From: Bacteroidetes bacterium OLB12
Lineage (GTDB): Bacteria > Bacteroidota > Bacteroidia > Cytophagales > Cyclobacteriaceae
Direction: 5' to 3'
Assembly (NCBI GenBank): GCA_001567185.1
Contig: LNFR01000063.1
Location: forward strand, 1 to 56,615
Length of the DNA stretch: 56,615 nt
Made by a program: the position numbers and the translations under genes. The notes beneath the pieces were generated by a model. That model was not told the origin of the DNA. It searched no databases and was given only the letters and a program-made list of their open reading frames with translations. This document shows positions 1 to 56,615 of this stretch, in pieces. Every line of letters starts with the position of its first letter. The first letter of the stretch is position 1.

Positions 1-450
1 TCCTTTTCTGCCCTGTTGATTTTTGTTCCATCCCTGGAGTTGGGATTAATTACCACGGTTTACCGAAGGTATCTGCTGCCCGGGCCCTTCTTTACGGAAG
101 ACCGGATTGAGGCATCCTACGCATGTCTTGTTTCCATTAAACAAGGGGATGTTTGGTCACCCACCTTTGAGCCGGCTTTAGATAATTACCATGACTTTAC
201 AGGCGGGGTAAACATTAAAAATATGTACCAATCGCGCTTTGACCGCCATGTATATTATCAATACCTGAGAAGCATCAGCAAAGATTCAGGAAATCATGAT
301 CACCTCAGGCAGCTCATGCGCTATTATCAGGATAAGTATGTTCCAAAAAATGCAGACTCGGTCAGGTTTCTGTTTTTAAAAAAGGATGTAACCAAGTTCA
401 GGATAGCCACCGACACGCTTTATACTGTGATTTATCCATGTCATTATTAA
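1..450 (+). CDS. Hypothetical protein, C-terminal part (5' end outside window)
   Basis: The frame is open from the first base and ends at TAA 448-450, so the first in-window start (TTG at 16) is probably not the true start. The visible part, about 149 residues, begins hydrophobic (LLIFVPSLELG) and continues as a soluble, charged region, as expected of a membrane-anchored extracytoplasmic protein. It overlaps the start of the downstream HTTM membrane gene by 13 bases, so the two are probably co-translated. I do not recognise the family; a small accessory partner of HTTM proteins (DUF5819-like) is only a guess. Confidence 0.6.
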   Translation, partial: SFSALLIFVPSLELGLITTVYRRYLLPGPFFTEDRIEASYACLVSIKQGDVWSPTFEPALDNYHDFTGGVNIKNMYQSRFDRHVYYQYLRSISKDSGNHDHLRQLMRYYQDKYVPKNADSVRFLFLKKDVTKFRIATDTLYTVIYPCHY

Positions 451-1260
451 AAAAGGCAGATCAGGTTATACAGGAATCTTTTAGGAAGGATTCGTTTTGG
501 AAAATAGTCTTTTGCAAATCCCTGTACTCTTTTTTACTCCTGAAAATATTTTATAGTTGGTTTTTGGTGAAGGATCTGATGGTCTATGCTCCGGTTAGCC
601 CGGCCAATAGCTGGAGTAAACTATTATTTGCACCTCTTCTTATCCTGCCACATTATCCGAATGTCTTCTGGATATGCTTTGGATTGCTTTTAGTAACAGC
701 ACTGGCCATCAGACTAAATTACATAACCGCATTTTTTGATTTTCTGGTTTTCTATATCCTATTCCCGGTTACTCTTTCCGGTATTGAATGGTTCTGATTT
801 GGTGCTTAATTTATTCTTAATGATAGGCGTGCTTATTCCGGTTTCGCCCTCGAGGAAGGGGCAGGCCAGGGATTATCAGATTTACCTTTCGCACTACGCA
901 GTACTTTTAATACGCGTGGAGATGGCGTTAATTTATTTTCTTTCAGGGTTTGATAAATTGATAACCGAAGCGTGGCGAAACGGAGCGGCTATATTTTCAG
1001 TGGTGAACCTTGATTTTTTCACTAACCCGGTTTTTAGTATTTCATTGGATAAGTGGCAACTGGTTACCATAGCCTGGGCTGTTATTGTTTTTGAGTTAGC
1101 CTTTTCGGTTTTAATTTGGTTTTCTGCATTTCGAAAATACCTGTTGATACTGGGCGTGTTGTTTCATTTGGGTATTGTTGTATTTATGGGCCTGGTTGAT
1201 TTTGGGTTATTGATGATAATTTCATACACCATTTTTTTTTCCCTTAAAGGAGAACCCTGA
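438..1260 (+). CDS. HTTM-domain (vitamin K carboxylase-like) integral membrane protein, frame broken once
   Basis: Two overlapping reading frames (438-797 and 736-1260) together give one polytopic membrane protein of about 270 residues. The second half has the conserved features of HTTM proteins: a LNGSDLVLNL segment, then IYFLSGFDKL..AWRNGAAI, an ELAF helix, and a terminal FHLGIVVFMGLVDFGLLMI helix. The frame changes between about 740 and 783, near CTTTCC; dropping one T would join PVT to LPVLNGSDL. HTTM proteins resemble the membrane part of gamma-glutamyl carboxylases, but most have no known substrate. The break is probably a sequencing indel. Confidence 0.6.
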
Positions 1261-1319
1261 TACAACGCCAGAAAAATCTTTTGTATAGGAAACTCCTTTT
1301 TGCCAGGCAGTGCAAGATA

Positions 1320-3049
1320 TCAGGATAGCTCCGAAGCAATTTTTTTGAATCCGGGCATCTAAGTGGTTGCTCACATTAACAAATTCTGTTTTGGATTTTA
1401 ATGCAGCATTTACGCTTATATAGAACTTAATTTTAGGTTCTGTGCCGGAGGGCCGTATCGAAATTTTGCTGCCATCTTCGGTATAAAATTGCAATACATC
1501 AGATTTTGGCAAGGTGAGTAGTGATTCCTTTCCGGTTTTAATATTTTTTTCGATTCCTGTTTTGTAATCCTGAATTTTGAACCACCGGGCTGCCTGCAAA
1601 TTGCACAGGCGGTGTGTTGCGGAGCCTTTGCATCATGTCTTTTATTTCCTGTTCGCCCGAAGCGCCTTTTCGTACAACATTAATAAGCCCCTCTTTGTAA
1701 TAACCATAGTCCACATACATTTGAATAAGCCAATCATAAAGTGTGTAGCCTTCATCTTTTGCGGCAGCGGCCAGCGCAGCAAAGAACGCACAGGCAGAAA
1801 CCGCATCTTTATCGCGCACAAAATCGCCCACCATGTAACCATAACTTTCTTCACCGGCAGCGATAAACGTTTTTTTGCCTTCCATCTGGCTCATTAACTC
1901 TGCTATGTATTTAAAACCAGTAAGCGTATTGTAGCAGTCTATTTGAAAGCGGGCAGCAATCACATCAACAAGCTCGGTGGTTACAATGGTTTTGGCGATG
2001 TATCCATTTTTACGTTCGGCTTCGGGCAGGTTTTTCATAATAAACCACATCATTAAGCTAAATGCCTGGTTGCCATTTAATAAAAAGAAATCTCCGTGGT
2101 TGTCTTTCAAACCAATACCTACCCGGTCGGTGTCGGGGTCGGTAGCCATTACCAGTTCCGCATTTATTGCTTTTGCTTTTTCAAGGGCCATTTGCATGGC
2201 TGATTGTTCTTCCGGGTTTGGCGAGTGAACCGTGGGAAAATCACCATCGGGTGTTTGTTGTTCTTTAATGATGGTCAGATTTTCGAAACCCAGTCGTTTC
2301 AAACATTCGGGCACCATAGTAATACCGGCCCCGTGAATGCTGGAGTAAACCAATGCGATGTTACGTTGATTCTTAATACTTTCCTTACGGGGAATGCGAT
2401 CGGCCAGGGTTTTGTAATACGCATCTTCCACTTCGGCAGAAATGGTTTTGATAAGGCTTTTGTTTGCACTAAACTTAATATTCTCAAATCCACCAATGGC
2501 ATTAACCTCGGCAATAACATTTTTATCATGCGGAGGCACCAGTTGGGCTCCGCCTTGCCAATAGGCTTTGTACCCGTTGTATTCTTTCGGATTATGTGAG
2601 GCTGTAATCACCACACCCGACTGGCATTTTAAGTATCGGATAGCAAAAGAAAGCAGTGGGGTAGGGCGTAGTTCTGAAAACAAATAGACTTCAATTCCGT
2701 TTGCCGAAAACACATCGGCTGTTACCTGCGCAAACGCAGAACTGTTGTTTCGGCTATCATAGGCTATTGCTACCTTAATTTTTTCCGAAAAGGATTTTTT
2801 CAAGTAGTTGGCAAGCCCCTGGGTGGCTGCACCCACAGTATAGCGATTCATGCAGTTGGAGCCAACACCCATTATACCGCGCAGGCCTCCGGTACCAAAT
2901 TCAAGGTCTTTATAAAAACTATCAATTAATAGTTTAGGATTATCCTGGGAAAGCAGATTTCGGACTTCAGATTTTGTGGCGTCATCAATGGCTTTACTTT
3001 CGAGCCAGGCATTAGCGCGCTGGGTAGCAAGATTTAATAATTCACTCAT
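1320..3049 (-). CDS. Phosphosugar mutase (phosphoglucomutase/phosphomannomutase family), two frame breaks
   Basis: Cytoplasmic alpha-D-phosphohexomutase interconverting hexose 1- and 6-phosphates. Seen in order: the GTGGLRGIMG entry motif, the phosphoserine loop SGVVITASHNPKEYNGYK, the metal loop ATDPDTDRVG, the sugar loop GEESYGYMVGD, and the phosphate loop SIRPSGTEPKIKFY. The last motif lies in another frame: an extra base near 1575-1583 breaks it (SPVV then should read KIQDYKTG). A further extra A in the run at 1340-1346 destroys the natural stop; corrected, the protein ends RIQKIASELS at 1320, giving about 576 residues, normal for this family. Divergent from the exported protein at 3124. 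Confidence 0.88.
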
Positions 3050-3101
3050 GGTATTTATGCCAGGTTTACAACTTTTTACGTAAATTGTACGTTTACCGGA
3101 A

Positions 3102-3109
3102 CAAATATA
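3102..3109 (-). promoter_or_regulatory. Candidate -7 element for the phosphosugar mutase gene
   Basis: On the minus strand the bases read TATATTTG, a match to the Bacteroidota -7 consensus TAnnTTTG, about 55 bases upstream of the mutase start. No TTG was found at the usual 17-23 base spacing, so only the -7 part is supported. Confidence 0.35.
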
Positions 3110-3123
3110 AAATCTATTGTCTC

Positions 3124-3567
3124 ATGAAAATGAAAATTATTGTAGCCGCCATGCTTAGCGTACTTTCTACTTTTGCTATGGCACAGGAGTTTAAAGTAGT
3201 AACGGTTGTTGAATCAATTGTTCCTGCAGGTGTGGGCCGTTCGCGGATGATTGAGGAAAAACAAGGAATTGATCACAAGGCACTTACTACCGAGCGTACC
3301 GATGGAAGCAAGAGTGATCAGTCTGATGTTAAGCGATCGGATATTAAGATAGATGCCTTTAGCGAAACCAAACTTCTTAACTTTTATAGCATAGCCGGTA
3401 TAAATTTCCAGAACATTGCCTCGAATGATGCGGTAATTACATCAAAGATTAATGATATGGTAAAGGAAGGATGGAACCTGGTATTTGTTTCCAGCGCGGT
3501 AGAAAGCGATGCCGGTAAAAGCGATGGGGTTGGTATTTTTATAACACGACTTTATTTCAAAAGATAA
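3124..3567 (+). CDS. Small exported protein of unknown function
   Basis: 147 residues starting at ATG 3124; the longer reading from 3085 adds a charged leader that would spoil the signal peptide. MKMKIIVAAMLSVLSTFAMA followed by QE is a signal peptidase I type leader, so the mature protein is periplasmic or secreted. It ends in GWNLVFVSSAVESD..GIFITRLYFKR, a short beta-rich pattern common in small Bacteroidota exported proteins (DUF4177-like in appearance, not verified). Monocistronic: divergent from the mutase and closed by a terminator hairpin 28 bases after its stop. Confidence 0.7.
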   Translation: MKMKIIVAAMLSVLSTFAMAQEFKVVTVVESIVPAGVGRSRMIEEKQGIDHKALTTERTDGSKSDQSDVKRSDIKIDAFSETKLLNFYSIAGINFQNIASNDAVITSKINDMVKEGWNLVFVSSAVESDAGKSDGVGIFITRLYFKR

Positions 3568-3594
3568 CTACCTATAATTCTGGTACGAGTAGCT

Positions 3595-3638
3595 AAACTA
3601 TGAGGTTGCTGAATTAACAGCAGTCTCATAGTTTTTTT
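3595..3638 (+). terminator. Rho-independent terminator after the exported protein
   Basis: AAACTATGAG (3595-3604) pairs with CTCATAGTTT (3625-3634), with an inner TGCTG/CAGCA helix, and is followed by a run of T to 3638. It lies between convergent genes and has the T tract on the plus strand. Confidence 0.8.
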
Positions 3639-3642
3639 TGTA

Positions 3643-4737
3643 TTAAAGGTTTCCGCGGAGGCCTTGTTCAAGTTCAATGGCTTCAAACAATGCTTTGAAG
3701 TTTCCCTTGCCAAACGACTTAGCGCCATTCCGTTCAATTATTTCAAAGAAGAGGGTAGGGCGATCCTGAATGGGTTTCGTAAAAATCTGAAGCAAGTACC
3801 CTTCTTCGTCACGATCGATAAGAATATTCAGTTTTTTTAGTGCCTCAAGATCTTCGTTGATGTGCCCCACGCGATCCAGCACATCATTATAATACACATC
3901 GGGTACTCTTAGAAACTCAACGCCTCTTCGTCTTAATTCACTTACTGTGTGGATAATATCATCAGTTGCAATGGCAATGTGTTGTACCCCTGCACCCTTA
4001 TAAAAATCAAGGTATTCTTCAATTTGTGATTTCTTTTTGCCAGCGGCCGGTTCGTTGATCGGAAATTTGATATACCCATTGCCATTGGAAACCACTTTAG
4101 ACATGAGGGCACTGTATTCTGTAGAGATGTCTTTGTCATCAAAAGTTATCAGCAGGTTGAAGCCCATAACTTTTTCATAGAATTCAACCCAGTGATTCAT
4201 TTTACCCAGCTCTACATTTCCAACGCAATGATCTACATATTTTAAACCAATAGCTTCGGGTTTCCAGTTGGTTTTTACTGGTTGGTAGCCTGGCAGGAAC
4301 GCACCCTTATAATTTTTCCTTTCCACAAATGTGTGAAGGGTATCGCCATAGGTATGAATGGAAGAAATTACCACCGCTCCGTTTTCGTCTTTTAATGTAA
4401 CAGGTGCTGCAGCCGGTGCGCCACCCCGCGCTACTGTTTCACGAAATGATTTTTCGGCATCGTCCACCCAAAGTGCCAGAACCTTTACGCCATCTCCATG
4501 TTTGGCAACGTGTTGCGCAATGGGCGTATCGGGTTGAAGGCTGGTAGTTACTACAAACCGGACTTTACCTTGGGTAAGTACATAGGAGGCTCTGTCGCGA
4601 ATACCTGTTTCCGGCCCTGCATAGGCAGTTAATTCGAAGCCCATGCAGTGTTGGTAAAACAAGGCAGTTTGCTTGGCATTACCCACATAAAACTCAATAT
4701 GGTCGGTACCAAGGATGGGTAGAAAGTCCTGATTCAT
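3643..4737 (-). CDS. hppD: 4-hydroxyphenylpyruvate dioxygenase
   Basis: Fe(II) dioxygenase converting 4-hydroxyphenylpyruvate to homogentisate in tyrosine breakdown. 364 residues, the usual length. Two glyoxalase-type halves: the N half opens GTDHIEFYVGNA. The C half carries the metal ligands His in YVDHCVGNV, His in VQHIAIATDD and Glu in LFFEIIER, and ends with the typical C-terminal helix (GKGNFKALFEAIELEQ..RGNL). No other homogentisate pathway gene is adjacent. Frame intact. A TAATTTTG -7 element lies just upstream. Confidence 0.95.
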   Translation of the reverse strand: MNQDFLPILGTDHIEFYVGNAKQTALFYQHCMGFELTAYAGPETGIRDRASYVLTQGKVRFVVTTSLQPDTPIAQHVAKHGDGVKVLALWVDDAEKSFRETVARGGAPAAAPVTLKDENGAVVISSIHTYGDTLHTFVERKNYKGAFLPGYQPVKTNWKPEAIGLKYVDHCVGNVELGKMNHWVEFYEKVMGFNLLITFDDKDISTEYSALMSKVVSNGNGYIKFPINEPAAGKKKSQIEEYLDFYKGAGVQHIAIATDDIIHTVSELRRRGVEFLRVPDVYYNDVLDRVGHINEDLEALKKLNILIDRDEEGYLLQIFTKPIQDRPTLFFEIIERNGAKSFGKGNFKALFEAIELEQGLRGNL

Positions 4738-4760
4738 AGACGTTTTTTATTGATAATATT

Positions 4761-4768
4761 CAAAATTA
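4761..4768 (-). promoter_or_regulatory. Candidate -7 element for hppD
   Basis: Minus strand reads TAATTTTG, matching TAnnTTTG, 24 bases upstream of the hppD start. No TTG at the proper distance was found, so this is weaker than the full promoters elsewhere in the window. Confidence 0.35.
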
Positions 4769-4830
4769 ATCAATTGGCCAGTTTTAATTTAGGCTCCGTT
4801 TCCATAATCTTGACAAAATTTTTGATACGG

Positions 4831-5238
4831 ATGGATGTAAAGGAACTGGATAAAGCCATACAGGAAATAGCCAAACGCAGAAATGCACTTTCCAAAATTA
4901 ACTACAACAATCCCAAGTATGACGACCTGGAAGAAGAGTTGCATGACCTGGAAGATGCGTTGCAGGTAAAATTTGGCGAATACCTGGAAGAAGTATTGCA
5001 AGATGTGCACGACAAATATTGCCCGGATACCGATGTGTTACATCCCATTGCGTATTTAGCCAAAACCTATTCTATTACCAGTCAAAATGAATATACTGTA
5101 ACCAATAAAGAAGGTGTATTTGTAGAGGTGGATTCGATTCCGGGTAAAGATACCCGCCTGGTAATTGTACCTAATCCATTACGGGTAATTCTAAATGTAG
5201 GTGCAAATCAGCAACAGGTGGTTTGGACTGTAAAATAA
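4831..5238 (+). CDS. Conserved-type hypothetical protein with N-terminal coiled coil
   Basis: 135 residues from ATG 4831; the reading from 4750 would add an unlikely leader. The first 60 residues are highly charged and heptad-like (ELDKAIQEIAKRRNAL, then DDLEEELHDLEDALQ). The rest is beta-rich (NEYTVTNKEGVFVEVD, TRLVIVPNPLRVIL). No signal peptide or membrane segment, so it is probably cytoplasmic. Divergent from hppD and convergent with trpS (11-base gap). Family not recognised. Confidence 0.7.
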   Translation: MDVKELDKAIQEIAKRRNALSKINYNNPKYDDLEEELHDLEDALQVKFGEYLEEVLQDVHDKYCPDTDVLHPIAYLAKTYSITSQNEYTVTNKEGVFVEVDSIPGKDTRLVIVPNPLRVILNVGANQQQVVWTVK

Positions 5239-5249
5239 ATGTGCTCTGC

Positions 5250-6217
5250 CTAATAGCCGAGTTTGCTCCTTACCCGGGCTAATACCGATTGGGCAATTTC
5301 GCGGGCTTTCGCTTCGCTCTGCTCCAACTTTCTGTTAAGTTCCGGCAGATTGTTCATGTAGTAATTAAACACTTCACGTTCCTTCGAATATTTTTCCAGA
5401 ATCAACGAAAGTAATTCCTGTTTGGCATGGCCGTAACCAAAATTACCGGCCAGGTATTTTTGTCGCAACGCTTCGGTTTGTGACGGTGTGGCTACGAGTT
5501 TATAAATCGCAAATACATTGTCGGTATCCGGATTTTTTGGTTCTTCCATTGGGGTGCTATCCGTTACAATCGACATAATTTGTTTTTTCAATTCCTTTTC
5601 AGGAAGAAAAATATCAATGATGTTGTTGTAAGACTTGCTCATTTTTTGTCCATCGGTTCCGGGAATAGTCATAACCGATTCTTCAATGCGGGCTTCGGGC
5701 AACACAAAGGTTTCGCCATATAGGTTATTAAACCCACTTGCGATATCGCGTGCCATTTCCAAATGCTGGCGTTGATCTTTACCAACCGGAACGAAATCTG
5801 CATTATATAAAATAATGTCGGCAGTCATTAATACCGGGTAGGTAAAAAGCCCGGCATTTACATCGGCCAACCGATCGGCCTTATCCTTAAAGGAGTGCGC
5901 ATTGGCAAGCATAGGGAAGGGCGTAAAGCAGTTGAGGTACCAGGTTAGCTCGCACACTTCCGCAATCTGGCTTTGCCGATACAGCAGGTTTTTATCCACA
6001 TCAAAACCAAAAGCAAGCCAGGCAGCTGCTACGGCCTGCACATTGGCTATTCGGGTTTTAGCATCTTTAATGGTTGTTAAAGAATGCAAGTCGCAATGAA
6101 AAAGAAAGACTCGTTGCCGGGTTGTTGCGATAGTTTAATTGCCGGAATAATAGCCCCTAGTAAATTACCTAAGTGGGGCCGGCCGCTGCTTTGTATGCCT
6201 GTAAGAATTCGTGCCAT
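5250..6217 (-). CDS. trpS: Tryptophanyl-tRNA synthetase, one frame break
   Basis: Class I aminoacyl-tRNA synthetase charging tRNA-Trp. The start at 6217 gives MARILTGIQSSGRPHLGNLLGA, which carries the HIGH-type motif (PHLGN). The main frame holds FVPVGKDQRQHLEMARDIA and the KMSKS loop (GTDGQKMSKSYNN). Between ATTGCG and ACTTGCA near 6090 one base (probably G) is missing, so FFFIA no longer runs into DLHSLTTIKDA. Corrected length is about 323 residues, normal for TrpRS. As the gene is essential, this is almost surely a sequence error and not a real mutation. Confidence 0.93.
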
Positions 6218-6286
6218 AATTGATTGCAAATAAAGCCAAGAATTAGGAATTGCAGGGGATTGCTGTTAATTATTTGCGCGAAGCAG

Positions 6287-6315
6287 GTTTTGATGTTATA
6301 CAATATTTAGTTTTG
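6287..6315 (+). promoter_or_regulatory. Candidate Bacteroidota promoter for the DUF1573 gene
   Basis: TTTTG at 6287-6291 and TAGTTTTG at 6308-6315 (match to TAnnTTTG) are 16 bases apart. The -7 element ends only four bases before the ATG at 6320, so transcription would start at or just inside the gene and give a nearly leaderless mRNA. That makes the promoter, or the chosen start, less certain. Confidence 0.35.
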
Positions 6316-6319
6316 TGCC

Positions 6320-7386
6320 ATGAAATACATTGTGCCTTTTCTTTTTTGCTGATGCCGGGTTGGGTGGCAGCGCAATTAAATGAACCTGTTTTTTTTAAAT
6401 CGAAGACACACGATTTTGGTGAAGTGGTGGAGGCCGCTGGTGCCGTGGATTACGAGTTTACATTTAGTAACCTGGCCAACCGTCCCATGCGGATTTTGAA
6501 TGTGCAGGCTTCGTGCGGTTGTACCACACCGGGCTGGACGAAAGAAACAATTCCGGCTTCGGGTTCGGGTTTTATTAAGGTTAGCTTCGATCCCAAAGGT
6601 AAACCCGGCTATTTCAACAAAACCCTTACCATCACCACCGATATTGATAAAAACCCCATTGTACTTACTATTAAAGGAAATGTAGTTGATAAAAAATCGG
6701 ATGGCGGAGATTTGAAAGTGGCCTTAGGAAATATTCGTTTAAAAAGTAATTCACTTTCCATCGGAAAAGTTTATGTGAATAAGCCGGCCGTTACACAGGA
6801 GTTTAAAATTCAGAACGCAGGCAGCCAGCCGGTAACTATTAAAAGAGCCGTTACACCAACATACATGAAGATAGACGCCCCCCTTACCATACCAGCCGGG
6901 GCGGTGGCGGAGTTGAAGCTAAGCTATGATGCCAAACAACTTAACCGATATGGCTTCATAGCCGATCGGATTGAGTTGATTACCGATGAACCAGATTCAG
7001 TAAAGTTGCTCTCTGTGTATGCTACTGCGGAAGAGTTTTTTCCAACACTTACGGTAGCCGAGCTTACAAAAGCACCTCAATTGATTGCGTCAAATTATGC
7101 GCTTGATTTTGGAAGAGTATCTGCAGGAACAAAAAGCGAGCTTTCCACATTCGTTCAAAACAAAGGCAAGCAGCCATTAATTGTGCGCGAGATACAACCC
7201 AATTGCAGTTGTGTAACAGCTGTGTTTGATAAAACAACCTTGCAGCCGGGGGAAACGGCTACCTTAAAAATTGTACTCGATACGAAGGGTCGTGCTGGCA
7301 CACAGAATAAATCCATCACGATTTATTCAACAGACCCGCGCAACCCGGTACAGCGCGTTACCATTAGCGGGTTTATTGAACCGTAG
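6320..7386 (+). CDS. Exported protein with two DUF1573 (Ig-like, ASPM/SPD-2-type) domains, frame broken in the signal peptide
   Basis: ATG 6320 reads MKYIVPFLF and then hits TGA. Adding one T to the T6 run at 6342-6347 gives MKYIVPFLFLLMPGWVAAQ, a good signal peptide, and joins the open frame. The mature part has an N-terminal DUF1573 repeat with the signature CGCTTPGW, a middle beta-rich region, and a second DUF1573 repeat (YALDFGRVSAGTKSE, NCSCVTAVF, ending VTISGFIEP). DUF1573 proteins are exported proteins of mostly unknown role in Bacteroidota. Convergent with the acyl-CoA dehydrogenase. Confidence 0.85.
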
Positions 7387-7401
7387 CAGGTTAGCGATGC
7401 C

Positions 7402-8620
7402 TTAACTAAAGGCAGGTATTCCGGTAATATGATTTCCTAAAATCAGCAGGTGAATATCGTGCGTACCTTCGTACGTTACTACCGATTCCAGGTTCATCAT
7501 GTGGCGCATAATCGGGTACTCACCGGTAATGCCCATTCCTCCATGTATCTGGCGTGCTTCGCGGGCAACCTCCAGTGCAATCCGAATGTTATCGCGCTTG
7601 GCTAAGGAGATTTGCGCGGTAGTTGCTTTTCCTTCGTTCATCAACACACCCAGCCGCCAGTTAATCAATTGTGCTTTTGTAATTTCTGTAAGCATTTCGG
7701 CCAGTTTTTTCTGAACCAGCTGAAATGAACCGATTGGTTTTCCAAACTGAATGCGCTCTTTCGCATACCTTCTGGCAGAGTCATAGCAATCCATGGCGGC
7801 ACCAATCGCACCCCAGGCAATACCATAGCGTGCAGAATCAAGGCACATCATGGGGGCACCCAATCCGTTTTTTCCAGGTAACAGATTCTCTTTCGGAACT
7901 TTTACATTATCAAAAACCAACTCTCCGGTAGCGCTTGCCCGAAGACTCCACTTGCCGTGGGTTTCGGGTGTGGTGAAGCCTGGCATACCCCGCTCTACAA
8001 TTAATCCGTGAATGCGGCCCGCTTCGTTCTTGGCCCACACCACGGCCACATCGGCTTTGGGTGCGTTGGATATCCACATCTTGGCACCATTCAGCAGGTA
8101 GTGATCGCCCATGTCTTTGAAGTTGGTAACCATACCCGATGGATTGGACCCGTGATCGGGTTCGGTTAATCCAAAACAACCTAACCATTCACCACTGGCA
8201 AGCTTGGGTAAATATTTTTTGCGTTGCTCTTCGCTACCGAATTTATAAATAGGATACATGACCAGCGAACCTTGAACCGAGGCGGTAGAGCGCATGCCTG
8301 AATCGCCCCGCTCAATTTCCTGCATAAGAATTCCATACGAAATATAATCCAGTCCGCCACCACCATATTGTTGTGGAATAGTAGGACCAAAAGCCCCCAT
8401 GTCGCCAAACTTTTTTACGATCTCGTAGGGAAAGTGGGCGCGTTGAGCCCAATCTTCGATGTAGGGTGAAATTTCGCGTTTTTACAAAGTCGCGGATGGC
8501 ACTTCGTACCAATTTATGTTCATCTGTCAGTAAATCGTCAACCGCATAAAAATCCGGTTGTTCATAAACATCTTGTTTTGTGCTCTTATGCGTTTTTGTT
8601 TCGGTAGCTTTTGCTGACAT
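7402..8620 (-). CDS. Acyl-CoA dehydrogenase, glutaryl-CoA dehydrogenase-like, one frame break
   Basis: FAD flavoprotein oxidising an acyl-CoA. From ATG 8620 (MSAKATETKTHKS) the N-terminal helical part runs to DFVKTR, where one extra A in the run at 8479-8483 breaks the frame; without it DFVKREISPYIEDWAQRAHFP continues into the main frame. Motifs: GCFGLTEPDHGSNPSGM (FAD site), KMWISNAPKADVAVVWAK, and ARQIHGGMGITGEYPIMRHMMN. The catalytic glutamate sits in VVTYEGTHDIHLLILG, the glutaryl-CoA dehydrogenase pattern. About 406 residues corrected. It is divergent from tryptophan dioxygenase, which fits degradation of Trp or Lys to glutaryl-CoA, though the substrate is inferred. Confidence 0.88.
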
Positions 8621-8627
8621 AGTTTTG
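8596..8627 (+). promoter_or_regulatory. Promoter for tryptophan 2,3-dioxygenase
   Basis: TTG at 8596-8598 and TAGTTTTG at 8620-8627 are 21 bases apart, matching TTG-N17..23-TAnnTTTG. The -7 element is 47 bases upstream of the dioxygenase ATG and overlaps the start codon of the divergent acyl-CoA dehydrogenase, so the two genes share a very compact control region. Confidence 0.55.
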
Positions 8628-8674
8628 GTTATTCTGTGTGAATGGCCAAATTTACGCAAGTATTAATAATTCCT

Positions 8675-9634
8675 ATGGACAAATCTTCAATTGATCCGGG
8701 TCTGACCGAGCTTCTCAAAAAACTGCAACAAAAGTACGCGGTCATGGGCCAGGATTTATCCTCTTATCTGGACGGGCTGCTGCATGCCGACTACCTTACT
8801 TATTGGGATTATATTCACCTGGATACATTGTTGAGTTTACAAAATCCTAAAACCCGGTTTCCTGATGAGAAGGTCTTCATCGGGTATCATCAGATTACGG
8901 AACTGTATTTTAACCTGGCATTGTGGGAGTTGGAACAAATTGCAGCCCATAAAAACCTGGACGAAAAATTTTTTATAGAGCGGGTAACCCGTGTGGTGCG
9001 GTACTTTCAGTTATTAGAAAGTTCTTTTACGGTAATGGTGGATGGCATGGAGAAAGAACAGTTTCTGAAATTTCGAATGTCATTGCTGCCGGCATCCGGA
9101 TTTCAATCGGCCCAGTACCGGTTAATTGAAATCTGTTGCACCGATATGATTAACCTGGTGAGCCCGGGAATGCGCGAGTCCTTACACGAATACAGCGACC
9201 TGGAACAACAAATCGAGCACCTGTACTGGCGTAGTGGTGCAACAGAACTTGCTTCGGGCAAAAAGACCCTTACCCTTCAACAGTTCGAAGAAAAATACCT
9301 GAAGCTGTTTAATGAAACCGGAATGCGCTTTAGAAATAAAAATCTGCGCAAACTTTACCTGCAGCATTTTCCCGATTCAGAAGCGGTGAAGTTGATACTA
9401 AGGCAACTGGATGAATTAGCAAATGTATTGTGGCCATTGGCTCATTTAAAATCGGCAGGCCGTTACTTACAACGCGATCCTGAAAACATAAAAGCAACCG
9501 GTGGAACCAATTGGCAAAAATACCTGCCACCGCGTTTTCAACGCATTCAATTTTTTCCTGAGTTATGGGCAGCCTCCGAAAATGAAGAGTGGGGCAAGGC
9601 GGGTGTACTGAAGGCATTTGCCGGTAGCCTGTGA
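8675..9634 (+). CDS. kynA: Tryptophan 2,3-dioxygenase
   Basis: Heme enzyme opening the indole ring of L-Trp to N-formylkynurenine, first step of the kynurenine pathway. From ATG 8675 (MDKSSIDPGL) it has 319 residues. Conserved parts: YLTYWDYIHLDTLLSLQ, DEKVFIGYHQITELYFNLALWEL, FRMSLLPASGFQSAQYRLIE (substrate-binding core), and the late ATGGTNWQKYLPPR loop. The frame is open 33 bases further upstream, but that would overlap the promoter. No kynurenine hydrolase or formamidase is in the window. Confidence 0.92.
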   Translation: MDKSSIDPGLTELLKKLQQKYAVMGQDLSSYLDGLLHADYLTYWDYIHLDTLLSLQNPKTRFPDEKVFIGYHQITELYFNLALWELEQIAAHKNLDEKFFIERVTRVVRYFQLLESSFTVMVDGMEKEQFLKFRMSLLPASGFQSAQYRLIEICCTDMINLVSPGMRESLHEYSDLEQQIEHLYWRSGATELASGKKTLTLQQFEEKYLKLFNETGMRFRNKNLRKLYLQHFPDSEAVKLILRQLDELANVLWPLAHLKSAGRYLQRDPENIKATGGTNWQKYLPPRFQRIQFFPELWAASENEEWGKAGVLKAFAGSL

Positions 9635-9689
9635 TGGGAATTTGTTAAATTTGGTTTACCACTCACAATTCAAAAGTATTCAGAGTGCC

Positions 9690-11468
9690 ATGCGCTGTGT
9701 TGTGATGATATTTTTGATTTTGCCGGCTTGGGCTGCCGCCCAGGTAAAGCGGTACACCTATCACGATGCTGAAAAAACAGTTACCAAAGAAATCTATTAC
9801 GTAAAAGACACCATTCAAAACGTATTGCATGGGCGCTACATTTCTTATTTTCTGAACGGAAACATCGAGTCGAAGGGCCAGTTTGTAAACAACGAAACAT
9901 CGGGTGTGTGGGAGTTTTATTATGAAACCGGCCACATTAAGATGCGGGGCATTTTAAGACAAAATTCTAATTACGGATTGTGGGAATATTTTTATGAGAA
10001 TGGCCAGAAAAGCATGGAGGGAAATATTAACAACCGCCAGCGCGAAGGCCAATGGAAGATTTACTACGAGAGTGGCGATTTGAAAGAAGCTGGAAACTAT
10101 ACCAACAACAACCGAACCGGATTGTGGCGAACCTATTTTCAGGATGGGGTGTTGCGGGGCGAGATTGAATACATCGATGATCATGGCCGGTACACCGAGT
10201 ATTATCATTCCGGAAAAGTATTGGCCGAGGGCCCTAAAGCGGGCGTGAAGCACGTAGGCCATTGGCGTTACTTTACGGAAGCCGGAACCCTTGAGAGTGA
10301 AGGGGAATATGTGGAGGGGAAACGTAATGGCACCTGGAAACATTATTATGCATCGGGAAAAATTTCGGCAGAAGGAGATTACCTGAACGATGAACCGGCA
10401 GGTATCTGGAATTATTACTTTGAAGATGGAACGGTTAGCGCTACCGGTGCATATAAAGGGGGTAAGAAAAATGGGTACTGGAATGCGTATGCGCCCGGAG
10501 GTAAAAAGCGCAGTGAGGTAAATTATGTTTCCGGCAGTGGAGAATACCGGGAGTTTTATCCATCCGGAAAGTTGAAAGTGAAAGGTAAAATTGAGAATGA
10601 GAAGAACCACGGTTTGTGGAGTTATTATACAGAAGACGGCAACCTGGAAGGGGAGTGCGAGTATGTGGCAGGTACCGGAACATATAAGGGATACTATGCA
10701 TCGGGTTCCCTTCAAACCAAAGGTACTATCGAAAATGAGTTGCGCGTGGGCACGTGGGAGTTGTATGAAGAAGATGGTAAGCTATCGGGTTATTACAAGC
10801 CCGTGTATGAAAACAATATTTTGGTAAATGCAGGTGGTGTTAAGGTTGCATCAGAAAGCAAGAAAGAATCGCGCAGGGGCTTTACCTATTTTAATCCGCG
10901 TTATCCGGAATACAGAAGTGTAATAATGCAAGGTAATCCGGCCTTTACGTTTGTAGGACAATTGCCTATGGCGGTTGAATTTTACAATGAAGAGCGGTTG
11001 GGTCATGAATTTGAATTTGTGGCTATTCGCGATCCTTTTTTTACAGCCGATAGAAATGTGCCCCGAAACAAAGTGTTTGATCGGGGATACACCATTGCCG
11101 TGAAGCAAAAGTTTTATAACCCTATGAAAACCGGCATGTGGTACTTTGCTCACGAAGTACGGTTTACCAACATGGGATATTTTGCCAATACAGATTTTCC
11201 GCTCATTCCCGGAACAACCTTTACGGCCAGTGCTTCGGAACAACGTGCCGAGTATGGTGTGTTGATTGGAATACGACTAATGAAACGGAATAATGATGAT
11301 GGTTTTACCATAGACGCCTTTACCGGTTATGGATTGGGATACCGGGGGTTTGATGTGGAACCCCGGTTTGAAAATATTTTTTTAGAGGTTAACCAGAATA
11401 AGTTTTCGCATGCGTTTCGTGTTGGAGTTTCGTTTGGCTATTCGCAATCATTTGGCGGAAGAAGATAA
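9690..11468 (+). CDS. Exported MORN-type repeat protein (YwqK-like) with C-terminal barrel-like domain
   Basis: 592 residues from ATG 9690; MRCVVMIFLILPAWAAAQ is a signal peptide (a second ATG at 9705 is possible). Residues about 45-370 hold about 14 modules of roughly 23 residues of the form GxWxxYYxxGxxxxxGxY, for example GVWEFYYETG, GQWKIYYESG, GTWKHYYASG. This matches the MORN_2 repeats of YwqK-family proteins. The last 200 residues (MAVEFYNEERLGHEFEFVAIRDP, YTIAVKQKFYNP, FRVGVSFGYSQSFGGRR) alternate like an outer-membrane barrel. A TAAATTTG element lies at 9646-9653. The function is unknown; an outer-membrane role is inferred. Confidence 0.8.
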   Translation: MRCVVMIFLILPAWAAAQVKRYTYHDAEKTVTKEIYYVKDTIQNVLHGRYISYFLNGNIESKGQFVNNETSGVWEFYYETGHIKMRGILRQNSNYGLWEYFYENGQKSMEGNINNRQREGQWKIYYESGDLKEAGNYTNNNRTGLWRTYFQDGVLRGEIEYIDDHGRYTEYYHSGKVLAEGPKAGVKHVGHWRYFTEAGTLESEGEYVEGKRNGTWKHYYASGKISAEGDYLNDEPAGIWNYYFEDGTVSATGAYKGGKKNGYWNAYAPGGKKRSEVNYVSGSGEYREFYPSGKLKVKGKIENEKNHGLWSYYTEDGNLEGECEYVAGTGTYKGYYASGSLQTKGTIENELRVGTWELYEEDGKLSGYYKPVYENNILVNAGGVKVASESKKESRRGFTYFNPRYPEYRSVIMQGNPAFTFVGQLPMAVEFYNEERLGHEFEFVAIRDPFFTADRNVPRNKVFDRGYTIAVKQKFYNPMKTGMWYFAHEVRFTNMGYFANTDFPLIPGTTFTASASEQRAEYGVLIGIRLMKRNNDDGFTIDAFTGYGLGYRGFDVEPRFENIFLEVNQNKFSHAFRVGVSFGYSQSFGGRR

Positions 11469-11554
11469 CACAGCCATTGAAAATTAAGAATTGACCATTT
11501 GGTACCAGGCGTTTACCTTTGCAACATTGAAGGGGTAACTTCCTTTCCACCGGT

Positions 11555-13124
11555 ATGAATCAGATTGTTGAGTTGCTACTTACTCCACAGGAGGCATTTG
11601 ACGAACATGCCTTTTATCCTTCGCTCTATAAAAAACTTTCACTGCCGGTTGATGTAAAAATATATACCGATCAAGCGCTCCATCGATGCCCGTGGTAAAA
11701 ACGTGGTAGTGCGGGTACAGGTTGAAATTGCCGGCACGCTGGATGCCGGTTTATTAAAAAACAAAATTGAATACAAAAATGTGACGAATGCACCCCACGT
11801 AATAATTGTGGGAGCGGGTCCTGCCGGATTGTTTGCAGCATTGCGCCTGATCGAAGCCGGGGTAAAACCAATCGTGTTGGAGCGGGGTAAAGACGTACAG
11901 GCCCGCAGGCGCGATCTGGCCGCTATCAATAAACACCAAACGGTTAACCCGGAATCGAATTATTGCTTTGGCGAAGGTGGTGCTGGTACCTATTCGGACG
12001 GTAAACTTTATACGCGTTCAAAAAAACGCGGAGATATTAACCGCATTCTTGAAATCCTGGTAACCCATGGTGCGTCAGAAGAAATTTTGTTTGATGCGCA
12101 TCCGCACATTGGTACAAACAAATTGCCGAGGCTGGTTTCCGCTTTGCGCGAAAGAATAATTGAAAATGGGGGCGAGGTGCATTTCAATACAAAAGTAACC
12201 GACTTGCTTTTGCAGGATGATGAAGTACAGGGCGTGGTATTGGCATCCGGAGAAAAAATAAAAGGTTATGGTGTTATTTTGGCAACGGGTCATTCCGCAC
12301 GGGATATTTATGAATTACTGCATCGCAAAAAGATAGTAATAGAAGCCAAACCCTTTGCGCTGGGCGTTCGGGTGGAACATCAGCAAAGGCTGATCGACCA
12401 GGTTCAATACCATTGCAAGACCGACCGGGGCTTGTATCTTCCGGCCTCCTCGTATGCGTTGGTACACCAGGCGCATATACATGGAAAGGAGAGGGGTGTG
12501 TTTTCGTTTTGCATGTGCCCCGGTGGTTTTATTGTGCCAGCCGCTACCGCACCGGGCGAAGTAGTTGTAAATGGTATGAGCCCATCAAGAAGAGATTCCG
12601 AATTTGCCAACTCAGGTATTGTTGTGGCTGTTGATGTAAACGACTTTAAAGATTTTGAAAAATACGGCCCGTTGGCAGGTATGTACTTTCAGGCGTTGGT
12701 TGAAAAAAAGGCGTGTGCCCTGGCGGGTGGAACGCAAGCGGCCCCCGCACAGAAATTAGTTGATTTTACAAATGGTAAAGTATCCGAAACCTTGTTAAAC
12801 ACATCTTATCAACCGGGGTTGGCCTCCATTGATTTGCGAGAAGTATTGCCACCTTTTATTTATGACGGGTTGAAACAGGGATTTAAAGCCTTCGGAAAAA
12901 AAATGAAAGGCTACCTTACCAACGAAGCCCAGGTGGTAGGCGTGGAAAGCCGGACATCCGCTCCTGTGCGCATTCCGCGCGATAAAGAAACATTGGAACA
13001 TATTCAGGTAAAAAAATTGTTTCCCTGTGCAGAAGGTGCCGGTTATGCCGGTGGCATTGTTTCAGCGGCTATGGATGGCGAACGTTGTGCAGAAGCTGTA
13101 ATTAAAATGTATGTAAAGAAATGA
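11555..13124 (+). CDS. FAD-dependent oxidoreductase (COG2509 type), one frame break
   Basis: ATG 11555 opens MNQIVELLLTPQEAFDEHAFYPSLYKKLSLPVDVKIY, then stops. The family's KRSIDARGKNVVVRVQVEI segment follows in another frame, so a base is missing near 11665-11675. Next come the Rossmann dinucleotide loop VIIVGAGPAGLFAALRL, CFGEGGAGTYSDGKLYTR, VILATGHSARDIYELL, and the closing FPCAEGAGYAGGIVSAAMDG. About 523 residues corrected. The role is unknown (annotated as FAD-dependent dehydrogenase). It overlaps the next gene by four bases (ATGA), so the two form an operon. Confidence 0.85.
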
Positions 13125-13486
13125 AGAAGACAGTTATTATTGGTGCAACTACTAATCCCAGCCGCTATGCCTACCTGGCAGCCGAAATGTTAACTGAATA
13201 CAAACATGAAATTGTACCGGTGGGTATTAAGCCTGGCATAGTATTCGGAAAAGAAATTCTGCATATTCAATCGCAACCTAAGATTGAGGATGTGGATACA
13301 ATAACCCTTTATATCGGGCCGCAGCACCAGCCCGAACATTACCAGTACCTGTTAAGCCTAAAACCGAAGCGTGTTATTTTTAATCCGGGCACCGAAAATC
13401 CCGAATTTGAAAAGATGGTAGAAGCAACCGGTGCTGAAGCGTGGCATGCCTGTACGTTGGTGTTGTTGCGAAGCGGGCAGTATTAG
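13121..13486 (+). CDS. CoA-binding domain protein
   Basis: 121 residues, a single CoA-binding Rossmann domain: MKKTVIIGATTNPSRYAYLAAEML, a central ITLYIGPQHQPEHYQYLLSLKPKRVIFNPGTENPEF, and a C-terminal GAEAWHACTLVLLRSGQY. It resembles the YccU/YneT family and the CoA-binding domain of succinyl-CoA synthetase alpha subunits, but lacks a catalytic ligase part. It overlaps the oxidoreductase by four bases, so translation is coupled. Substrate unknown. Confidence 0.85.
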   Translation: MKKTVIIGATTNPSRYAYLAAEMLTEYKHEIVPVGIKPGIVFGKEILHIQSQPKIEDVDTITLYIGPQHQPEHYQYLLSLKPKRVIFNPGTENPEFEKMVEATGAEAWHACTLVLLRSGQY

Positions 13487-13653
13487 TAGGTAACAGCGTG
13501 TATTTTTGATCGGATTATTAAAAGATGAGCATACCCGGAAAAACCGGCTGATTCATTTCGAACAATAATTCTATAAATCCGTATCGTGATACAGATCGAT
13601 CATACTACTTAAAACAGATTTCTCCTTCATAAAAATCAAAACGTAACCTTCGT

Positions 13654-13977
13654 ATGTTAAACACAAATACATTATGGTTTGAAGTAGCGCTGGTGAGTTT
13701 TATTACAGCGCTCGGAAGCATCTTTCTGGGTCATTTTGAAGTTGGCACGCCCCGGTGGCGAAGGGTGCTGAAATTATTGTTTTTCATTTGTATTACGGTG
13801 GTAATTTCTGCAACGGCTGGCCGCGTTTGGGCAATGTCGTTTTTAGGAGTTACACTTCTGGGGGTGCTTTACATTCATCTCGTATGGCTGCCGGGCAAGG
13901 GCATTAACGGCTGGACCGGAGAGCCGCGCGAAAAATACTATGAACTGAGAAAATGGAAGAATCCACCCAGGTATTAA
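13654..13977 (+). CDS. Small membrane protein, unknown function
   Basis: 107 residues with three predicted membrane helices (about residues 7-25, 40-58, 60-78) and a polar, aromatic tail (GWTGEPREKYYELRKWKNPPRY). There is no recognised family motif. It stands alone between the CoA-binding gene (167-base gap) and the sugar-acid dehydratase (143-base gap). An imperfect hairpin just after the stop (around 13986-14007) has no T tract, so I do not call it a terminator. Confidence 0.65.
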   Translation: MLNTNTLWFEVALVSFITALGSIFLGHFEVGTPRWRRVLKLLFFICITVVISATAGRVWAMSFLGVTLLGVLYIHLVWLPGKGINGWTGEPREKYYELRKWKNPPRY

Positions 13978-14120
13978 AAAGGATGTGTGAGCGCATTCGC
14001 ACACAGGTTGCTTTCCGTTTTTAAGCCTTTACTTTAAGAATCTGCACCCCTGGTGGTGATGTATTTTGTTTCTTACCAATCCATATTTGTTTAGCTTTAA
14101 GACTAAGATTTAAAAATAAT

Positions 14121-15833
14121 ATGGCCTACAGAAGTACCGAATGGTTTGGTAAGAAAGACAAAATGGGTTTCATCTACCGAAGCTGGATGAAGAACCAGGG
14201 ATTTCCGGAAGATCTTTTTGATGGCCGTCCGGTAATTGGTATTTGTAACACATGGTCTGAACTTACGCCCTGCAATGCACACCTGCGCGAAATTGCCGAG
14301 TGGGTAAAAAGAGGTGTGTATGAAGCCGGTGGATTCCCATTAGAGTTCCCCATTATGTCGCTGGGTGAAACCTTGTTGAAGCCAACGGCCATGTTGTTCA
14401 GAAACTTAGCCAGCATGGATGCCGAAGAATCCATTCGTGGCAACCCGATTGATGGCGTGGTGCTGCTTACAGGTTGCGATAAAACAACACCCTCTACCTT
14501 AATGGGTGCAGCCAGTGTTGATTTACCCACCCTGGTAGTGCCCGGTGGCCCGATGCTAAATGGAAAGTATCAGGGCAAGGATATAGGTTCCGGTACATCG
14601 GTATGGAAGTTTACTGATGATTTGAAAACGGGAAAGATCAGCTACGATGAATTTTCCAATGCCGAAAGTTGTATGTCACGCAGCCCGGGTCATTGCATGA
14701 CGATGGGCACCGCTTCTACCATGGCCTGTATGGTTGAATCATTGGGAATGACGTTGCCGGGCGCTGCGGCAATTCCCGCTGTTGATTCGCGTAAGAAAGT
14801 GTTAGCACAACTTTCCGGAAGAAGGATTGTGGAAATGGTAAAAGAAGACTTGAAGATTTCAAAAATACTTACACGCAAAGCTTTTGAAAATGCCATTAAA
14901 GTAAATGCAGCGGTAGGAGGTTCTTCCAATTTTATTATTCATCTCACTGCCATTGCGGGCCGCGTGGGCGTTGCGTTAGAACTGGAAGATTTTGACAAGC
15001 TTGGAAGTAAAATTCCATTGTTGCTAAACCTGATGCCTTCCGGAAAATTTTTGATGGAAGATTTTTACTATGCTGGTGGTTTGCCGGTAATCATCAGCCA
15101 ACTGAAAAATCAGTTGCACATGGATGCCATTACCGTAAATGGCAAAACGCATGGCGAAAACATAAAGGGGCGCGATACCTGTTATAACGAGGAAGTGATT
15201 GCAGCGTACCATAAACCCATTATACCAGAAGCGGGTATTGTGGTGTTAAAGGGTAATCTTGCTTTGAATGGTGCGGTGATAAAGCCTTCGGCCGCAACAC
15301 CTGCGTTAATGAAACACAAAGGCCGCGCGGTGGTATTTGAAAATATTGAAGACTACCACAACCGGGTGGATGATCCGGACCTGGATGTGGACGAAACATG
15401 TGTGTTGGTTTTAAAAATGGTGGGGCCGGTGGGCTACCCCGGTATGCCCGAAGTGGGCAATATGACTCTTCCAAAAAAACTTCTGGATAAAGGCGTTACA
15501 GATATGGTGCGCATTTCGGATGGGCGTATGAGTGGCACTGCTTACGGAACCGTTGTGTTGCACGTTTCACCTGAGTCGGCCATTGGGGGTAATCTTGCAC
15601 TGGTGCAGAATGGCGATTTGATTGAACTGGATGTGGCCGCTAAGCGCATTCATCTCGATGTACCGGAAGAAGAACTTGCCAAACGAAAAAAGAACTGGCA
15701 GAAACCCGAGCCGGCATCAACCCGCGGTTATGTAAACCTGTATGTAAACCATGTACAACAATCGGATAGAGGTGCCGACCTCGATTTTCTGGTGGGCAAA
15801 TCCGGATCAAAGGTTACACGCGATTCACATTAA
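14121..15833 (+). CDS. IlvD/Edd-family sugar-acid dehydratase (L-arabinonate/xylonate dehydratase-like)
   Basis: 570 residues. The Fe-S cysteines of the IlvD/Edd family are present in GICNTWSELTPCN, LLTGCDKTTPSTLMGAA and SRSPGHCMTMGTASTMACM. The opening STEWFGKKDKMGFIYRSWMKNQG and the block FPIMSLGETLLKPTAMLFRNLASMD match pentonate dehydratases (Rhizobium L-arabinonate dehydratase) better than true IlvD. The expected reaction is aldonate to 2-keto-3-deoxy-aldonate. Convergent with the AraC-type gene (10-base gap) and next to a sugar epimerase and oxidoreductase, which supports sugar-acid catabolism. The exact substrate cannot be read from sequence. Confidence 0.85.
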   Translation: MAYRSTEWFGKKDKMGFIYRSWMKNQGFPEDLFDGRPVIGICNTWSELTPCNAHLREIAEWVKRGVYEAGGFPLEFPIMSLGETLLKPTAMLFRNLASMDAEESIRGNPIDGVVLLTGCDKTTPSTLMGAASVDLPTLVVPGGPMLNGKYQGKDIGSGTSVWKFTDDLKTGKISYDEFSNAESCMSRSPGHCMTMGTASTMACMVESLGMTLPGAAAIPAVDSRKKVLAQLSGRRIVEMVKEDLKISKILTRKAFENAIKVNAAVGGSSNFIIHLTAIAGRVGVALELEDFDKLGSKIPLLLNLMPSGKFLMEDFYYAGGLPVIISQLKNQLHMDAITVNGKTHGENIKGRDTCYNEEVIAAYHKPIIPEAGIVVLKGNLALNGAVIKPSAATPALMKHKGRAVVFENIEDYHNRVDDPDLDVDETCVLVLKMVGPVGYPGMPEVGNMTLPKKLLDKGVTDMVRISDGRMSGTAYGTVVLHVSPESAIGGNLALVQNGDLIELDVAAKRIHLDVPEEELAKRKKNWQKPEPASTRGYVNLYVNHVQQSDRGADLDFLVGKSGSKVTRDSH

Positions 15834-15843
15834 AGTAATCCGT

Positions 15844-16716
15844 CTATATGATGGAGGTGTACTTCTTTCTATACTCCAGCGGACTATAGTGAGTAACCGC
15901 TTTGAATTGCCGGTTGAAATTAGACAGCGTATTGAATCCACTCTCGTAACACACCTGCGAAACGTTCATCGTTTGATTGGTGAGCAATTTGCAACTGTGG
16001 CCTACCCGTACTTCCGTTAAAAAATCGGAAAAGGTTTTGTTGGCATGGATTCTAAAATACCGGCTGAAGGCACTGGGGCTCATGCTGGCAATACCGGCCA
16101 CCTCTTCAAGGGTAATTTTTTCACGAAAGTTTTTTGTTACGTAGGCATACACCCGGTTCATGCGGTCGGTTTCCTTTTCTTTCATGGAGTTAGAGTAACC
16201 TTCGGTAGCCAATAATTTGTAGTCGGTTGAGTTGGCAACCACGTTCAATAAATTTAACAAGGTAAGTACCTGATCGAAATCTGTTGCCTGCAATACCTGG
16301 TGCATCAGGTTAACTACCCGTTGGTGCGTTTCGCCTGATAATTCCATACCGCGCTGGGCTAACTGAAACAATTGGTTCAGTTTATACATCTCCTTCTTTT
16401 GCAGCAGGTCTTTACCTAAAAAATTTTCAGGAAAATAAATCACAATTCCTTCCGTCATCAACGTGGAGTTATCCGCAAAATATTCATGATCACTCTGCCA
16501 GAGGTGTGGCAGGTTTGGACCGGTAAAAACAAGATCGCCTTTTTTAAATGGTGCTACATGATCGCCAATAAACCGGGTGCCGGTTCCATTCAAAACCAGG
16601 AAGAGCTGATATTCCGGGTGAAAGTGCCAGTTAGGATCAAAGTATGGAGCCAACAAATGCCTAACTTCAAAAGCGCGGTTTTCCGATATGGGCGATTTTT
16701 GGAGCGCTGCCTTCAT
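15844..16716 (-). CDS. AraC-family transcription regulator with cupin sensor domain
   Basis: 290 residues. N-terminal cupin sugar-sensing domain (FDPNWHFHPEYQLFLVLNGTGTRFIGDH, with the HxHxE-type metal pattern). C-terminal double helix-turn-helix: VTKNFREKITLEEVAGIASMSPSAFSRYFR and MNVSQVCYESGFNTLSNFNRQFKAVTHYSPLEYRKKY, the classical AraC/XylS signature. Divergent from the ThuA-copper lipoprotein gene and convergent with the dehydratase, so it probably controls the sugar-acid cluster. Confidence 0.9.
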   Translation of the reverse strand: MKAALQKSPISENRAFEVRHLLAPYFDPNWHFHPEYQLFLVLNGTGTRFIGDHVAPFKKGDLVFTGPNLPHLWQSDHEYFADNSTLMTEGIVIYFPENFLGKDLLQKKEMYKLNQLFQLAQRGMELSGETHQRVVNLMHQVLQATDFDQVLTLLNLLNVVANSTDYKLLATEGYSNSMKEKETDRMNRVYAYVTKNFREKITLEEVAGIASMSPSAFSRYFRIHANKTFSDFLTEVRVGHSCKLLTNQTMNVSQVCYESGFNTLSNFNRQFKAVTHYSPLEYRKKYTSII

Positions 16717-16797
16717 ATACTGGTATTTATTTGCTCAACTTCTGGGCTATTGGCCTGTATTCATATCAAAATAAAGTCAATATTGGTTAAAAAAAAA

Positions 16798-16809
16798 GCA
16801 AACGTTTGC
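16798..16809. promoter_or_regulatory. Perfect palindrome GCAAACGTTTGC, LacI/PurR-type operator
   Basis: A 12-base perfect palindrome with a central CG, identical to the core of LacI/GalR/PurR-family operators, in the 133-base gap between the AraC gene and the ThuA-copper lipoprotein gene, 40 bases before the ATG at 16850. AraC proteins bind direct half-sites, so this site points to a second regulator encoded elsewhere. No LacI-family gene is in the window. Confidence 0.6.
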
Positions 16810-16849
16810 AGATTAGTTGATGGAATTTTAGGTGATCAAATCCTACACC

Positions 16850-19800
16850 ATGCGCTTACCACTCCTGCTCATTATTCTGCTTGCTGTCTTTGCTTCCTGC
16901 AATCAGTCACCCAAAAGCATTCGCAACGATTCCGGTAAAATTGAAGTCCTGTTTCTGGGGCACAACAGCGAGCATCACAACTCGGCACAGGTGCTTCCAT
17001 TACTTGCATCTCAGCTTTCGCTGGAAGGCATAAGTTTTACCTATACCAGCAATCCGGATGATTTGAATGCTGAAAACCTGGATAAGTACGATGCGCTGAT
17101 GATCTATGCCAACCACGACAGCATTACCGCATCGCAGGAAACTGCGTTGCTTTCATTTGTTGAAAAGGGAAGGGGTTTTATTCCTGTGCACTGTGCCAGC
17201 TGGTGTTTTCGTAATTCGCAAAAATATGTTGACCTGGTTGGCGGGCAGTTTTCAACACACAAGACCGATACCTTCACTACCCAAATTATACAACCTAACC
17301 ATGTTATTACACAAGGACTAAAACCTTTTTCTACCTGGGATGAAACCTATGTGCATGCAAAACTGGCAAGCGATATTAATGTGTTGATGGAGCGTGTAGA
17401 GGGCGATCATCACGAACCGTGGACATGGGTAAAAGAATTTGGTAAGGGAAGAGTTTTTTATACGGCTTATGGCCACGATGAAAAAACGTGGAATAACCCC
17501 GGTTTTCATGAATTGATGAAGCAGGGAATTTTATGGGCCGTAGGTGATGTTGCCAAACAAAAATGGGAAACGTACAGCAAGCAACTTCCCACGTTGGTCT
17601 ATCGCGATGCGGAAGGAATTCCGAATTACGAAAAGAGAAATCCCGGGCCCCGGTATCAGGATCCCCTCACACCCGAAGAATCGGCCAGGCTTATTCAGGT
17701 GCCCGTTGGTTTCGATCTGGAATTGTTTGCAGCTGAACCCAACATCATCAACCCGATTGCCATGGAATGGGATGAGAAAGGAAGACTTTGGGTTATTGAA
17801 ACAGTTGATTATCCCAACACCGTTTTGGAAGATAAAAGTGAAGGCGATGATCGCATTAAGATTTGTGAAGATACCGATGGCGATGGTAAGGCAGATAAGT
17901 TTACCGTATTTGCTGATAAGCTCAACATTCCAACCAGCCTGGTGTTTGCAAATGGCGGAGTAATTGTATCGCAGGCACCCCAGTTTTTGTTTTTGAAAGA
18001 TACTGATGGCGATGATAAAGCCGATGTGCGCAAAACCATTATCGATGGTTGGGGAGTATTCGATACCCACGCGGGGCCCTCAAACCTGAAGTATGGTATG
18101 GACAATCAGATTTGGGGATCGGTTGGTTATTCTGGTTTTGAAGGAACGATAGCCGGTGTGAACCGGAATTTCGAACAGGGTTTTTATCGGTTTAAACCTG
18201 ATGTTTCCAGTTTTGAGTATATGACCACTACCAGCAATAATACCTGGGGTTTGGGCTTTACCGAAAACAACGATGTGTTTGGTTCAACAGCTAACAATAC
18301 GCACAGTGTATTTATGGGTATTCCCAATCAGGCTTTACGCGATGTGGGAGGTGCGCAGCTGAATGGCAGCGCCAAGATTGATGGACACTATGCCATGCAC
18401 ACCATTACGGATAAAGTACGGCAGGTAGATGTGTTTGGAGGCTTTACAGCAGCAGCTGGCCATAACTTTTATACCGCCAGAAACTATCCGGAAGCATTCT
18501 GGAATAAAGTAGCATTTGTTTGCGAGCCAACCGGGCATCTCGTGCACATTGCGAAAATAGAAAAGAAGGGAGCCGGCTTTATAGAAAAAGATGGCTGGAA
18601 CTTATTTGCCGGTGCGGATGAATGGGTTGCACCTGTTGATGCCAAAGTTGGGCCCGATGGTGCCGTGTGGGTTTTGGATTGGTATAACTTTATTATTCAG
18701 CATAACCCAACACCTACACCCGAACGCGGTGGCTTTAAGGGAGAAAACGGAAAAGGTAATGCCTATGAAAATCCCCTGCGCGATAAATCGCACGGGCGGG
18801 TATGGCGGGTGGTAAACCGGCAGGCAAAAAAAGTAAAGCCCCTTGTGCTGGATAAAGAAAATCCAAATCAACTGATAAAAGAACTGAAAAATGATAATAT
18901 GTTCTGGCGGTTAACTGCGCAACGCTTATTGGTAGAGCGCGGAAACCCGGATGTGGTATCGAAGTTAATTGATTTAGCGGGTAATCAGGATGTAAATGAG
19001 TTTGGCGATAATTATGCAGCTCTTCACGCCCTCTGGACGATTGATGGACTTGGCGTAATCAGTAAAGATGACAAGGCAGCTGCGGCCGTAGAAAAAGCAT
19101 TAACGCATCCGGCAGCAGGTGTAAGAAAAGCTGCTATTCAGATTCTTTCAAAATCCGGATGGTCTGAAGAAATTATAACCCGCTACAATTTATTAAATGA
19201 TCAAGATCCCAACACACGCCTGGCTGCCATTGTATCCTTAATGGAAATTGCGCCATCCGAAACATTAGGTGCCGTCCTTTACCAAATCAGTACCGAAGAA
19301 AATGTAAAGAACGATGAATGGTTATCCAAAGCAGTGTATGCGGTGGCCCATCAACATCGCAAAGGATTTTTAAATAAATTTCTGGCAGCAAACCCGGATT
19401 ACGATAAGCAGAAAGCCGGTGAATTAAAACGCGAGTTACCTTCCGTGAACGATAACGCCTGGAAGGAAATGAAACTTCCACAATACATGGAAGCAGCAGG
19501 CCTGACTATCGATGGGTTGGTCTGGTTCAGAAAAGCCGTTGAACTTCCGGCATCGGCTGCAGGGAAGAAGGGAACCATCTCGCTGGGGAACATAGACGAT
19601 TCGGACATTACCTACATCAACGGAATAAAAGTGGGCAGCATTGAGCGGAGATATAACGATAAGCGCGTGTACGAAATTCCGGCTGGTGTTTTAAAGGCTG
19701 GAAAAAATAGTATTGCCATCCGCGTGGAAGATACAGGTGGTGGAGGTGGTTTGCCGGGCAAACCCGAAGAATTGTTTTTGCAAACCGGTGGTACGAAAAT

Positions 19801-20332
19801 TTCGCTTGCCGGAAACTGGAAATATGATGTTGAACTGGAATATGGTTCGCGGAGAAGTATGTTTGATGGAACTACCATTGGTAAACTGTTTGCCGATAAC
19901 AATGCGGGCAAGGATTCGGCAGTTACCACATCAGCCACGGGCGCACAGGTTATCAAACTGGGTGTAATCAAAAATGAAATGAAATACGACCTGAAAGAAT
20001 TTACGGTAGAAGCCGGCAGGCCGGTTGAAATCGTTTTTGAAAACCTTGACTTTATGCAACACAACCTGGTAATTGGTCAGATTGGTTCGCTCGAAACAAT
20101 TGGCAAAGCGGCCGATAAACTGGCAAGCGATCCGCAAGGCGCAGAAAAACATTACGTGCCTCAACTGGCCGAGGTTCTCTACTCAACCAAATTAGTTAAC
20201 CCGCAGCAAACAGAAACATTAAAGTTTGTTGCTCCCGCTAAAACGGGCGATTATCCCTATGTGTGTACATTTCCCGGGCATTGGTCTATTATGAATGGAG
20301 TAATGAAAGTTGTTCCCGCCAAGGCACTTTAA
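16850..20332 (+). CDS. Multidomain lipoprotein: ThuA, PVC-type dehydrogenase propeller, HEAT-like, jelly roll, azurin-like copper domain
   Basis: 1160 residues from ATG 16850; the GTG at 16832 is less likely because MRLPLLLIILLAVFASC gives a clean lipobox. In order: ThuA domain (about 35-240, VLFLGHNSEHHNSAQVLP to FYTAYGHDEKTW); PVC-type membrane dehydrogenase propeller (about 290-680, GFDLELFAAEPNIINPIAMEWDEKGRLWV); HEAT-like helices (about 690-860); a galactose-binding-like jelly roll (about 880-990); and a cupredoxin (about 1030-1160). The cupredoxin has the full type-1 copper set: His in MQHNLVIG, and Cys, His, Met in CTFPGHWSIM, as in azurin. No CxxCH heme motif. First gene of a tight operon with the epimerase and oxidoreductase. 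Likely a periplasmic sugar dehydrogenase with a built-in electron acceptor; substrate unknown. Confidence 0.85.
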   Translation: MRLPLLLIILLAVFASCNQSPKSIRNDSGKIEVLFLGHNSEHHNSAQVLPLLASQLSLEGISFTYTSNPDDLNAENLDKYDALMIYANHDSITASQETALLSFVEKGRGFIPVHCASWCFRNSQKYVDLVGGQFSTHKTDTFTTQIIQPNHVITQGLKPFSTWDETYVHAKLASDINVLMERVEGDHHEPWTWVKEFGKGRVFYTAYGHDEKTWNNPGFHELMKQGILWAVGDVAKQKWETYSKQLPTLVYRDAEGIPNYEKRNPGPRYQDPLTPEESARLIQVPVGFDLELFAAEPNIINPIAMEWDEKGRLWVIETVDYPNTVLEDKSEGDDRIKICEDTDGDGKADKFTVFADKLNIPTSLVFANGGVIVSQAPQFLFLKDTDGDDKADVRKTIIDGWGVFDTHAGPSNLKYGMDNQIWGSVGYSGFEGTIAGVNRNFEQGFYRFKPDVSSFEYMTTTSNNTWGLGFTENNDVFGSTANNTHSVFMGIPNQALRDVGGAQLNGSAKIDGHYAMHTITDKVRQVDVFGGFTAAAGHNFYTARNYPEAFWNKVAFVCEPTGHLVHIAKIEKKGAGFIEKDGWNLFAGADEWVAPVDAKVGPDGAVWVLDWYNFIIQHNPTPTPERGGFKGENGKGNAYENPLRDKSHGRVWRVVNRQAKKVKPLVLDKENPNQLIKELKNDNMFWRLTAQRLLVERGNPDVVSKLIDLAGNQDVNEFGDNYAALHALWTIDGLGVISKDDKAAAAVEKALTHPAAGVRKAAIQILSKSGWSEEIITRYNLLNDQDPNTRLAAIVSLMEIAPSETLGAVLYQISTEENVKNDEWLSKAVYAVAHQHRKGFLNKFLAANPDYDKQKAGELKRELPSVNDNAWKEMKLPQYMEAAGLTIDGLVWFRKAVELPASAAGKKGTISLGNIDDSDITYINGIKVGSIERRYNDKRVYEIPAGVLKAGKNSIAIRVEDTGGGGGLPGKPEELFLQTGGTKISLAGNWKYDVELEYGSRRSMFDGTTIGKLFADNNAGKDSAVTTSATGAQVIKLGVIKNEMKYDLKEFTVEAGRPVEIVFENLDFMQHNLVIGQIGSLETIGKAADKLASDPQGAEKHYVPQLAEVLYSTKLVNPQQTETLKFVAPAKTGDYPYVCTFPGHWSIMNGVMKVVPAKAL

Positions 20333-20340
20333 AATACTTT

Positions 20341-21201
20341 ATGAGGTTAGATGTAAAATTTGGCGTAAGCACCTGGTTGTGGACCTCACCATTTACCACC
20401 GAAACCATTGGGTTGTTTCCAAAAATTAAAGCCATGGGATTCGATGCGGTTGAAATTCCTGTAGAGTATCCTGAACTGATTGACGCGAAAAAAGTAAAAG
20501 AGGCATTGCGCCAAGAGGGCTTGCAGGCAATTGTATGCGGGGCTTTTGGTCCTACACGCGATTTAACCCACGATGATCCAACGGTTCATCAAACCTGCTT
20601 TCAATACATTATTCAATGCCTTGATTTCTGTAACGCGTGGGATGCAAAGTTTTTAGCCGGGCCTATGTATTCGGCAGTAGGTAAGGCCCGCATGGTATCG
20701 CCCGAACAACGAAAAATAGAATGGGATCGGGCTGTTACCAACATCTACAAAGTATGTAACCTGGCACAGCAGCGCAACCTGCAAATCGCCCTGGAGCCAC
20801 TCAACCGGTTTGAGTCGGACATGATTAACACAGCCGAAGATGTAGGGCGGTTGGTAAACGATGTAAATCATCCGGCTGCTAAAATTATGTTGGATGGATT
20901 TCACATGACTATAGAAGAAAGCAATCTTGAGGCGGCCATCACTTCCGTGGGACAGAAGCTCATTCATTTGCAGGTATCCGAAAATTACAGAGGCACTCCC
21001 GGAACCGGGCAAACACCCTGGCACGCACTCAGGCAAGGATTAAGTAACATTGATTATAAAGGTGTAATTTCCATTGAAAGTTTTACACCCGAAATAAAGG
21101 AATTGGCTGGAGCCGTATGCATCTGGAAAAACCTGGCTCCTTCGCAAGATGCGTTTGCACAGGATGGTTTACAGTTTTTAAAAAAATTATTAAACGATTA
21201 A
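20341..21201 (+). CDS. Sugar phosphate isomerase/epimerase (psicose/tagatose 3-epimerase-like TIM barrel)
   Basis: 286 residues from ATG 20341, eight bases after the previous stop. Xylose isomerase-like TIM barrel opening with FGVSTWLWTSPFT; metal and catalytic acids in IALEPLNRFESD, KIMLDGFHMTIEES, LIHLQVSENYRGTPGTG and GVISIESF. This arrangement (Glu, Asp-x-x-His, His, Glu) is that of ketose 3-epimerases. Co-transcribed with the upstream lipoprotein and the downstream dehydrogenase (three-base gap). Substrate inferred only as a keto-sugar. Confidence 0.85.
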   Translation: MRLDVKFGVSTWLWTSPFTTETIGLFPKIKAMGFDAVEIPVEYPELIDAKKVKEALRQEGLQAIVCGAFGPTRDLTHDDPTVHQTCFQYIIQCLDFCNAWDAKFLAGPMYSAVGKARMVSPEQRKIEWDRAVTNIYKVCNLAQQRNLQIALEPLNRFESDMINTAEDVGRLVNDVNHPAAKIMLDGFHMTIEESNLEAAITSVGQKLIHLQVSENYRGTPGTGQTPWHALRQGLSNIDYKGVISIESFTPEIKELAGAVCIWKNLAPSQDAFAQDGLQFLKKLLND

Positions 21202-21204
21202 GTT

Positions 21205-22338
21205 ATGAGCAAAACAATTAATGTAGCTATTGTAGGATTAGGCTTCGGAGCCGAATTTATTCCAATCTACCAAAAATACCCGGGTGCAAAGCTGGTGGCG
21301 ATCTGTCAGCGTAATAAATCCAAACTGGATGAAATTGGAAATGCATTTGGTATTGAAAAACGTTACACCGATTACGATGAACTGTTGAAAGATCCGGACA
21401 TTCACGCAGTACATATCAATACACCCATTCCTGATCATGGTATTCAATCCATCAAAGCATTGAAGGCAGGCAAGCATGTGGCGTGTACCGTGCCCATGGC
21501 AACAACCGTGGCAGAGTGTGAAGAGATCGTGCGCCTCACCAAAGAGAAAAAACTTACATACATGATGATGGAAACTGTGGTCTATGCCCGTGAGTTTCTG
21601 TACATGAAAGAACTTTATGAAAAAGGAGAGTTGGGAAAGGTGCAATTTATTAAAGCCAGTCACCAGCAAGATATGGATGGTTGGCCCAACTACTGGCCGG
21701 GGCTTCCGCCTATGTATTATGCCACACATTGTGTGGGGCCGGTACTGGGGTTGTTAAGAAAAGAAGCTGAATATGTTTCTTGTTTCGGATCAGGTACCAT
21801 TCGCCCGGAACTGATAAAACATTACAACTCACCGTATGCAGTAGAAACTACCCACATAAAATTAAAAGACTCAGACTTGAGCGCGCATGTGTACAGGTCG
21901 TTGTTTGATGTGGCGCGCCAGTACCGCGAAAGTTTTGAAGTATATGGATCAAAGAAATCGGTAGAGTGGCCATTGATTGAAGGCAAACCATTGGTGGTAC
22001 ATACAGCCAAAAAACCAGAACATGAAATTCCGGAAGAAGTAGTGTGCCCGGATTTTGCAAAATTATTACCCGAACCTATTCAACGATTCACCACCAAAGG
22101 AGTGTATGATGCCGATGATCATCAGCATTTATCGTTTACACAGGGCGCAGGTCATGGCGGTTCGCATCCGCACTTAGTGCATGAGTTTGTAAGCGCATTG
22201 CAGCAAGGAAGGCAACCCTATCCAAATGCTACCCAGTCGGCCAACATTACGTGTGTGGGTATCCTGGCGCATGAATCGGCCCAACAAGGCGGTAAAGTTA
22301 TTCCGTTGCCGGAGTTTACGCTTTCGAAGTTGTACTAA
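21205..22338 (+). CDS. Gfo/Idh/MocA-family oxidoreductase
   Basis: 377 residues. N-terminal NAD(P) fold VAIVGLGFGAEFIPIY, the DYDELLKDPDIHAVHINTPIPDHG block and the EKP-like position GKHVACTVPMATT (EKP replaced by CTVPM). C-terminal domain with HCVGPVLGLL and DHQHLSFTQGAGHGGSHPHLVHEF. A soluble sugar or cyclitol dehydrogenase completing the three-gene operon. Replacement of the usual EKP lysine motif is unusual and may mean altered catalysis. Its stop codon lies inside an IS-end-like sequence (22331-22351). Confidence 0.88.
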   Translation: MSKTINVAIVGLGFGAEFIPIYQKYPGAKLVAICQRNKSKLDEIGNAFGIEKRYTDYDELLKDPDIHAVHINTPIPDHGIQSIKALKAGKHVACTVPMATTVAECEEIVRLTKEKKLTYMMMETVVYAREFLYMKELYEKGELGKVQFIKASHQQDMDGWPNYWPGLPPMYYATHCVGPVLGLLRKEAEYVSCFGSGTIRPELIKHYNSPYAVETTHIKLKDSDLSAHVYRSLFDVARQYRESFEVYGSKKSVEWPLIEGKPLVVHTAKKPEHEIPEEVVCPDFAKLLPEPIQRFTTKGVYDADDHQHLSFTQGAGHGGSHPHLVHEFVSALQQGRQPYPNATQSANITCVGILAHESAQQGGKVIPLPEFTLSKLY

Positions 22339-22351
22339 CCCCATATAAGTT
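22331..22351 (+). repeat. Solo copy of the left end of the IS3-family element
   Basis: TGTACTAACCCC, one mismatched base, then TATAAGTT: 20 of 21 bases identical to the left terminal repeat of the complete IS at 25451-25471 and in the same orientation, but with no IS interior behind it. It overlaps the last codons of the upstream oxidoreductase gene (TTG TAC TAA). Confidence 0.7.
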
Positions 22352-22462
22352 TTATCGATAGCTAAACGGTTAGCTAAAGTTATAGAACCGCTGAAATTTG
22401 AGGAGTCAAAGTTGTTTTTATCATTTTAACAGACACTACTTTAAATAAATATCGTTATTGAT

Positions 22463-24852
22463 ATGATTAGACAGGAAATCATTTTAGCGTTTCGCGATTT
22501 TCATAAAAACCGTTTGTATTGGGGTGTTAGCGTTTTTAGCATCGCATTGGCTGTTGCTTCTGTGCTAGCGATTTCGCATTATGTTGTTGTTGAGAAATCC
22601 TATGATAAGTTCCATGTCAATTCAGAGCAGATATTTCGAGTGGTTTCAGAGTATAAGGATGGAGAACAATTACATAAGAAAGCGATGGCTCCGGGAGCTA
22701 TTGGCTACTACTTAAAACAGAATTCTCCTTCAATTAATAATTTTTGTGTATTGTCGACAAAATATGGACCTGAGAAGATATCCATTGACACTACTGGCTT
22801 TTTTTACACCAACTACCTTTATGCAACCAGTAGTATTTGTAAGATATTTACGTTTCACTTCATCCAAGGTTCAGAGAATGGGTTTGAGGGTTCACAGACA
22901 GCAATTATAAATGAGACCAAGGCAAGAAATTGGTTTGGAGATCCACAGAAAGCAATAGGCCAAATGATAAAAATGCAGCAGTCCGATGTGACCGTTGTTG
23001 GCATTTTTAAGGATTTCCCAAGTACAAGTCATTTCAAGCCAGAGTTCATTGTTAGAATTCCTGACAGATGGGAGGTTCATAACAAGTGGGACTGGCCATC
23101 ATATTATACTTATATCAAAATAGGCGAACGACCTTCAGCATTACCAGAAATTGAATCAATTTTGGATGAAGCTAATAGAACCATATTCAACCCGTCTATT
23201 CAAAAGAGTAATCCCTCTATTCATGATGCTCATTTATCCCTTCAAGCTCTTTCGGATATCCATTTGAATTCCAACCTTGAAAGAGAAATACAGGCAAATG
23301 GAAGCAATGAATTCATTACTATTTTAATTTGGATTGCAATTCTAATTTTGGTCGCGGCTACTCTTAATTTCACGAACCTTTATGTTACTCAATTTCAGAA
23401 CAGATTAAAAGAGGTTGGATTACGCAAAATTAATGGTTCATCCAACTGGTATATTTTTCAATCATATCTTATCAGGGCGTTAATAGTTGTGTTATCTAGC
23501 TTTGCCTTTGCTTTATTCTTCGTTTTAATGCTATTTCCCATATTTCCTTTAGATATTTTAAAGACCACCCCAGATTCTGTTTTGGAGTTTTTAATCATAC
23601 CGTCTTTTCTTCTCATTGTTTTCCTGCTGCCGGCTCTCGTCATGTATCCAATAGTCTGGTTGAGGAATACTACAACAGCCCAATTGATTCGAGGAAAGGC
23701 TCCGCTTCGGATTTCGTCATCTTTTTTTTCAATTTACGCTTTTACTCCAGTTTGTAATCTCTGGTTTTTTGGTTGGTACTACACTTGTTATGTATAACCA
23801 ATTTACATTTATCCAAAATAAAAATCTAGGAATAAATCCAAGTCAAGTAATCAGAATCAAACTGCCTTCTGAAACAGATAATGATGCCAAGAAATTAATG
23901 GATCGACTAAAAGCACTCGCAAATGTCGATGCTGAGGCTTTAACTGGAATTAGTCCGGGTGATCAACCTCGGTATCAAAAGCAAGAAATTGTTATGCCGA
24001 GTGGGAATATCGTGAGCGAGGAAGTAATGAATGTTTCTATTAGTAACGGATTTGTTGAAACGCTAGGAGTAGAATTATTAGAGGGTAGAAACGTAATTGA
24101 TTGGATTGCAGATTCTGCATATCTGGAAGCATTAGTTAATGAATCTTTTATTAAGGCATTTGGTATAAAAAATCCGATTGGTTTAACGTTCTCATCAGAT
24201 TATAACTATATGGGCCATAACCCCAAAGTAAGAATTGTGGGTATTGTTAAAGACTTTCATTTTAGTACGCTGCATGATAAAATTGGCCACATGGTCTTCA
24301 CGAATCAGGGAGGGAATCAAGTTCTCATGAAGGTGAGTGCTACTGATATTTCCTTCATTCTTGAAGAAGTGAAAAAAATGGCTACGGAGATCACAGGATC
24401 AAGTGAATTTTCCTATGATTTTCTTGATGAGCATTTTGCTGATGGATACCGTAGCGATCTTGAGCGAAGAAATCTCTTTTTGTTCTTTTCCTATCTTGCG
24501 CTGGTTATTGCGTGTCTTGGATTATTTGCCCTGTCATCTAAACTGGTTCTTTCTAAATCAAGAGAAACAGGGATTAGAAAAACATTTGGCGCAACTACCC
24601 AGGGCCTATTACTTCGGTATAGCGTTTCTTGTACAATACATGCTTTTATTGGGTTAGTAATTTCAATCCCAATAGTTTATTACTATGGCAATTCATGGTT
24701 AGATAATTTTGCGTATAAAAGAGAGATTGGAATTTCCGTAATTATTTTTACAGTTATTATCGTTTACTCTATATCATTCTTAACTGTGCTTTTTTAATAG
24801 CTACAAAGCTGCCAAATTAAACCCTATTGAATCCCTACGAATCCAGAATTAA
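22463..24852 (+). CDS. FtsX/MacB-type ABC transporter permease, two frame breaks
   Basis: A single permease of about 796 residues after correction: N-terminal helix, periplasmic MacB-type domain (VVGIFKDFPSTSHFKPEFIV), a first FtsX block (ILVAATLNFTNLYVTQFQNRLKEVGLRKINGSS), a second periplasmic domain (VRIVGIVKDFHFSTLHDKIG), and a second FtsX block (LALVIACLGLFALSSKLVLSKSRETGIRKTFGATT). An extra T in the T8 run at 23722-23729 and another at 24790-24795 break it; corrected, QFVISGFLVGTTLVMYNQ is restored and the end is AAKLNPIESLRIQN. This double-FtsX form is common in Bacteroidota macrolide/lipoprotein-type exporters. No ATPase gene is adjacent. The gene is visibly A+T-richer than its left neighbours. 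Confidence 0.85.
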
Positions 24853-24936
24853 TGACATAGACTTCAAATATTATAGAATTAATGAAGTTACGAAGGCACG
24901 TTGGGTGTGCAACCATAATTTTATCTGTGCGGTGGG

Positions 24937-24999
24937 GTTTGGCTCTTGCCATAGCTTTGGTTTGTGCGGTGGGTTTGCGTGGCTATGCATGTGCCAAAC
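24937..24999 (+). repeat. Stem-loop repeat, type 1, copy 1
   Basis: GTTTGGCTCTTGCCATAGC (24937-24955) pairs imperfectly with GGCTATGCATGTGCCAAAC (24981-24999), closing a 25-base loop that starts TTTGGTTTG. Two other copies (27280-27336, 28753-28813) have the same loop length and a related loop, but different stems that still pair. Confidence 0.65.
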
Positions 25000-25220
25000 G
25001 AGCGTAGGCTTTAGTTGGGAAATCTTTGTCAGGTTACTCTATCAATTCACATTTATCACTGTGTTGAAAACTTGATTAACTAAACGGCTTCGTCTTTGGT
25101 CTACTCACTCCACGAATTTGTCTTAGGTGGTGCGAGTATGATCCCAAGTCAAATTTGTATTAGCAGGTTGTTTTCTTGTATTTATCTTTCGTAGCTGTTC
25201 TCTTGTTGAAGGCCACATTG

Positions 25221-25356
25221 CCACCAACGGTTTGGCTATGTGCAGTCATGGGTGTTTGAAAGAATAAATTGTCCATCGTGACCGAACGTTTTTAATAAAC
25301 TAAAGCTTCAAATTTACACTAAATCCCGCCATTGCACATAGCTTAGTGTTACCGGC
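25221..25356 (+). repeat. attC-like large palindrome, type 2, copy 1
   Basis: Left side CCACCAACGG then TTTGGCTATGTGCA; GCTATGTGCA (25235-25244) pairs with TGCACATAGC (25333-25342), followed by TTAGTGTTACCGG. The outer AAC/GTT pair and the asymmetric bulge between outer and inner helices resemble integron attC sites. It shares CAACGGTTTGG with the copy at 28843-28993. Confidence 0.5.
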
Positions 25357-25454
25357 CGTTCGACTCCTTTGGGAAATTTTTATTGTCTACCAAAGTATTG
25401 ACCGTTATTTGATATGGAGTAGAAAATCTCAATAAATAGGGGAATTGTCTTGTA

Positions 25455-26521
25455 CTAACCCCCTATAAGTTGGACAGAATCGTTGTTTAAAATGTGTAGT
25501 ACTTGCCGGTTTTCCTGTTCAACTTCCAAGCAAAAGTAGGTGTCTGAACCGGCCGAGTCAAGGCTGGTACAAAGCGAACGATTTGTTGTTTGATTTTTTA
25601 AGGAATCGTTCGGCCTTGATTCGGCCGCTCCAGCCACCTGGTCGCGCTGCTTGTCAGTTGAACAGGAAAGACCTATTGACCATTTCTGATGCGGAGTTAT
25701 CCGCCCTAATCTTCTGTGTTTTCGTTCATAGTTATACCACTGCATGTATTTTTCAATGTGCTGCCTGGCTTCATAATAGCTGCTAAACTCAAAGCGTTCG
25801 ATAAGTTCGCGTTGAAGTATGCTATGAAAGGCCTCGATGTATGCATTTTCTTCTGGTGTAGCCACATGCGTGAACTCCTGCTTGGCTTCAAGTTGAATTA
25901 GAAAGCTTCGCACCTGGTTGGCCAAAAACTGTGAACCATTATCATTTCTGATGATCACTCCCTTTAGGTTGTAAACGGTATGTAACCAGCGAAACATGTT
26001 GATCACATCCACTTTACGTACACTCTTCTGAAAGATCCAATGCAATATCTTACGACTGAACACATCCATGATCGATAACAAATAATACCAGCGGCCTTCG
26101 CCCTGTACCCATACATATTTGATGTCAAGACAGAGGTACTCCAGGGGTTGGTTAGCCAGTATCTTGCGATATTGTACCCAATTGCGTTTACCACTGGTAC
26201 GGATCACTTTCCCGAGAAGAAGCTTGTGAAAGTCCATGAGTCGATAAGTCTTCTTGTGATTGATCAGATACCCTAGGGCTTTCAAATCATCATTAATGGA
26301 CTGATACCCGTAAGCATTGTACGGGCCACTAATCAAGGTTCTGATTTTATCAACCACTTCTTCATTGGATACAGACAATCCGTGATAAAGCGTATGCGTA
26401 CTGGGTTTCATCCCGCGTTGCCCCCGGGGCGGGGTTTATAGTAAAACGTGCTCCGTGGTAATTGCAACCAACGGGAGAGTAATTGCACCGGTACACGGTC
26501 AGAGAATCGTTTGGTCAGCAT
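25455..26521 (-). CDS. IS3-family transposase OrfB (DDE integrase), one frame break
   Basis: ATG 26521 overlaps the orfA stop (TAATG). It reads MLTKRFSDRVPVQLLSRWLQ..FYYKPRPG; one G is missing from the run at 26421-26425, after which the frame continues MKPSTHTLYHG. The DDE catalytic triad is visible: Asp in YLCLDIKYVWV, Asp in IIRNDNGSQFLA, Glu in PEENAYIEAFHS. The HTH_21-type segment SGPYNAYGYQSINDDLKALGYLINHKKTYRLM precedes it. The stop lies in the left terminal repeat. The C-terminal tail of about 60 residues after the catalytic core is longer than usual. Confidence 0.9.
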
Positions 26522-26832
26522 TACTTTTTCCTGGGTTGGATAGGAGTTTTTTTTAGTAGCTCCGACTTCACTTCTATCTCAAGTGCTTGCCGGGCAATGA
26601 TACGCTTCAACCGCTCGTTCTCTTCTTCCAGTGCCCTAACTTCCGGATCCACACGCTTGTAGGCTGGCTTGAGTCCTTCCGTTCCTTTCGCAAGGTAGCG
26701 CTGTTTCCATTTCGCTAATAAAGATGGTGATAGGTTGTACTTGCGGCAGGTTTCCATGTAACCTTCCCGCTCTGCTTCCTGAAGAAGGCTTAGCCGCTCT
26801 TCCGGTGTGAATGATCTTTTTCCTCTTGACAT
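26521..26832 (-). CDS. IS3-family OrfA, helix-turn-helix protein
   Basis: 103 residues: an HTH_Tnp_1 domain (RSFTPEERLSLLQEAEREGYMETCRKYNLSPSLLAKWKQRYLAKG) that binds the IS ends, then a leucine-zipper-like helix (VRALEEENERLKRIIARQALEIEVKSELLKK) for multimerisation with OrfB. Its stop overlaps the orfB start. Confidence 0.9.
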   Translation of the reverse strand: MSRGKRSFTPEERLSLLQEAEREGYMETCRKYNLSPSLLAKWKQRYLAKGTEGLKPAYKRVDPEVRALEEENERLKRIIARQALEIEVKSELLKKTPIQPRKK

Positions 26833-26900
26833 ATTTCCCTAATTTAACTGTTACAAATCTGTTTTCAGATTCTTGTCCAGTCTTATAGGGGGTTAGTACA

Positions 26901-27155
26901 GTTCGTGGACAAAGTCGCATCAGCAAGGCAGGCAATGCTACTATCCGCAACCTGTTATTCATGTGCTCATTCACGGCTTCAGAGAATAACAAAGCCTGCC
27001 GGGAACTATTCAATCGACTTGTGGCGAGGGGAAAATCAAAGAAGCTCGCACTGATAGCGGTAGCCAATAAGCTGCTTAAACAGGCCTTTGCGATTGTGAA
27101 ATCCAATACGACCTATGACGAAAACATTTTAGAAATGCGACCAGCGATGAACTGA
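26901..27155 (+). pseudogene. C-terminal remnant of an IS110-family transposase
   Basis: Open directly from the IS3 right end: VRGQSRISKAGNATIRNLLFM, later LFNRLVARGKSKKLALIAVANKLLKQAFAIV, ending EMRPAMN. This is the Transposase_20 (IS116/IS110) C-terminal domain. The N-terminal RuvC-like DEDD part is absent; it is not found to the left of the IS3 element either. The gene was interrupted by IS3 and its 5' part deleted. Confidence 0.8.
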
Positions 27156-27158
27156 CCT

Positions 27159-27221
27159 GAAATATTTCTTTTTTCAGACGGCCCCCACCAAACTGGGGAC
27201 GGACGAAAAAAGAAATATTTC
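27159..27221. repeat. Long perfect hairpin after the IS110 remnant
   Basis: GAAATATTTCTTTTTTC (27159-27175) is the exact reverse complement of 27205-27221, with a 29-base loop that itself pairs (CCCCA/TGGGG). It starts four bases after the transposase stop. It may be a terminator or the right-end structure of the IS110-type element. Confidence 0.6.
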
Positions 27222-27279
27222 CCTTGATTTTTACCACAGTTCATTGTTGTGTGTAGTTGTCCGCCATTGGGAACTCTGA

Positions 27280-27336
27280 GCATGGATGCAAAGGCTTTGG
27301 GTTGTGTGTCGGCAAGGGCGGCCTTTGCATTGGTGC
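27280..27336 (+). repeat. Stem-loop repeat, type 1, copy 2
   Basis: GCATGGATGCAAAGGC (27280-27295) pairs with GCCTTTGCATTGGTGC (27321-27336), the inner ten pairs perfect. The loop is 25 bases (27296-27320), begins TTTGGGTTGTGTG and ends GGGCG, like the loops of the two other copies. Confidence 0.65.
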
Positions 27337-27412
27337 GACTTAGTAGTAATAAAATTACAAATTATTTAATATTCAATGTTAATTGTTAGAGGCTAAAATG
27401 TCCCATAAGTCA

Positions 27413-27442
27413 TTGAAATACAGTCATTATTAGCTATATTTG
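27413..27442 (+). promoter_or_regulatory. Promoter for the Fic gene
   Basis: TTG at 27413-27415, 19 bases, then TATATTTG at 27435-27442, a full match to TTG-N17..23-TAnnTTTG. A second -7-like TAAATTTG lies at 27451-27458. This placement favours the ATG at 27491 as start. Confidence 0.6.
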
Positions 27443-27490
27443 TTAAATGTTAAATTTGTATTTGTTAATTTATTTATTGAGGATATTGAA

Positions 27491-28655
27491 ATGTTAGAAG
27501 CGCGTTTTTTGCATTATGACTTGAAGTTGGTTGAACCCTCGTTTGGTTCAGCACTTACGGACTTGATTATCGAGTTAGATTATCTCCGGAAAAAGAAACT
27601 TGGTGGTTCAACACACCCAAAAGTCTTTTTTCAACTAAAACACATCTTTCATACTTTAGAAAGCATTGGGTCAGCAAGAATTGAGGGTAATAACACTACA
27701 ATAGCAGAATACATTGAGACAAAATTGTTAGGTAGTAAAAAAGTTCCTCCAAGTGTTAGAGAAATTCAGAACATTGAAAAAGCAATGGCATTTGTTGAGG
27801 AAAATGTGAATGAGTATCCAATCAATAGGGCTTTTCTGAGTGAAATGCACAAGAAGATTGTTGATGGTTTACTTCCTCCACCAGACGGAGAAGGCGATTT
27901 AACACCGGGAGAATATCGGAAAGTAAATTTGAGTATAAACAAATCAACACATAAACCACCAGAATGGCTCCGGGTTGATGACTACATGAATGAACTACTT
28001 GATTTTGTGAATAGAGTGGATAGCCCAAAATATGACTTATTGAAAGCTGCAATTGCCCATCACAGGTTTGTTTGGATACACCCATTTGGAAATGGTAATG
28101 GAAGAACTGTACGTCTGTTTACTTATGCCATGTTAGTCAAAACGGGCTTCAATGTGAATGTTGGAAGAATTATTAATCCTACTGCTGTGTTTTGCAGCAA
28201 CCGGAATGACTACTATAACTATTTAGCTAAAGCAGATAAAGGGACTGATGAGGGTGTCTTGTCTTGGACAGAATATGTTTTAAAAGGGTTAAAGGAAGAG
28301 ATTGAGAAGATTGATAGACTATTAGATTATAATTTCCTTAAGAAAGAGATTTTACTTCCTGCAATAAACCATTCTTTAGAAAGGAAATATGTAACTGATA
28401 CTGAATCTAAAATTCTAAAAAGGGTCACGGACTTGCAGGTAATACAAGCCTCAGATATAAAGGAATTTTTTGTCGGTAAAGCTGATGCCGAAATATCGAG
28501 ACAAATACGGAAGCTAATCAATAAAAAAAATATTGGCAAGTGAAAAAGAAGGTACGAGGAAGTATGTCATGCGTTTCGACAATAATTATATGCTTAGAAG
28601 TATTATAAAATCTTTGGGTGATAAAGGATTTCTACCAGTCCGAGATGAGATTTAA
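27491..28655 (+). CDS. Fic-domain protein, class II (N-terminal inhibitory helix), one frame break
   Basis: Fic enzymes transfer AMP from ATP to hydroxyl groups of target proteins. The catalytic motif HPFGNGNGRTVR is complete, and the inhibitory motif (S/T)xxxE(G/N) is seen as SARIEGNNT near residue 60 from ATG 27491, so it is a class II, self-inhibited Fic. A preceding Fic_N-type segment and a C-terminal winged-helix-like region follow family order. An extra A in the A8 run at 28523-28530 cuts the frame; corrected, it continues KKILASEKEGTRKYVMRFDN to TAA 28655, about 388 residues. No antitoxin gene is adjacent, in keeping with class II. It lies in the accessory segment. Confidence 0.85.
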
Positions 28656-28752
28656 AAATTGAACAAGGCTGTCGGCTATGTTGTCGTTTTATCTTTTTTG
28701 TCTTTAGTTTTAGTCAGCCTTAACTTGTCATCTGAGTCGAGAATTGGAGAGG

Positions 28753-28813
28753 CAGGCTCTTTTGCATTGCTTTGGTTTGAGTGGCGGGATGTGCGGCAAT
28801 GCAAATGTGCCTG
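28753..28813 (+). repeat. Stem-loop repeat, type 1, copy 3
   Basis: CAGGCTCTTTTGCATTGC (28753-28770) pairs with GCAATGCAAATGTGCCTG (28796-28813) around a 25-base loop (28771-28795) starting TTTGGTTTG and ending GTGCG. The stem differs from the other copies but remains paired. Confidence 0.65.
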
Positions 28814-28842
28814 ACTGTGCGGAATGAAACTGTAAACTGTCG

Positions 28843-28993
28843 GGCGGCAATTACACACAACGGTTTGGGTATTGCCGAAGGCGGGGATTTTTAGCACTAC
28901 TGTTGATTTAAAAAACTAAAGTTGAATATAGCACAAAAGTTTCATAGTTGTTCGTCACCCCCGCTTTTGGCAATACCTTGTTATAGCCAGTGG
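28843..28993 (+). repeat. attC-like large palindrome, type 2, copy 2
   Basis: GGCGGCAATTACACACAAC, then GGTTTGG, then GTATTGCC (28869-28876), which pairs with GGCAATAC (28969-28976); GCGGGG (28881-28886) pairs with CCCCGC (28959-28964). It ends TTGTTATAGCCAGTGG. Outer AAC/GTT pairing, an asymmetric internal bulge and a long variable centre are as in attC recombination sites. Confidence 0.55.
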
Positions 28994-28999
28994 TTCTTG

Positions 29000-29575
29000 T
29001 CATCCAAGTTTAATAATTTTCCCTTTCTCATTTGGCTCTTTTGATTCGTCTATGTCTTCAGAATAGTCAGAGTAAAAGTCAGAGTGGACATCACACAAAT
29101 AGTCGTGAAAACCCCAGCCAATTCCGCTTGTGTCGCTTACAACTTTCCCTGCACGGTCGGCAAATTTGTCTAGTAAGCTTTCTTTTCTCATTAATGTCAA
29201 GGCAGCAACATAAGTTGTTTCCATACTTGAATAAAAACCTTCGTCTATGTCACCAAAGTCGTTGGTGAATTTTACGCCTGTCTCAACGTAAAACAACATA
29301 AGGTCGGCAAGTAATTCAGCAGAAGGTCCAAGTTTTTTGAAGTCACTTATTGCTTGTTTGCCGTCTTTGAGTTTATAGTTGTAACCACGCTTTGGATAAA
29401 ACGCTTCAAATACTTTGTCACGATATTTTTCAAAAAGTTCTCTTTCGTTGGGGGTTACGTAAAAGTCAAAAAACTCTTTTACTGATTTGTTCTTTTTATA
29501 CAAGTCAGCAACAAGGTCTATGAGTTTGTCCTTGTCGAGTTTTTTAAGTTCCTTTTTTATGTCTGTCAGTCCCAT
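29000..29575 (-). CDS. DUF6155-like cytoplasmic protein
   Basis: 191 residues, no signal peptide or membrane segment, strongly charged. The opening LTDIKKELKKLDKDKLIDLVADLYKKNKSVKEFFDFYVTPNE resembles DUF6155 proteins from memory; the family assignment was not checked. It is flanked by 14-base inverted repeats GTTATAGCCAGTGG (28980-28993) and CCATTGGCTATAAC (29602-29615), one mismatch, so it may be a mobile cassette. Function unknown. Confidence 0.7.
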   Translation of the reverse strand: MGLTDIKKELKKLDKDKLIDLVADLYKKNKSVKEFFDFYVTPNERELFEKYRDKVFEAFYPKRGYNYKLKDGKQAISDFKKLGPSAELLADLMLFYVETGVKFTNDFGDIDEGFYSSMETTYVAALTLMRKESLLDKFADRAGKVVSDTSGIGWGFHDYLCDVHSDFYSDYSEDIDESKEPNEKGKIIKLG

Positions 29576-29601
29576 ATTTTTATGCTGTTACGGTCGTCCT
29601 A

Positions 29602-29655
29602 CCATTGGCTATAACGTCCGGCTATACGCACTCTATGTCTTATAGCCAACATACG
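29602..29655 (-). repeat. attC-like half-site, type 2, copy 3 (reverse orientation)
   Basis: CCATTGGCTATAACG at 29602-29616 mirrors the right end of the 28843-28993 palindrome. GGCTATA (29620-29626) pairs with TATAGCC (29640-29646). It borders the DUF6155-like gene on the right and is degenerate compared with the other two copies. Confidence 0.4.
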
Positions 29656-29790
29656 TCCTGTGAATATAAGAAACTTGCCGTTGCCCAGGTTATCCTAAAC
29701 GCACTTTCGTGCAGCCTGCGCTTTTTGGGGTTGCCGCCTGGTATTTCGCTGCCGGAAACTCTGACCACCATGCGAAATGTCCACCAAAAC

Positions 29791-29821
29791 AAAAACGCCT
29801 CCGTAAAACAGAGGCGCTTTG
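29791..29821 (-). terminator. Rho-independent terminator of the OmpA pair
   Basis: On the minus strand GCGCCTC, a nine-base loop, then GAGGCG and TTTTTG: stem 29811-29816 with 29796-29801, T tract 29791-29795. It lies 21 bases after the stop of the 29842 gene. Confidence 0.8.
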
Positions 29822-29841
29822 ATTATACAAACAAATGAATC

Positions 29842-31029
29842 CTACCGCTTGGTAATTTCTATTTCAACCCGGTCGTTGTATTGCCCAAGGGTACCTCCTT
29901 CCGGGTACATAGGAATTTTTCCACCATCGCCTTTAATATCAATGCGCGAGGCATCAATACCCTGGCTTACCAGGTAAGCCTTTACCGTAGCCGCCCGCTC
30001 GGTGGTAAGTTCTTTCGCAGAGAGCTTGCCAATCTTATTTTTTCCGGGATCAAGGGCAAAAAAGCTGGTGCTGGAACCAAGCACAGAACCTTCTCTGTCC
30101 TGATTACCGTTGCAGTGGCCATGCACCCGGATTTTATAACCAGTCGATTCTTTCATCAGATCCACCAATCCATCTAATTCATTTTGTGCCACGGGCTCAA
30201 GAATGGCCGAGTTCCGGAAGAACCGCACGTTCGTAAAATCAATGTAATCGCCCCGCTTTACTTTACTTACATCAATTGGAATAATGGCTTCACCCTCCGG
30301 GCCTGTTTCTATGCCGGGCCCGCTATAATCCAGAATTAAACTCACCTGTTGATATCCTGCCGCCTGGGTTATAATTACATAATTTCCCCGTGCATTTTTA
30401 GGTGCTTCAATGTACACCGTTTCATTGGCTTTAAATGCCTGGTAACGCGATGCATTAGTCGATTCCTGCACGTGTATCTCACCGGTAACGGGCTGGCCAT
30501 CGGATGTTTGTAATCTGAAAATGTAAGGTTTACCCGCTGGTTTCTTCACCACCGGTTTTTCTTCTATTGGTTTTTCTTCCACCGGTTTCACTGCAGTCGT
30601 ATCAGCTTTCACAGTATCTGCTTTCACAATTTCCACAGGCTTTTCTTCAACCGGCTTTACCTCTTCCACGGGCTTTTCTTCAACCGGTTTTTCTTCTACA
30701 ACGGCTGGCTGCCCCTGCCCCAACTGGCCGGTATAAACCCATGCATCTTTATACTCCGACTCTGCCCGCAAGCGAATCAAAAATGCGTACGCCTTGCGTT
30801 TGTCGCTTGATTGAAACAGGTACACATAATTCCATTGCTGCCGCGAATGGATGGCATACTGGGCATTAAACCCTTTTTGATTGGCCTGGTTGGTGTACCG
30901 AACAGCGTTGTCGAGTTTGGCAAATACACCAATAACCACATAATAATTAGGCTCGGTTTGCGCCTTAACCGATTGAACAGCACCGGCTACTAGCAGGGTA
31001 ATAATTAGCGCACGTAAAGATTTTTGCAT
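29842..31029 (-). CDS. SPOR/OmpA-family envelope protein, copy 1
   Basis: 395 residues from ATG 31029 (MQKSLRALIITLLVAGAVQSVKAQ signal peptide). A SPOR-like domain follows (YYVVIGVFAKLDNAVRYTNQANQKGFNAQYA). Then a flexible linker of repeated VEEKP units, a beta-rich middle domain, and a C-terminal OmpA-type peptidoglycan-binding domain (YKIRVHGHCNGNQD, LTTERAATVKAYLVSQGIDASRIDIKGDGG, NDRVEIEITK). Likely an outer-membrane or periplasmic protein contacting peptidoglycan. Second of a tandem pair. Confidence 0.85.
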   Translation of the reverse strand: MQKSLRALIITLLVAGAVQSVKAQTEPNYYVVIGVFAKLDNAVRYTNQANQKGFNAQYAIHSRQQWNYVYLFQSSDKRKAYAFLIRLRAESEYKDAWVYTGQLGQGQPAVVEEKPVEEKPVEEVKPVEEKPVEIVKADTVKADTTAVKPVEEKPIEEKPVVKKPAGKPYIFRLQTSDGQPVTGEIHVQESTNASRYQAFKANETVYIEAPKNARGNYVIITQAAGYQQVSLILDYSGPGIETGPEGEAIIPIDVSKVKRGDYIDFTNVRFFRNSAILEPVAQNELDGLVDLMKESTGYKIRVHGHCNGNQDREGSVLGSSTSFFALDPGKNKIGKLSAKELTTERAATVKAYLVSQGIDASRIDIKGDGGKIPMYPEGGTLGQYNDRVEIEITKR

Positions 31030-31118
31030 ACGTCCATATCTTTGGAATAGCCTACAAGGTAATAATTTATGCAAGTAAACCACAAATTTTGAGCCCTGCA
31101 CGGCCTCAAATATGGCGT

Positions 31119-32327
31119 CTAATCCTCCAGAATCTCAATTTCTACACGCACATTGGCATGGGCCGCGGCATGATCCACATCATAAATGGGCTGGCTGCCA
31201 CCCCAGGCTTTAACCTGAATGCGGTCTGCACTTATCTTATTTTCGATCAGGAATTGCTGCAATAACAGGGCTCTTTCCTCCGATAGCTTCTTCGCAGACC
31301 CGCGGCCCTCCTTGTTTTCGGTACTTAGTTGAAAGAAGTTTTTACTATTTCCCATAGAAATGATCTTGCCGGCTGCATTGCCATTGGTATGGCCATGAAT
31401 CCTGATCTTGTAGTCAGGGTTTTCATTCATCATCTCCAGCAGGCTGTTAACCTCATAGCGCGATTCCGGCCGCATAATGGCAGCATCTTTATAAAAATAA
31501 ACATTAAACATAATGGCCTTATCGCCTTTCTGCAATCGCACCAACTCAAACGGAACGGTGATTACATTATCAGCTATCGTTACGCCATCGGTACTATCGG
31601 GTGTATTAAAATTTAATGGTATTTCCAGCTTGCGGTAGCCGAATACTTCACAATGAAGCCACATGTTACCCGATTTATTGATTGCCTTAACCTTAACTTC
31701 ATCGTTGCCGCGGTAGGTGGCCATCTTGCGCTTGTTATTCGAATCCGGGTCGAAAATATCCACATCTCCGGCTAGCGTATCCTTGTCCTCCAGGGCGGTA
31801 ATTCGAAATAAAAAGGTTCTGCTATCAGCCGGAGCCAAAGGCGTTGCAGCCTTCATTACGTTGTTTTCATCCGGTTTGATTTCGGCTATGGGTTCCGTTG
31901 ATGTAGTTAACACCTGCACGGTATCCACCGGATTGATCTTCTTTTCTTCCACCAGCGTTTCAATAACTTCTTTGCGTTCGCTTTCGCTGATCTTCACCAC
32001 TTGCGGATTATCACCCAGCAACCCCTGGTACATCCAGGTATCATGAAAAGGCGATTGCTTCTGCAACCTGATGGTTTCTGCTATAGCTGCTTTGCGGTCT
32101 TCGGTGTGCAACACATATACATAAAAGAGTTTGCGTTTTGGGTTCAACTCAAACTGAGCTGCGTAGCCTTGCGTTTTGGCATTTTCGGTAAACTCCATTG
32201 CATTTCGCGGAATACCAAATGCACCAATCACAACATATAACGATTGGTCGGTATGTGGTTTTTCCTGTGCAACGGCCAACCAGGGGCAGCAAAAAATAAT
32301 CAATACCAGCTTAAAAAATGGGCGCAT
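31119..32327 (-). CDS. SPOR/OmpA-family envelope protein, copy 2
   Basis: 402 residues, signal peptide MRPFFKLVLIIFCCPWLAVAQ. Same order as its neighbour: SPOR-like domain (LYVVIGAFGIPRNAMEFTENAKTQGYAAQFE), a linker without the VEEKP repeats, a middle domain, and an OmpA C-terminal domain (YKIRIHGHTNGNAAG, LSEERALLLQQFLIENKISADRIQVKAWGG). Clearly paralogous to the downstream gene; probably co-transcribed (89-base gap). A TATATTTG element lies at 32411-32418 on the minus strand. Confidence 0.85.
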   Translation of the reverse strand: MRPFFKLVLIIFCCPWLAVAQEKPHTDQSLYVVIGAFGIPRNAMEFTENAKTQGYAAQFELNPKRKLFYVYVLHTEDRKAAIAETIRLQKQSPFHDTWMYQGLLGDNPQVVKISESERKEVIETLVEEKKINPVDTVQVLTTSTEPIAEIKPDENNVMKAATPLAPADSRTFLFRITALEDKDTLAGDVDIFDPDSNNKRKMATYRGNDEVKVKAINKSGNMWLHCEVFGYRKLEIPLNFNTPDSTDGVTIADNVITVPFELVRLQKGDKAIMFNVYFYKDAAIMRPESRYEVNSLLEMMNENPDYKIRIHGHTNGNAAGKIISMGNSKNFFQLSTENKEGRGSAKKLSEERALLLQQFLIENKISADRIQVKAWGGSQPIYDVDHAAAHANVRVEIEILED

Positions 32328-32418
32328 ATCACGTAGGGTTAGATACTACAAGTTTAAAAAATCGGTAACTATCCCGCCCGCAGTATAATGCTATCCGCAC
32401 GTTACCATTTCAAATATA

Positions 32419-34776
32419 CTAGTTCTCAGACACAACACTAAAAACCTGCTCTACGATATTACCGGCATCATCCACCAGGGTAAGTTGATGCTTGCCCGCA
32501 TTTGCAGTTACCGCCACCCGATGGGTGCCCCGTGTTGATGCAAGAAAATTTCCATCCAGGTGCCAATAAATCACAACACCCGGCTGGCGATGTGCCGCTT
32601 CAAACAGCGCGCTGCCGGGTGTACCATCTAACTGCCGGGGAATAAAAATGCGCGCATTGGATCGCGGATAAATTACATCCATTGTCGTTACCGTTGCCGG
32701 ATTAACACAATCGCTGCGCATAGGAGGCAACTCCTTGTAACTGATGTTTTTGGTTTTATAATAATACGCTTGCACGGGTGGCAATACAAACCAGGGTTCG
32801 GTAAGCAATCGGGTTAGCGATTCACAATCGGTATGCACCCGAAATTTTCTATCCAATGAAAGATGTACCCGCTGGTGATACTTGCAGGTTCCGCTTTGCA
32901 ACCCATTGGTTGTTACAAGTTGTTTTACTTTTGATTCACATAGTTCGGTGGCCCGCATACCGCTGCGCGAACAAACGTCAACTTCGTGCAACTCGTTATG
33001 CGGAACAGAAAACCATTGGTCACCGGATAGTTGCCCGAAAATATCAAACAGGATGGGCGATGCAGACTCTGTTCCGGTAAGCCCCGGCCTTCCTTCGCCA
33101 TCGGCATTGCCAACCCAAACACCTACGGCATACCTTCCATTTACACCAATGGCCCACCCATCGCGCAAGCCATGACTGGTTCCGGTTTTCCATGCAATTT
33201 TTTTTGAACTGCTAAACATGCGCCAGCCGGTTTGCTCACCCGGTCGGTACACTTCCTGCAGCACATCAAAGGTTTGGTAAATAGCTGCCGCAGATAACCA
33301 GGAAGATGCTTCCCGCGTACCGTGAGCAGACGAATCGCGCTGTATGTACGTGGGCGAATGGAAATCATTTTTGTTGTAGCGGTTGCTGCCGGGTACTTCA
33401 AAAAAATTATTGAGTGTACGGGCCATAGAGGCATACACCCCGGTAATTTCCCAAAGCGATGCTTCGGCCCCGCCCAATATCATGGATAACCCATAATGAT
33501 CGGCTGGTTGTGTAAGGGTGGTAATGCCGGTGTGGCGCAGTAATTCGTAAAACTTTTCGTACCGGTAATCGCGCAATTGATGCACGGCCGGAACATTTAG
33601 TGAACGTATAAGCGCCTGATTCGCGGGCACAGCTCCATCATAAGCCTTTGTAAAATTTTGTGGAGCAAACCCGTTTATTAATGTGGGTACATCGGGCTGA
33701 AGTGTTGCCTGCAGTATTTTACCTTCATCTAAAAGCGCGGCAAAGAGAATGGGTTTTAAAATACTTCCGGTACTTCTTCGCGCCATTACAATATCCACTG
33801 CCTCGTTATGTTCAGCACCTGCTGCGGTGTTGCCCACGTAAGCCAGGGTATTGCCTGTTTTTACATCTACCACCAAAGCGGCTGCATTAAATATTCGGTT
33901 TCCGCTCAAGTTTGTATGATGATATTGAACAACCGCGTTGATGCGCTCCTGCAACGATTTATCTATTGATGTAACAACCCGCTTTCCTTTGTATCCTTCT
34001 TTTATTACCCGATCTAACAGATGGGGCACAAGGCGCGGTAATGGCATAGGGTTGTCGGGGATTGGTTCGGAAAGTGAAAGCTCATAGGTAAGCGAATCGA
34101 ACGCACCCGCAGTCATTAATCTTTCCAGTAACCGATCGCGTTTGATCTTGAGTTGTTGCCGGTTTTTTCCGGGATGAATTAATGCCGGATTGTTAGGCAG
34201 CACCGCCAGCAAAGCTGCTTCTGCCCAACTCAATTCTGCTGCCTCGCGGCCAAAGTATCGCCAACAGGCAGCTTCAATACCTACTACATTACCACCAAAC
34301 GGAGCGTGTGCTGAATACAATTGCAGAATTTCTTCTTTCGAAGCGCGAAACTCCAGGCGGGTAGCTAACAACACCTCTATTATCTTCTCATAGAAAGTAC
34401 GCGATTTATTCTTGCGCGATAAGCGAATTACTTGCATGGTCAGCGTACTGCCGCCACTAATAATTTTTCCTGATGTTAGATTCTGACGCATGGCTCGCGC
34501 CAGCGCACGAATGTCAACCCCCGGGTGATTGTAAAACCGTTTATCTTCAAAAAGAACTATGGCTGTTTTGAATTTTTCGGGTACTGTACGGCCTTCCGGA
34601 AAACGCCATTGACCATCGGGGGCAATGGTAGCTCCCAATAATTTATTGTTACGATCTTCGATTATCGTTGAATACGAATTCTGAAAAAGCGTGGTGGGTA
34701 ACGAAAAGTAATACCCGATTAAAAACACAGCTATTGTTAATCCCGCATACCGGTATTTATGCATGAACGCCTTCAT
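32419..34776 (-). CDS. pbpC: Penicillin-binding protein 1C (peptidoglycan glycosyltransferase/transpeptidase)
   Basis: 785 residues. N-terminal membrane anchor, then the glycosyltransferase domain (FEDKRFYNHPGVDIRALARAMRQNL, SGGSTLTMQVIRLSRK). The transpeptidase has the serine motif MARRSTGSILKP and KTGTSHGLRDGWAIGV. A C-terminal BiPBP_C-type domain (residues about 690-785, DVIYPRSNARIFIPRQLDG) is typical of PBP1C. Last gene of the run that begins with alpha-2-macroglobulin; the same pairing is known from yfhM-pbpC of enterobacteria. Confidence 0.93.
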   Translation of the reverse strand: MKAFMHKYRYAGLTIAVFLIGYYFSLPTTLFQNSYSTIIEDRNNKLLGATIAPDGQWRFPEGRTVPEKFKTAIVLFEDKRFYNHPGVDIRALARAMRQNLTSGKIISGGSTLTMQVIRLSRKNKSRTFYEKIIEVLLATRLEFRASKEEILQLYSAHAPFGGNVVGIEAACWRYFGREAAELSWAEAALLAVLPNNPALIHPGKNRQQLKIKRDRLLERLMTAGAFDSLTYELSLSEPIPDNPMPLPRLVPHLLDRVIKEGYKGKRVVTSIDKSLQERINAVVQYHHTNLSGNRIFNAAALVVDVKTGNTLAYVGNTAAGAEHNEAVDIVMARRSTGSILKPILFAALLDEGKILQATLQPDVPTLINGFAPQNFTKAYDGAVPANQALIRSLNVPAVHQLRDYRYEKFYELLRHTGITTLTQPADHYGLSMILGGAEASLWEITGVYASMARTLNNFFEVPGSNRYNKNDFHSPTYIQRDSSAHGTREASSWLSAAAIYQTFDVLQEVYRPGEQTGWRMFSSSKKIAWKTGTSHGLRDGWAIGVNGRYAVGVWVGNADGEGRPGLTGTESASPILFDIFGQLSGDQWFSVPHNELHEVDVCSRSGMRATELCESKVKQLVTTNGLQSGTCKYHQRVHLSLDRKFRVHTDCESLTRLLTEPWFVLPPVQAYYYKTKNISYKELPPMRSDCVNPATVTTMDVIYPRSNARIFIPRQLDGTPGSALFEAAHRQPGVVIYWHLDGNFLASTRGTHRVAVTANAGKHQLTLVDDAGNIVEQVFSVVSEN

Positions 34777-34785
34777 GCCGGGCGG

Positions 34786-35407
34786 TTAGCTGTCTTTAAC
34801 ATTCCTGGAAAACCACTCTGCCTCCGAGGTGGCAGGTTGCTCGTGGCGAACCATACTGGCAACTTTTTTCGCGTGCACGTTGCATGGCACTGCTTACCAT
34901 ACTATGCTCAATGGCTTCGTCTTCCTTCATCCCCAGTTTATCGAGCAAACTAACGATGCGTTCGCTGCCAAAGCGTTTAAAAGCAGGTTCATCTAACGAA
35001 GAATAAAATACGATGGAAGCAGACGGAAATCCGGCCTTCAATTTTTGTAACAAATCGTTTTCCTTCGCGGGCATTGGGTAATGACCAAAAAAAAGAATTG
35101 AAACGGATTCCTTAGCCAGGGCCGCCACAAACTCGGGGGCCGTGGTTGCCGATGCATACCATACTACACCCGGTTGCTTTTCGGTATGATAAAGTTTTAA
35201 TGGAATTGCCGGAACCCCCTTCTCAGACAAAAATTTTGTAATCTGTTCAAACTCATCTTCAAAATAACAGAGTACAATGGGTACTTGCTTTCGGGTGATG
35301 GCCAGCATGGCATCGGTAATCATATTCATCAATGCCTGCCCGGTCGTGCGCCAAACCCGATCGGTATATGCGGGTTTATTAGATTTCAAAAAAGAGAATA
35401 AGCCCAT
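34786..35407 (-). CDS. Conserved hypothetical protein, one frame break near its C-terminus
   Basis: About 207 residues. Central alpha/beta pattern (VPIVLCYFEDEFEQITKFLSEKGVPA, VSILFFGHYPMPAKENDLLQKL, SIVFYSSLDEPAFKRFG). No signal peptide, probably cytoplasmic. An extra A in the A6 run (34864-34869) shifts the end; corrected it closes with REKVASMVRHEQPATSEAEW and ends at 34786, ten bases before pbpC. It is co-transcribed between the ArsC-like gene and pbpC. Family not recognised; no catalytic motif seen. Confidence 0.7.
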
Positions 35408-35408
35408 A

Positions 35409-35756
35409 TTATTTAAACTTCATTTTATATTCCGCTTCATCAAAGCCGAGCAAAAGCACCTTATCTTTTACTTCAATAAGCGGTCGTTTGATTACGCTAT
35501 TCTTTTCAAGCATCAAGGCTATGGCCGCCTTTTCGTTGGTGATCTTTGCTTGTACAGATTCTCCCAACTGCCGCCAGGTTAGGCCGCGTTTGTTCACGAG
35601 GCTTTCCCAGCCAACCTGCTTGCTCCATGCCGTTAGTTTAGCTGCTGTTATCCCCGATTTTTTATAATCGTGAAATTCAAATTCAATGCGATGCTTCTTC
35701 AGCCAGTCTAATGCGTTTTTAACGGTGTTGCAGTTTTTTATTCCGTAAACAATCAT
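35409..35756 (-). CDS. ArsC/Spx/YffB-family thioredoxin-fold protein
   Basis: 115 residues. MIVYGIKNCNTVKNALDWLKKHRIEFEFHDYKKSGI is the ArsC-fold opening with a single active cysteine (KNCNT), and NSVIKRPLIEVKDKVLLLGF is the conserved end. The spacing resembles YffB rather than arsenate reductase proper. Function probably thiol redox; exact role unknown. In the operon with MBL upstream and the hypothetical gene downstream (one-base gap). Confidence 0.88.
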   Translation of the reverse strand: MIVYGIKNCNTVKNALDWLKKHRIEFEFHDYKKSGITAAKLTAWSKQVGWESLVNKRGLTWRQLGESVQAKITNEKAAIALMLEKNSVIKRPLIEVKDKVLLLGFDEAEYKMKFK

Positions 35757-35785
35757 GATTTAGTTCGCTATTTAAAAACCCTAAA

Positions 35786-36544
35786 TTAATTCTTTATTGA
35801 AAAAAGTTGCGCTGTATAATCCAATAGTTCCATCCCACCCGGTTCGCCATGCCCCGGAATAACCAGTTGCAGAGCCGGATACTTCAACTTTACTTTTTGT
35901 ATCGTGGCAGCCCATGCCAAGGTATCCGCATCGCCCAGGTAACCCTTTCCGGCATTTATTTCTTTTACCAAACAACCACCAAATAAAGTCTGCTCTTCCG
36001 GAAAATACGCCACTACATTATCCCGGGTATGCCCGCTACCCAAAAATGTGGTAACCACCGGATGCGTTCCTACGCGCAATTCAAGTTCGTTATCAAACCC
36101 ATTTTGAGGAACAACTTCTTCTCCTTTTTCTGAAAGAAGCTGAATGGTGAAGGCATTTGCATAGGATGGAATGCCGCGAGCATGAAATTCCTTCAGGCCG
36201 CCTACACAATCATTATGAAAGTGGGTGGCTACCACTGCCTTCACCTTCGTGTGTTGGGCCGCTAGGTAATCCAGCAAAGCAGCCGCCCCTGCATCATCCG
36301 TTGGTGTATCGAAAACAATGGCTTCGTTTTCATTTACAACCACCATTCCATTACACGGCACGCGACCAAAGCTTTCGGCATTCAGGTACGTAATGTGCTG
36401 ATAAACCTGATCGGATAATTTCTTTATTACCAGCGTTTCCGTTTGATAAACTGCACTGTCAGGCCCGGCATTTATTTGTGATTTGTTTTTCGTGTTACAA
36501 CCAATCGCCATCAGCCATACACCAAACAGGAATATGTTTTTCAT
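35786..36544 (-). CDS. Subclass B1-type metallo-beta-lactamase, lipoprotein
   Basis: 252 residues. MKNIFLFGVWLMAIGC is a lipobox leader, so the enzyme is membrane-attached in the periplasm. All six zinc ligands of subclass B1 are visible: His, His and Asp positions in ATHFHNDCVGG, His in GSGHTRDN, Cys in LFGGCLVKE and His in IPGHGEPGG. The DCVGG and GGCLVK forms are those of B1 enzymes and not of glyoxalase II. It overlaps the nitrilase gene by four bases and sits in a peptidoglycan-related operon. Activity against beta-lactams is inferred; some B1-like proteins have other substrates. Confidence 0.85.
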   Translation of the reverse strand: MKNIFLFGVWLMAIGCNTKNKSQINAGPDSAVYQTETLVIKKLSDQVYQHITYLNAESFGRVPCNGMVVVNENEAIVFDTPTDDAGAAALLDYLAAQHTKVKAVVATHFHNDCVGGLKEFHARGIPSYANAFTIQLLSEKGEEVVPQNGFDNELELRVGTHPVVTTFLGSGHTRDNVVAYFPEEQTLFGGCLVKEINAGKGYLGDADTLAWAATIQKVKLKYPALQLVIPGHGEPGGMELLDYTAQLFSIKN

Positions 36545-37257
36545 TTCGTTATTGATTCAGTATCCGTATCAAAAATTAAAAGACCTTCATGCGTATCATC
36601 CAGCGAAGCCAGCAACTTACCTTCCCTATTCCAAACTGCTGAACCTCCGGCACACACACCATTATCTGCAACACCAACAGCATTAACAAATAATGTATAA
36701 ATACCCGAGCGTGCAAGGATAGCTAACCGGTTATACGATGGTGCTATTCCATTCCTAAACTTGGCCACGGTGGCCACATACACATCCGGCTTTGAAGGAA
36801 CCATCCGGTTGAAATGTTCTTCGACTGATAGTTCATAACAAATAGCCAATCCTACCCGGCAGCCCCTTATTAATATTGGTGATAGATTAGTTCCCGGAAC
36901 GAACCACGGTTCTTCATCGGGGTGCAGGTATTGTTTGCCGTAAACAAGCACTGATTGACCCGGTTGAAAAATCAGCAATGAGATTATTATGCCAGCTTGT
37001 GTTTTTAATGGAGCGCCCACTGCAATGGTTATTGCATGATGGTTACACAATTCCTGCAATTCCTTTACGCACGCATCGGTTAATTCCAAAGCCAATGAGG
37101 TTGCCAGGGTTGGTTCATATCCTGTTAAGGACAGTTCCGGAAAAATAATTGCATCCGCTCCTTGTGCAACCGCGCGCAAAATGAAGTGCGTGTGTGCAAC
37201 CAGATTAGCGGGTATTTGGCCCGTTGCCGGCTTCGTTTGCGCAAGTGCAAGTTTCAC
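36541..37257 (-). CDS. Carbon-nitrogen hydrolase (nitrilase superfamily)
   Basis: 238 residues, with the Glu-Lys-Cys triad: Glu in IIFPELSLTGYEP, Lys in VYGKQYLHPDEE and Cys in LAICYELSVEEH. Cytoplasmic, probably an amidase; the substrate cannot be told. It overlaps the B1 enzyme by four bases and starts eight bases after the alpha-2-macroglobulin stop, so it belongs to this operon. Confidence 0.88.
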   Translation of the reverse strand: MKLALAQTKPATGQIPANLVAHTHFILRAVAQGADAIIFPELSLTGYEPTLATSLALELTDACVKELQELCNHHAITIAVGAPLKTQAGIIISLLIFQPGQSVLVYGKQYLHPDEEPWFVPGTNLSPILIRGCRVGLAICYELSVEEHFNRMVPSKPDVYVATVAKFRNGIAPSYNRLAILARSGIYTLFVNAVGVADNGVCAGGSAVWNREGKLLASLDDTHEGLLIFDTDTESITK

Positions 37258-37265
37258 AGATACAG

Positions 37266-40200
37266 CTATTGCACCACCCCTTTCACAACCTCTACCACCA
37301 TGCCCTTCTTGCGCGCGTAGATGTTATTATCGTACATCGCCTCGCAACTTACTGCCGGCAAGTAATACGAACCCGCATAACTTGCCGTAAGCATCACCTT
37401 AAAGGTTTTGGATTGCCGGGCACTAAGATCAAAGTATGTATAAACCCGATCATCGCGTATATCCTGATAGGTGGGCACATCGCCTGTAATCCGGGCTCCC
37501 TCATCACCAGTTAATCTCAAGTTGTTGATCTCCCAGCCAGAAGGAAAAATCTGATTGAGCGCCAGATTTTTGTACAACCCCCGCATACCCGGATTAAATA
37601 CAGTAACGGTTGCCACAAACTCGGTACCTTGTTCCAGCATGGCCGGATTAACAGGAGTTCCATCGCTCGATGTGTAGCTTACTGTTAGCATCAGGTTCTT
37701 CTCACTATCTTCCTCTGTTCCGCGCGCGGGTACACCTTCTTGTATTACCCGTGCAAATAAAACGCCCTTGCTGGCACTTACCACTTTCAGATCGGACGCT
37801 TTATTTTCTGCCGGTAAAACAATTGATGCAACCGGTAAATCGGTACCCGTTGTAACCGCTTTGCCATTGTACGTGTACGAAAATTTAAGATCACCCTTCT
37901 CGCCAGCCGCAAAGGAACCCACCGATTTTAAACTCCACGCCAGGGTTTGTGTGCTCATCCAGTTATTAAAATCGCTTAGTGCATATGAGAGTTCTTTTAC
38001 AATCTCGAAAGCCCTGGTTCGATCATTCAAGAGTATCAATGTTTCCAGAATAATTGCTTTATCGCGTAAATCCGAACCATATGAATAAGCCAACTCCTGG
38101 TAAGGCTTTACCTGCGTAGGTAATTTTTCAATTAATTTCTTAGCTGCTTCGGGTTGCCCGGTTTTTACATACGCAGCAGCCAACATCCAGGCGGCTGTGG
38201 TTGGTAGATTATTTTGTTCGCGTAACCGGTTCATCGCACCTAATTCTGCATCGCCTGCCAGCGCCAGGGTGTAAAGCCGATAGGCTTGTATCAATTCGCT
38301 GCTGCCATACTCCTGGGCTTTGCGCCAGTTTTGTGCTTTGTTCTTTTGGTATTTCTTCCAGCGTCTGATCATATCGTTGGGCACATAATATCCTTTTGCC
38401 TCAGCCTCGATTAAGAAATGACCGGCATACGTACTGCCCCAACTATCGGAATCGTCACTGCCGGGCCAGTAAGCAAATCCACCATCACTATGTACAAACG
38501 TTTTCAATCGTTCGATGGCCGCAGTAACATTTCGCTGAATGGTTGTCTTCTCCGCATCGGTTAAAGCTTTTATCTTATCGAGATACAATTGCGGAAAGAC
38601 TGCCGATGTGGTTTGTTCAATACAACCATACGGATATTGCAGCAGGTAGCGCATCCGCTGGCCCAGGTTTACCGGAGGCAAGCTGGAGATTTCGAGTGTA
38701 GTTACGTTTGTACCGGCCACGCCAAATGGAGTTACGGTTGTATTCCATGTTTTACCGGCATCCAACACTACATCGGCAACTTGTGTAACGGGTGGATTCG
38801 GGTTGCGGACTTCTATTTCAATTTCATCGGTAGCAGAATAATTACCCGAAGTGCTGTTACTGTTACTTTCGCAAAGCCGGTTTCGCCTTTCACATTCAAT
38901 GCGAAGTCGAGTGTAAGATCATCTTCGGCCATCACAACCGTGCGCGATGATTCATCGGCCATCGTTACGGGGCCGCTTACTTTAATATCTACCTTAACAT
39001 TTCTGATGTTATTCTCGCTTTTGAATAAAGTAATCGGCAGCTTAACCCGTTCTTCCGGGCCAAGCACCCGTGGCAAGGTAGCCAGCACCATTAGGGGTTT
39101 TCGTACCGGTGTGATTTTTTCTGTTTTACCATACGCGCCCTCATACCCGGCCACAAGCATGGTTTTTACCGAGCCTATATATTGAGGCATTATAAACTTA
39201 TGCTCCTTGCTGCTTCCGGAAAGTGTGATAGGACCAAAGAATTTTACGACCGGCTTAAACCGGTTTGACTTGGCATCGTCTTCTTTTGCAACCAACTCCG
39301 CATCGCCACCCAGTGCCAATAAACGTTCTACTCTTCCACCCAGCGCACCCATTACCTGGTCATACAAATCCCAGGTGGCAACTCCCAGGGCTTCGCGTGC
39401 ATAAAATTTATTCCAGGCATCGGGGGTGGTAAAGCGGGTAAGATCCAATAATCCTTCATCTACCATGGCGAGCGTATAGGTCATCTTTCTTTTAGATTTT
39501 TCGCTCACTTTAATTACTACTTCCTTGCCGGGCTCCAACACATCGGGCATTGTAAGCACAGGCTCCAGGTGTGTGTTCGGGTCTTCTACCTGAATAGGAA
39601 TTACACCATATAATCGTATTGGTAAATCGTTGGTGGTTTGTGCATGGGGTTGCAACAACGTAATGTTTACAAACACGTTTGGAGTCATGGCTTTTGTAAC
39701 CTCAAACGTAAATTGATTATCGCCTTTCCGGGTTTCGAGCCAATACGTTTGCAATACCTTGCTTCCGTTTTCAATACTGATCAGCGCGCGACCTTTCTCG
39801 CTACCCGGTATCACCAGCATGGCCTTTTCGCCCACGTTGTAAATGTTTTTATCTGATGAGAATGAAAGCATGGTAGCCCCTTCGCCTTCGTTGCGTGCAC
39901 GACCTGCCCAACCCGGCCAATCGATGTACACTACTTTGCCGGTGCTGTGCCCGCTTTGCGGATCGTATGCTTTCACAAAGAAGCGGCCCCACTCCGGATA
40001 TTTGATCTCAAAATTCCATGAGCCCTTGCCATTCACCGTGCTTACTCTTCCGGTTGCTACCGGCTGGGAATAATTACCCGACATGAAATTGATTGACCCT
40101 TCGGAACCATCCCACCACCAACGCCAATCAATTTTATAAACAGAAAGTTCAACTGTTCGCGAAAGCGGATTACCATTGGCATCCAGGGTAACAATATCTA

Positions 40201-42811
40201 CCCGTTGCGTGGTATCGGTGCGTAACATACCGCGGGCTTTATCGCCTTTTGGTAGTTTTATACCGGTAAGCGCATCATAAGGATAGAACGGAATACTGAA
40301 ACGATCGATACTGAAGTTGCCGCTCTCTTCAAACACCTTTCCTCTGAAAACGGCATTGAGCGTACCGGGCGCATCGCCATTCACTTCCAGGTTTGCATTT
40401 ACCTGCGCATTTCCGTTGGCATCGGTATTTCCTTCAAAAATGGTTTGTGCTTCACTATAGAACTCGATGGAGGGATCATCGAACACAAAATCTTTGTATT
40501 GATCAAATTTGGTTGTGCCTTTGGTAAGCAGTACATCAAATTGCGCGCGCAGGTTTTTTCCGGGTGCACCATGCAGCCAGTTTACTTTCAGGTTGCCCGA
40601 TACATTGTTATTACCCGCAGTAAGTTTATCTACACCAAAATCAAGATTAATCTTTAGCCGATTGGGTTTAACTGTTTCAATTTTTAAGAACTGCTGAAAC
40701 TCGGTGCCTCCTACTTTTACACGCCCCAGCCAATTTCCGGTTGGAGCATCGGCTGTGGTTGCTGTGGCAAATTTATAGAATCCGTTTTCGGATGATGATC
40801 GTACCAACCGCGTAGTAACCTGCCCTTGTGGATTTTGCAATTCAAACACCACCGGATGCGAAGCCGGTAACAATTTGTTTTTATCTTCCAGAATAAAGCT
40901 AAGGTAAAGTGAATCGCCCGGGCGCCACACACCGCGTTCGCCATATAAAAATCCTTTTAGTCCATCCTGCACATACTCGCCACTCACATTGAAATTACTG
41001 AGCGAAAGTGATTCGCCATCTTGTACCTTGAGGAAGCCGCGTTGCGATCCGTGTTTAGCTACAACCGCAAATGGTTTTTTAGATGATTGTAACGTCACTT
41101 TACCATCTCCATCGGTTTTACCGGCAGCGAGTAGCTGTTGTTGGTAATCAAATAATTCAACCTCAACACCAGAAAGGGGCAACGTTGTTTTAAGATCATT
41201 CACTACCACCAAGGTATTATCATCGCCTCCACGCTTGGCCAACAGCCCCAGGTCTGACGCCAATACATTTCGCCTGATGTTGCGGTTACCTGTATAGTAA
41301 GAAGAATGACATGGATTATCACGTTGCGACCAGTCATAGTCATCATAGTAATAATAATCATCGTACGAGTCCCAGTAACTTTCTTCACCTCCATCCTCGC
41401 CATCCCATTGCTCAAAAGCACCCTCCGTTGCGGGAGTATCTTCACCTCCTTCGCACACATAGGCGAGGTACGCTTTTTTGAAACTGATACGCACCTGGTA
41501 AATGGCTCCGGGTTCGGCCTGAATTAATGTTGATAAATCAAGTGTAAAGCGATTCCATTTTCCCAAATCGGCTACACCTGCACTTTCAAGTGAGATGGTT
41601 TTGCTCAATACAGGCCGGCCTACCCGCCTCAGTTCTGAGTTGCCATCAAACTCGTTTACCTGTAAAAACTGAAGCACGTTATCTTCATAAATCTTAATCA
41701 CCTTTACATCTACCGACTTGAGGTTTACTGCTTCGAATGGCATAATCAAACCATCGGTAGAGGGCAGAATATTTCCTTTACCAACAAAGCGAACGGCCGG
41801 TAAGGTTTGTTCAAAGGCTACATCAAACGTAGCAGCCGTTTTTGTTTTATAATTGAGAATATTTTTTACTCCGGCTTCAACGGTAATGGTGCGCGAGCCG
41901 GTTTGCCGCACCGGAGGAAATACTTTGATCTCATTGTCTTTTACTTCAAAGTCGAGGCTATTCAACTCCGAAATTCTTACCAGGCCTTCTAAGTTCTGGG
42001 TTTCGTTAAGCGGATCGGAGAATTGAACAACCACTTGCTGGCTGGTGCCTTGTTCTACCCGTACGTTCACTACTTTAAAATCACCAAGGGCAGGAATTTC
42101 CACTTCGCGCTCTTCCTTCCGCTCAATATTAAGGGCGGCACCGGCAAAGGAGAGCATAACCTTACTGGCTGCATCTTTTCGTGCTACCTCTTCAACTACA
42201 AAATTGTGTGTTTTGCCTTCGCCTGTATGTGTCCAATTTACTTTTAGAGAAGTGCCTTCCTGGGTGGCGGCTATCATTTTTTCAACAGATTCATTTTCTG
42301 CGAAGTCTGCCGTATAAACCATGCCTTCTATTTTCTGTCGCTTGAGATCCGTTTTTACATACGGTCTCACATTATCAACCGACACTTCGAAGTTTTGCGG
42401 AATTACCTGCAGCGTGAATTCAAATGTTTTCACATCAGCCGGTACCTCCATCAACCGGTGCAGGTTAAAGTTTATCTTATAAATCTGACCTGAAATAAGG
42501 CGTGCTTCGGGTTTAAACTCCAGCGTACGTTTATCTATCCAAACGGTGGTACCTTTTACAGAAGGTTTAAGATCAAACAACTTAAGTGTTGTTTCGGTGC
42601 CTACTGCAGTTTCTTCGGCTACATCGTGCGAAAGCACAATACGAATGGGCGAACCCGACCCAATAACTCCTGCCGTATAGGAAGTGATGTACTGACCGAA
42701 TGCGGGATTAATGCTTGCATTAACCGGCTGTTCCGATTTTCGGAATGCGAAGAAATAAACACCGGCAGCAGCTACACCAACTGCCAACAAGCCTACCAAT
42801 ACTTTTTTCAT
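37266..42811 (-). CDS. Bacterial alpha-2-macroglobulin, one frame break
   Basis: About 1848 residues in two frames joined near 38849-38853, where one base is missing (VTVTA should run on to SGNYSATDEIEIEVRNPNPP). N-terminal anchor KKVLVGLLAVGVAAAGVYFF, MG domains, bait-region-type segment, an A2M domain (PVVKFFGPITLSGSSKEHKFIMPQYIGSVKTMLVAGYEGAYG) and the thioester motif YGCIEQTTS (CxEQ complete). A Tyr/Asp-rich insert (DSYDDYYYYDDYDW, about 41310-41400) is unusual. Bacterial A2M traps attacking proteases in the periplasm and typically works with PBP1C, which is encoded at the end of the same run. Confidence 0.92.
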
Positions 42812-42950
42812 AACTCTGGATTGAGGGTTTAGCGGGAATTAAATATCGCTAAAGTGACAGAGATATTGTGATTTGCAAGGAGAAATTCCTGTAGAATTTT
42901 TCCGCTAATCTTAAACGTGATTGGAGCGTATGGCGGATAAAGAAAGTGGC

Positions 42951-43664
42951 CTATTTACAGGCCACCCCATCTACATAATTTTTGATTACGGCTATTGGTT
43001 TGGCTACCTCGCTGCCAATAAACCCCGAAATATCTTTATAGGAAACTTCTTTTTTATATTGTTTTAAAAACTCGCCTGATAACGGCAGGTAACTCCAATG
43101 CCAGCGTTCTTCTTCATAGCCGGTTCGGCCTGAATCTTTAGCGGTATAGGGTTGGCAAAAACCATACGCAGCAGCATGGGTTTTAAGCCAGGTGTAAATC
43201 CTGAGTCCTTCGCCCGAATCAAAATAACTGTTTTCCAGCGCATTCAAATCCATATCGGTACCCCAATGGTGCCTCGAGGTAGTGGGCATGGAGCTGTACA
43301 ACAAAATAAGCCGGGCGCGTTCTTTCGGGTCGGCTACGGTGGTAAGGTCTTTGCCTTCTACGCGTACTTTTCCATTCCATTTGTTTTCCCAGATTCGCTT
43401 TTGCGAATCAAAGTTTCGCGTAGCTGAAATAATCACCAACTTCACGCTGTCTTTCAGTGCCGCTTCGCTCATCTTCACAAAAGCCTCATAGGTTTCCTTT
43501 CTCAGGTAGGCGTTTCGTCCACTGCCCCGGGTATGTTCATCGGCAAGCTTAACAAACAGCGGATGTGTGGCCGGATCAAATTTTCCCAATAAATAGTTCT
43601 TATCAACCGATTGTGCCTGAAGTGCAAGTGAACCCGCAACAATAAAAAGTGCTATCAATCTCAT
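42951..43664 (-). CDS. M15-family D,D-carboxypeptidase (VanY-like)
   Basis: 237 residues from ATG 43664 (MRLIALFIVAGSLALQAQ signal peptide). The zinc ligands of peptidase family M15B/VanY are seen in TTSRHHWGTDMDLNAL (His, Asp) and EERWHWSYLP (His). It trims D-Ala from peptidoglycan stem peptides in the periplasm. It lies between the aromatic operon and alpha-2-macroglobulin, in the same direction; the 139-base gap before A2M suggests a separate transcript. Confidence 0.88.
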   Translation of the reverse strand: MRLIALFIVAGSLALQAQSVDKNYLLGKFDPATHPLFVKLADEHTRGSGRNAYLRKETYEAFVKMSEAALKDSVKLVIISATRNFDSQKRIWENKWNGKVRVEGKDLTTVADPKERARLILLYSSMPTTSRHHWGTDMDLNALENSYFDSGEGLRIYTWLKTHAAAYGFCQPYTAKDSGRTGYEEERWHWSYLPLSGEFLKQYKKEVSYKDISGFIGSEVAKPIAVIKNYVDGVACK

Positions 43665-43718
43665 ATCAAAAAAATTTTCTTTCCCATCCACACCAAAGAA
43701 AAAGAAGCAGGTATAAGA

Positions 43719-44824
43719 TTATACCCGCTCCGTTACCTGATTCATTACTTTCGTTTGTACCTGAATGGATTCGTGGTGAATCAATTTCAGCAAATCGCTT
43801 GTAAATTCTTCGCTCAATCCCATTGCCTTACATAAAGCCACCCGGGTTTGCACAATTTCTTCCCAGCGACTAACCTGTAAAATGGTTACATTATTTTCTT
43901 TCTTATACTGGCCAATCTTTTCTGAGATTTTCATACGCTGCGATAAGCGTTGCATAATTTCATCATCCAACTGGTCGATCTGTTCGCGTAAAATGCTTAG
44001 GGTATCTTTAAAAGTTTTGTCTTCAACCGAAGGTGTGCGTACCACCAACTCGCTTACAATTTTTCCCAACACAGCCGGGGTAACCTGTTGCTTGGCATCG
44101 CTCCATGCTGCATCGGGGTTAATATGGCTTTCAATCATCAATCCGGCCATGTCCAGATCAAGGGCTTTTTGAGAGATGAAGGCAATCAAATCGCGGTTAC
44201 CGGCAATGTGGCTTGGGTCGCAGATCATATCCAACTCTGGTACCCGGGTTTTTAATTCAATGGCCAGGTCCCACATGGGGGCATTGCGAAACGGTCCTTT
44301 TTCAAACGATGAGAACCCGCGGTGAATAGCGGCCAGCTTGGTAATGCCTGCTTTGTTTAAACGCTCTAAGGCACCTAACCACAATTCAACATCGGGGTTA
44401 ATCGGATTTTTTAACCAGCACGGGAATATCCACACCTTTCAATGCATCGGCTACTTCCTGAACCGAGAATGGATTTACCGTAGTACGGGCTCCTACCCAA
44501 AGAAAATTTACACCCGCCTTTAAAGCCGCTTCCACATGTGCTGCATTGGCTACTTCGGTTGTTACGGGCAAACCAGTTTCTTTACCAGCCTGCACCAACC
44601 ACTTTAAACCCACATCGCCAGCACCTTCATATTGGCCTGGCCTGGTACGCGGTTTCCAGATACCGGCACGCAAGGCATCTACTTTTCCGGTAGCTGCAAC
44701 TTGCCTGGCTGTAGCAATGGTCTGCTCTTCCGTCTCGGCACTGCATGGGCCACTGATAATTACCGGGCGTTTTTACTTTCATCCACGATGAGATGGGTTC
44801 GAGTTGTAATCCTTTCTTTGTCAT
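43719..44824 (-). CDS. Bifunctional DAHP synthase / chorismate mutase, three frame breaks
   Basis: N-terminal class I-beta type 3-deoxy-7-phosphoheptulonate synthase (IISGPCSAETEEQT, ALRAGIWKPRTRPGQYEGAG, LDMICDPSHIAGNRD) and C-terminal AroQ chorismate mutase (ILREQIDQLDDEIMQRLSQRMKISEKIGQYKKENN). It supplies the first step and the branch step of Phe/Tyr synthesis. Base losses near 44765 and 44776 and an extra A in the run at 44407-44412 split it into three frames; corrected, VLVKNPINPDVELW is restored. ATG 44824, about 369 residues. Last gene of the operon led by pheA, hence probably under the same attenuator. Confidence 0.9.
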
Positions 44825-44883
44825 AACGCAATAAAGTTAATTAGATATTTCGGTTTTAGTTGTTGTCCTGATTGATAAGAGTT

Positions 44884-45750
44884 TTATGTTTTGGGTTTAT
44901 CGCTATGCTGATCCAGCACTCTGCGAATTTCATTTGCCTTTGACATGATTCGATGTAATTCCTTTGTATCGCGCTTCATTAAATGATAATGAAATTTTTG
45001 CAGATGCATAATGTATTCCAGCAAAGCCTGGCTTAGATACTCCACATTTTGTTCAAAGATGGGCGCCCACATATCGGGCGAGCTTTTCGCTAAGCGTACC
45101 GTAGAAGCAAAACCACTACCGGCCAGATCGAAAATATTTTTTTCATCCCGCTCGATGTCTAACACAGTTTGTCCTAATAAAAAAGAACTTACGTGCGAGA
45201 GGTGTGAAACATAGGCCACATGCCGGTCGTGTTCATCAGCTTCCATAAAGATGGTCTTCATTTCTAACGCATCGAACACTTTCATAGCGGTATTCAACGC
45301 ATCTACGGAAGATTTATTGGCCTCACAGATAATGTTGGTTTTACCTTTAAACAAACCATCGAACGCAGCGGTGGGGCCTGAGTTTTCAGTACCGGCAATT
45401 GGATGTGCTGCCACAAACTGATTCCGCTTAGGGTGGTTAGCTACCGATTTACAAATCGATGTCTTGGTTGATCCGCCATCAATTACCACAGCACCCTTCT
45501 TCACGATATCAAGTACTGCTGGTAAAAAAGCATGCAGGGCATTTACCGGAATAGCCAACACAACCAGGTCGGCTGTTGACAAGGCTTTGTCCTCGGTTAA
45601 GATTTTATCAACCAGTCCAAGTTCTACTGCCTTTATGCCATTGGCCGCATTTGCATCTACACCCACCAACTCGGTAGCAATACCGGCCCTGCGCAAGCCC
45701 AATGCCATTGAACCTCCAATCAAGCCTAATCCTACTATTGCAGTCTTCAT
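44884..45750 (-). CDS. tyrA: Prephenate dehydrogenase
   Basis: 288 residues. NAD-binding opening MKTAIVGLGLIGGSMALGLRRAG, the HPIAGTENSGP block with the catalytic His, and the helical dimer domain (DEHDRHVAYVSHLSHVSSFLLG). It oxidises and decarboxylates prephenate to 4-hydroxyphenylpyruvate. It starts three bases after the aminotransferase stop, so translation is likely coupled. No ACT domain, so feedback inhibition must come from elsewhere or regulation is at transcription. Confidence 0.92.
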   Translation of the reverse strand: MKTAIVGLGLIGGSMALGLRRAGIATELVGVDANAANGIKAVELGLVDKILTEDKALSTADLVVLAIPVNALHAFLPAVLDIVKKGAVVIDGGSTKTSICKSVANHPKRNQFVAAHPIAGTENSGPTAAFDGLFKGKTNIICEANKSSVDALNTAMKVFDALEMKTIFMEADEHDRHVAYVSHLSHVSSFLLGQTVLDIERDEKNIFDLAGSGFASTVRLAKSSPDMWAPIFEQNVEYLSQALLEYIMHLQKFHYHLMKRDTKELHRIMSKANEIRRVLDQHSDKPKT

Positions 45751-45753
45751 GGT

Positions 45754-46950
45754 TCAGACGTTAGATGTTAGTTTGGAGATGCCGGACGTTTCCGCCAGAA
45801 ATTTTTGAATTCGTTCCAGGGCCTCTTTCAGTTTTTCTTCTGTTGCGCATAGGGAGATGCGGATAAAGCGAGCACCACCTTCGCCAAAAATAAAACCAGG
45901 CGTAATAAATACATGGGTTCCATACAATACTTCATCAATCCACTTCTCTACATCCGTTACGTGTGCAGGGGCCTTTGCCCACACAAACAAGCCCGATTGC
46001 TTTTCGGAATAAGAACAACCCATTGCATCCAGAATTTGCCTCGCTGCCGCTCTTCTTTTTTTATAAACTGAATTTAGTTCTGTAAACCAATCCGCTCCAC
46101 ATTTCAAAGCTTCTGCTGCTGCTTGTTGCAACCCCAGAAACATGCCACTATCCATATTACTTTTTACACGAAGCACCGCATCTACCAAATCTTTGTTTCC
46201 AGCCACCCACCCAATACGCCAGCCGGCCATATTGTGCGATTTGCTTAATGAATTAAGTTCTAAGGCAACATCAGCCGCTCCTTCTATTGCCAGAATGCTT
46301 TGAGGATTATCGTTTAAGATTAATGAATACGGATTATCATTTACAATTAAAAAGTTATTTGCGCGGGCAAGATCTACAAGCGCTTTCAACTCTTCTTTGG
46401 AAGCCGTTCTACCCGTTGGCATGTGCGGAAAATTAACCCACATAATTTTTACTTTCGATAGATCCGTTCGCTTTAAAGCTGCCACATCAATTCCCCAATC
46501 AAGCGATTCCTGAAGGTCATACGTTCTCACCTTGGCCCCTACCAGTTTTGCTACGGATGAATAGGTTGGATAACCCGGGTTGGGAATCAACACTTCTTCC
46601 CCTTCATTTACAAAAGCCATAGCAATGTGCATGATGCCTTCTTTAGAACCCATGAGGGGGAGTATTTCCGTTTCCGGATTCAGATTTACACCGTACGTAT
46701 TTTTATAAAATCCCTGAATAGCCTGGCGCAAAGCAGGTATGCCTTTATAATTTTGGTACCCGTGGCTGCTTGCTTTCTGTGCCGTTGCATTCAACGCTTC
46801 AATTACGTGCGGAGCAGGAGCCTGGTCGGGGCTACCAATACCCAGGTTAATTACCGGATGGGCCGGTGTATCTAATCCACGCACTTCCGCTAACTTCTTG
46901 CTGAAGTAATATTCTTCTACGTTGGCAATCCGGTTTGCAGTCTTAATCAT
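45754..46950 (-). CDS. Class I/II aminotransferase (aromatic/aspartate type)
   Basis: 398 residues from ATG 46950 (MIKTANRIANVEEYYF); a TTG at 46965 is the alternative. PLP enzyme with INLGIGSPDQAP, the SKSHNMAGWRIGWVAG lysine site, and the GARFIRISLCATEE arginine near the end. In this operon it should aminate phenylpyruvate and 4-hydroxyphenylpyruvate to Phe and Tyr. Tight spacing to pheA and tyrA. Confidence 0.88.
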   Translation of the reverse strand: MIKTANRIANVEEYYFSKKLAEVRGLDTPAHPVINLGIGSPDQAPAPHVIEALNATAQKASSHGYQNYKGIPALRQAIQGFYKNTYGVNLNPETEILPLMGSKEGIMHIAMAFVNEGEEVLIPNPGYPTYSSVAKLVGAKVRTYDLQESLDWGIDVAALKRTDLSKVKIMWVNFPHMPTGRTASKEELKALVDLARANNFLIVNDNPYSLILNDNPQSILAIEGAADVALELNSLSKSHNMAGWRIGWVAGNKDLVDAVLRVKSNMDSGMFLGLQQAAAEALKCGADWFTELNSVYKKRRAAARQILDAMGCSYSEKQSGLFVWAKAPAHVTDVEKWIDEVLYGTHVFITPGFIFGEGGARFIRISLCATEEKLKEALERIQKFLAETSGISKLTSNV

Positions 46951-46961
46951 ATTACTTGTAT

Positions 46962-47795
46962 TCAATCTTCGCTTTTTTGTATTCGCCCAAAATATTCAGA
47001 TTTTTTTACCTGTCGCAGTACTTCACCAATTGCTACATCATAGCTTTTGCGTTTCTTCCACTCTACATCGATGTGAATAGAATATTCGCTTGGCTTACCG
47101 ATAATAGGTATTGATTGTATCTTCGAAAGATTAATGCTGTTGTTCTTAAATGTCATCAACGCATCGGCCAGGCTGCCCACTTCGTTGGCAACTTCAAAAC
47201 ACAAAGAGGCTTTGTTGCTATCAGGTAAAGTTTTGATTTTGCGGGTAAGAATCAGAAACCGCGTAAAGTTTTTCTTATGTGTTTCAATCCGTTTTTCCAG
47301 AATATTTAAACCGAATTTTTTGGCTGCATATTCATTGGCTATCGCGGCCGTAGTTTTTAACTTTTGCTCTTTCACTTTACGCGCAGATAGTGCCGTGTCA
47401 TCGCTTTCTAAGATCTGCACACCATTCAATCTATAAAGAAAGTCTGAACATTGGCGGATGGCCATTGGGTGCGACTCAATGCTGGTAAGGTCACTCACCT
47501 TTACGCCCGGTAATGCCAGCAAGTGCATGTGTATCGGAAGATAAACCTCGCCAATAATGGAGAAATGATACTCTTGTAACAAAAAGTAGTTCGGCAAAAT
47601 GCTTCCCGCGATGGAGTTTTCAATAGCCATTACGGCATAGTCGGATTCGCCTTTCTTCAACGATTCGCACAGCGCATGAAAACTCAGGCATTCTACGGTT
47701 TGAATGGGCTCCTGAAAGTAGGTTAATGCCGCTACTTCATGGAAGCTGGTGGCAATGCCCTGGATGGCGATCTTTAATTTTTTCTTCTTGTTCAT
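46962..47795 (-). CDS. pheA: Prephenate dehydratase with ACT domain
   Basis: 277 residues from ATG 47795; the TTG at 47804 would lie in the attenuator U tract. Periplasmic-binding-like catalytic domain (KIAIQGIATSFHEVAALTYF, VMAIENSIAGSILPNYFLL, ESHPMAIRQCSDFL, DDTALSARKV) followed by an ACT domain (LCFEVANEVGSLADALMTFKNNSINLSKIQSIPI) that binds Phe. It makes phenylpyruvate. First gene after the Phe/Tyr leader, so it is directly controlled by attenuation. Confidence 0.93.
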   Translation of the reverse strand: MNKKKKLKIAIQGIATSFHEVAALTYFQEPIQTVECLSFHALCESLKKGESDYAVMAIENSIAGSILPNYFLLQEYHFSIIGEVYLPIHMHLLALPGVKVSDLTSIESHPMAIRQCSDFLYRLNGVQILESDDTALSARKVKEQKLKTTAAIANEYAAKKFGLNILEKRIETHKKNFTRFLILTRKIKTLPDSNKASLCFEVANEVGSLADALMTFKNNSINLSKIQSIPIIGKPSEYSIHIDVEWKKRKSYDVAIGEVLRQVKKSEYFGRIQKSED

Positions 47796-47802
47796 ATACT
47801 TC

Positions 47803-47835
47803 AAAAAGAAAGTCCCTCTTTTGGGAGGGACTTTC
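47803..47835 (-). terminator. Attenuator terminator in the aromatic operon leader
   Basis: Minus strand: GAAAGTCCCTC, loop, GAGGGACTTTC, then TTTTT. The 11-pair stem (47825-47835 with 47808-47818) and U tract end only eight bases before the pheA ATG. The left arm can instead pair with AGGGACTT in the leader ORF (47881-47888), which would prevent the terminator. Confidence 0.9.
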
Positions 47836-47859
47836 TGGTTTCTTTCGCTTTATTATTTT

Positions 47860-47937
47860 TTAACAAACCGATTCTCTTTCAAGTCCCTGACAGGATTGAT
47901 AAAAAAAGTAAAAAAAGTAAAATCGGTTGCTGATCAT
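47860..47937 (-). CDS. Phe/Tyr leader peptide of the pheA operon
   Basis: A 25-residue ORF from ATG 47937 to TAA 47860. After MISNR come eight aromatic codons in a row, FYFFYFFY (five TTT, two TAC, one TAT), then QSCQGLERESVC. The codons CAG GGA CTT hold the antiterminator arm AGGGACTT (47881-47888). Ribosome stalling on the aromatic codons when charged tRNA-Phe or tRNA-Tyr is scarce should leave this arm free to pair with AAGTCCCT and abolish the terminator. The amino acids match the products of the downstream genes exactly. Too short for ordinary gene finding. Confidence 0.88.
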   Translation of the reverse strand: MISNRFYFFYFFYQSCQGLERESVC

Positions 47938-48006
47938 CGCTACTTCAATTCGGGTTCTAAGAACGATGAAAAATTCTGTTTGTGCAAAGCTGGCTAAAAA
48001 AAACTT

Positions 48007-48039
48007 TTAAAATTTCAATTTTAACTAACCCTTGTTAGT
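48007..48039. promoter_or_regulatory. Two adjoining palindromes in the divergent control region
   Basis: TTAAAATT-TC-AATTTTAA (48007-48024) and ACTAAC-CCTT-GTTAGT (48024-48039) lie between the aromatic operon leader and the lipoprotein gene. They may be operators for either direction; no exact -7 element was found nearby. Confidence 0.35.
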
Positions 48040-48102
48040 CCTAACCCCCAGCAGGTATGGCCGCTAACCCTTACCTTTACCTTACTTTCAACACCAAAAC
48101 AT

Positions 48103-48540
48103 ATGAAAACCCGCTTTGGAATACTCTTATTTGTAATGCTCGTTTCTGCCTGTTCCAAAACCCAGCCGGCTGCTGAGGCCGATGCCGAATCCGATAACCC
48201 CAACCAGGTTTTGTACGACCAGGTAATGGATGTGCACGATGAGGTGATGCCCCGCATGGACGACATCATGAAGTTGAAGCGCTCGCTTCAGGAACAAATT
48301 GCCAACACCCCCGATATGGTAGTTGAGCGCAAGCAGCAATTGGAAAAAATAATCAGCAACCTGGATTCAGCCAGCTCGGCCATGATGAACTGGATGCACG
48401 AGTTTAACCCCCTGCCCGATACGGTTGATCAGGAGTTGGCCCGCGAATACCTGGAAGAAGAGATGGAGAAAATTCGCAAAGTTAAAACCCTCATGCTGGA
48501 GAGTATTGATAAAGCCAAACAAGAAAACAACAATCAATAA
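48103..48540 (+). CDS. Small helical lipoprotein of unknown function
   Basis: 145 residues. MKTRFGILLFVMLVSAC is a lipobox leader (LVSAC). The mature part is almost wholly alpha-helical and charged, with heptad-like stretches (DEVMPRMDDIMKLKRSLQEQI, REYLEEEMEKIRKVKTLMLESIDKAKQE). No known domain. Single gene, convergent with the SET gene (28-base gap). The only plus-strand gene in the last 18 kb. Confidence 0.8.
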   Translation: MKTRFGILLFVMLVSACSKTQPAAEADAESDNPNQVLYDQVMDVHDEVMPRMDDIMKLKRSLQEQIANTPDMVVERKQQLEKIISNLDSASSAMMNWMHEFNPLPDTVDQELAREYLEEEMEKIRKVKTLMLESIDKAKQENNNQ

Positions 48541-48568
48541 CCGGGTTGGTTTAATCGTGAAAGGACAG

Positions 48569-49075
48569 CTATCGCTTCCTGCCCATCCGCTTGGTAGCAA
48601 CATGATGGGGCAACTCTACTTTCTTAGTTGGCTTTTTTCCTTCCTTTTCTTTGTTGCGTTGCTCTAACCGGATGTTGTACCGGATTGCCTGCCAGTATTC
48701 GCCTCCATAACCAACCAATATTTCCGATCCGGCCGGTATATCGCGTGTGGCTTCAATGTAGCACCGCTTTTTTTCTGTTACGTATTCGGAATTATTCTTT
48801 ACCCCTTCTATTCGCACCAGGCCGCGGGCATCGTTGGCATAGTGGGCAATCCCTTTCTTGGTTTTCCAGGCATCAATGCAATGTTTGTTATTGAAAAAAA
48901 AGACATAGCCATTCCGGTCATCTGCCATCTTTTCTACCTCCTTCCAGGTAACAAGCTCGCCTTTGTATTCTACAATACGGGTGCCTTTCGGGATAAACAC
49001 TTTTGTAAAAAGTCCTTTGCCTGCTCCCGGCAAGGTGGACTTCTTAATTATCATTTTCTTTTCAAGCAATGCCAT
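48569..49075 (-). CDS. SET-domain protein (putative lysine methyltransferase)
   Basis: 168 residues. SET core: IKKSTLPGAGKGLFTKVFIPKGTRIVEYKGE (SAM-binding G-x-G), GIAHYANDARG (the N-x-x-H/NH-like motif shifted) and SEILVGYGGEYW (GEEY-like motif). A basic C-terminal tail (RNKEKEGKKPTKKVE, KRMGRKR) could bind nucleic acid or protein. Bacterial SET proteins methylate lysine in proteins; the target is unknown. A start at residue 8 (MIIKKS) is also possible. Confidence 0.82.
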   Translation of the reverse strand: MALLEKKMIIKKSTLPGAGKGLFTKVFIPKGTRIVEYKGELVTWKEVEKMADDRNGYVFFFNNKHCIDAWKTKKGIAHYANDARGLVRIEGVKNNSEYVTEKKRCYIEATRDIPAGSEILVGYGGEYWQAIRYNIRLEQRNKEKEGKKPTKKVELPHHVATKRMGRKR

Positions 49076-49121
49076 AAGGGCGCGAAGATAATTGAAAATC
49101 GCTCAACCGAAAGAGTTTAAA

Positions 49122-50057
49122 TTAAATGGCAGCAATAGATTTAACCAGCAATCGGATACTAACAAGGATAACCACAACTCCTACCAGAATCATCATGCGC
49201 TTTACAGGTAGTTTGCGGGTAATATGGGCTGCAATAGGTGCCGCTACAATGCCTCCCAAAATAAGGCCCCCAATAATTTGAATGTGGCTTAACCCGATGG
49301 TGGCGAAAAATGTTAAGGAACTTGCCAGCGAAACAAAAAACTCAGCCAGATTTACTGAACCAATGGTATAGCGCGGATGCCGGCCCCGGGCAATTAACGT
49401 AGTAGAAACAATAGGCCCCCAACCCCCGCCACCAATGGAGTCCATAAAACCACCAAAGGCGGCAAGCGCAGGCACATTTTTGGTTTTTCTGCGCTTGCGA
49501 ATCTGCATCAGTACCGCCTTGCGAATGATGGCCAGTCCGAGAATAAGTGTATAAACCGATACCAGCGGCCGAATGATGTAGTTATATTCTTCCAGCGAAA
49601 ATAAAATATACGCACCAGCTACCGCACCCAGCATACCCGGAATAAGTAAACTCCGGAATAATTTCTTGTTCACATTTTGAAACCGAAGATGGGTTAAGCC
49701 GGAAACACCACTGGTAAATATTTCGGCTGTATGTACGCTGGCACTGGAGGCTGCCGGTGAAATACCAAACGATAAAAGGAAGGTTGTTGCACTAACACCG
49801 TAAGCCATACCTAACGATCCATCAATCATTTGCGCTATAAATCCACCCAGCACAAACAATAAAAACTCCGGGCCAATGATAGAGCGCCAATCATATTCCG
49901 AAAGTGTTTCGGAACCAAAGAAAATAACCAGGGTTAGAAATATGGCAGCAAATACTGCCAGCAACACCCAGATATGCCGCGGCCTACTTCGAGGTTCCGG
50001 AACTTCGGGGGCCTCATCATAGATAAGTTTATCTTCCTCTATATTATCCGGGCGCAT
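49122..50057 (-). CDS. TauE/SafE-family sulfite/sulfonate exporter-like permease
   Basis: 311 residues. Polar N-terminal stretch (about 30), then eight membrane segments. Family features: GGFIAQMIDGSLGMAYGVSATTFLLSFG and the internal repeat GGFMDSIGGGGWGPIVSTTLIARG. It likely moves an organic or inorganic sulfur anion; the substrate is not shown. It overlaps the DUF2490 gene by one base, so they are co-transcribed. Confidence 0.88.
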   Translation of the reverse strand: MRPDNIEEDKLIYDEAPEVPEPRSRPRHIWVLLAVFAAIFLTLVIFFGSETLSEYDWRSIIGPEFLLFVLGGFIAQMIDGSLGMAYGVSATTFLLSFGISPAASSASVHTAEIFTSGVSGLTHLRFQNVNKKLFRSLLIPGMLGAVAGAYILFSLEEYNYIIRPLVSVYTLILGLAIIRKAVLMQIRKRRKTKNVPALAAFGGFMDSIGGGGWGPIVSTTLIARGRHPRYTIGSVNLAEFFVSLASSLTFFATIGLSHIQIIGGLILGGIVAAPIAAHITRKLPVKRMMILVGVVVILVSIRLLVKSIAAI

Positions 50058-50794
50058 TACTCTTTGTTTCTGAAATCGAGGTTATGAAAAAGAAACAATC
50101 GAATGGCGTCTGTATGAATAAACGTGTTGGATGCGGGTAACTGTTGAAAGACATATAAATAACCGATCTGCGCATTTACCTGCGCGGTAAACTGGTAGCC
50201 CACACCAGCAAACACCCGATTCTGATCTAAATAGTTGTTTCCAATGTGCTTGCCCGCGCTTACGTGGACTTCGTCATTCAAAAAAAGGAAGGGCGTTTTG
50301 GGTTCAACTGTTTTTCTGGTAAGGGGAATGGTAACAGCAAAGTTATACCGGAAGCGCCAGCTAAACGTATAATCTTCGCTCACTTCATTTCCTGATAGCG
50401 TTCTGCGAAATCGTTCCTCCACCCGAAAGTATTGAGCGAGGCTCAGTGCCTTCTTTTTTTCAAACCATTGTATTTGCTGCCACAAGCGATGCTCCGGTAA
50501 ATCAGGAACCGGATCAACATTGTACGAAGTAATGTATCCATACCCCGAAGAAATGCGGGTTTGGTCCGTTACATAATACATGGGTGCAACCCGGAAGATG
50601 GTCAACCCTAATCTTTCGCCAAAGTTTTCGGTAAACCGAAAATGGATATCAGTCCACAAGCCCCATTTATCAGATAGCCGGGATTGATTGAAGTAGGCCG
50701 TCCAGGTTTGTTGCCGGAATTCTTTATTCTTTTCCTGGGCTACTCCACTTAAGAGTAAACACATCAACAATACAACCAATCCAATTTTCTTCAT
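50057..50794 (-). CDS. DUF2490 outer-membrane-type protein
   Basis: 245 residues, signal peptide MKKIGLVVLLMCLLLSGVAQ. Beta-strand-rich with alternating aromatic residues (TWTAYFNQSRLSDKWGLWTDIHFRFTEN, RLWQQIQWFEKK, EERFRRTLSG, VFAGVGYQFTAQVNAQIGYLYVFQQL), the DUF2490 pattern predicted as an outer-membrane barrel. Pairing with a TauE/SafE permease suggests a joint export route; this is inference from overlap. Preceded by a full promoter. Confidence 0.88.
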   Translation of the reverse strand: MKKIGLVVLLMCLLLSGVAQEKNKEFRQQTWTAYFNQSRLSDKWGLWTDIHFRFTENFGERLGLTIFRVAPMYYVTDQTRISSGYGYITSYNVDPVPDLPEHRLWQQIQWFEKKKALSLAQYFRVEERFRRTLSGNEVSEDYTFSWRFRYNFAVTIPLTRKTVEPKTPFLFLNDEVHVSAGKHIGNNYLDQNRVFAGVGYQFTAQVNAQIGYLYVFQQLPASNTFIHTDAIRLFLFHNLDFRNKE

Positions 50795-50866
50795 TTGTTA
50801 TTGGAATTATGACCGTTTAGGGTATTCAAATTATGTTTTATTCTCTACTTACTTTATAGACTGATA

Positions 50867-50896
50867 CAAAAGTATTCTTACCCTGCAGATTTCCAA
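50867..50896 (-). promoter_or_regulatory. Promoter for the DUF2490-TauE pair
   Basis: Minus strand: TTG (50896-50894), 19 bases, TACTTTTG (50874-50867), a match to TTG-N17..23-TAnnTTTG, 73 bases upstream of the DUF2490 start and just after the rpsJ terminator. Confidence 0.6.
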
Positions 50897-50906
50897 GGTA
50901 TAAAAA

Positions 50907-50932
50907 CAAAAAAAGCGCCACGAAGGCGCTTT
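50907..50932 (-). terminator. Rho-independent terminator after rpsJ
   Basis: Minus strand AAAGCGCC-TTCGT-GGCGCTTT followed by T: stem 50925-50932 with 50912-50919, T tract to 50907. It closes the str-type ribosomal operon. Confidence 0.85.
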
Positions 50933-50958
50933 CTTAATTCTTAAACTATAACAAAGTA

Positions 50959-51265
50959 CTACACTTTTATCTCCACATCTACCCCACTTGGCAACTCCAG
51001 CTTCATCAATGCATCAACCGTTTTAGCGCTGTTGCTGTAAATATCAACCAGGCGCTTATAGGTGCACAGTTGAAATTGCTCGCGCGATTTCTTGTTTACG
51101 TGAGGTGAACGCAACACGGTGAATTTTTCCTTTTCTGTTGGCAACGGAATGGGACCGCTAACGACAGCGCCAGTAGCTTTTACAGCACGCACAATTTTTT
51201 CAGATGACTTATCAACCAGGTTGTGGTCGTAAGATTTTAATTTAATTCTGATTTTCTGATTTCAT
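50959..51265 (-). CDS. rpsJ: 30S ribosomal protein S10, one frame break at its start
   Basis: From ATG 51265 the sequence has an extra A in the AAA at 51260-51262; without it the protein begins [24 protein letters not shown] and enters the open frame ([39 protein letters not shown]). About 101 residues, normal for S10. Small-subunit protein that also takes part in NusG/NusB antitermination. It is followed by a terminator, not by rplC. Confidence 0.93.
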
Positions 51266-51286
51266 GATCTAAACGTCTTTTAGATT

Positions 51287-53401
51287 TTATTTAGCGGCTA
51301 CTGCGCCTTTTACTTCTTCAATTACTTTATCGGCCAGGTTCTTAGGAACTGGCGCGTAGTGCGAGAATGTGAGGTTTGCAGATGCACGGCCTGAAGTAAG
51401 GGTTCTTAAATCAGTAATGTAACCGAACAATTCTGACAGCGGCACATCGGCCTTAATAACCTGCGCACCACCACGGGTATCCATACCTTTCATGATACCG
51501 CGTCTTCTGTTCAAGTCGCCCGTTACAGAACCTGTGTATTCGTCTGGTAGAATTACTTCTACGCCCATAATTGGTTCAAGCAACTGCGGTGCACACTTGG
51601 CTGCTGCTTCTTTAAAGCCAATACGGGCAGCCAATTCAAACGACAATGAGTCGGAGTCCACATCGTGAAACGAACCATGGAACAGTCTTACTTTCATCGA
51701 ATCGATCGGATAACCGGCCAATGGTCCGTTAACCATTGCCTGTTCAAAACCTTTCTGAACGGCCGGAATGAATTCGCGTGGAATAACACCACCTACGATG
51801 TCGTTCACAAACTCTAGCCCAGGCTTATCTTCTGGTCCAAGTTCGCGTGGCCCGATTTCGAATACGATATCGGCAAACTTACCGCGGCCACCAGTCTGCT
51901 TCTTATAAACTTCTTTATGTTCAACTGCTTTGGTAAGCGCTTCTTTGTAAGCAACCTGAGGCGCGCCCTGGTTAATTTCAACTTTGAATTCGCGCTTCAG
52001 GCGGTCAATGATGATTTCCAGGTGCAATTCACCCATACCACGCAAAATAGTCTGACCCGTTTCCTGATCGGTATTTACACGCAACGTAGGATCTTCTTCT
52101 ACCAATTTGGCAATGGCCATACCTAACTTATCGGCATCAGCTTGCTTCTTAGGTTCAATGGCATATCCGATAACCGGCTCGGGGAAGATCATAGACTCCA
52201 ATACCACGGGGCGCTTCTCATCGCAAAGGGTATCGCCAGTTTTAATGTCTTTGAAACCAACTACCGCACCAATATCACCCGCATGAAGTCTTTCAATTTG
52301 ATTCTGCTTATTGGCATGCATCTGGAACACACGCGAAATACGTTCCTTCTGGCCAGAGCGGGTATTCTTAATATAAGAGCCTGAATCCAACACACCGGAA
52401 TAAGCCCGCACAAAGCAAAGGCGGCCTACAAACGGATCGGTTGCGATTTTAAATGCAAGTCCTACAAATGGTTCGCTTTCTGTTGGGCGAATTTCAACAT
52501 CCTCTTCGGTGTCGGGGTTAGTACCTACAATCACATCCTTATCTAAAGGTGAAGGAAGTAATTCCATCACATAGTCAAGCATGGTTTGTACACCTTTATT
52601 CTTGAATGAAGATCCGCACACCATGGGTACAATCTTCATATCAATTACAGCTTTGCGCAAAGCTGTTAAAATTTCTTTTTCCGTGATCGAATTTGGATCT
52701 TCAAAGAACTTCTCAATCAAGGTCTCATCATACTCGGCAACAGCTTCCAGTAGTTTCTCACGATACTCATGGGCTTCTGCTTTCATATCATCCGGAATCG
52801 GAACTTCCTGGAAGGTCATTCCCTTATCAGCCTCATTCCAGATAATACCGCGGTTGTTAATCAGGTCAACAACACCTCTAAAGTTTTCTTCGGCACCAAT
52901 CGGCAATTGAAGTGCAACGGCCTTGCTGCCTAATTTTTCTTTTACCTGCTTACAAACACCCAGGAAGTCAGCACCCGAACGGTCCATCTTATTTACGAAT
53001 CCGATGCGGGCAACTTTATAGTTATCGGCCAAACGCCAGTTGGTTTCTGATTGGGGTTCTACACCATCAACTGAGCTGAACAAGAAAACCAATCCATCCA
53101 ACACACGAAGGGAACGATTCACCTCCACGGTAAAATCAACGTGACCGGGTGTATCGATAATGTTTACATGGTACTCCTGCCCGCGGTATTTCCAATGCAC
53201 CGTTGTAGCGGCAGAGGTAATGGTAATACCACGCTCTTGCTCTTGTTCCATCCAGTCCATGGTGGCGGCACCTTCGTGTACTTCACCTAATTTGTGATTT
53301 ACACCTGCATAGTAGAGAATACGCTCGGTGGTGGTGGTTTTACCGGCATCAATGTGCGCGGCAATACCAATATTACGGGTATATTTAAGATCTCTTGCCA
53401 T
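51287..53401 (-). CDS. fusA: Elongation factor G
   Basis: 704 residues. GTPase motifs: [19 protein letters not shown] (P-loop), [16 protein letters not shown]. Switch region [20 protein letters not shown]. Domains II to V follow with intact frame ([40 protein letters not shown]). It drives translocation on the ribosome and is the fusidic acid target. In operon with rpsG upstream (six-base gap) and rpsJ downstream. Confidence 0.96.
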
Positions 53402-53407
53402 TGAAGA

Positions 53408-53878
53408 TTATAATCTGAAGTGTGAAAACGCTTTGTTCGCCTCTGCCATGCGGTGTGTATCATCCTTCTTCTTGATGGCTGCGCCTTCGCCTTTGGATGC
53501 GGCTATGATTTCGGCTGCCAATTTATCCATCATGGTCTTTTCACCACGGGCACGCGCATAATCGATCAACCACTTTATGCTTAGGTTAATCTTACGGTCG
53601 GGGCGGATTTCTACAGGTACCTGAAAAGTTGCTCCACCTACTCTGCGGCTCTTCACTTCCACCGAGGGCATCACATTATTCATAGCGCGCTTCCATACCT
53701 CAAGACCGGGTTCACCTCCGGCCTTCTTTTCAACCTGTTCGATGGCATCGTAGAAAATATTATACGCTACGCTTTTCTTGCCCTCTTCCATCATATAATT
53801 CACAAACTTGGTAACCAGCGTGTCACCAAACTTAGGATCAGGAAGTAAGTATCTTTTCTTGGGTTTAGCCTTTCTCAT
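53408..53878 (-). CDS. rpsG: 30S ribosomal protein S7
   Basis: 156 residues: [56 protein letters not shown] and the helix-rich end [41 protein letters not shown], all typical. Primary 16S rRNA-binding protein of the small-subunit head and known translational repressor of the str operon in E. coli. Frame intact. Confidence 0.96.
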
Positions 53879-53888
53879 AATCTAATTA

Positions 53889-54311
53889 CTATTTTTTGCC
53901 TTTGGCAGGAGCTCCTTTGGCAGCAGCAGCTGCAGCACCAGCTTTAGGACGTTTTGCACCATATTTAGAACGGCTTTGCAGACGTCCATTTACTCCGGAA
54001 GTATCCAATGCACCACGTACAATGTGGTAACGAACACCCGGCAAATCTTTAACCCGGCCTCCGCGGATCAATACGATTGAGTGTTCCTGAAGATTGTGAC
54101 CCTCGCCCGGAATGTAGGCGTTCACCTCCCTGTGGTTGGTTAGGCGTACACGGGCCACCTTACGCATGGCCGAATTCGGTTTTTTGGGGGTGGTTGTGTA
54201 CACACGGGTACAAACTCCCCTGCGCTGAGGGCAAGAATCAAGAGCAGGTGACTTCGATTTGAAAGTCAATTTCTTTCTGCCTTTTCTTACAAGTTGCTGA
54301 ATGGTAGGCAT
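53889..54311 (-). CDS. rpsL: 30S ribosomal protein S12
   Basis: 140 residues: [57 protein letters not shown]. The decoding-centre lysines are the wild-type residues, so no streptomycin-resistance substitution is seen at the Lys-43 and Lys-88 positions. The C-terminus carries an Ala/Lys-rich extension ([16 protein letters not shown]) beyond the E. coli end. First gene of the operon. Confidence 0.95.
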
Positions 54312-54349
54312 TTATATTTCGTTTTATAACCCTTAAAAAATAAGGACTG

Positions 54350-54379
54350 CAAAGGTATTTAAAGTAAGATAGGATGCAA
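54350..54379 (-). promoter_or_regulatory. Promoter for the rpsL-rpsG-fusA-rpsJ operon
   Basis: Minus strand: TTG (54379-54377), 19 bases, TACCTTTG (54357-54350), a full match to TTG-N17..23-TAnnTTTG, 39 bases upstream of rpsL. Confidence 0.6.
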
Positions 54380-54432
54380 AACCCTTACTTAAGATTTTTC
54401 CAATCGATTTGGCCAAATTCATGCATTTTAGC

Positions 54433-54756
54433 TTACGCTTCACCCATGGTACCCCCAAAATTCATTGGAAACTGGGGGGCCTCCGTGGTTTGCTTGATTG
54501 GGCCAAACGTGGCTTCGTACTTACTGATATTGTCTTTCAGGGCTGCCAACAGCCTTTTGGCATGCTCGGGGGTGATGATAATTCTTGACTTTACCCGGGC
54601 CTTGGGAACCCCCGGCATAAGCCGGATAAAGTCGATTACAAACTCACTGTTTGAATGTGCAATCATTGCCAGGTTGGAATAAATCCCTTCTGCCACTTCT
54701 TCAGATAGCTCAATATTAATCTGGTTCTGTGCCGGGGCGTTTTTTTGCTCTGCCAT
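54433..54756 (-). CDS. DUF3467 protein
   Basis: 107 residues: INIELSEEVAEGIYSNLAMIAHSNSEFVIDFIRLMPGVPKARVKSRIIITPEHAKRLLAAL is the DUF3467 domain. Its position between rpoC and rpsL is conserved in Bacteroidota. No signal peptide; function unknown, possibly linked to transcription or translation from context. Confidence 0.9.
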   Translation of the reverse strand: MAEQKNAPAQNQINIELSEEVAEGIYSNLAMIAHSNSEFVIDFIRLMPGVPKARVKSRIIITPEHAKRLLAALKDNISKYEATFGPIKQTTEAPQFPMNFGGTMGEA

Positions 54757-54805
54757 AAAATTAGTTTTGAAGTATTGTTGATCTAAAAATCATAGTCCTT
54801 AAAAC

Positions 54806-54838
54806 AAGAATTGCGAATGGGTGTCATTCGCAATTCTT
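54806..54838 (-). terminator. Hairpin terminator after rpoC
   Basis: AAGAATTGCGAATG (54806-54819) and CATTCGCAATTCTT (54825-54838) form a perfect 14-pair stem with a five-base loop; on the minus strand GTTTT follows. It separates rpoC from the DUF3467 gene. Confidence 0.8.
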
Positions 54839-54869
54839 ACATTAAATCCCGATCAAATTTTAAACCTGA

Positions 54870-56615
54870 TCAGTCCTGGAGTTCTCTCTCCTTCTTGCGC
54901 TCGGGCGAGTTAATCATACGTTGATATTCCTCTTCCGAATTCACAATTAAATCATTGAAGCGCCTCTGACCGGTACCAGCCGGAATCAAGTGACCAACAA
55001 TTACGTTTTCTTTCAGACCCATCAACTGATCGGCCTTACCCCGGATGGCTGCTTCGCTCAATACCTTGGTGGTTTCCTGGAACGATGCCGCAGACAACCA
55101 GCTTTCCGTCTTCAACGATGCCTGCGTTATACCCTGCAAGGTTGGTTTTGAAACCGCTGACAAGGCATCGCGTACTTCTACCAGCTTCTGATCTTTGCGT
55201 TTCAGTGCTGAGTTCTCGTCTCTTAATTCGCGCGGACTGATGATTTGACCTACTTTGAATTTCTGAGAATCGCCTGCTTCGGTAACTACTTTCTTATCCA
55301 ACACACGGTCGTTTTCTTCGCGGAATTCAAATTTATCAACATACTCGCCTGGCAGGAAGGTCGTATCACCCGAATCGATGATTTCCACCTTCTGCATCAT
55401 CTGGCTAACAATACATTCGATGTGCTTATCATTGATCTTCACACCCTGCAGACGATACACTTCCTGAATTTCATTTACTAAGTATTCCTGCACCGCAGTT
55501 GGACCTTTGATCGACAAAATATCTGAAGGTGTAATGGCTCCATCCGACAACGGCTGACCAGCCTTCACAAAGTCATTATCCTGTACCAGAATGTGTTTAG
55601 ACAAGGGTACTAAATAACGCTTCTGCACACCGTCTTTCGATTCGATGAAGATTTCACGGTTACCGCGTTTAACACCGCCATAGGTAACCACCCCATCAAT
55701 TTCGCTAACCACAGCCGGGTTAGAAGGGTTACGCGCTTCGAATAATTCTGTTACGCGTGGCAAACCACCCGTAATATCGCGGCTCTTACCCATCGTGCGT
55801 GGAATCTTGGCCAGTACCTGACCGGCTTTGATTTTCTCACCTTCATCTACAGCAAGGTGCGCGCCCACCGGAATGTTATAAGACTTCGTATCGGTCTTAC
55901 CATTTACAATGATTGCCGGGTTCTTGGTCTTATCACGGGTATCGGTAATTACTTTTTCACGGTGACCGGTTTGTTCATCCGATTCTTCCTTATATGTAAC
56001 ACCTTCAATGATAGCCTCGTATCCAATCTCGCCATCAAACTCAGAAAGAATTACAGCATTGTACGGATCCCAATAACACAATTCTTCACCTTTCTCTACT
56101 TTCTGCCCATCTTTCACCTTCAGGAAGGCTCCGTAAGGAACGTTGTTGGTAATCAGCACTCGCTTCTCTTCATCCAGAATTCTGATTTCACCGGTACGAC
56201 CCATTACTACTTTTACCTTATTCTCTTCACGGTCAGTGGTATCAATCGTACGAATACCTTCAAACTCAATTGTTCCGGAGAATTTTGCTTTAATGTTTGC
56301 TTCCGTAGCAATGTTTGATGCCGTACCACCCACGTGGAAGGTACGAAGTGTAAGCTGCGTACCTGGTTCACCAATTGATTGTGCCGCAATAACACCTACC
56401 GCTTCACCCGCTTGTACCATTTTACCGGTTGCCAGGTTACGACCGTAACATTTAGCACAGCCACCAATTTTGGTTTCGCAAGTTAAAATAGAGCGAATCT
56501 CAACCTCCTCAATGCTGCTCTCTTCGATCTTTTTCGCAATCTCATCTGTAATCTCTTCGTTGGCTGCACAAAATCAATTCTTCCGAAATCGGATCATAAA
56601 TATCATGAACCGTTA
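54870..56615 (-). CDS. rpoC: DNA-directed RNA polymerase subunit beta', C-terminal part, one frame break
   Basis: The 5' part lies beyond the window. Visible: [13 protein letters not shown], then one extra base in the four-A run at 56570-56573, then [17 protein letters not shown]. Next is the second zinc site (Cys in [17 protein letters not shown]), the bridge-helix-side block [28 protein letters not shown], and repeated SBHM-type domains, ending [16 protein letters not shown]. Catalytic core subunit of RNA polymerase; the window break and the indel hide nothing unusual. Confidence 0.95.

Follow-up and report, generated by a model that had tools for sequence, protein, structure and literature searches.

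Organization of the pheA locus

The DNA analysed here, hereafter the window, is a 56,615-nucleotide stretch from Bacteroidetes bacterium OLB12 that carries an operon for aromatic amino acid biosynthesis on its minus strand, to which all of the features described below belong. On this strand a T-rich promoter-like box is followed by a leader ORF, a terminator with its U tract and then pheA. The leader ORF (47860..47937, start at 47937 and stop at 47860) is read from the sequence as 25 codons encoding the peptide MISNRFYFFYFFYQSCQGLERESVC, and includes eight consecutive aromatic codons, Phe-Tyr-Phe-Phe-Tyr-Phe-Phe-Tyr (FYFFYFFY), at 47899..47922. Beyond it lies a terminator hairpin in which the left arm (region 3, 47825..47836) forms 12 pairs, running from 47836 to 47825, with the right arm (region 4, GAGGGACTTTCT, 47807..47818), and the adjoining U tract is read at 47803..47807. 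Folding of the segment from 47803 to 47937 gives a z-score of -3.63, with one of 200 shuffles equally or more stable. The original prediction for this DNA had described a Phe/Tyr ribosome-mediated attenuator, and its 25-codon ORF and aromatic run are found on the minus strand with the run at exactly 47922-47899. The predicted terminator and U tract are also present and adjoin pheA, with the corrections that the hairpin contains 12 pairs and not 11, and that the spacing to pheA is seven bases and not eight.

The operon consists of pheA, an aminotransferase gene, tyrA and a DAHP synthase-chorismate mutase gene, in that order. The prephenate dehydratase gene pheA (46962..47795; Pfam PF00800, 186.7 bits) most plausibly starts at the ATG at 47795, seven bases past the U tract. 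It is followed by a class I/II aminotransferase gene whose start codon is uncertain (45754..46965; PF00155, 234.9 bits), by tyrA, encoding prephenate dehydrogenase (44884..45750; PF02153 and PF20463), and by the DAHP synthase-chorismate mutase gene (43719..44824), which is split across frames in the assembly and matches PF00793 and PF01817 on its pieces. In three relatives (G001, G002 and G005) the latter gene is open, with frames of 364-390 amino acids, and its match lies about 2.5 kb downstream of pheA on the same contig and strand. Because the gene is open in these relatives, its split in OLB12 reflects either assembly errors or a recent lesion. The downstream genes had been said to make exactly Phe and Tyr; they do include the end steps for both amino acids, but the presence of the DAHP synthase-chorismate mutase gene makes "exactly" too narrow, as DAHP synthase also feeds Trp. 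A small SET-domain protein (PF00856), here encoded by a bacterial genome, is found at 48569-49075 of the window.

Conservation of the aromatic codons within the genus

Analysis of the genus detected pheA in 32 of 36 genomes, OLB12 included, and 30 of these pheA loci were fetched, with two fragmented pheA genes (G018 and G026) left out. A leader region is present at the expected position in all 30 loci, and an intact aromatic-run leader followed by a terminator is present in 29. The leader of the thirtieth locus (L002) is frameshifted within a homopolymer, and since the L002 pheA gene also contains stops, the frameshift is likely to be a sequencing error; this locus was excluded from the peptide, pairing and folding counts. 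Among the 29 intact leaders, 218 of the 232 codons in the eight-codon run are aromatic (Phe 122, Tyr 88 and Trp 8), compared with three aromatic residues at the 417 positions outside of the run. Every leader has Phe at positions 1 and 3 of the run, and 28 of the 29 have Tyr at position 2; positions 4-8 are variable, mainly by exchange between Phe and Tyr. A Trp codon occurs within the run of 8 of the 29 leaders. Comparison with relatives had been suggested as a check, and it shows aromatic codons and competing pairings kept while other bases change. Thus, the comparison across relatives supports a ribosome-mediated attenuator with Phe and Tyr codons in front of the pheA operon.

From its codons the run may sense Phe and Tyr jointly. 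A possible but rather doubtful alternative is that the attenuator senses Phe only, or mainly one amino acid, with the Tyr and occasional Trp codons being tolerated passengers. Phe occurs in the run more often than any other residue and is invariant at positions 1 and 3, and Phe-tRNA charging is described as governing E. coli pheA via pheL (PMC11802643). The nearest analogue with a measured response, the C. glutamicum aroR leader, which contains Phe-Tyr-Phe and precedes the DAHP synthase gene aroF, is described as induced by limitation of Phe and not of Tyr (PMC11802643, citing Neshat 2014), and it is mainly this behavior of aroR that calls for caution regarding joint sensing. However, the high share of Tyr codons in the run and the near invariance of Tyr at position 2 argue against Tyr being a passenger, as do an operon that makes both Phe and Tyr and the retention of both residues by leaders from other families.

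Competing RNA pairings in the leader

An arm within the ORF (region 2, AGGGACTT, 47881..47888) had been predicted to be complementary to the left arm of the terminator, and its complement AAGTCCCT is indeed present within region 3 at 47833-47826, so that region 3 can pair either with region 2 as an antiterminator or with region 4 as a terminator. Two additional pairings, which together with the DAHP synthase-chorismate mutase gene go beyond the original prediction, involve the sequence around region 2. The first is an outer clamp helix that encloses region 2, in which a 5' arm overlapping the first sensing codons (region 1, AACCGATTTT, 47919..47928) pairs with a 3' arm located downstream of region 2 (AGAATCGGTT, 47866..47875). 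The second is a small 1b:2 hairpin of the minimum free energy structure, in which UCAA at 47896..47899 (region 1b) can pair with UUGA at 47879-47882 beside region 2.

The 2:3 pairing is stronger than in shuffled sequences (p<=0.05) in all 29 intact genus leaders and in 27 of 39 other leaders, the remaining 12 failing this threshold, and its two arms change together among relatives, for example as AGGGACTT/AAGTCCCT, CGGGGCTT/AAGCCCCG and GGGGGATT/AATCCCCC. Covariation was scored on a MAFFT alignment of 27 genus leaders (A1, from which L002, L015 and L029 were dropped). On this alignment the covariation score of the terminator exceeds that of all 500 shuffles; 6 of its 12 pairs are doubly changed, a number that 58 of the 500 shuffles also reach. 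The antiterminator is weaker on the alignment, partly because rows are misaligned: 79% of its cells are paired, its covariation score is reached by 32 of 500 shuffles and its number of doubly changed pairs by 184 of 500. The clamp is paired in 91% of cells with a covariation score above all 500 shuffles, its double change being limited to one pair that undergoes a G-C/C-G exchange. Tested against shuffles leader by leader, the clamp reaches p<=0.05 for 16 of the 29 leaders in the genus and for 11 of 39 other leaders (p=0.075 for the window leader), and it is seemingly absent from L021 and L027. In some species the 3' arm of the clamp is part of the ORF, in others (L011-L013, L017, L023, L025 and L030) all or most of it falls past the stop codon, and its retention in either position argues for a role as RNA.

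The pattern of change also bears on whether the mini-ORF might instead encode a small protein with a function of its own or a hydrophobic peptide that causes stalling, with the terminator serving as a constitutive weak attenuator. The recurrence of an aromatic-rich peptide across the class is in keeping with such a product, but the C-terminal part of the peptide varies in length and frame while the RNA arms persist, even in the seven leaders in which the clamp arm falls past the stop. A protein would likewise have no need of the complementarity between region 2 and the terminator that is present in 29 of 29 leaders, nor does it readily accommodate a run whose positions 4-8 are filled by either Phe or Tyr and, at some of them, by Trp or other residues. 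We consider this explanation to be very improbable. For the attenuator, comparative sequence analysis supports the ORF, the sensing codons, the terminator and the alternative 2:3 and 3:4 pairings, and less firmly the clamp; from these features we infer translation of the ORF, ribosome stalling, a response to Phe and Tyr, and sequestration of region 2 in the fed state.

Predicted start of the transcript

A putative -33 element, TTTG, is located at 47985..47988, and a putative -7 box, GTTCTTAG, at 47957..47964, both assigned by reference to the sigma-ABfr consensus as given in PMC7366714 and PMC9723704. The box reads TTTCTTAG, TTTCTTTG or TTTATTTG in relatives, and 26 of the 30 genus loci have a loose version of its pattern within 20 nt of the leader start codon, as scored without a shuffle control. 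TTG or TTTG elements precede the leader in many (uncounted) loci of the genus. The -7 box is reported to occupy positions -12 to -5 relative to the transcript start (PMC9723704), and from this spacing and the position of the putative box a 5' UTR of about 15 nt is predicted for OLB12 and one of about 1 nt for five relatives (L011, L012, L013, L023 and L025). In these five loci the leader start codon lies five bases past the end of the -7-like box, which suggests that their leader mRNAs may be almost leaderless.

Distribution of the leader outside of the genus loci

A scan of named genomes covered 169 relatives with pheA, of which 80 loci were kept, and all 80 passed the leader-plus-terminator scan. 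These include Chryseolinea serpens, Chryseolinea lacunae, Ohtaekwangia koreensis, Dawidia soli and Chryseotalea sanaruensis. The named set overlaps the genus set, with 27 of the 80 leaders identical to a genus locus, among them L217, which is the frameshifted record.

A wider survey of the phylum gave a pheA match in 155 of 178 genomes. Loci were examined from 37 of 39 other genomes of the class (taken to be Bacteroidia), including one genus member and three members of the family, with two weak pheA matches (G069 and G151) left out, and from 32 of the 115 pheA-matching genomes of other classes, chosen non-randomly. A strict scan, which called for at least six aromatic codons out of eight in a mini-ORF together with a terminator upstream of pheA, was positive in 27 of 37 class loci and in 4 of 32 loci from other classes (31 of 69 in total). 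As a control, 1380 dinucleotide shuffles yielded 22 ORFs but no ORF with a terminator, and none of the 69 reverse complements contained this combination. A relaxed scan, with at least six aromatic codons out of ten and a required terminator but run without a shuffle control, was positive in 35 of 37 class loci and in the same four loci from other classes. Thus, neither scan found a leader before pheA in 28 of the 32 pheA loci examined from other classes, and the four positive loci are the best-scoring pheA genes among those classes. The two misses within the class (G132 and G167) have the leader about 3.5 kb upstream of pheA, where it heads a DAHPS-CM/aroB/aroA/pheA operon. The leader therefore seems to mark the head of an aromatic operon rather than pheA itself.

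Two other search methods were of more limited use. A DNA pattern for runs of Phe and Tyr codons was too noisy to retain, with a backward control matching at rates that by eye were similar; of 30 loci fetched with it, 7 have a short ORF with a terminator, two of these being from the genus. A covariance model (R1) recovered the leader in all 17 of the best loci that were read (E<=1.8e-5) and in only 3 of the next 13 (L082, L083 and L085). Its tally of 109 of 291 genomes was rejected as a leader count because most of the weaker matches read are ordinary terminators.

Three loci (L145 and L155 of family f13 and L156 of family f26) have two tandem aromatic-run mini-ORFs upstream of pheA, which are possibly two attenuators in series.

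Leaders of other amino acid operons

A His-rich leader followed by a terminator is present before hisG in all eight genus loci scanned (L191-L198), a scan performed without a shuffle control and without OLB12, whose hisG lies on contig ends. The leader is located 229-258 nt upstream of the HisG match, and an example of its peptide is MNNTHTTHHHHTILTDGRLMR. Scans of two order-level loci gave no such leader. Before ilvD, scans of 9 of 13 loci revealed no BCAA leader, in a search whose threshold may miss leaders and in which ilvD is perhaps not the operon head. As judged by its codons and terminator, the hisG leader is a candidate for a second leader-peptide attenuator in the genus.

Relation to known RNA families and attenuators

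Comparison of the window with Rfam gave a match to Phe_leader (RF01859) of 37 bits, below the gathering threshold of 55 bits; at E<=0.01, 4 of 10 relatives match with 38.8-42.6 bits. Although the sub-threshold match spans the element, we reject it as evidence of family membership because it is unspecific, with matches at E<=1 in 259 of 296 genomes of the phylum and in 9 of 14 control genomes; none of the 296 phylum genomes exceeds the cut-off. The putative cis-regulatory RNA Bacteroid-trp (RF01692) of Bacteroidetes (PMC2864571, Table 1) differs in that, judging by its name, it concerns trp genes, and it was found in 0 of 19 genomes, OLB12 included, at E<=0.1, with the control Bacteroides ihuae scoring over the cut-off. 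At gathering scores the window has no T-box match, nor one to any other Rfam family, and Table 3 of PMC2494555 lists 0 T-boxes in 7 Bacteroidetes/Chlorobi genomes. A translation-independent RNA sensor, either riboswitch-like or protein-bound, would account for the conserved alternative structures, but it is the least probable explanation that we have considered, since no Rfam family reaches its cut-off over the element, whether in the window or in any of 20 related loci, conservation is centred on codons for the product amino acids, and His codons precede hisG in the same genus. The sole Rfam match over its cut-off among these 20 loci is Flavo-1, which L136 (family f25) carries elsewhere in the locus.

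Three of the features that identify the preferred reading, a ribosome-mediated attenuator, are present in the sequence: a run of product codons, an intrinsic terminator and a mutually exclusive antiterminator arm within or near the ORF. Vitreschak et al. 2004 reportedly predicted attenuators in Bacteroidetes/Chlorobi. In E. coli the pheL attenuator likewise consists of a leader peptide upstream of pheA. The OLB12 leader resembles pheL in preceding pheA and in the presumed control by charging of the product amino acid's tRNA, as described for pheL in PMC11802643. It differs in that pheL answers to Phe whereas the OLB12 leader alternates Phe and Tyr, with occasional Trp in relatives, in that the OLB12 operon is pheA-aminotransferase-tyrA-DAHPS, and in that Shine-Dalgarno pairing is unexpected at initiation. 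Bacteroidia ribosomes are reported to fail to recognise Shine-Dalgarno sequences (PMC9976891). As described in PMC11802643, C. glutamicum aroR also uses a Phe-Tyr-Phe leader peptide and ribosome stalling to control an aromatic operon, but it belongs to another phylum and has three named aromatic residues in contrast to the eight in a row found here. The candidate uORFs of Fig. 6b in PMC6429828 similarly contain Phe and Tyr codons and are associated with shikimate genes.

The original prediction knew of no described case in this clade, but the wider clade does have one on record. A study of Flavobacterium psychrophilum reports structured 5' elements, lacking an Rfam family, upstream of pheA and hisG that are common to Flavobacteriaceae genera, together with clues of leader-peptide attenuation upstream of amino acid operons (PMC9723704). 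As compared by description, these elements are like ours in belonging to the same wider clade, in preceding pheA and hisG and in having no Rfam family, and the pheA leaders of the f25 genomes, whose family we guess to be Flavobacteriaceae, may be the same element as the pheA 5' element of that study. Relative to the account in PMC9723704, the present analysis of a Cytophagales genus details the codons, the competing helices, the clamp, the spread across the class and the move to the operon head. Bacteroides thetaiotaomicron, a member of the same phylum, has sORFs in long 5' UTRs that are described as reminiscent of attenuation leader peptides, but the example named there precedes a gene for a hypothetical protein, BT_4401, and is unvalidated (PMC7366714). 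Within the portions of the literature covered, only PMC9723704 and PMC7366714 describe something approaching a Phe/Tyr leader from this phylum.

A model for attenuation of the aromatic operon

Sequence comparison makes us confident that an aromatic amino acid operon is here controlled by a ribosome-mediated transcription attenuator. RNA polymerase would start just upstream of the 25-codon leader ORF with a ribosome trailing it. When Phe- or Tyr-tRNA is scarce the ribosome would stall on the eight aromatic codons and cover regions 1 and 1b, thereby blocking the outer clamp and the 1b:2 hairpin. Region 2 (AGGGACTT) would then be available to the newly emerging region 3 (AAGTCCCT), and their pairing would prevent formation of the 3:4 terminator and allow transcription of pheA, the aminotransferase gene, tyrA and the DAHP synthase gene. 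When charged tRNA is ample the ribosome would instead complete the leader, region 2 would be unavailable, and the 3:4 terminator would form and end the transcript near 47803. Region 2 could be withheld in more than one way. In some species the stop codon overlaps region 2, so that a ribosome at the stop would mask it, whereas in OLB12 the 1b:2 hairpin and the clamp would likely reseal region 2 after the ribosome leaves.

We modeled the starved state with the sensing codons covered by a ribosome footprint of 28 nt and calculated the 2:3 pairing probability before region 4 is made. With the ribosome stalled, the mean modeled 2:3 probability over 29 leaders is 0.96, with locus means of 0.78-0.99; in L003 a stall at the first two codons of the run gives only 0.16-0.29. 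The stalled value exceeds the ribosome-free value in 20 of the 29 leaders and the value with a ribosome at the stop codon in 23 of the 29. Thus, the starved state is well supported by the folding model.

The modeled fed state does not clearly lead to termination. With a ribosome at the stop codon, the modeled 2:3 probability is 0.00 in nine leaders whose ORF ends no more than 12 nt from region 2, and 0.42-0.99 in the other 20 of 29, whose ORF ends 18-24 nt beyond region 2. In this second group the distance would keep a ribosome waiting at the stop from covering region 2, and the window leader belongs to this group with a value of 0.97. In the absence of a ribosome the 2:3 probability is 0.48 for the window leader, with a mean of 0.76 and a median of 0.95 over the 29 leaders. 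The fed-state step would therefore rest on kinetics or on the clamp, and resealing of region 2 after ribosome departure is the least supported part of the model. Once region 4 is present, the equilibrium 3:4 probability is at least 0.76 in 28 of 29 leaders, stalled or not, the exception being L027 with 0.00, where an arm is possibly mis-set. The decision between 2:3 and 3:4 must therefore be kinetic.

Viewed against known systems, the attenuator is of a classic type that many relatives share and that has partly been noted before in flavobacteria, with the more distinctive traits suggested by the sequence being the mixed Phe/Tyr run, the clamp and the very short predicted 5' UTR. Tentatively, and with reservations, we extend this description to an aromatic attenuator found throughout Bacteroidia and outside of Rfam that may read Phe and Tyr (and sometimes Trp) charging jointly, and that would stand at the head of whichever operon holds the aromatic genes. 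In this proposal a clamp enclosing the sensing codons would seal the antiterminator arm, initiation would be near-leaderless and independent of Shine-Dalgarno pairing, and tight coupling of transcription and translation would be implied in the phylum. Transcription attenuation by stalled ribosomes may be a standing method of regulation across Bacteroidia, and the element could support a new Rfam entry. The leader is present in cultured strains of Chryseolinea serpens and Ohtaekwangia koreensis.
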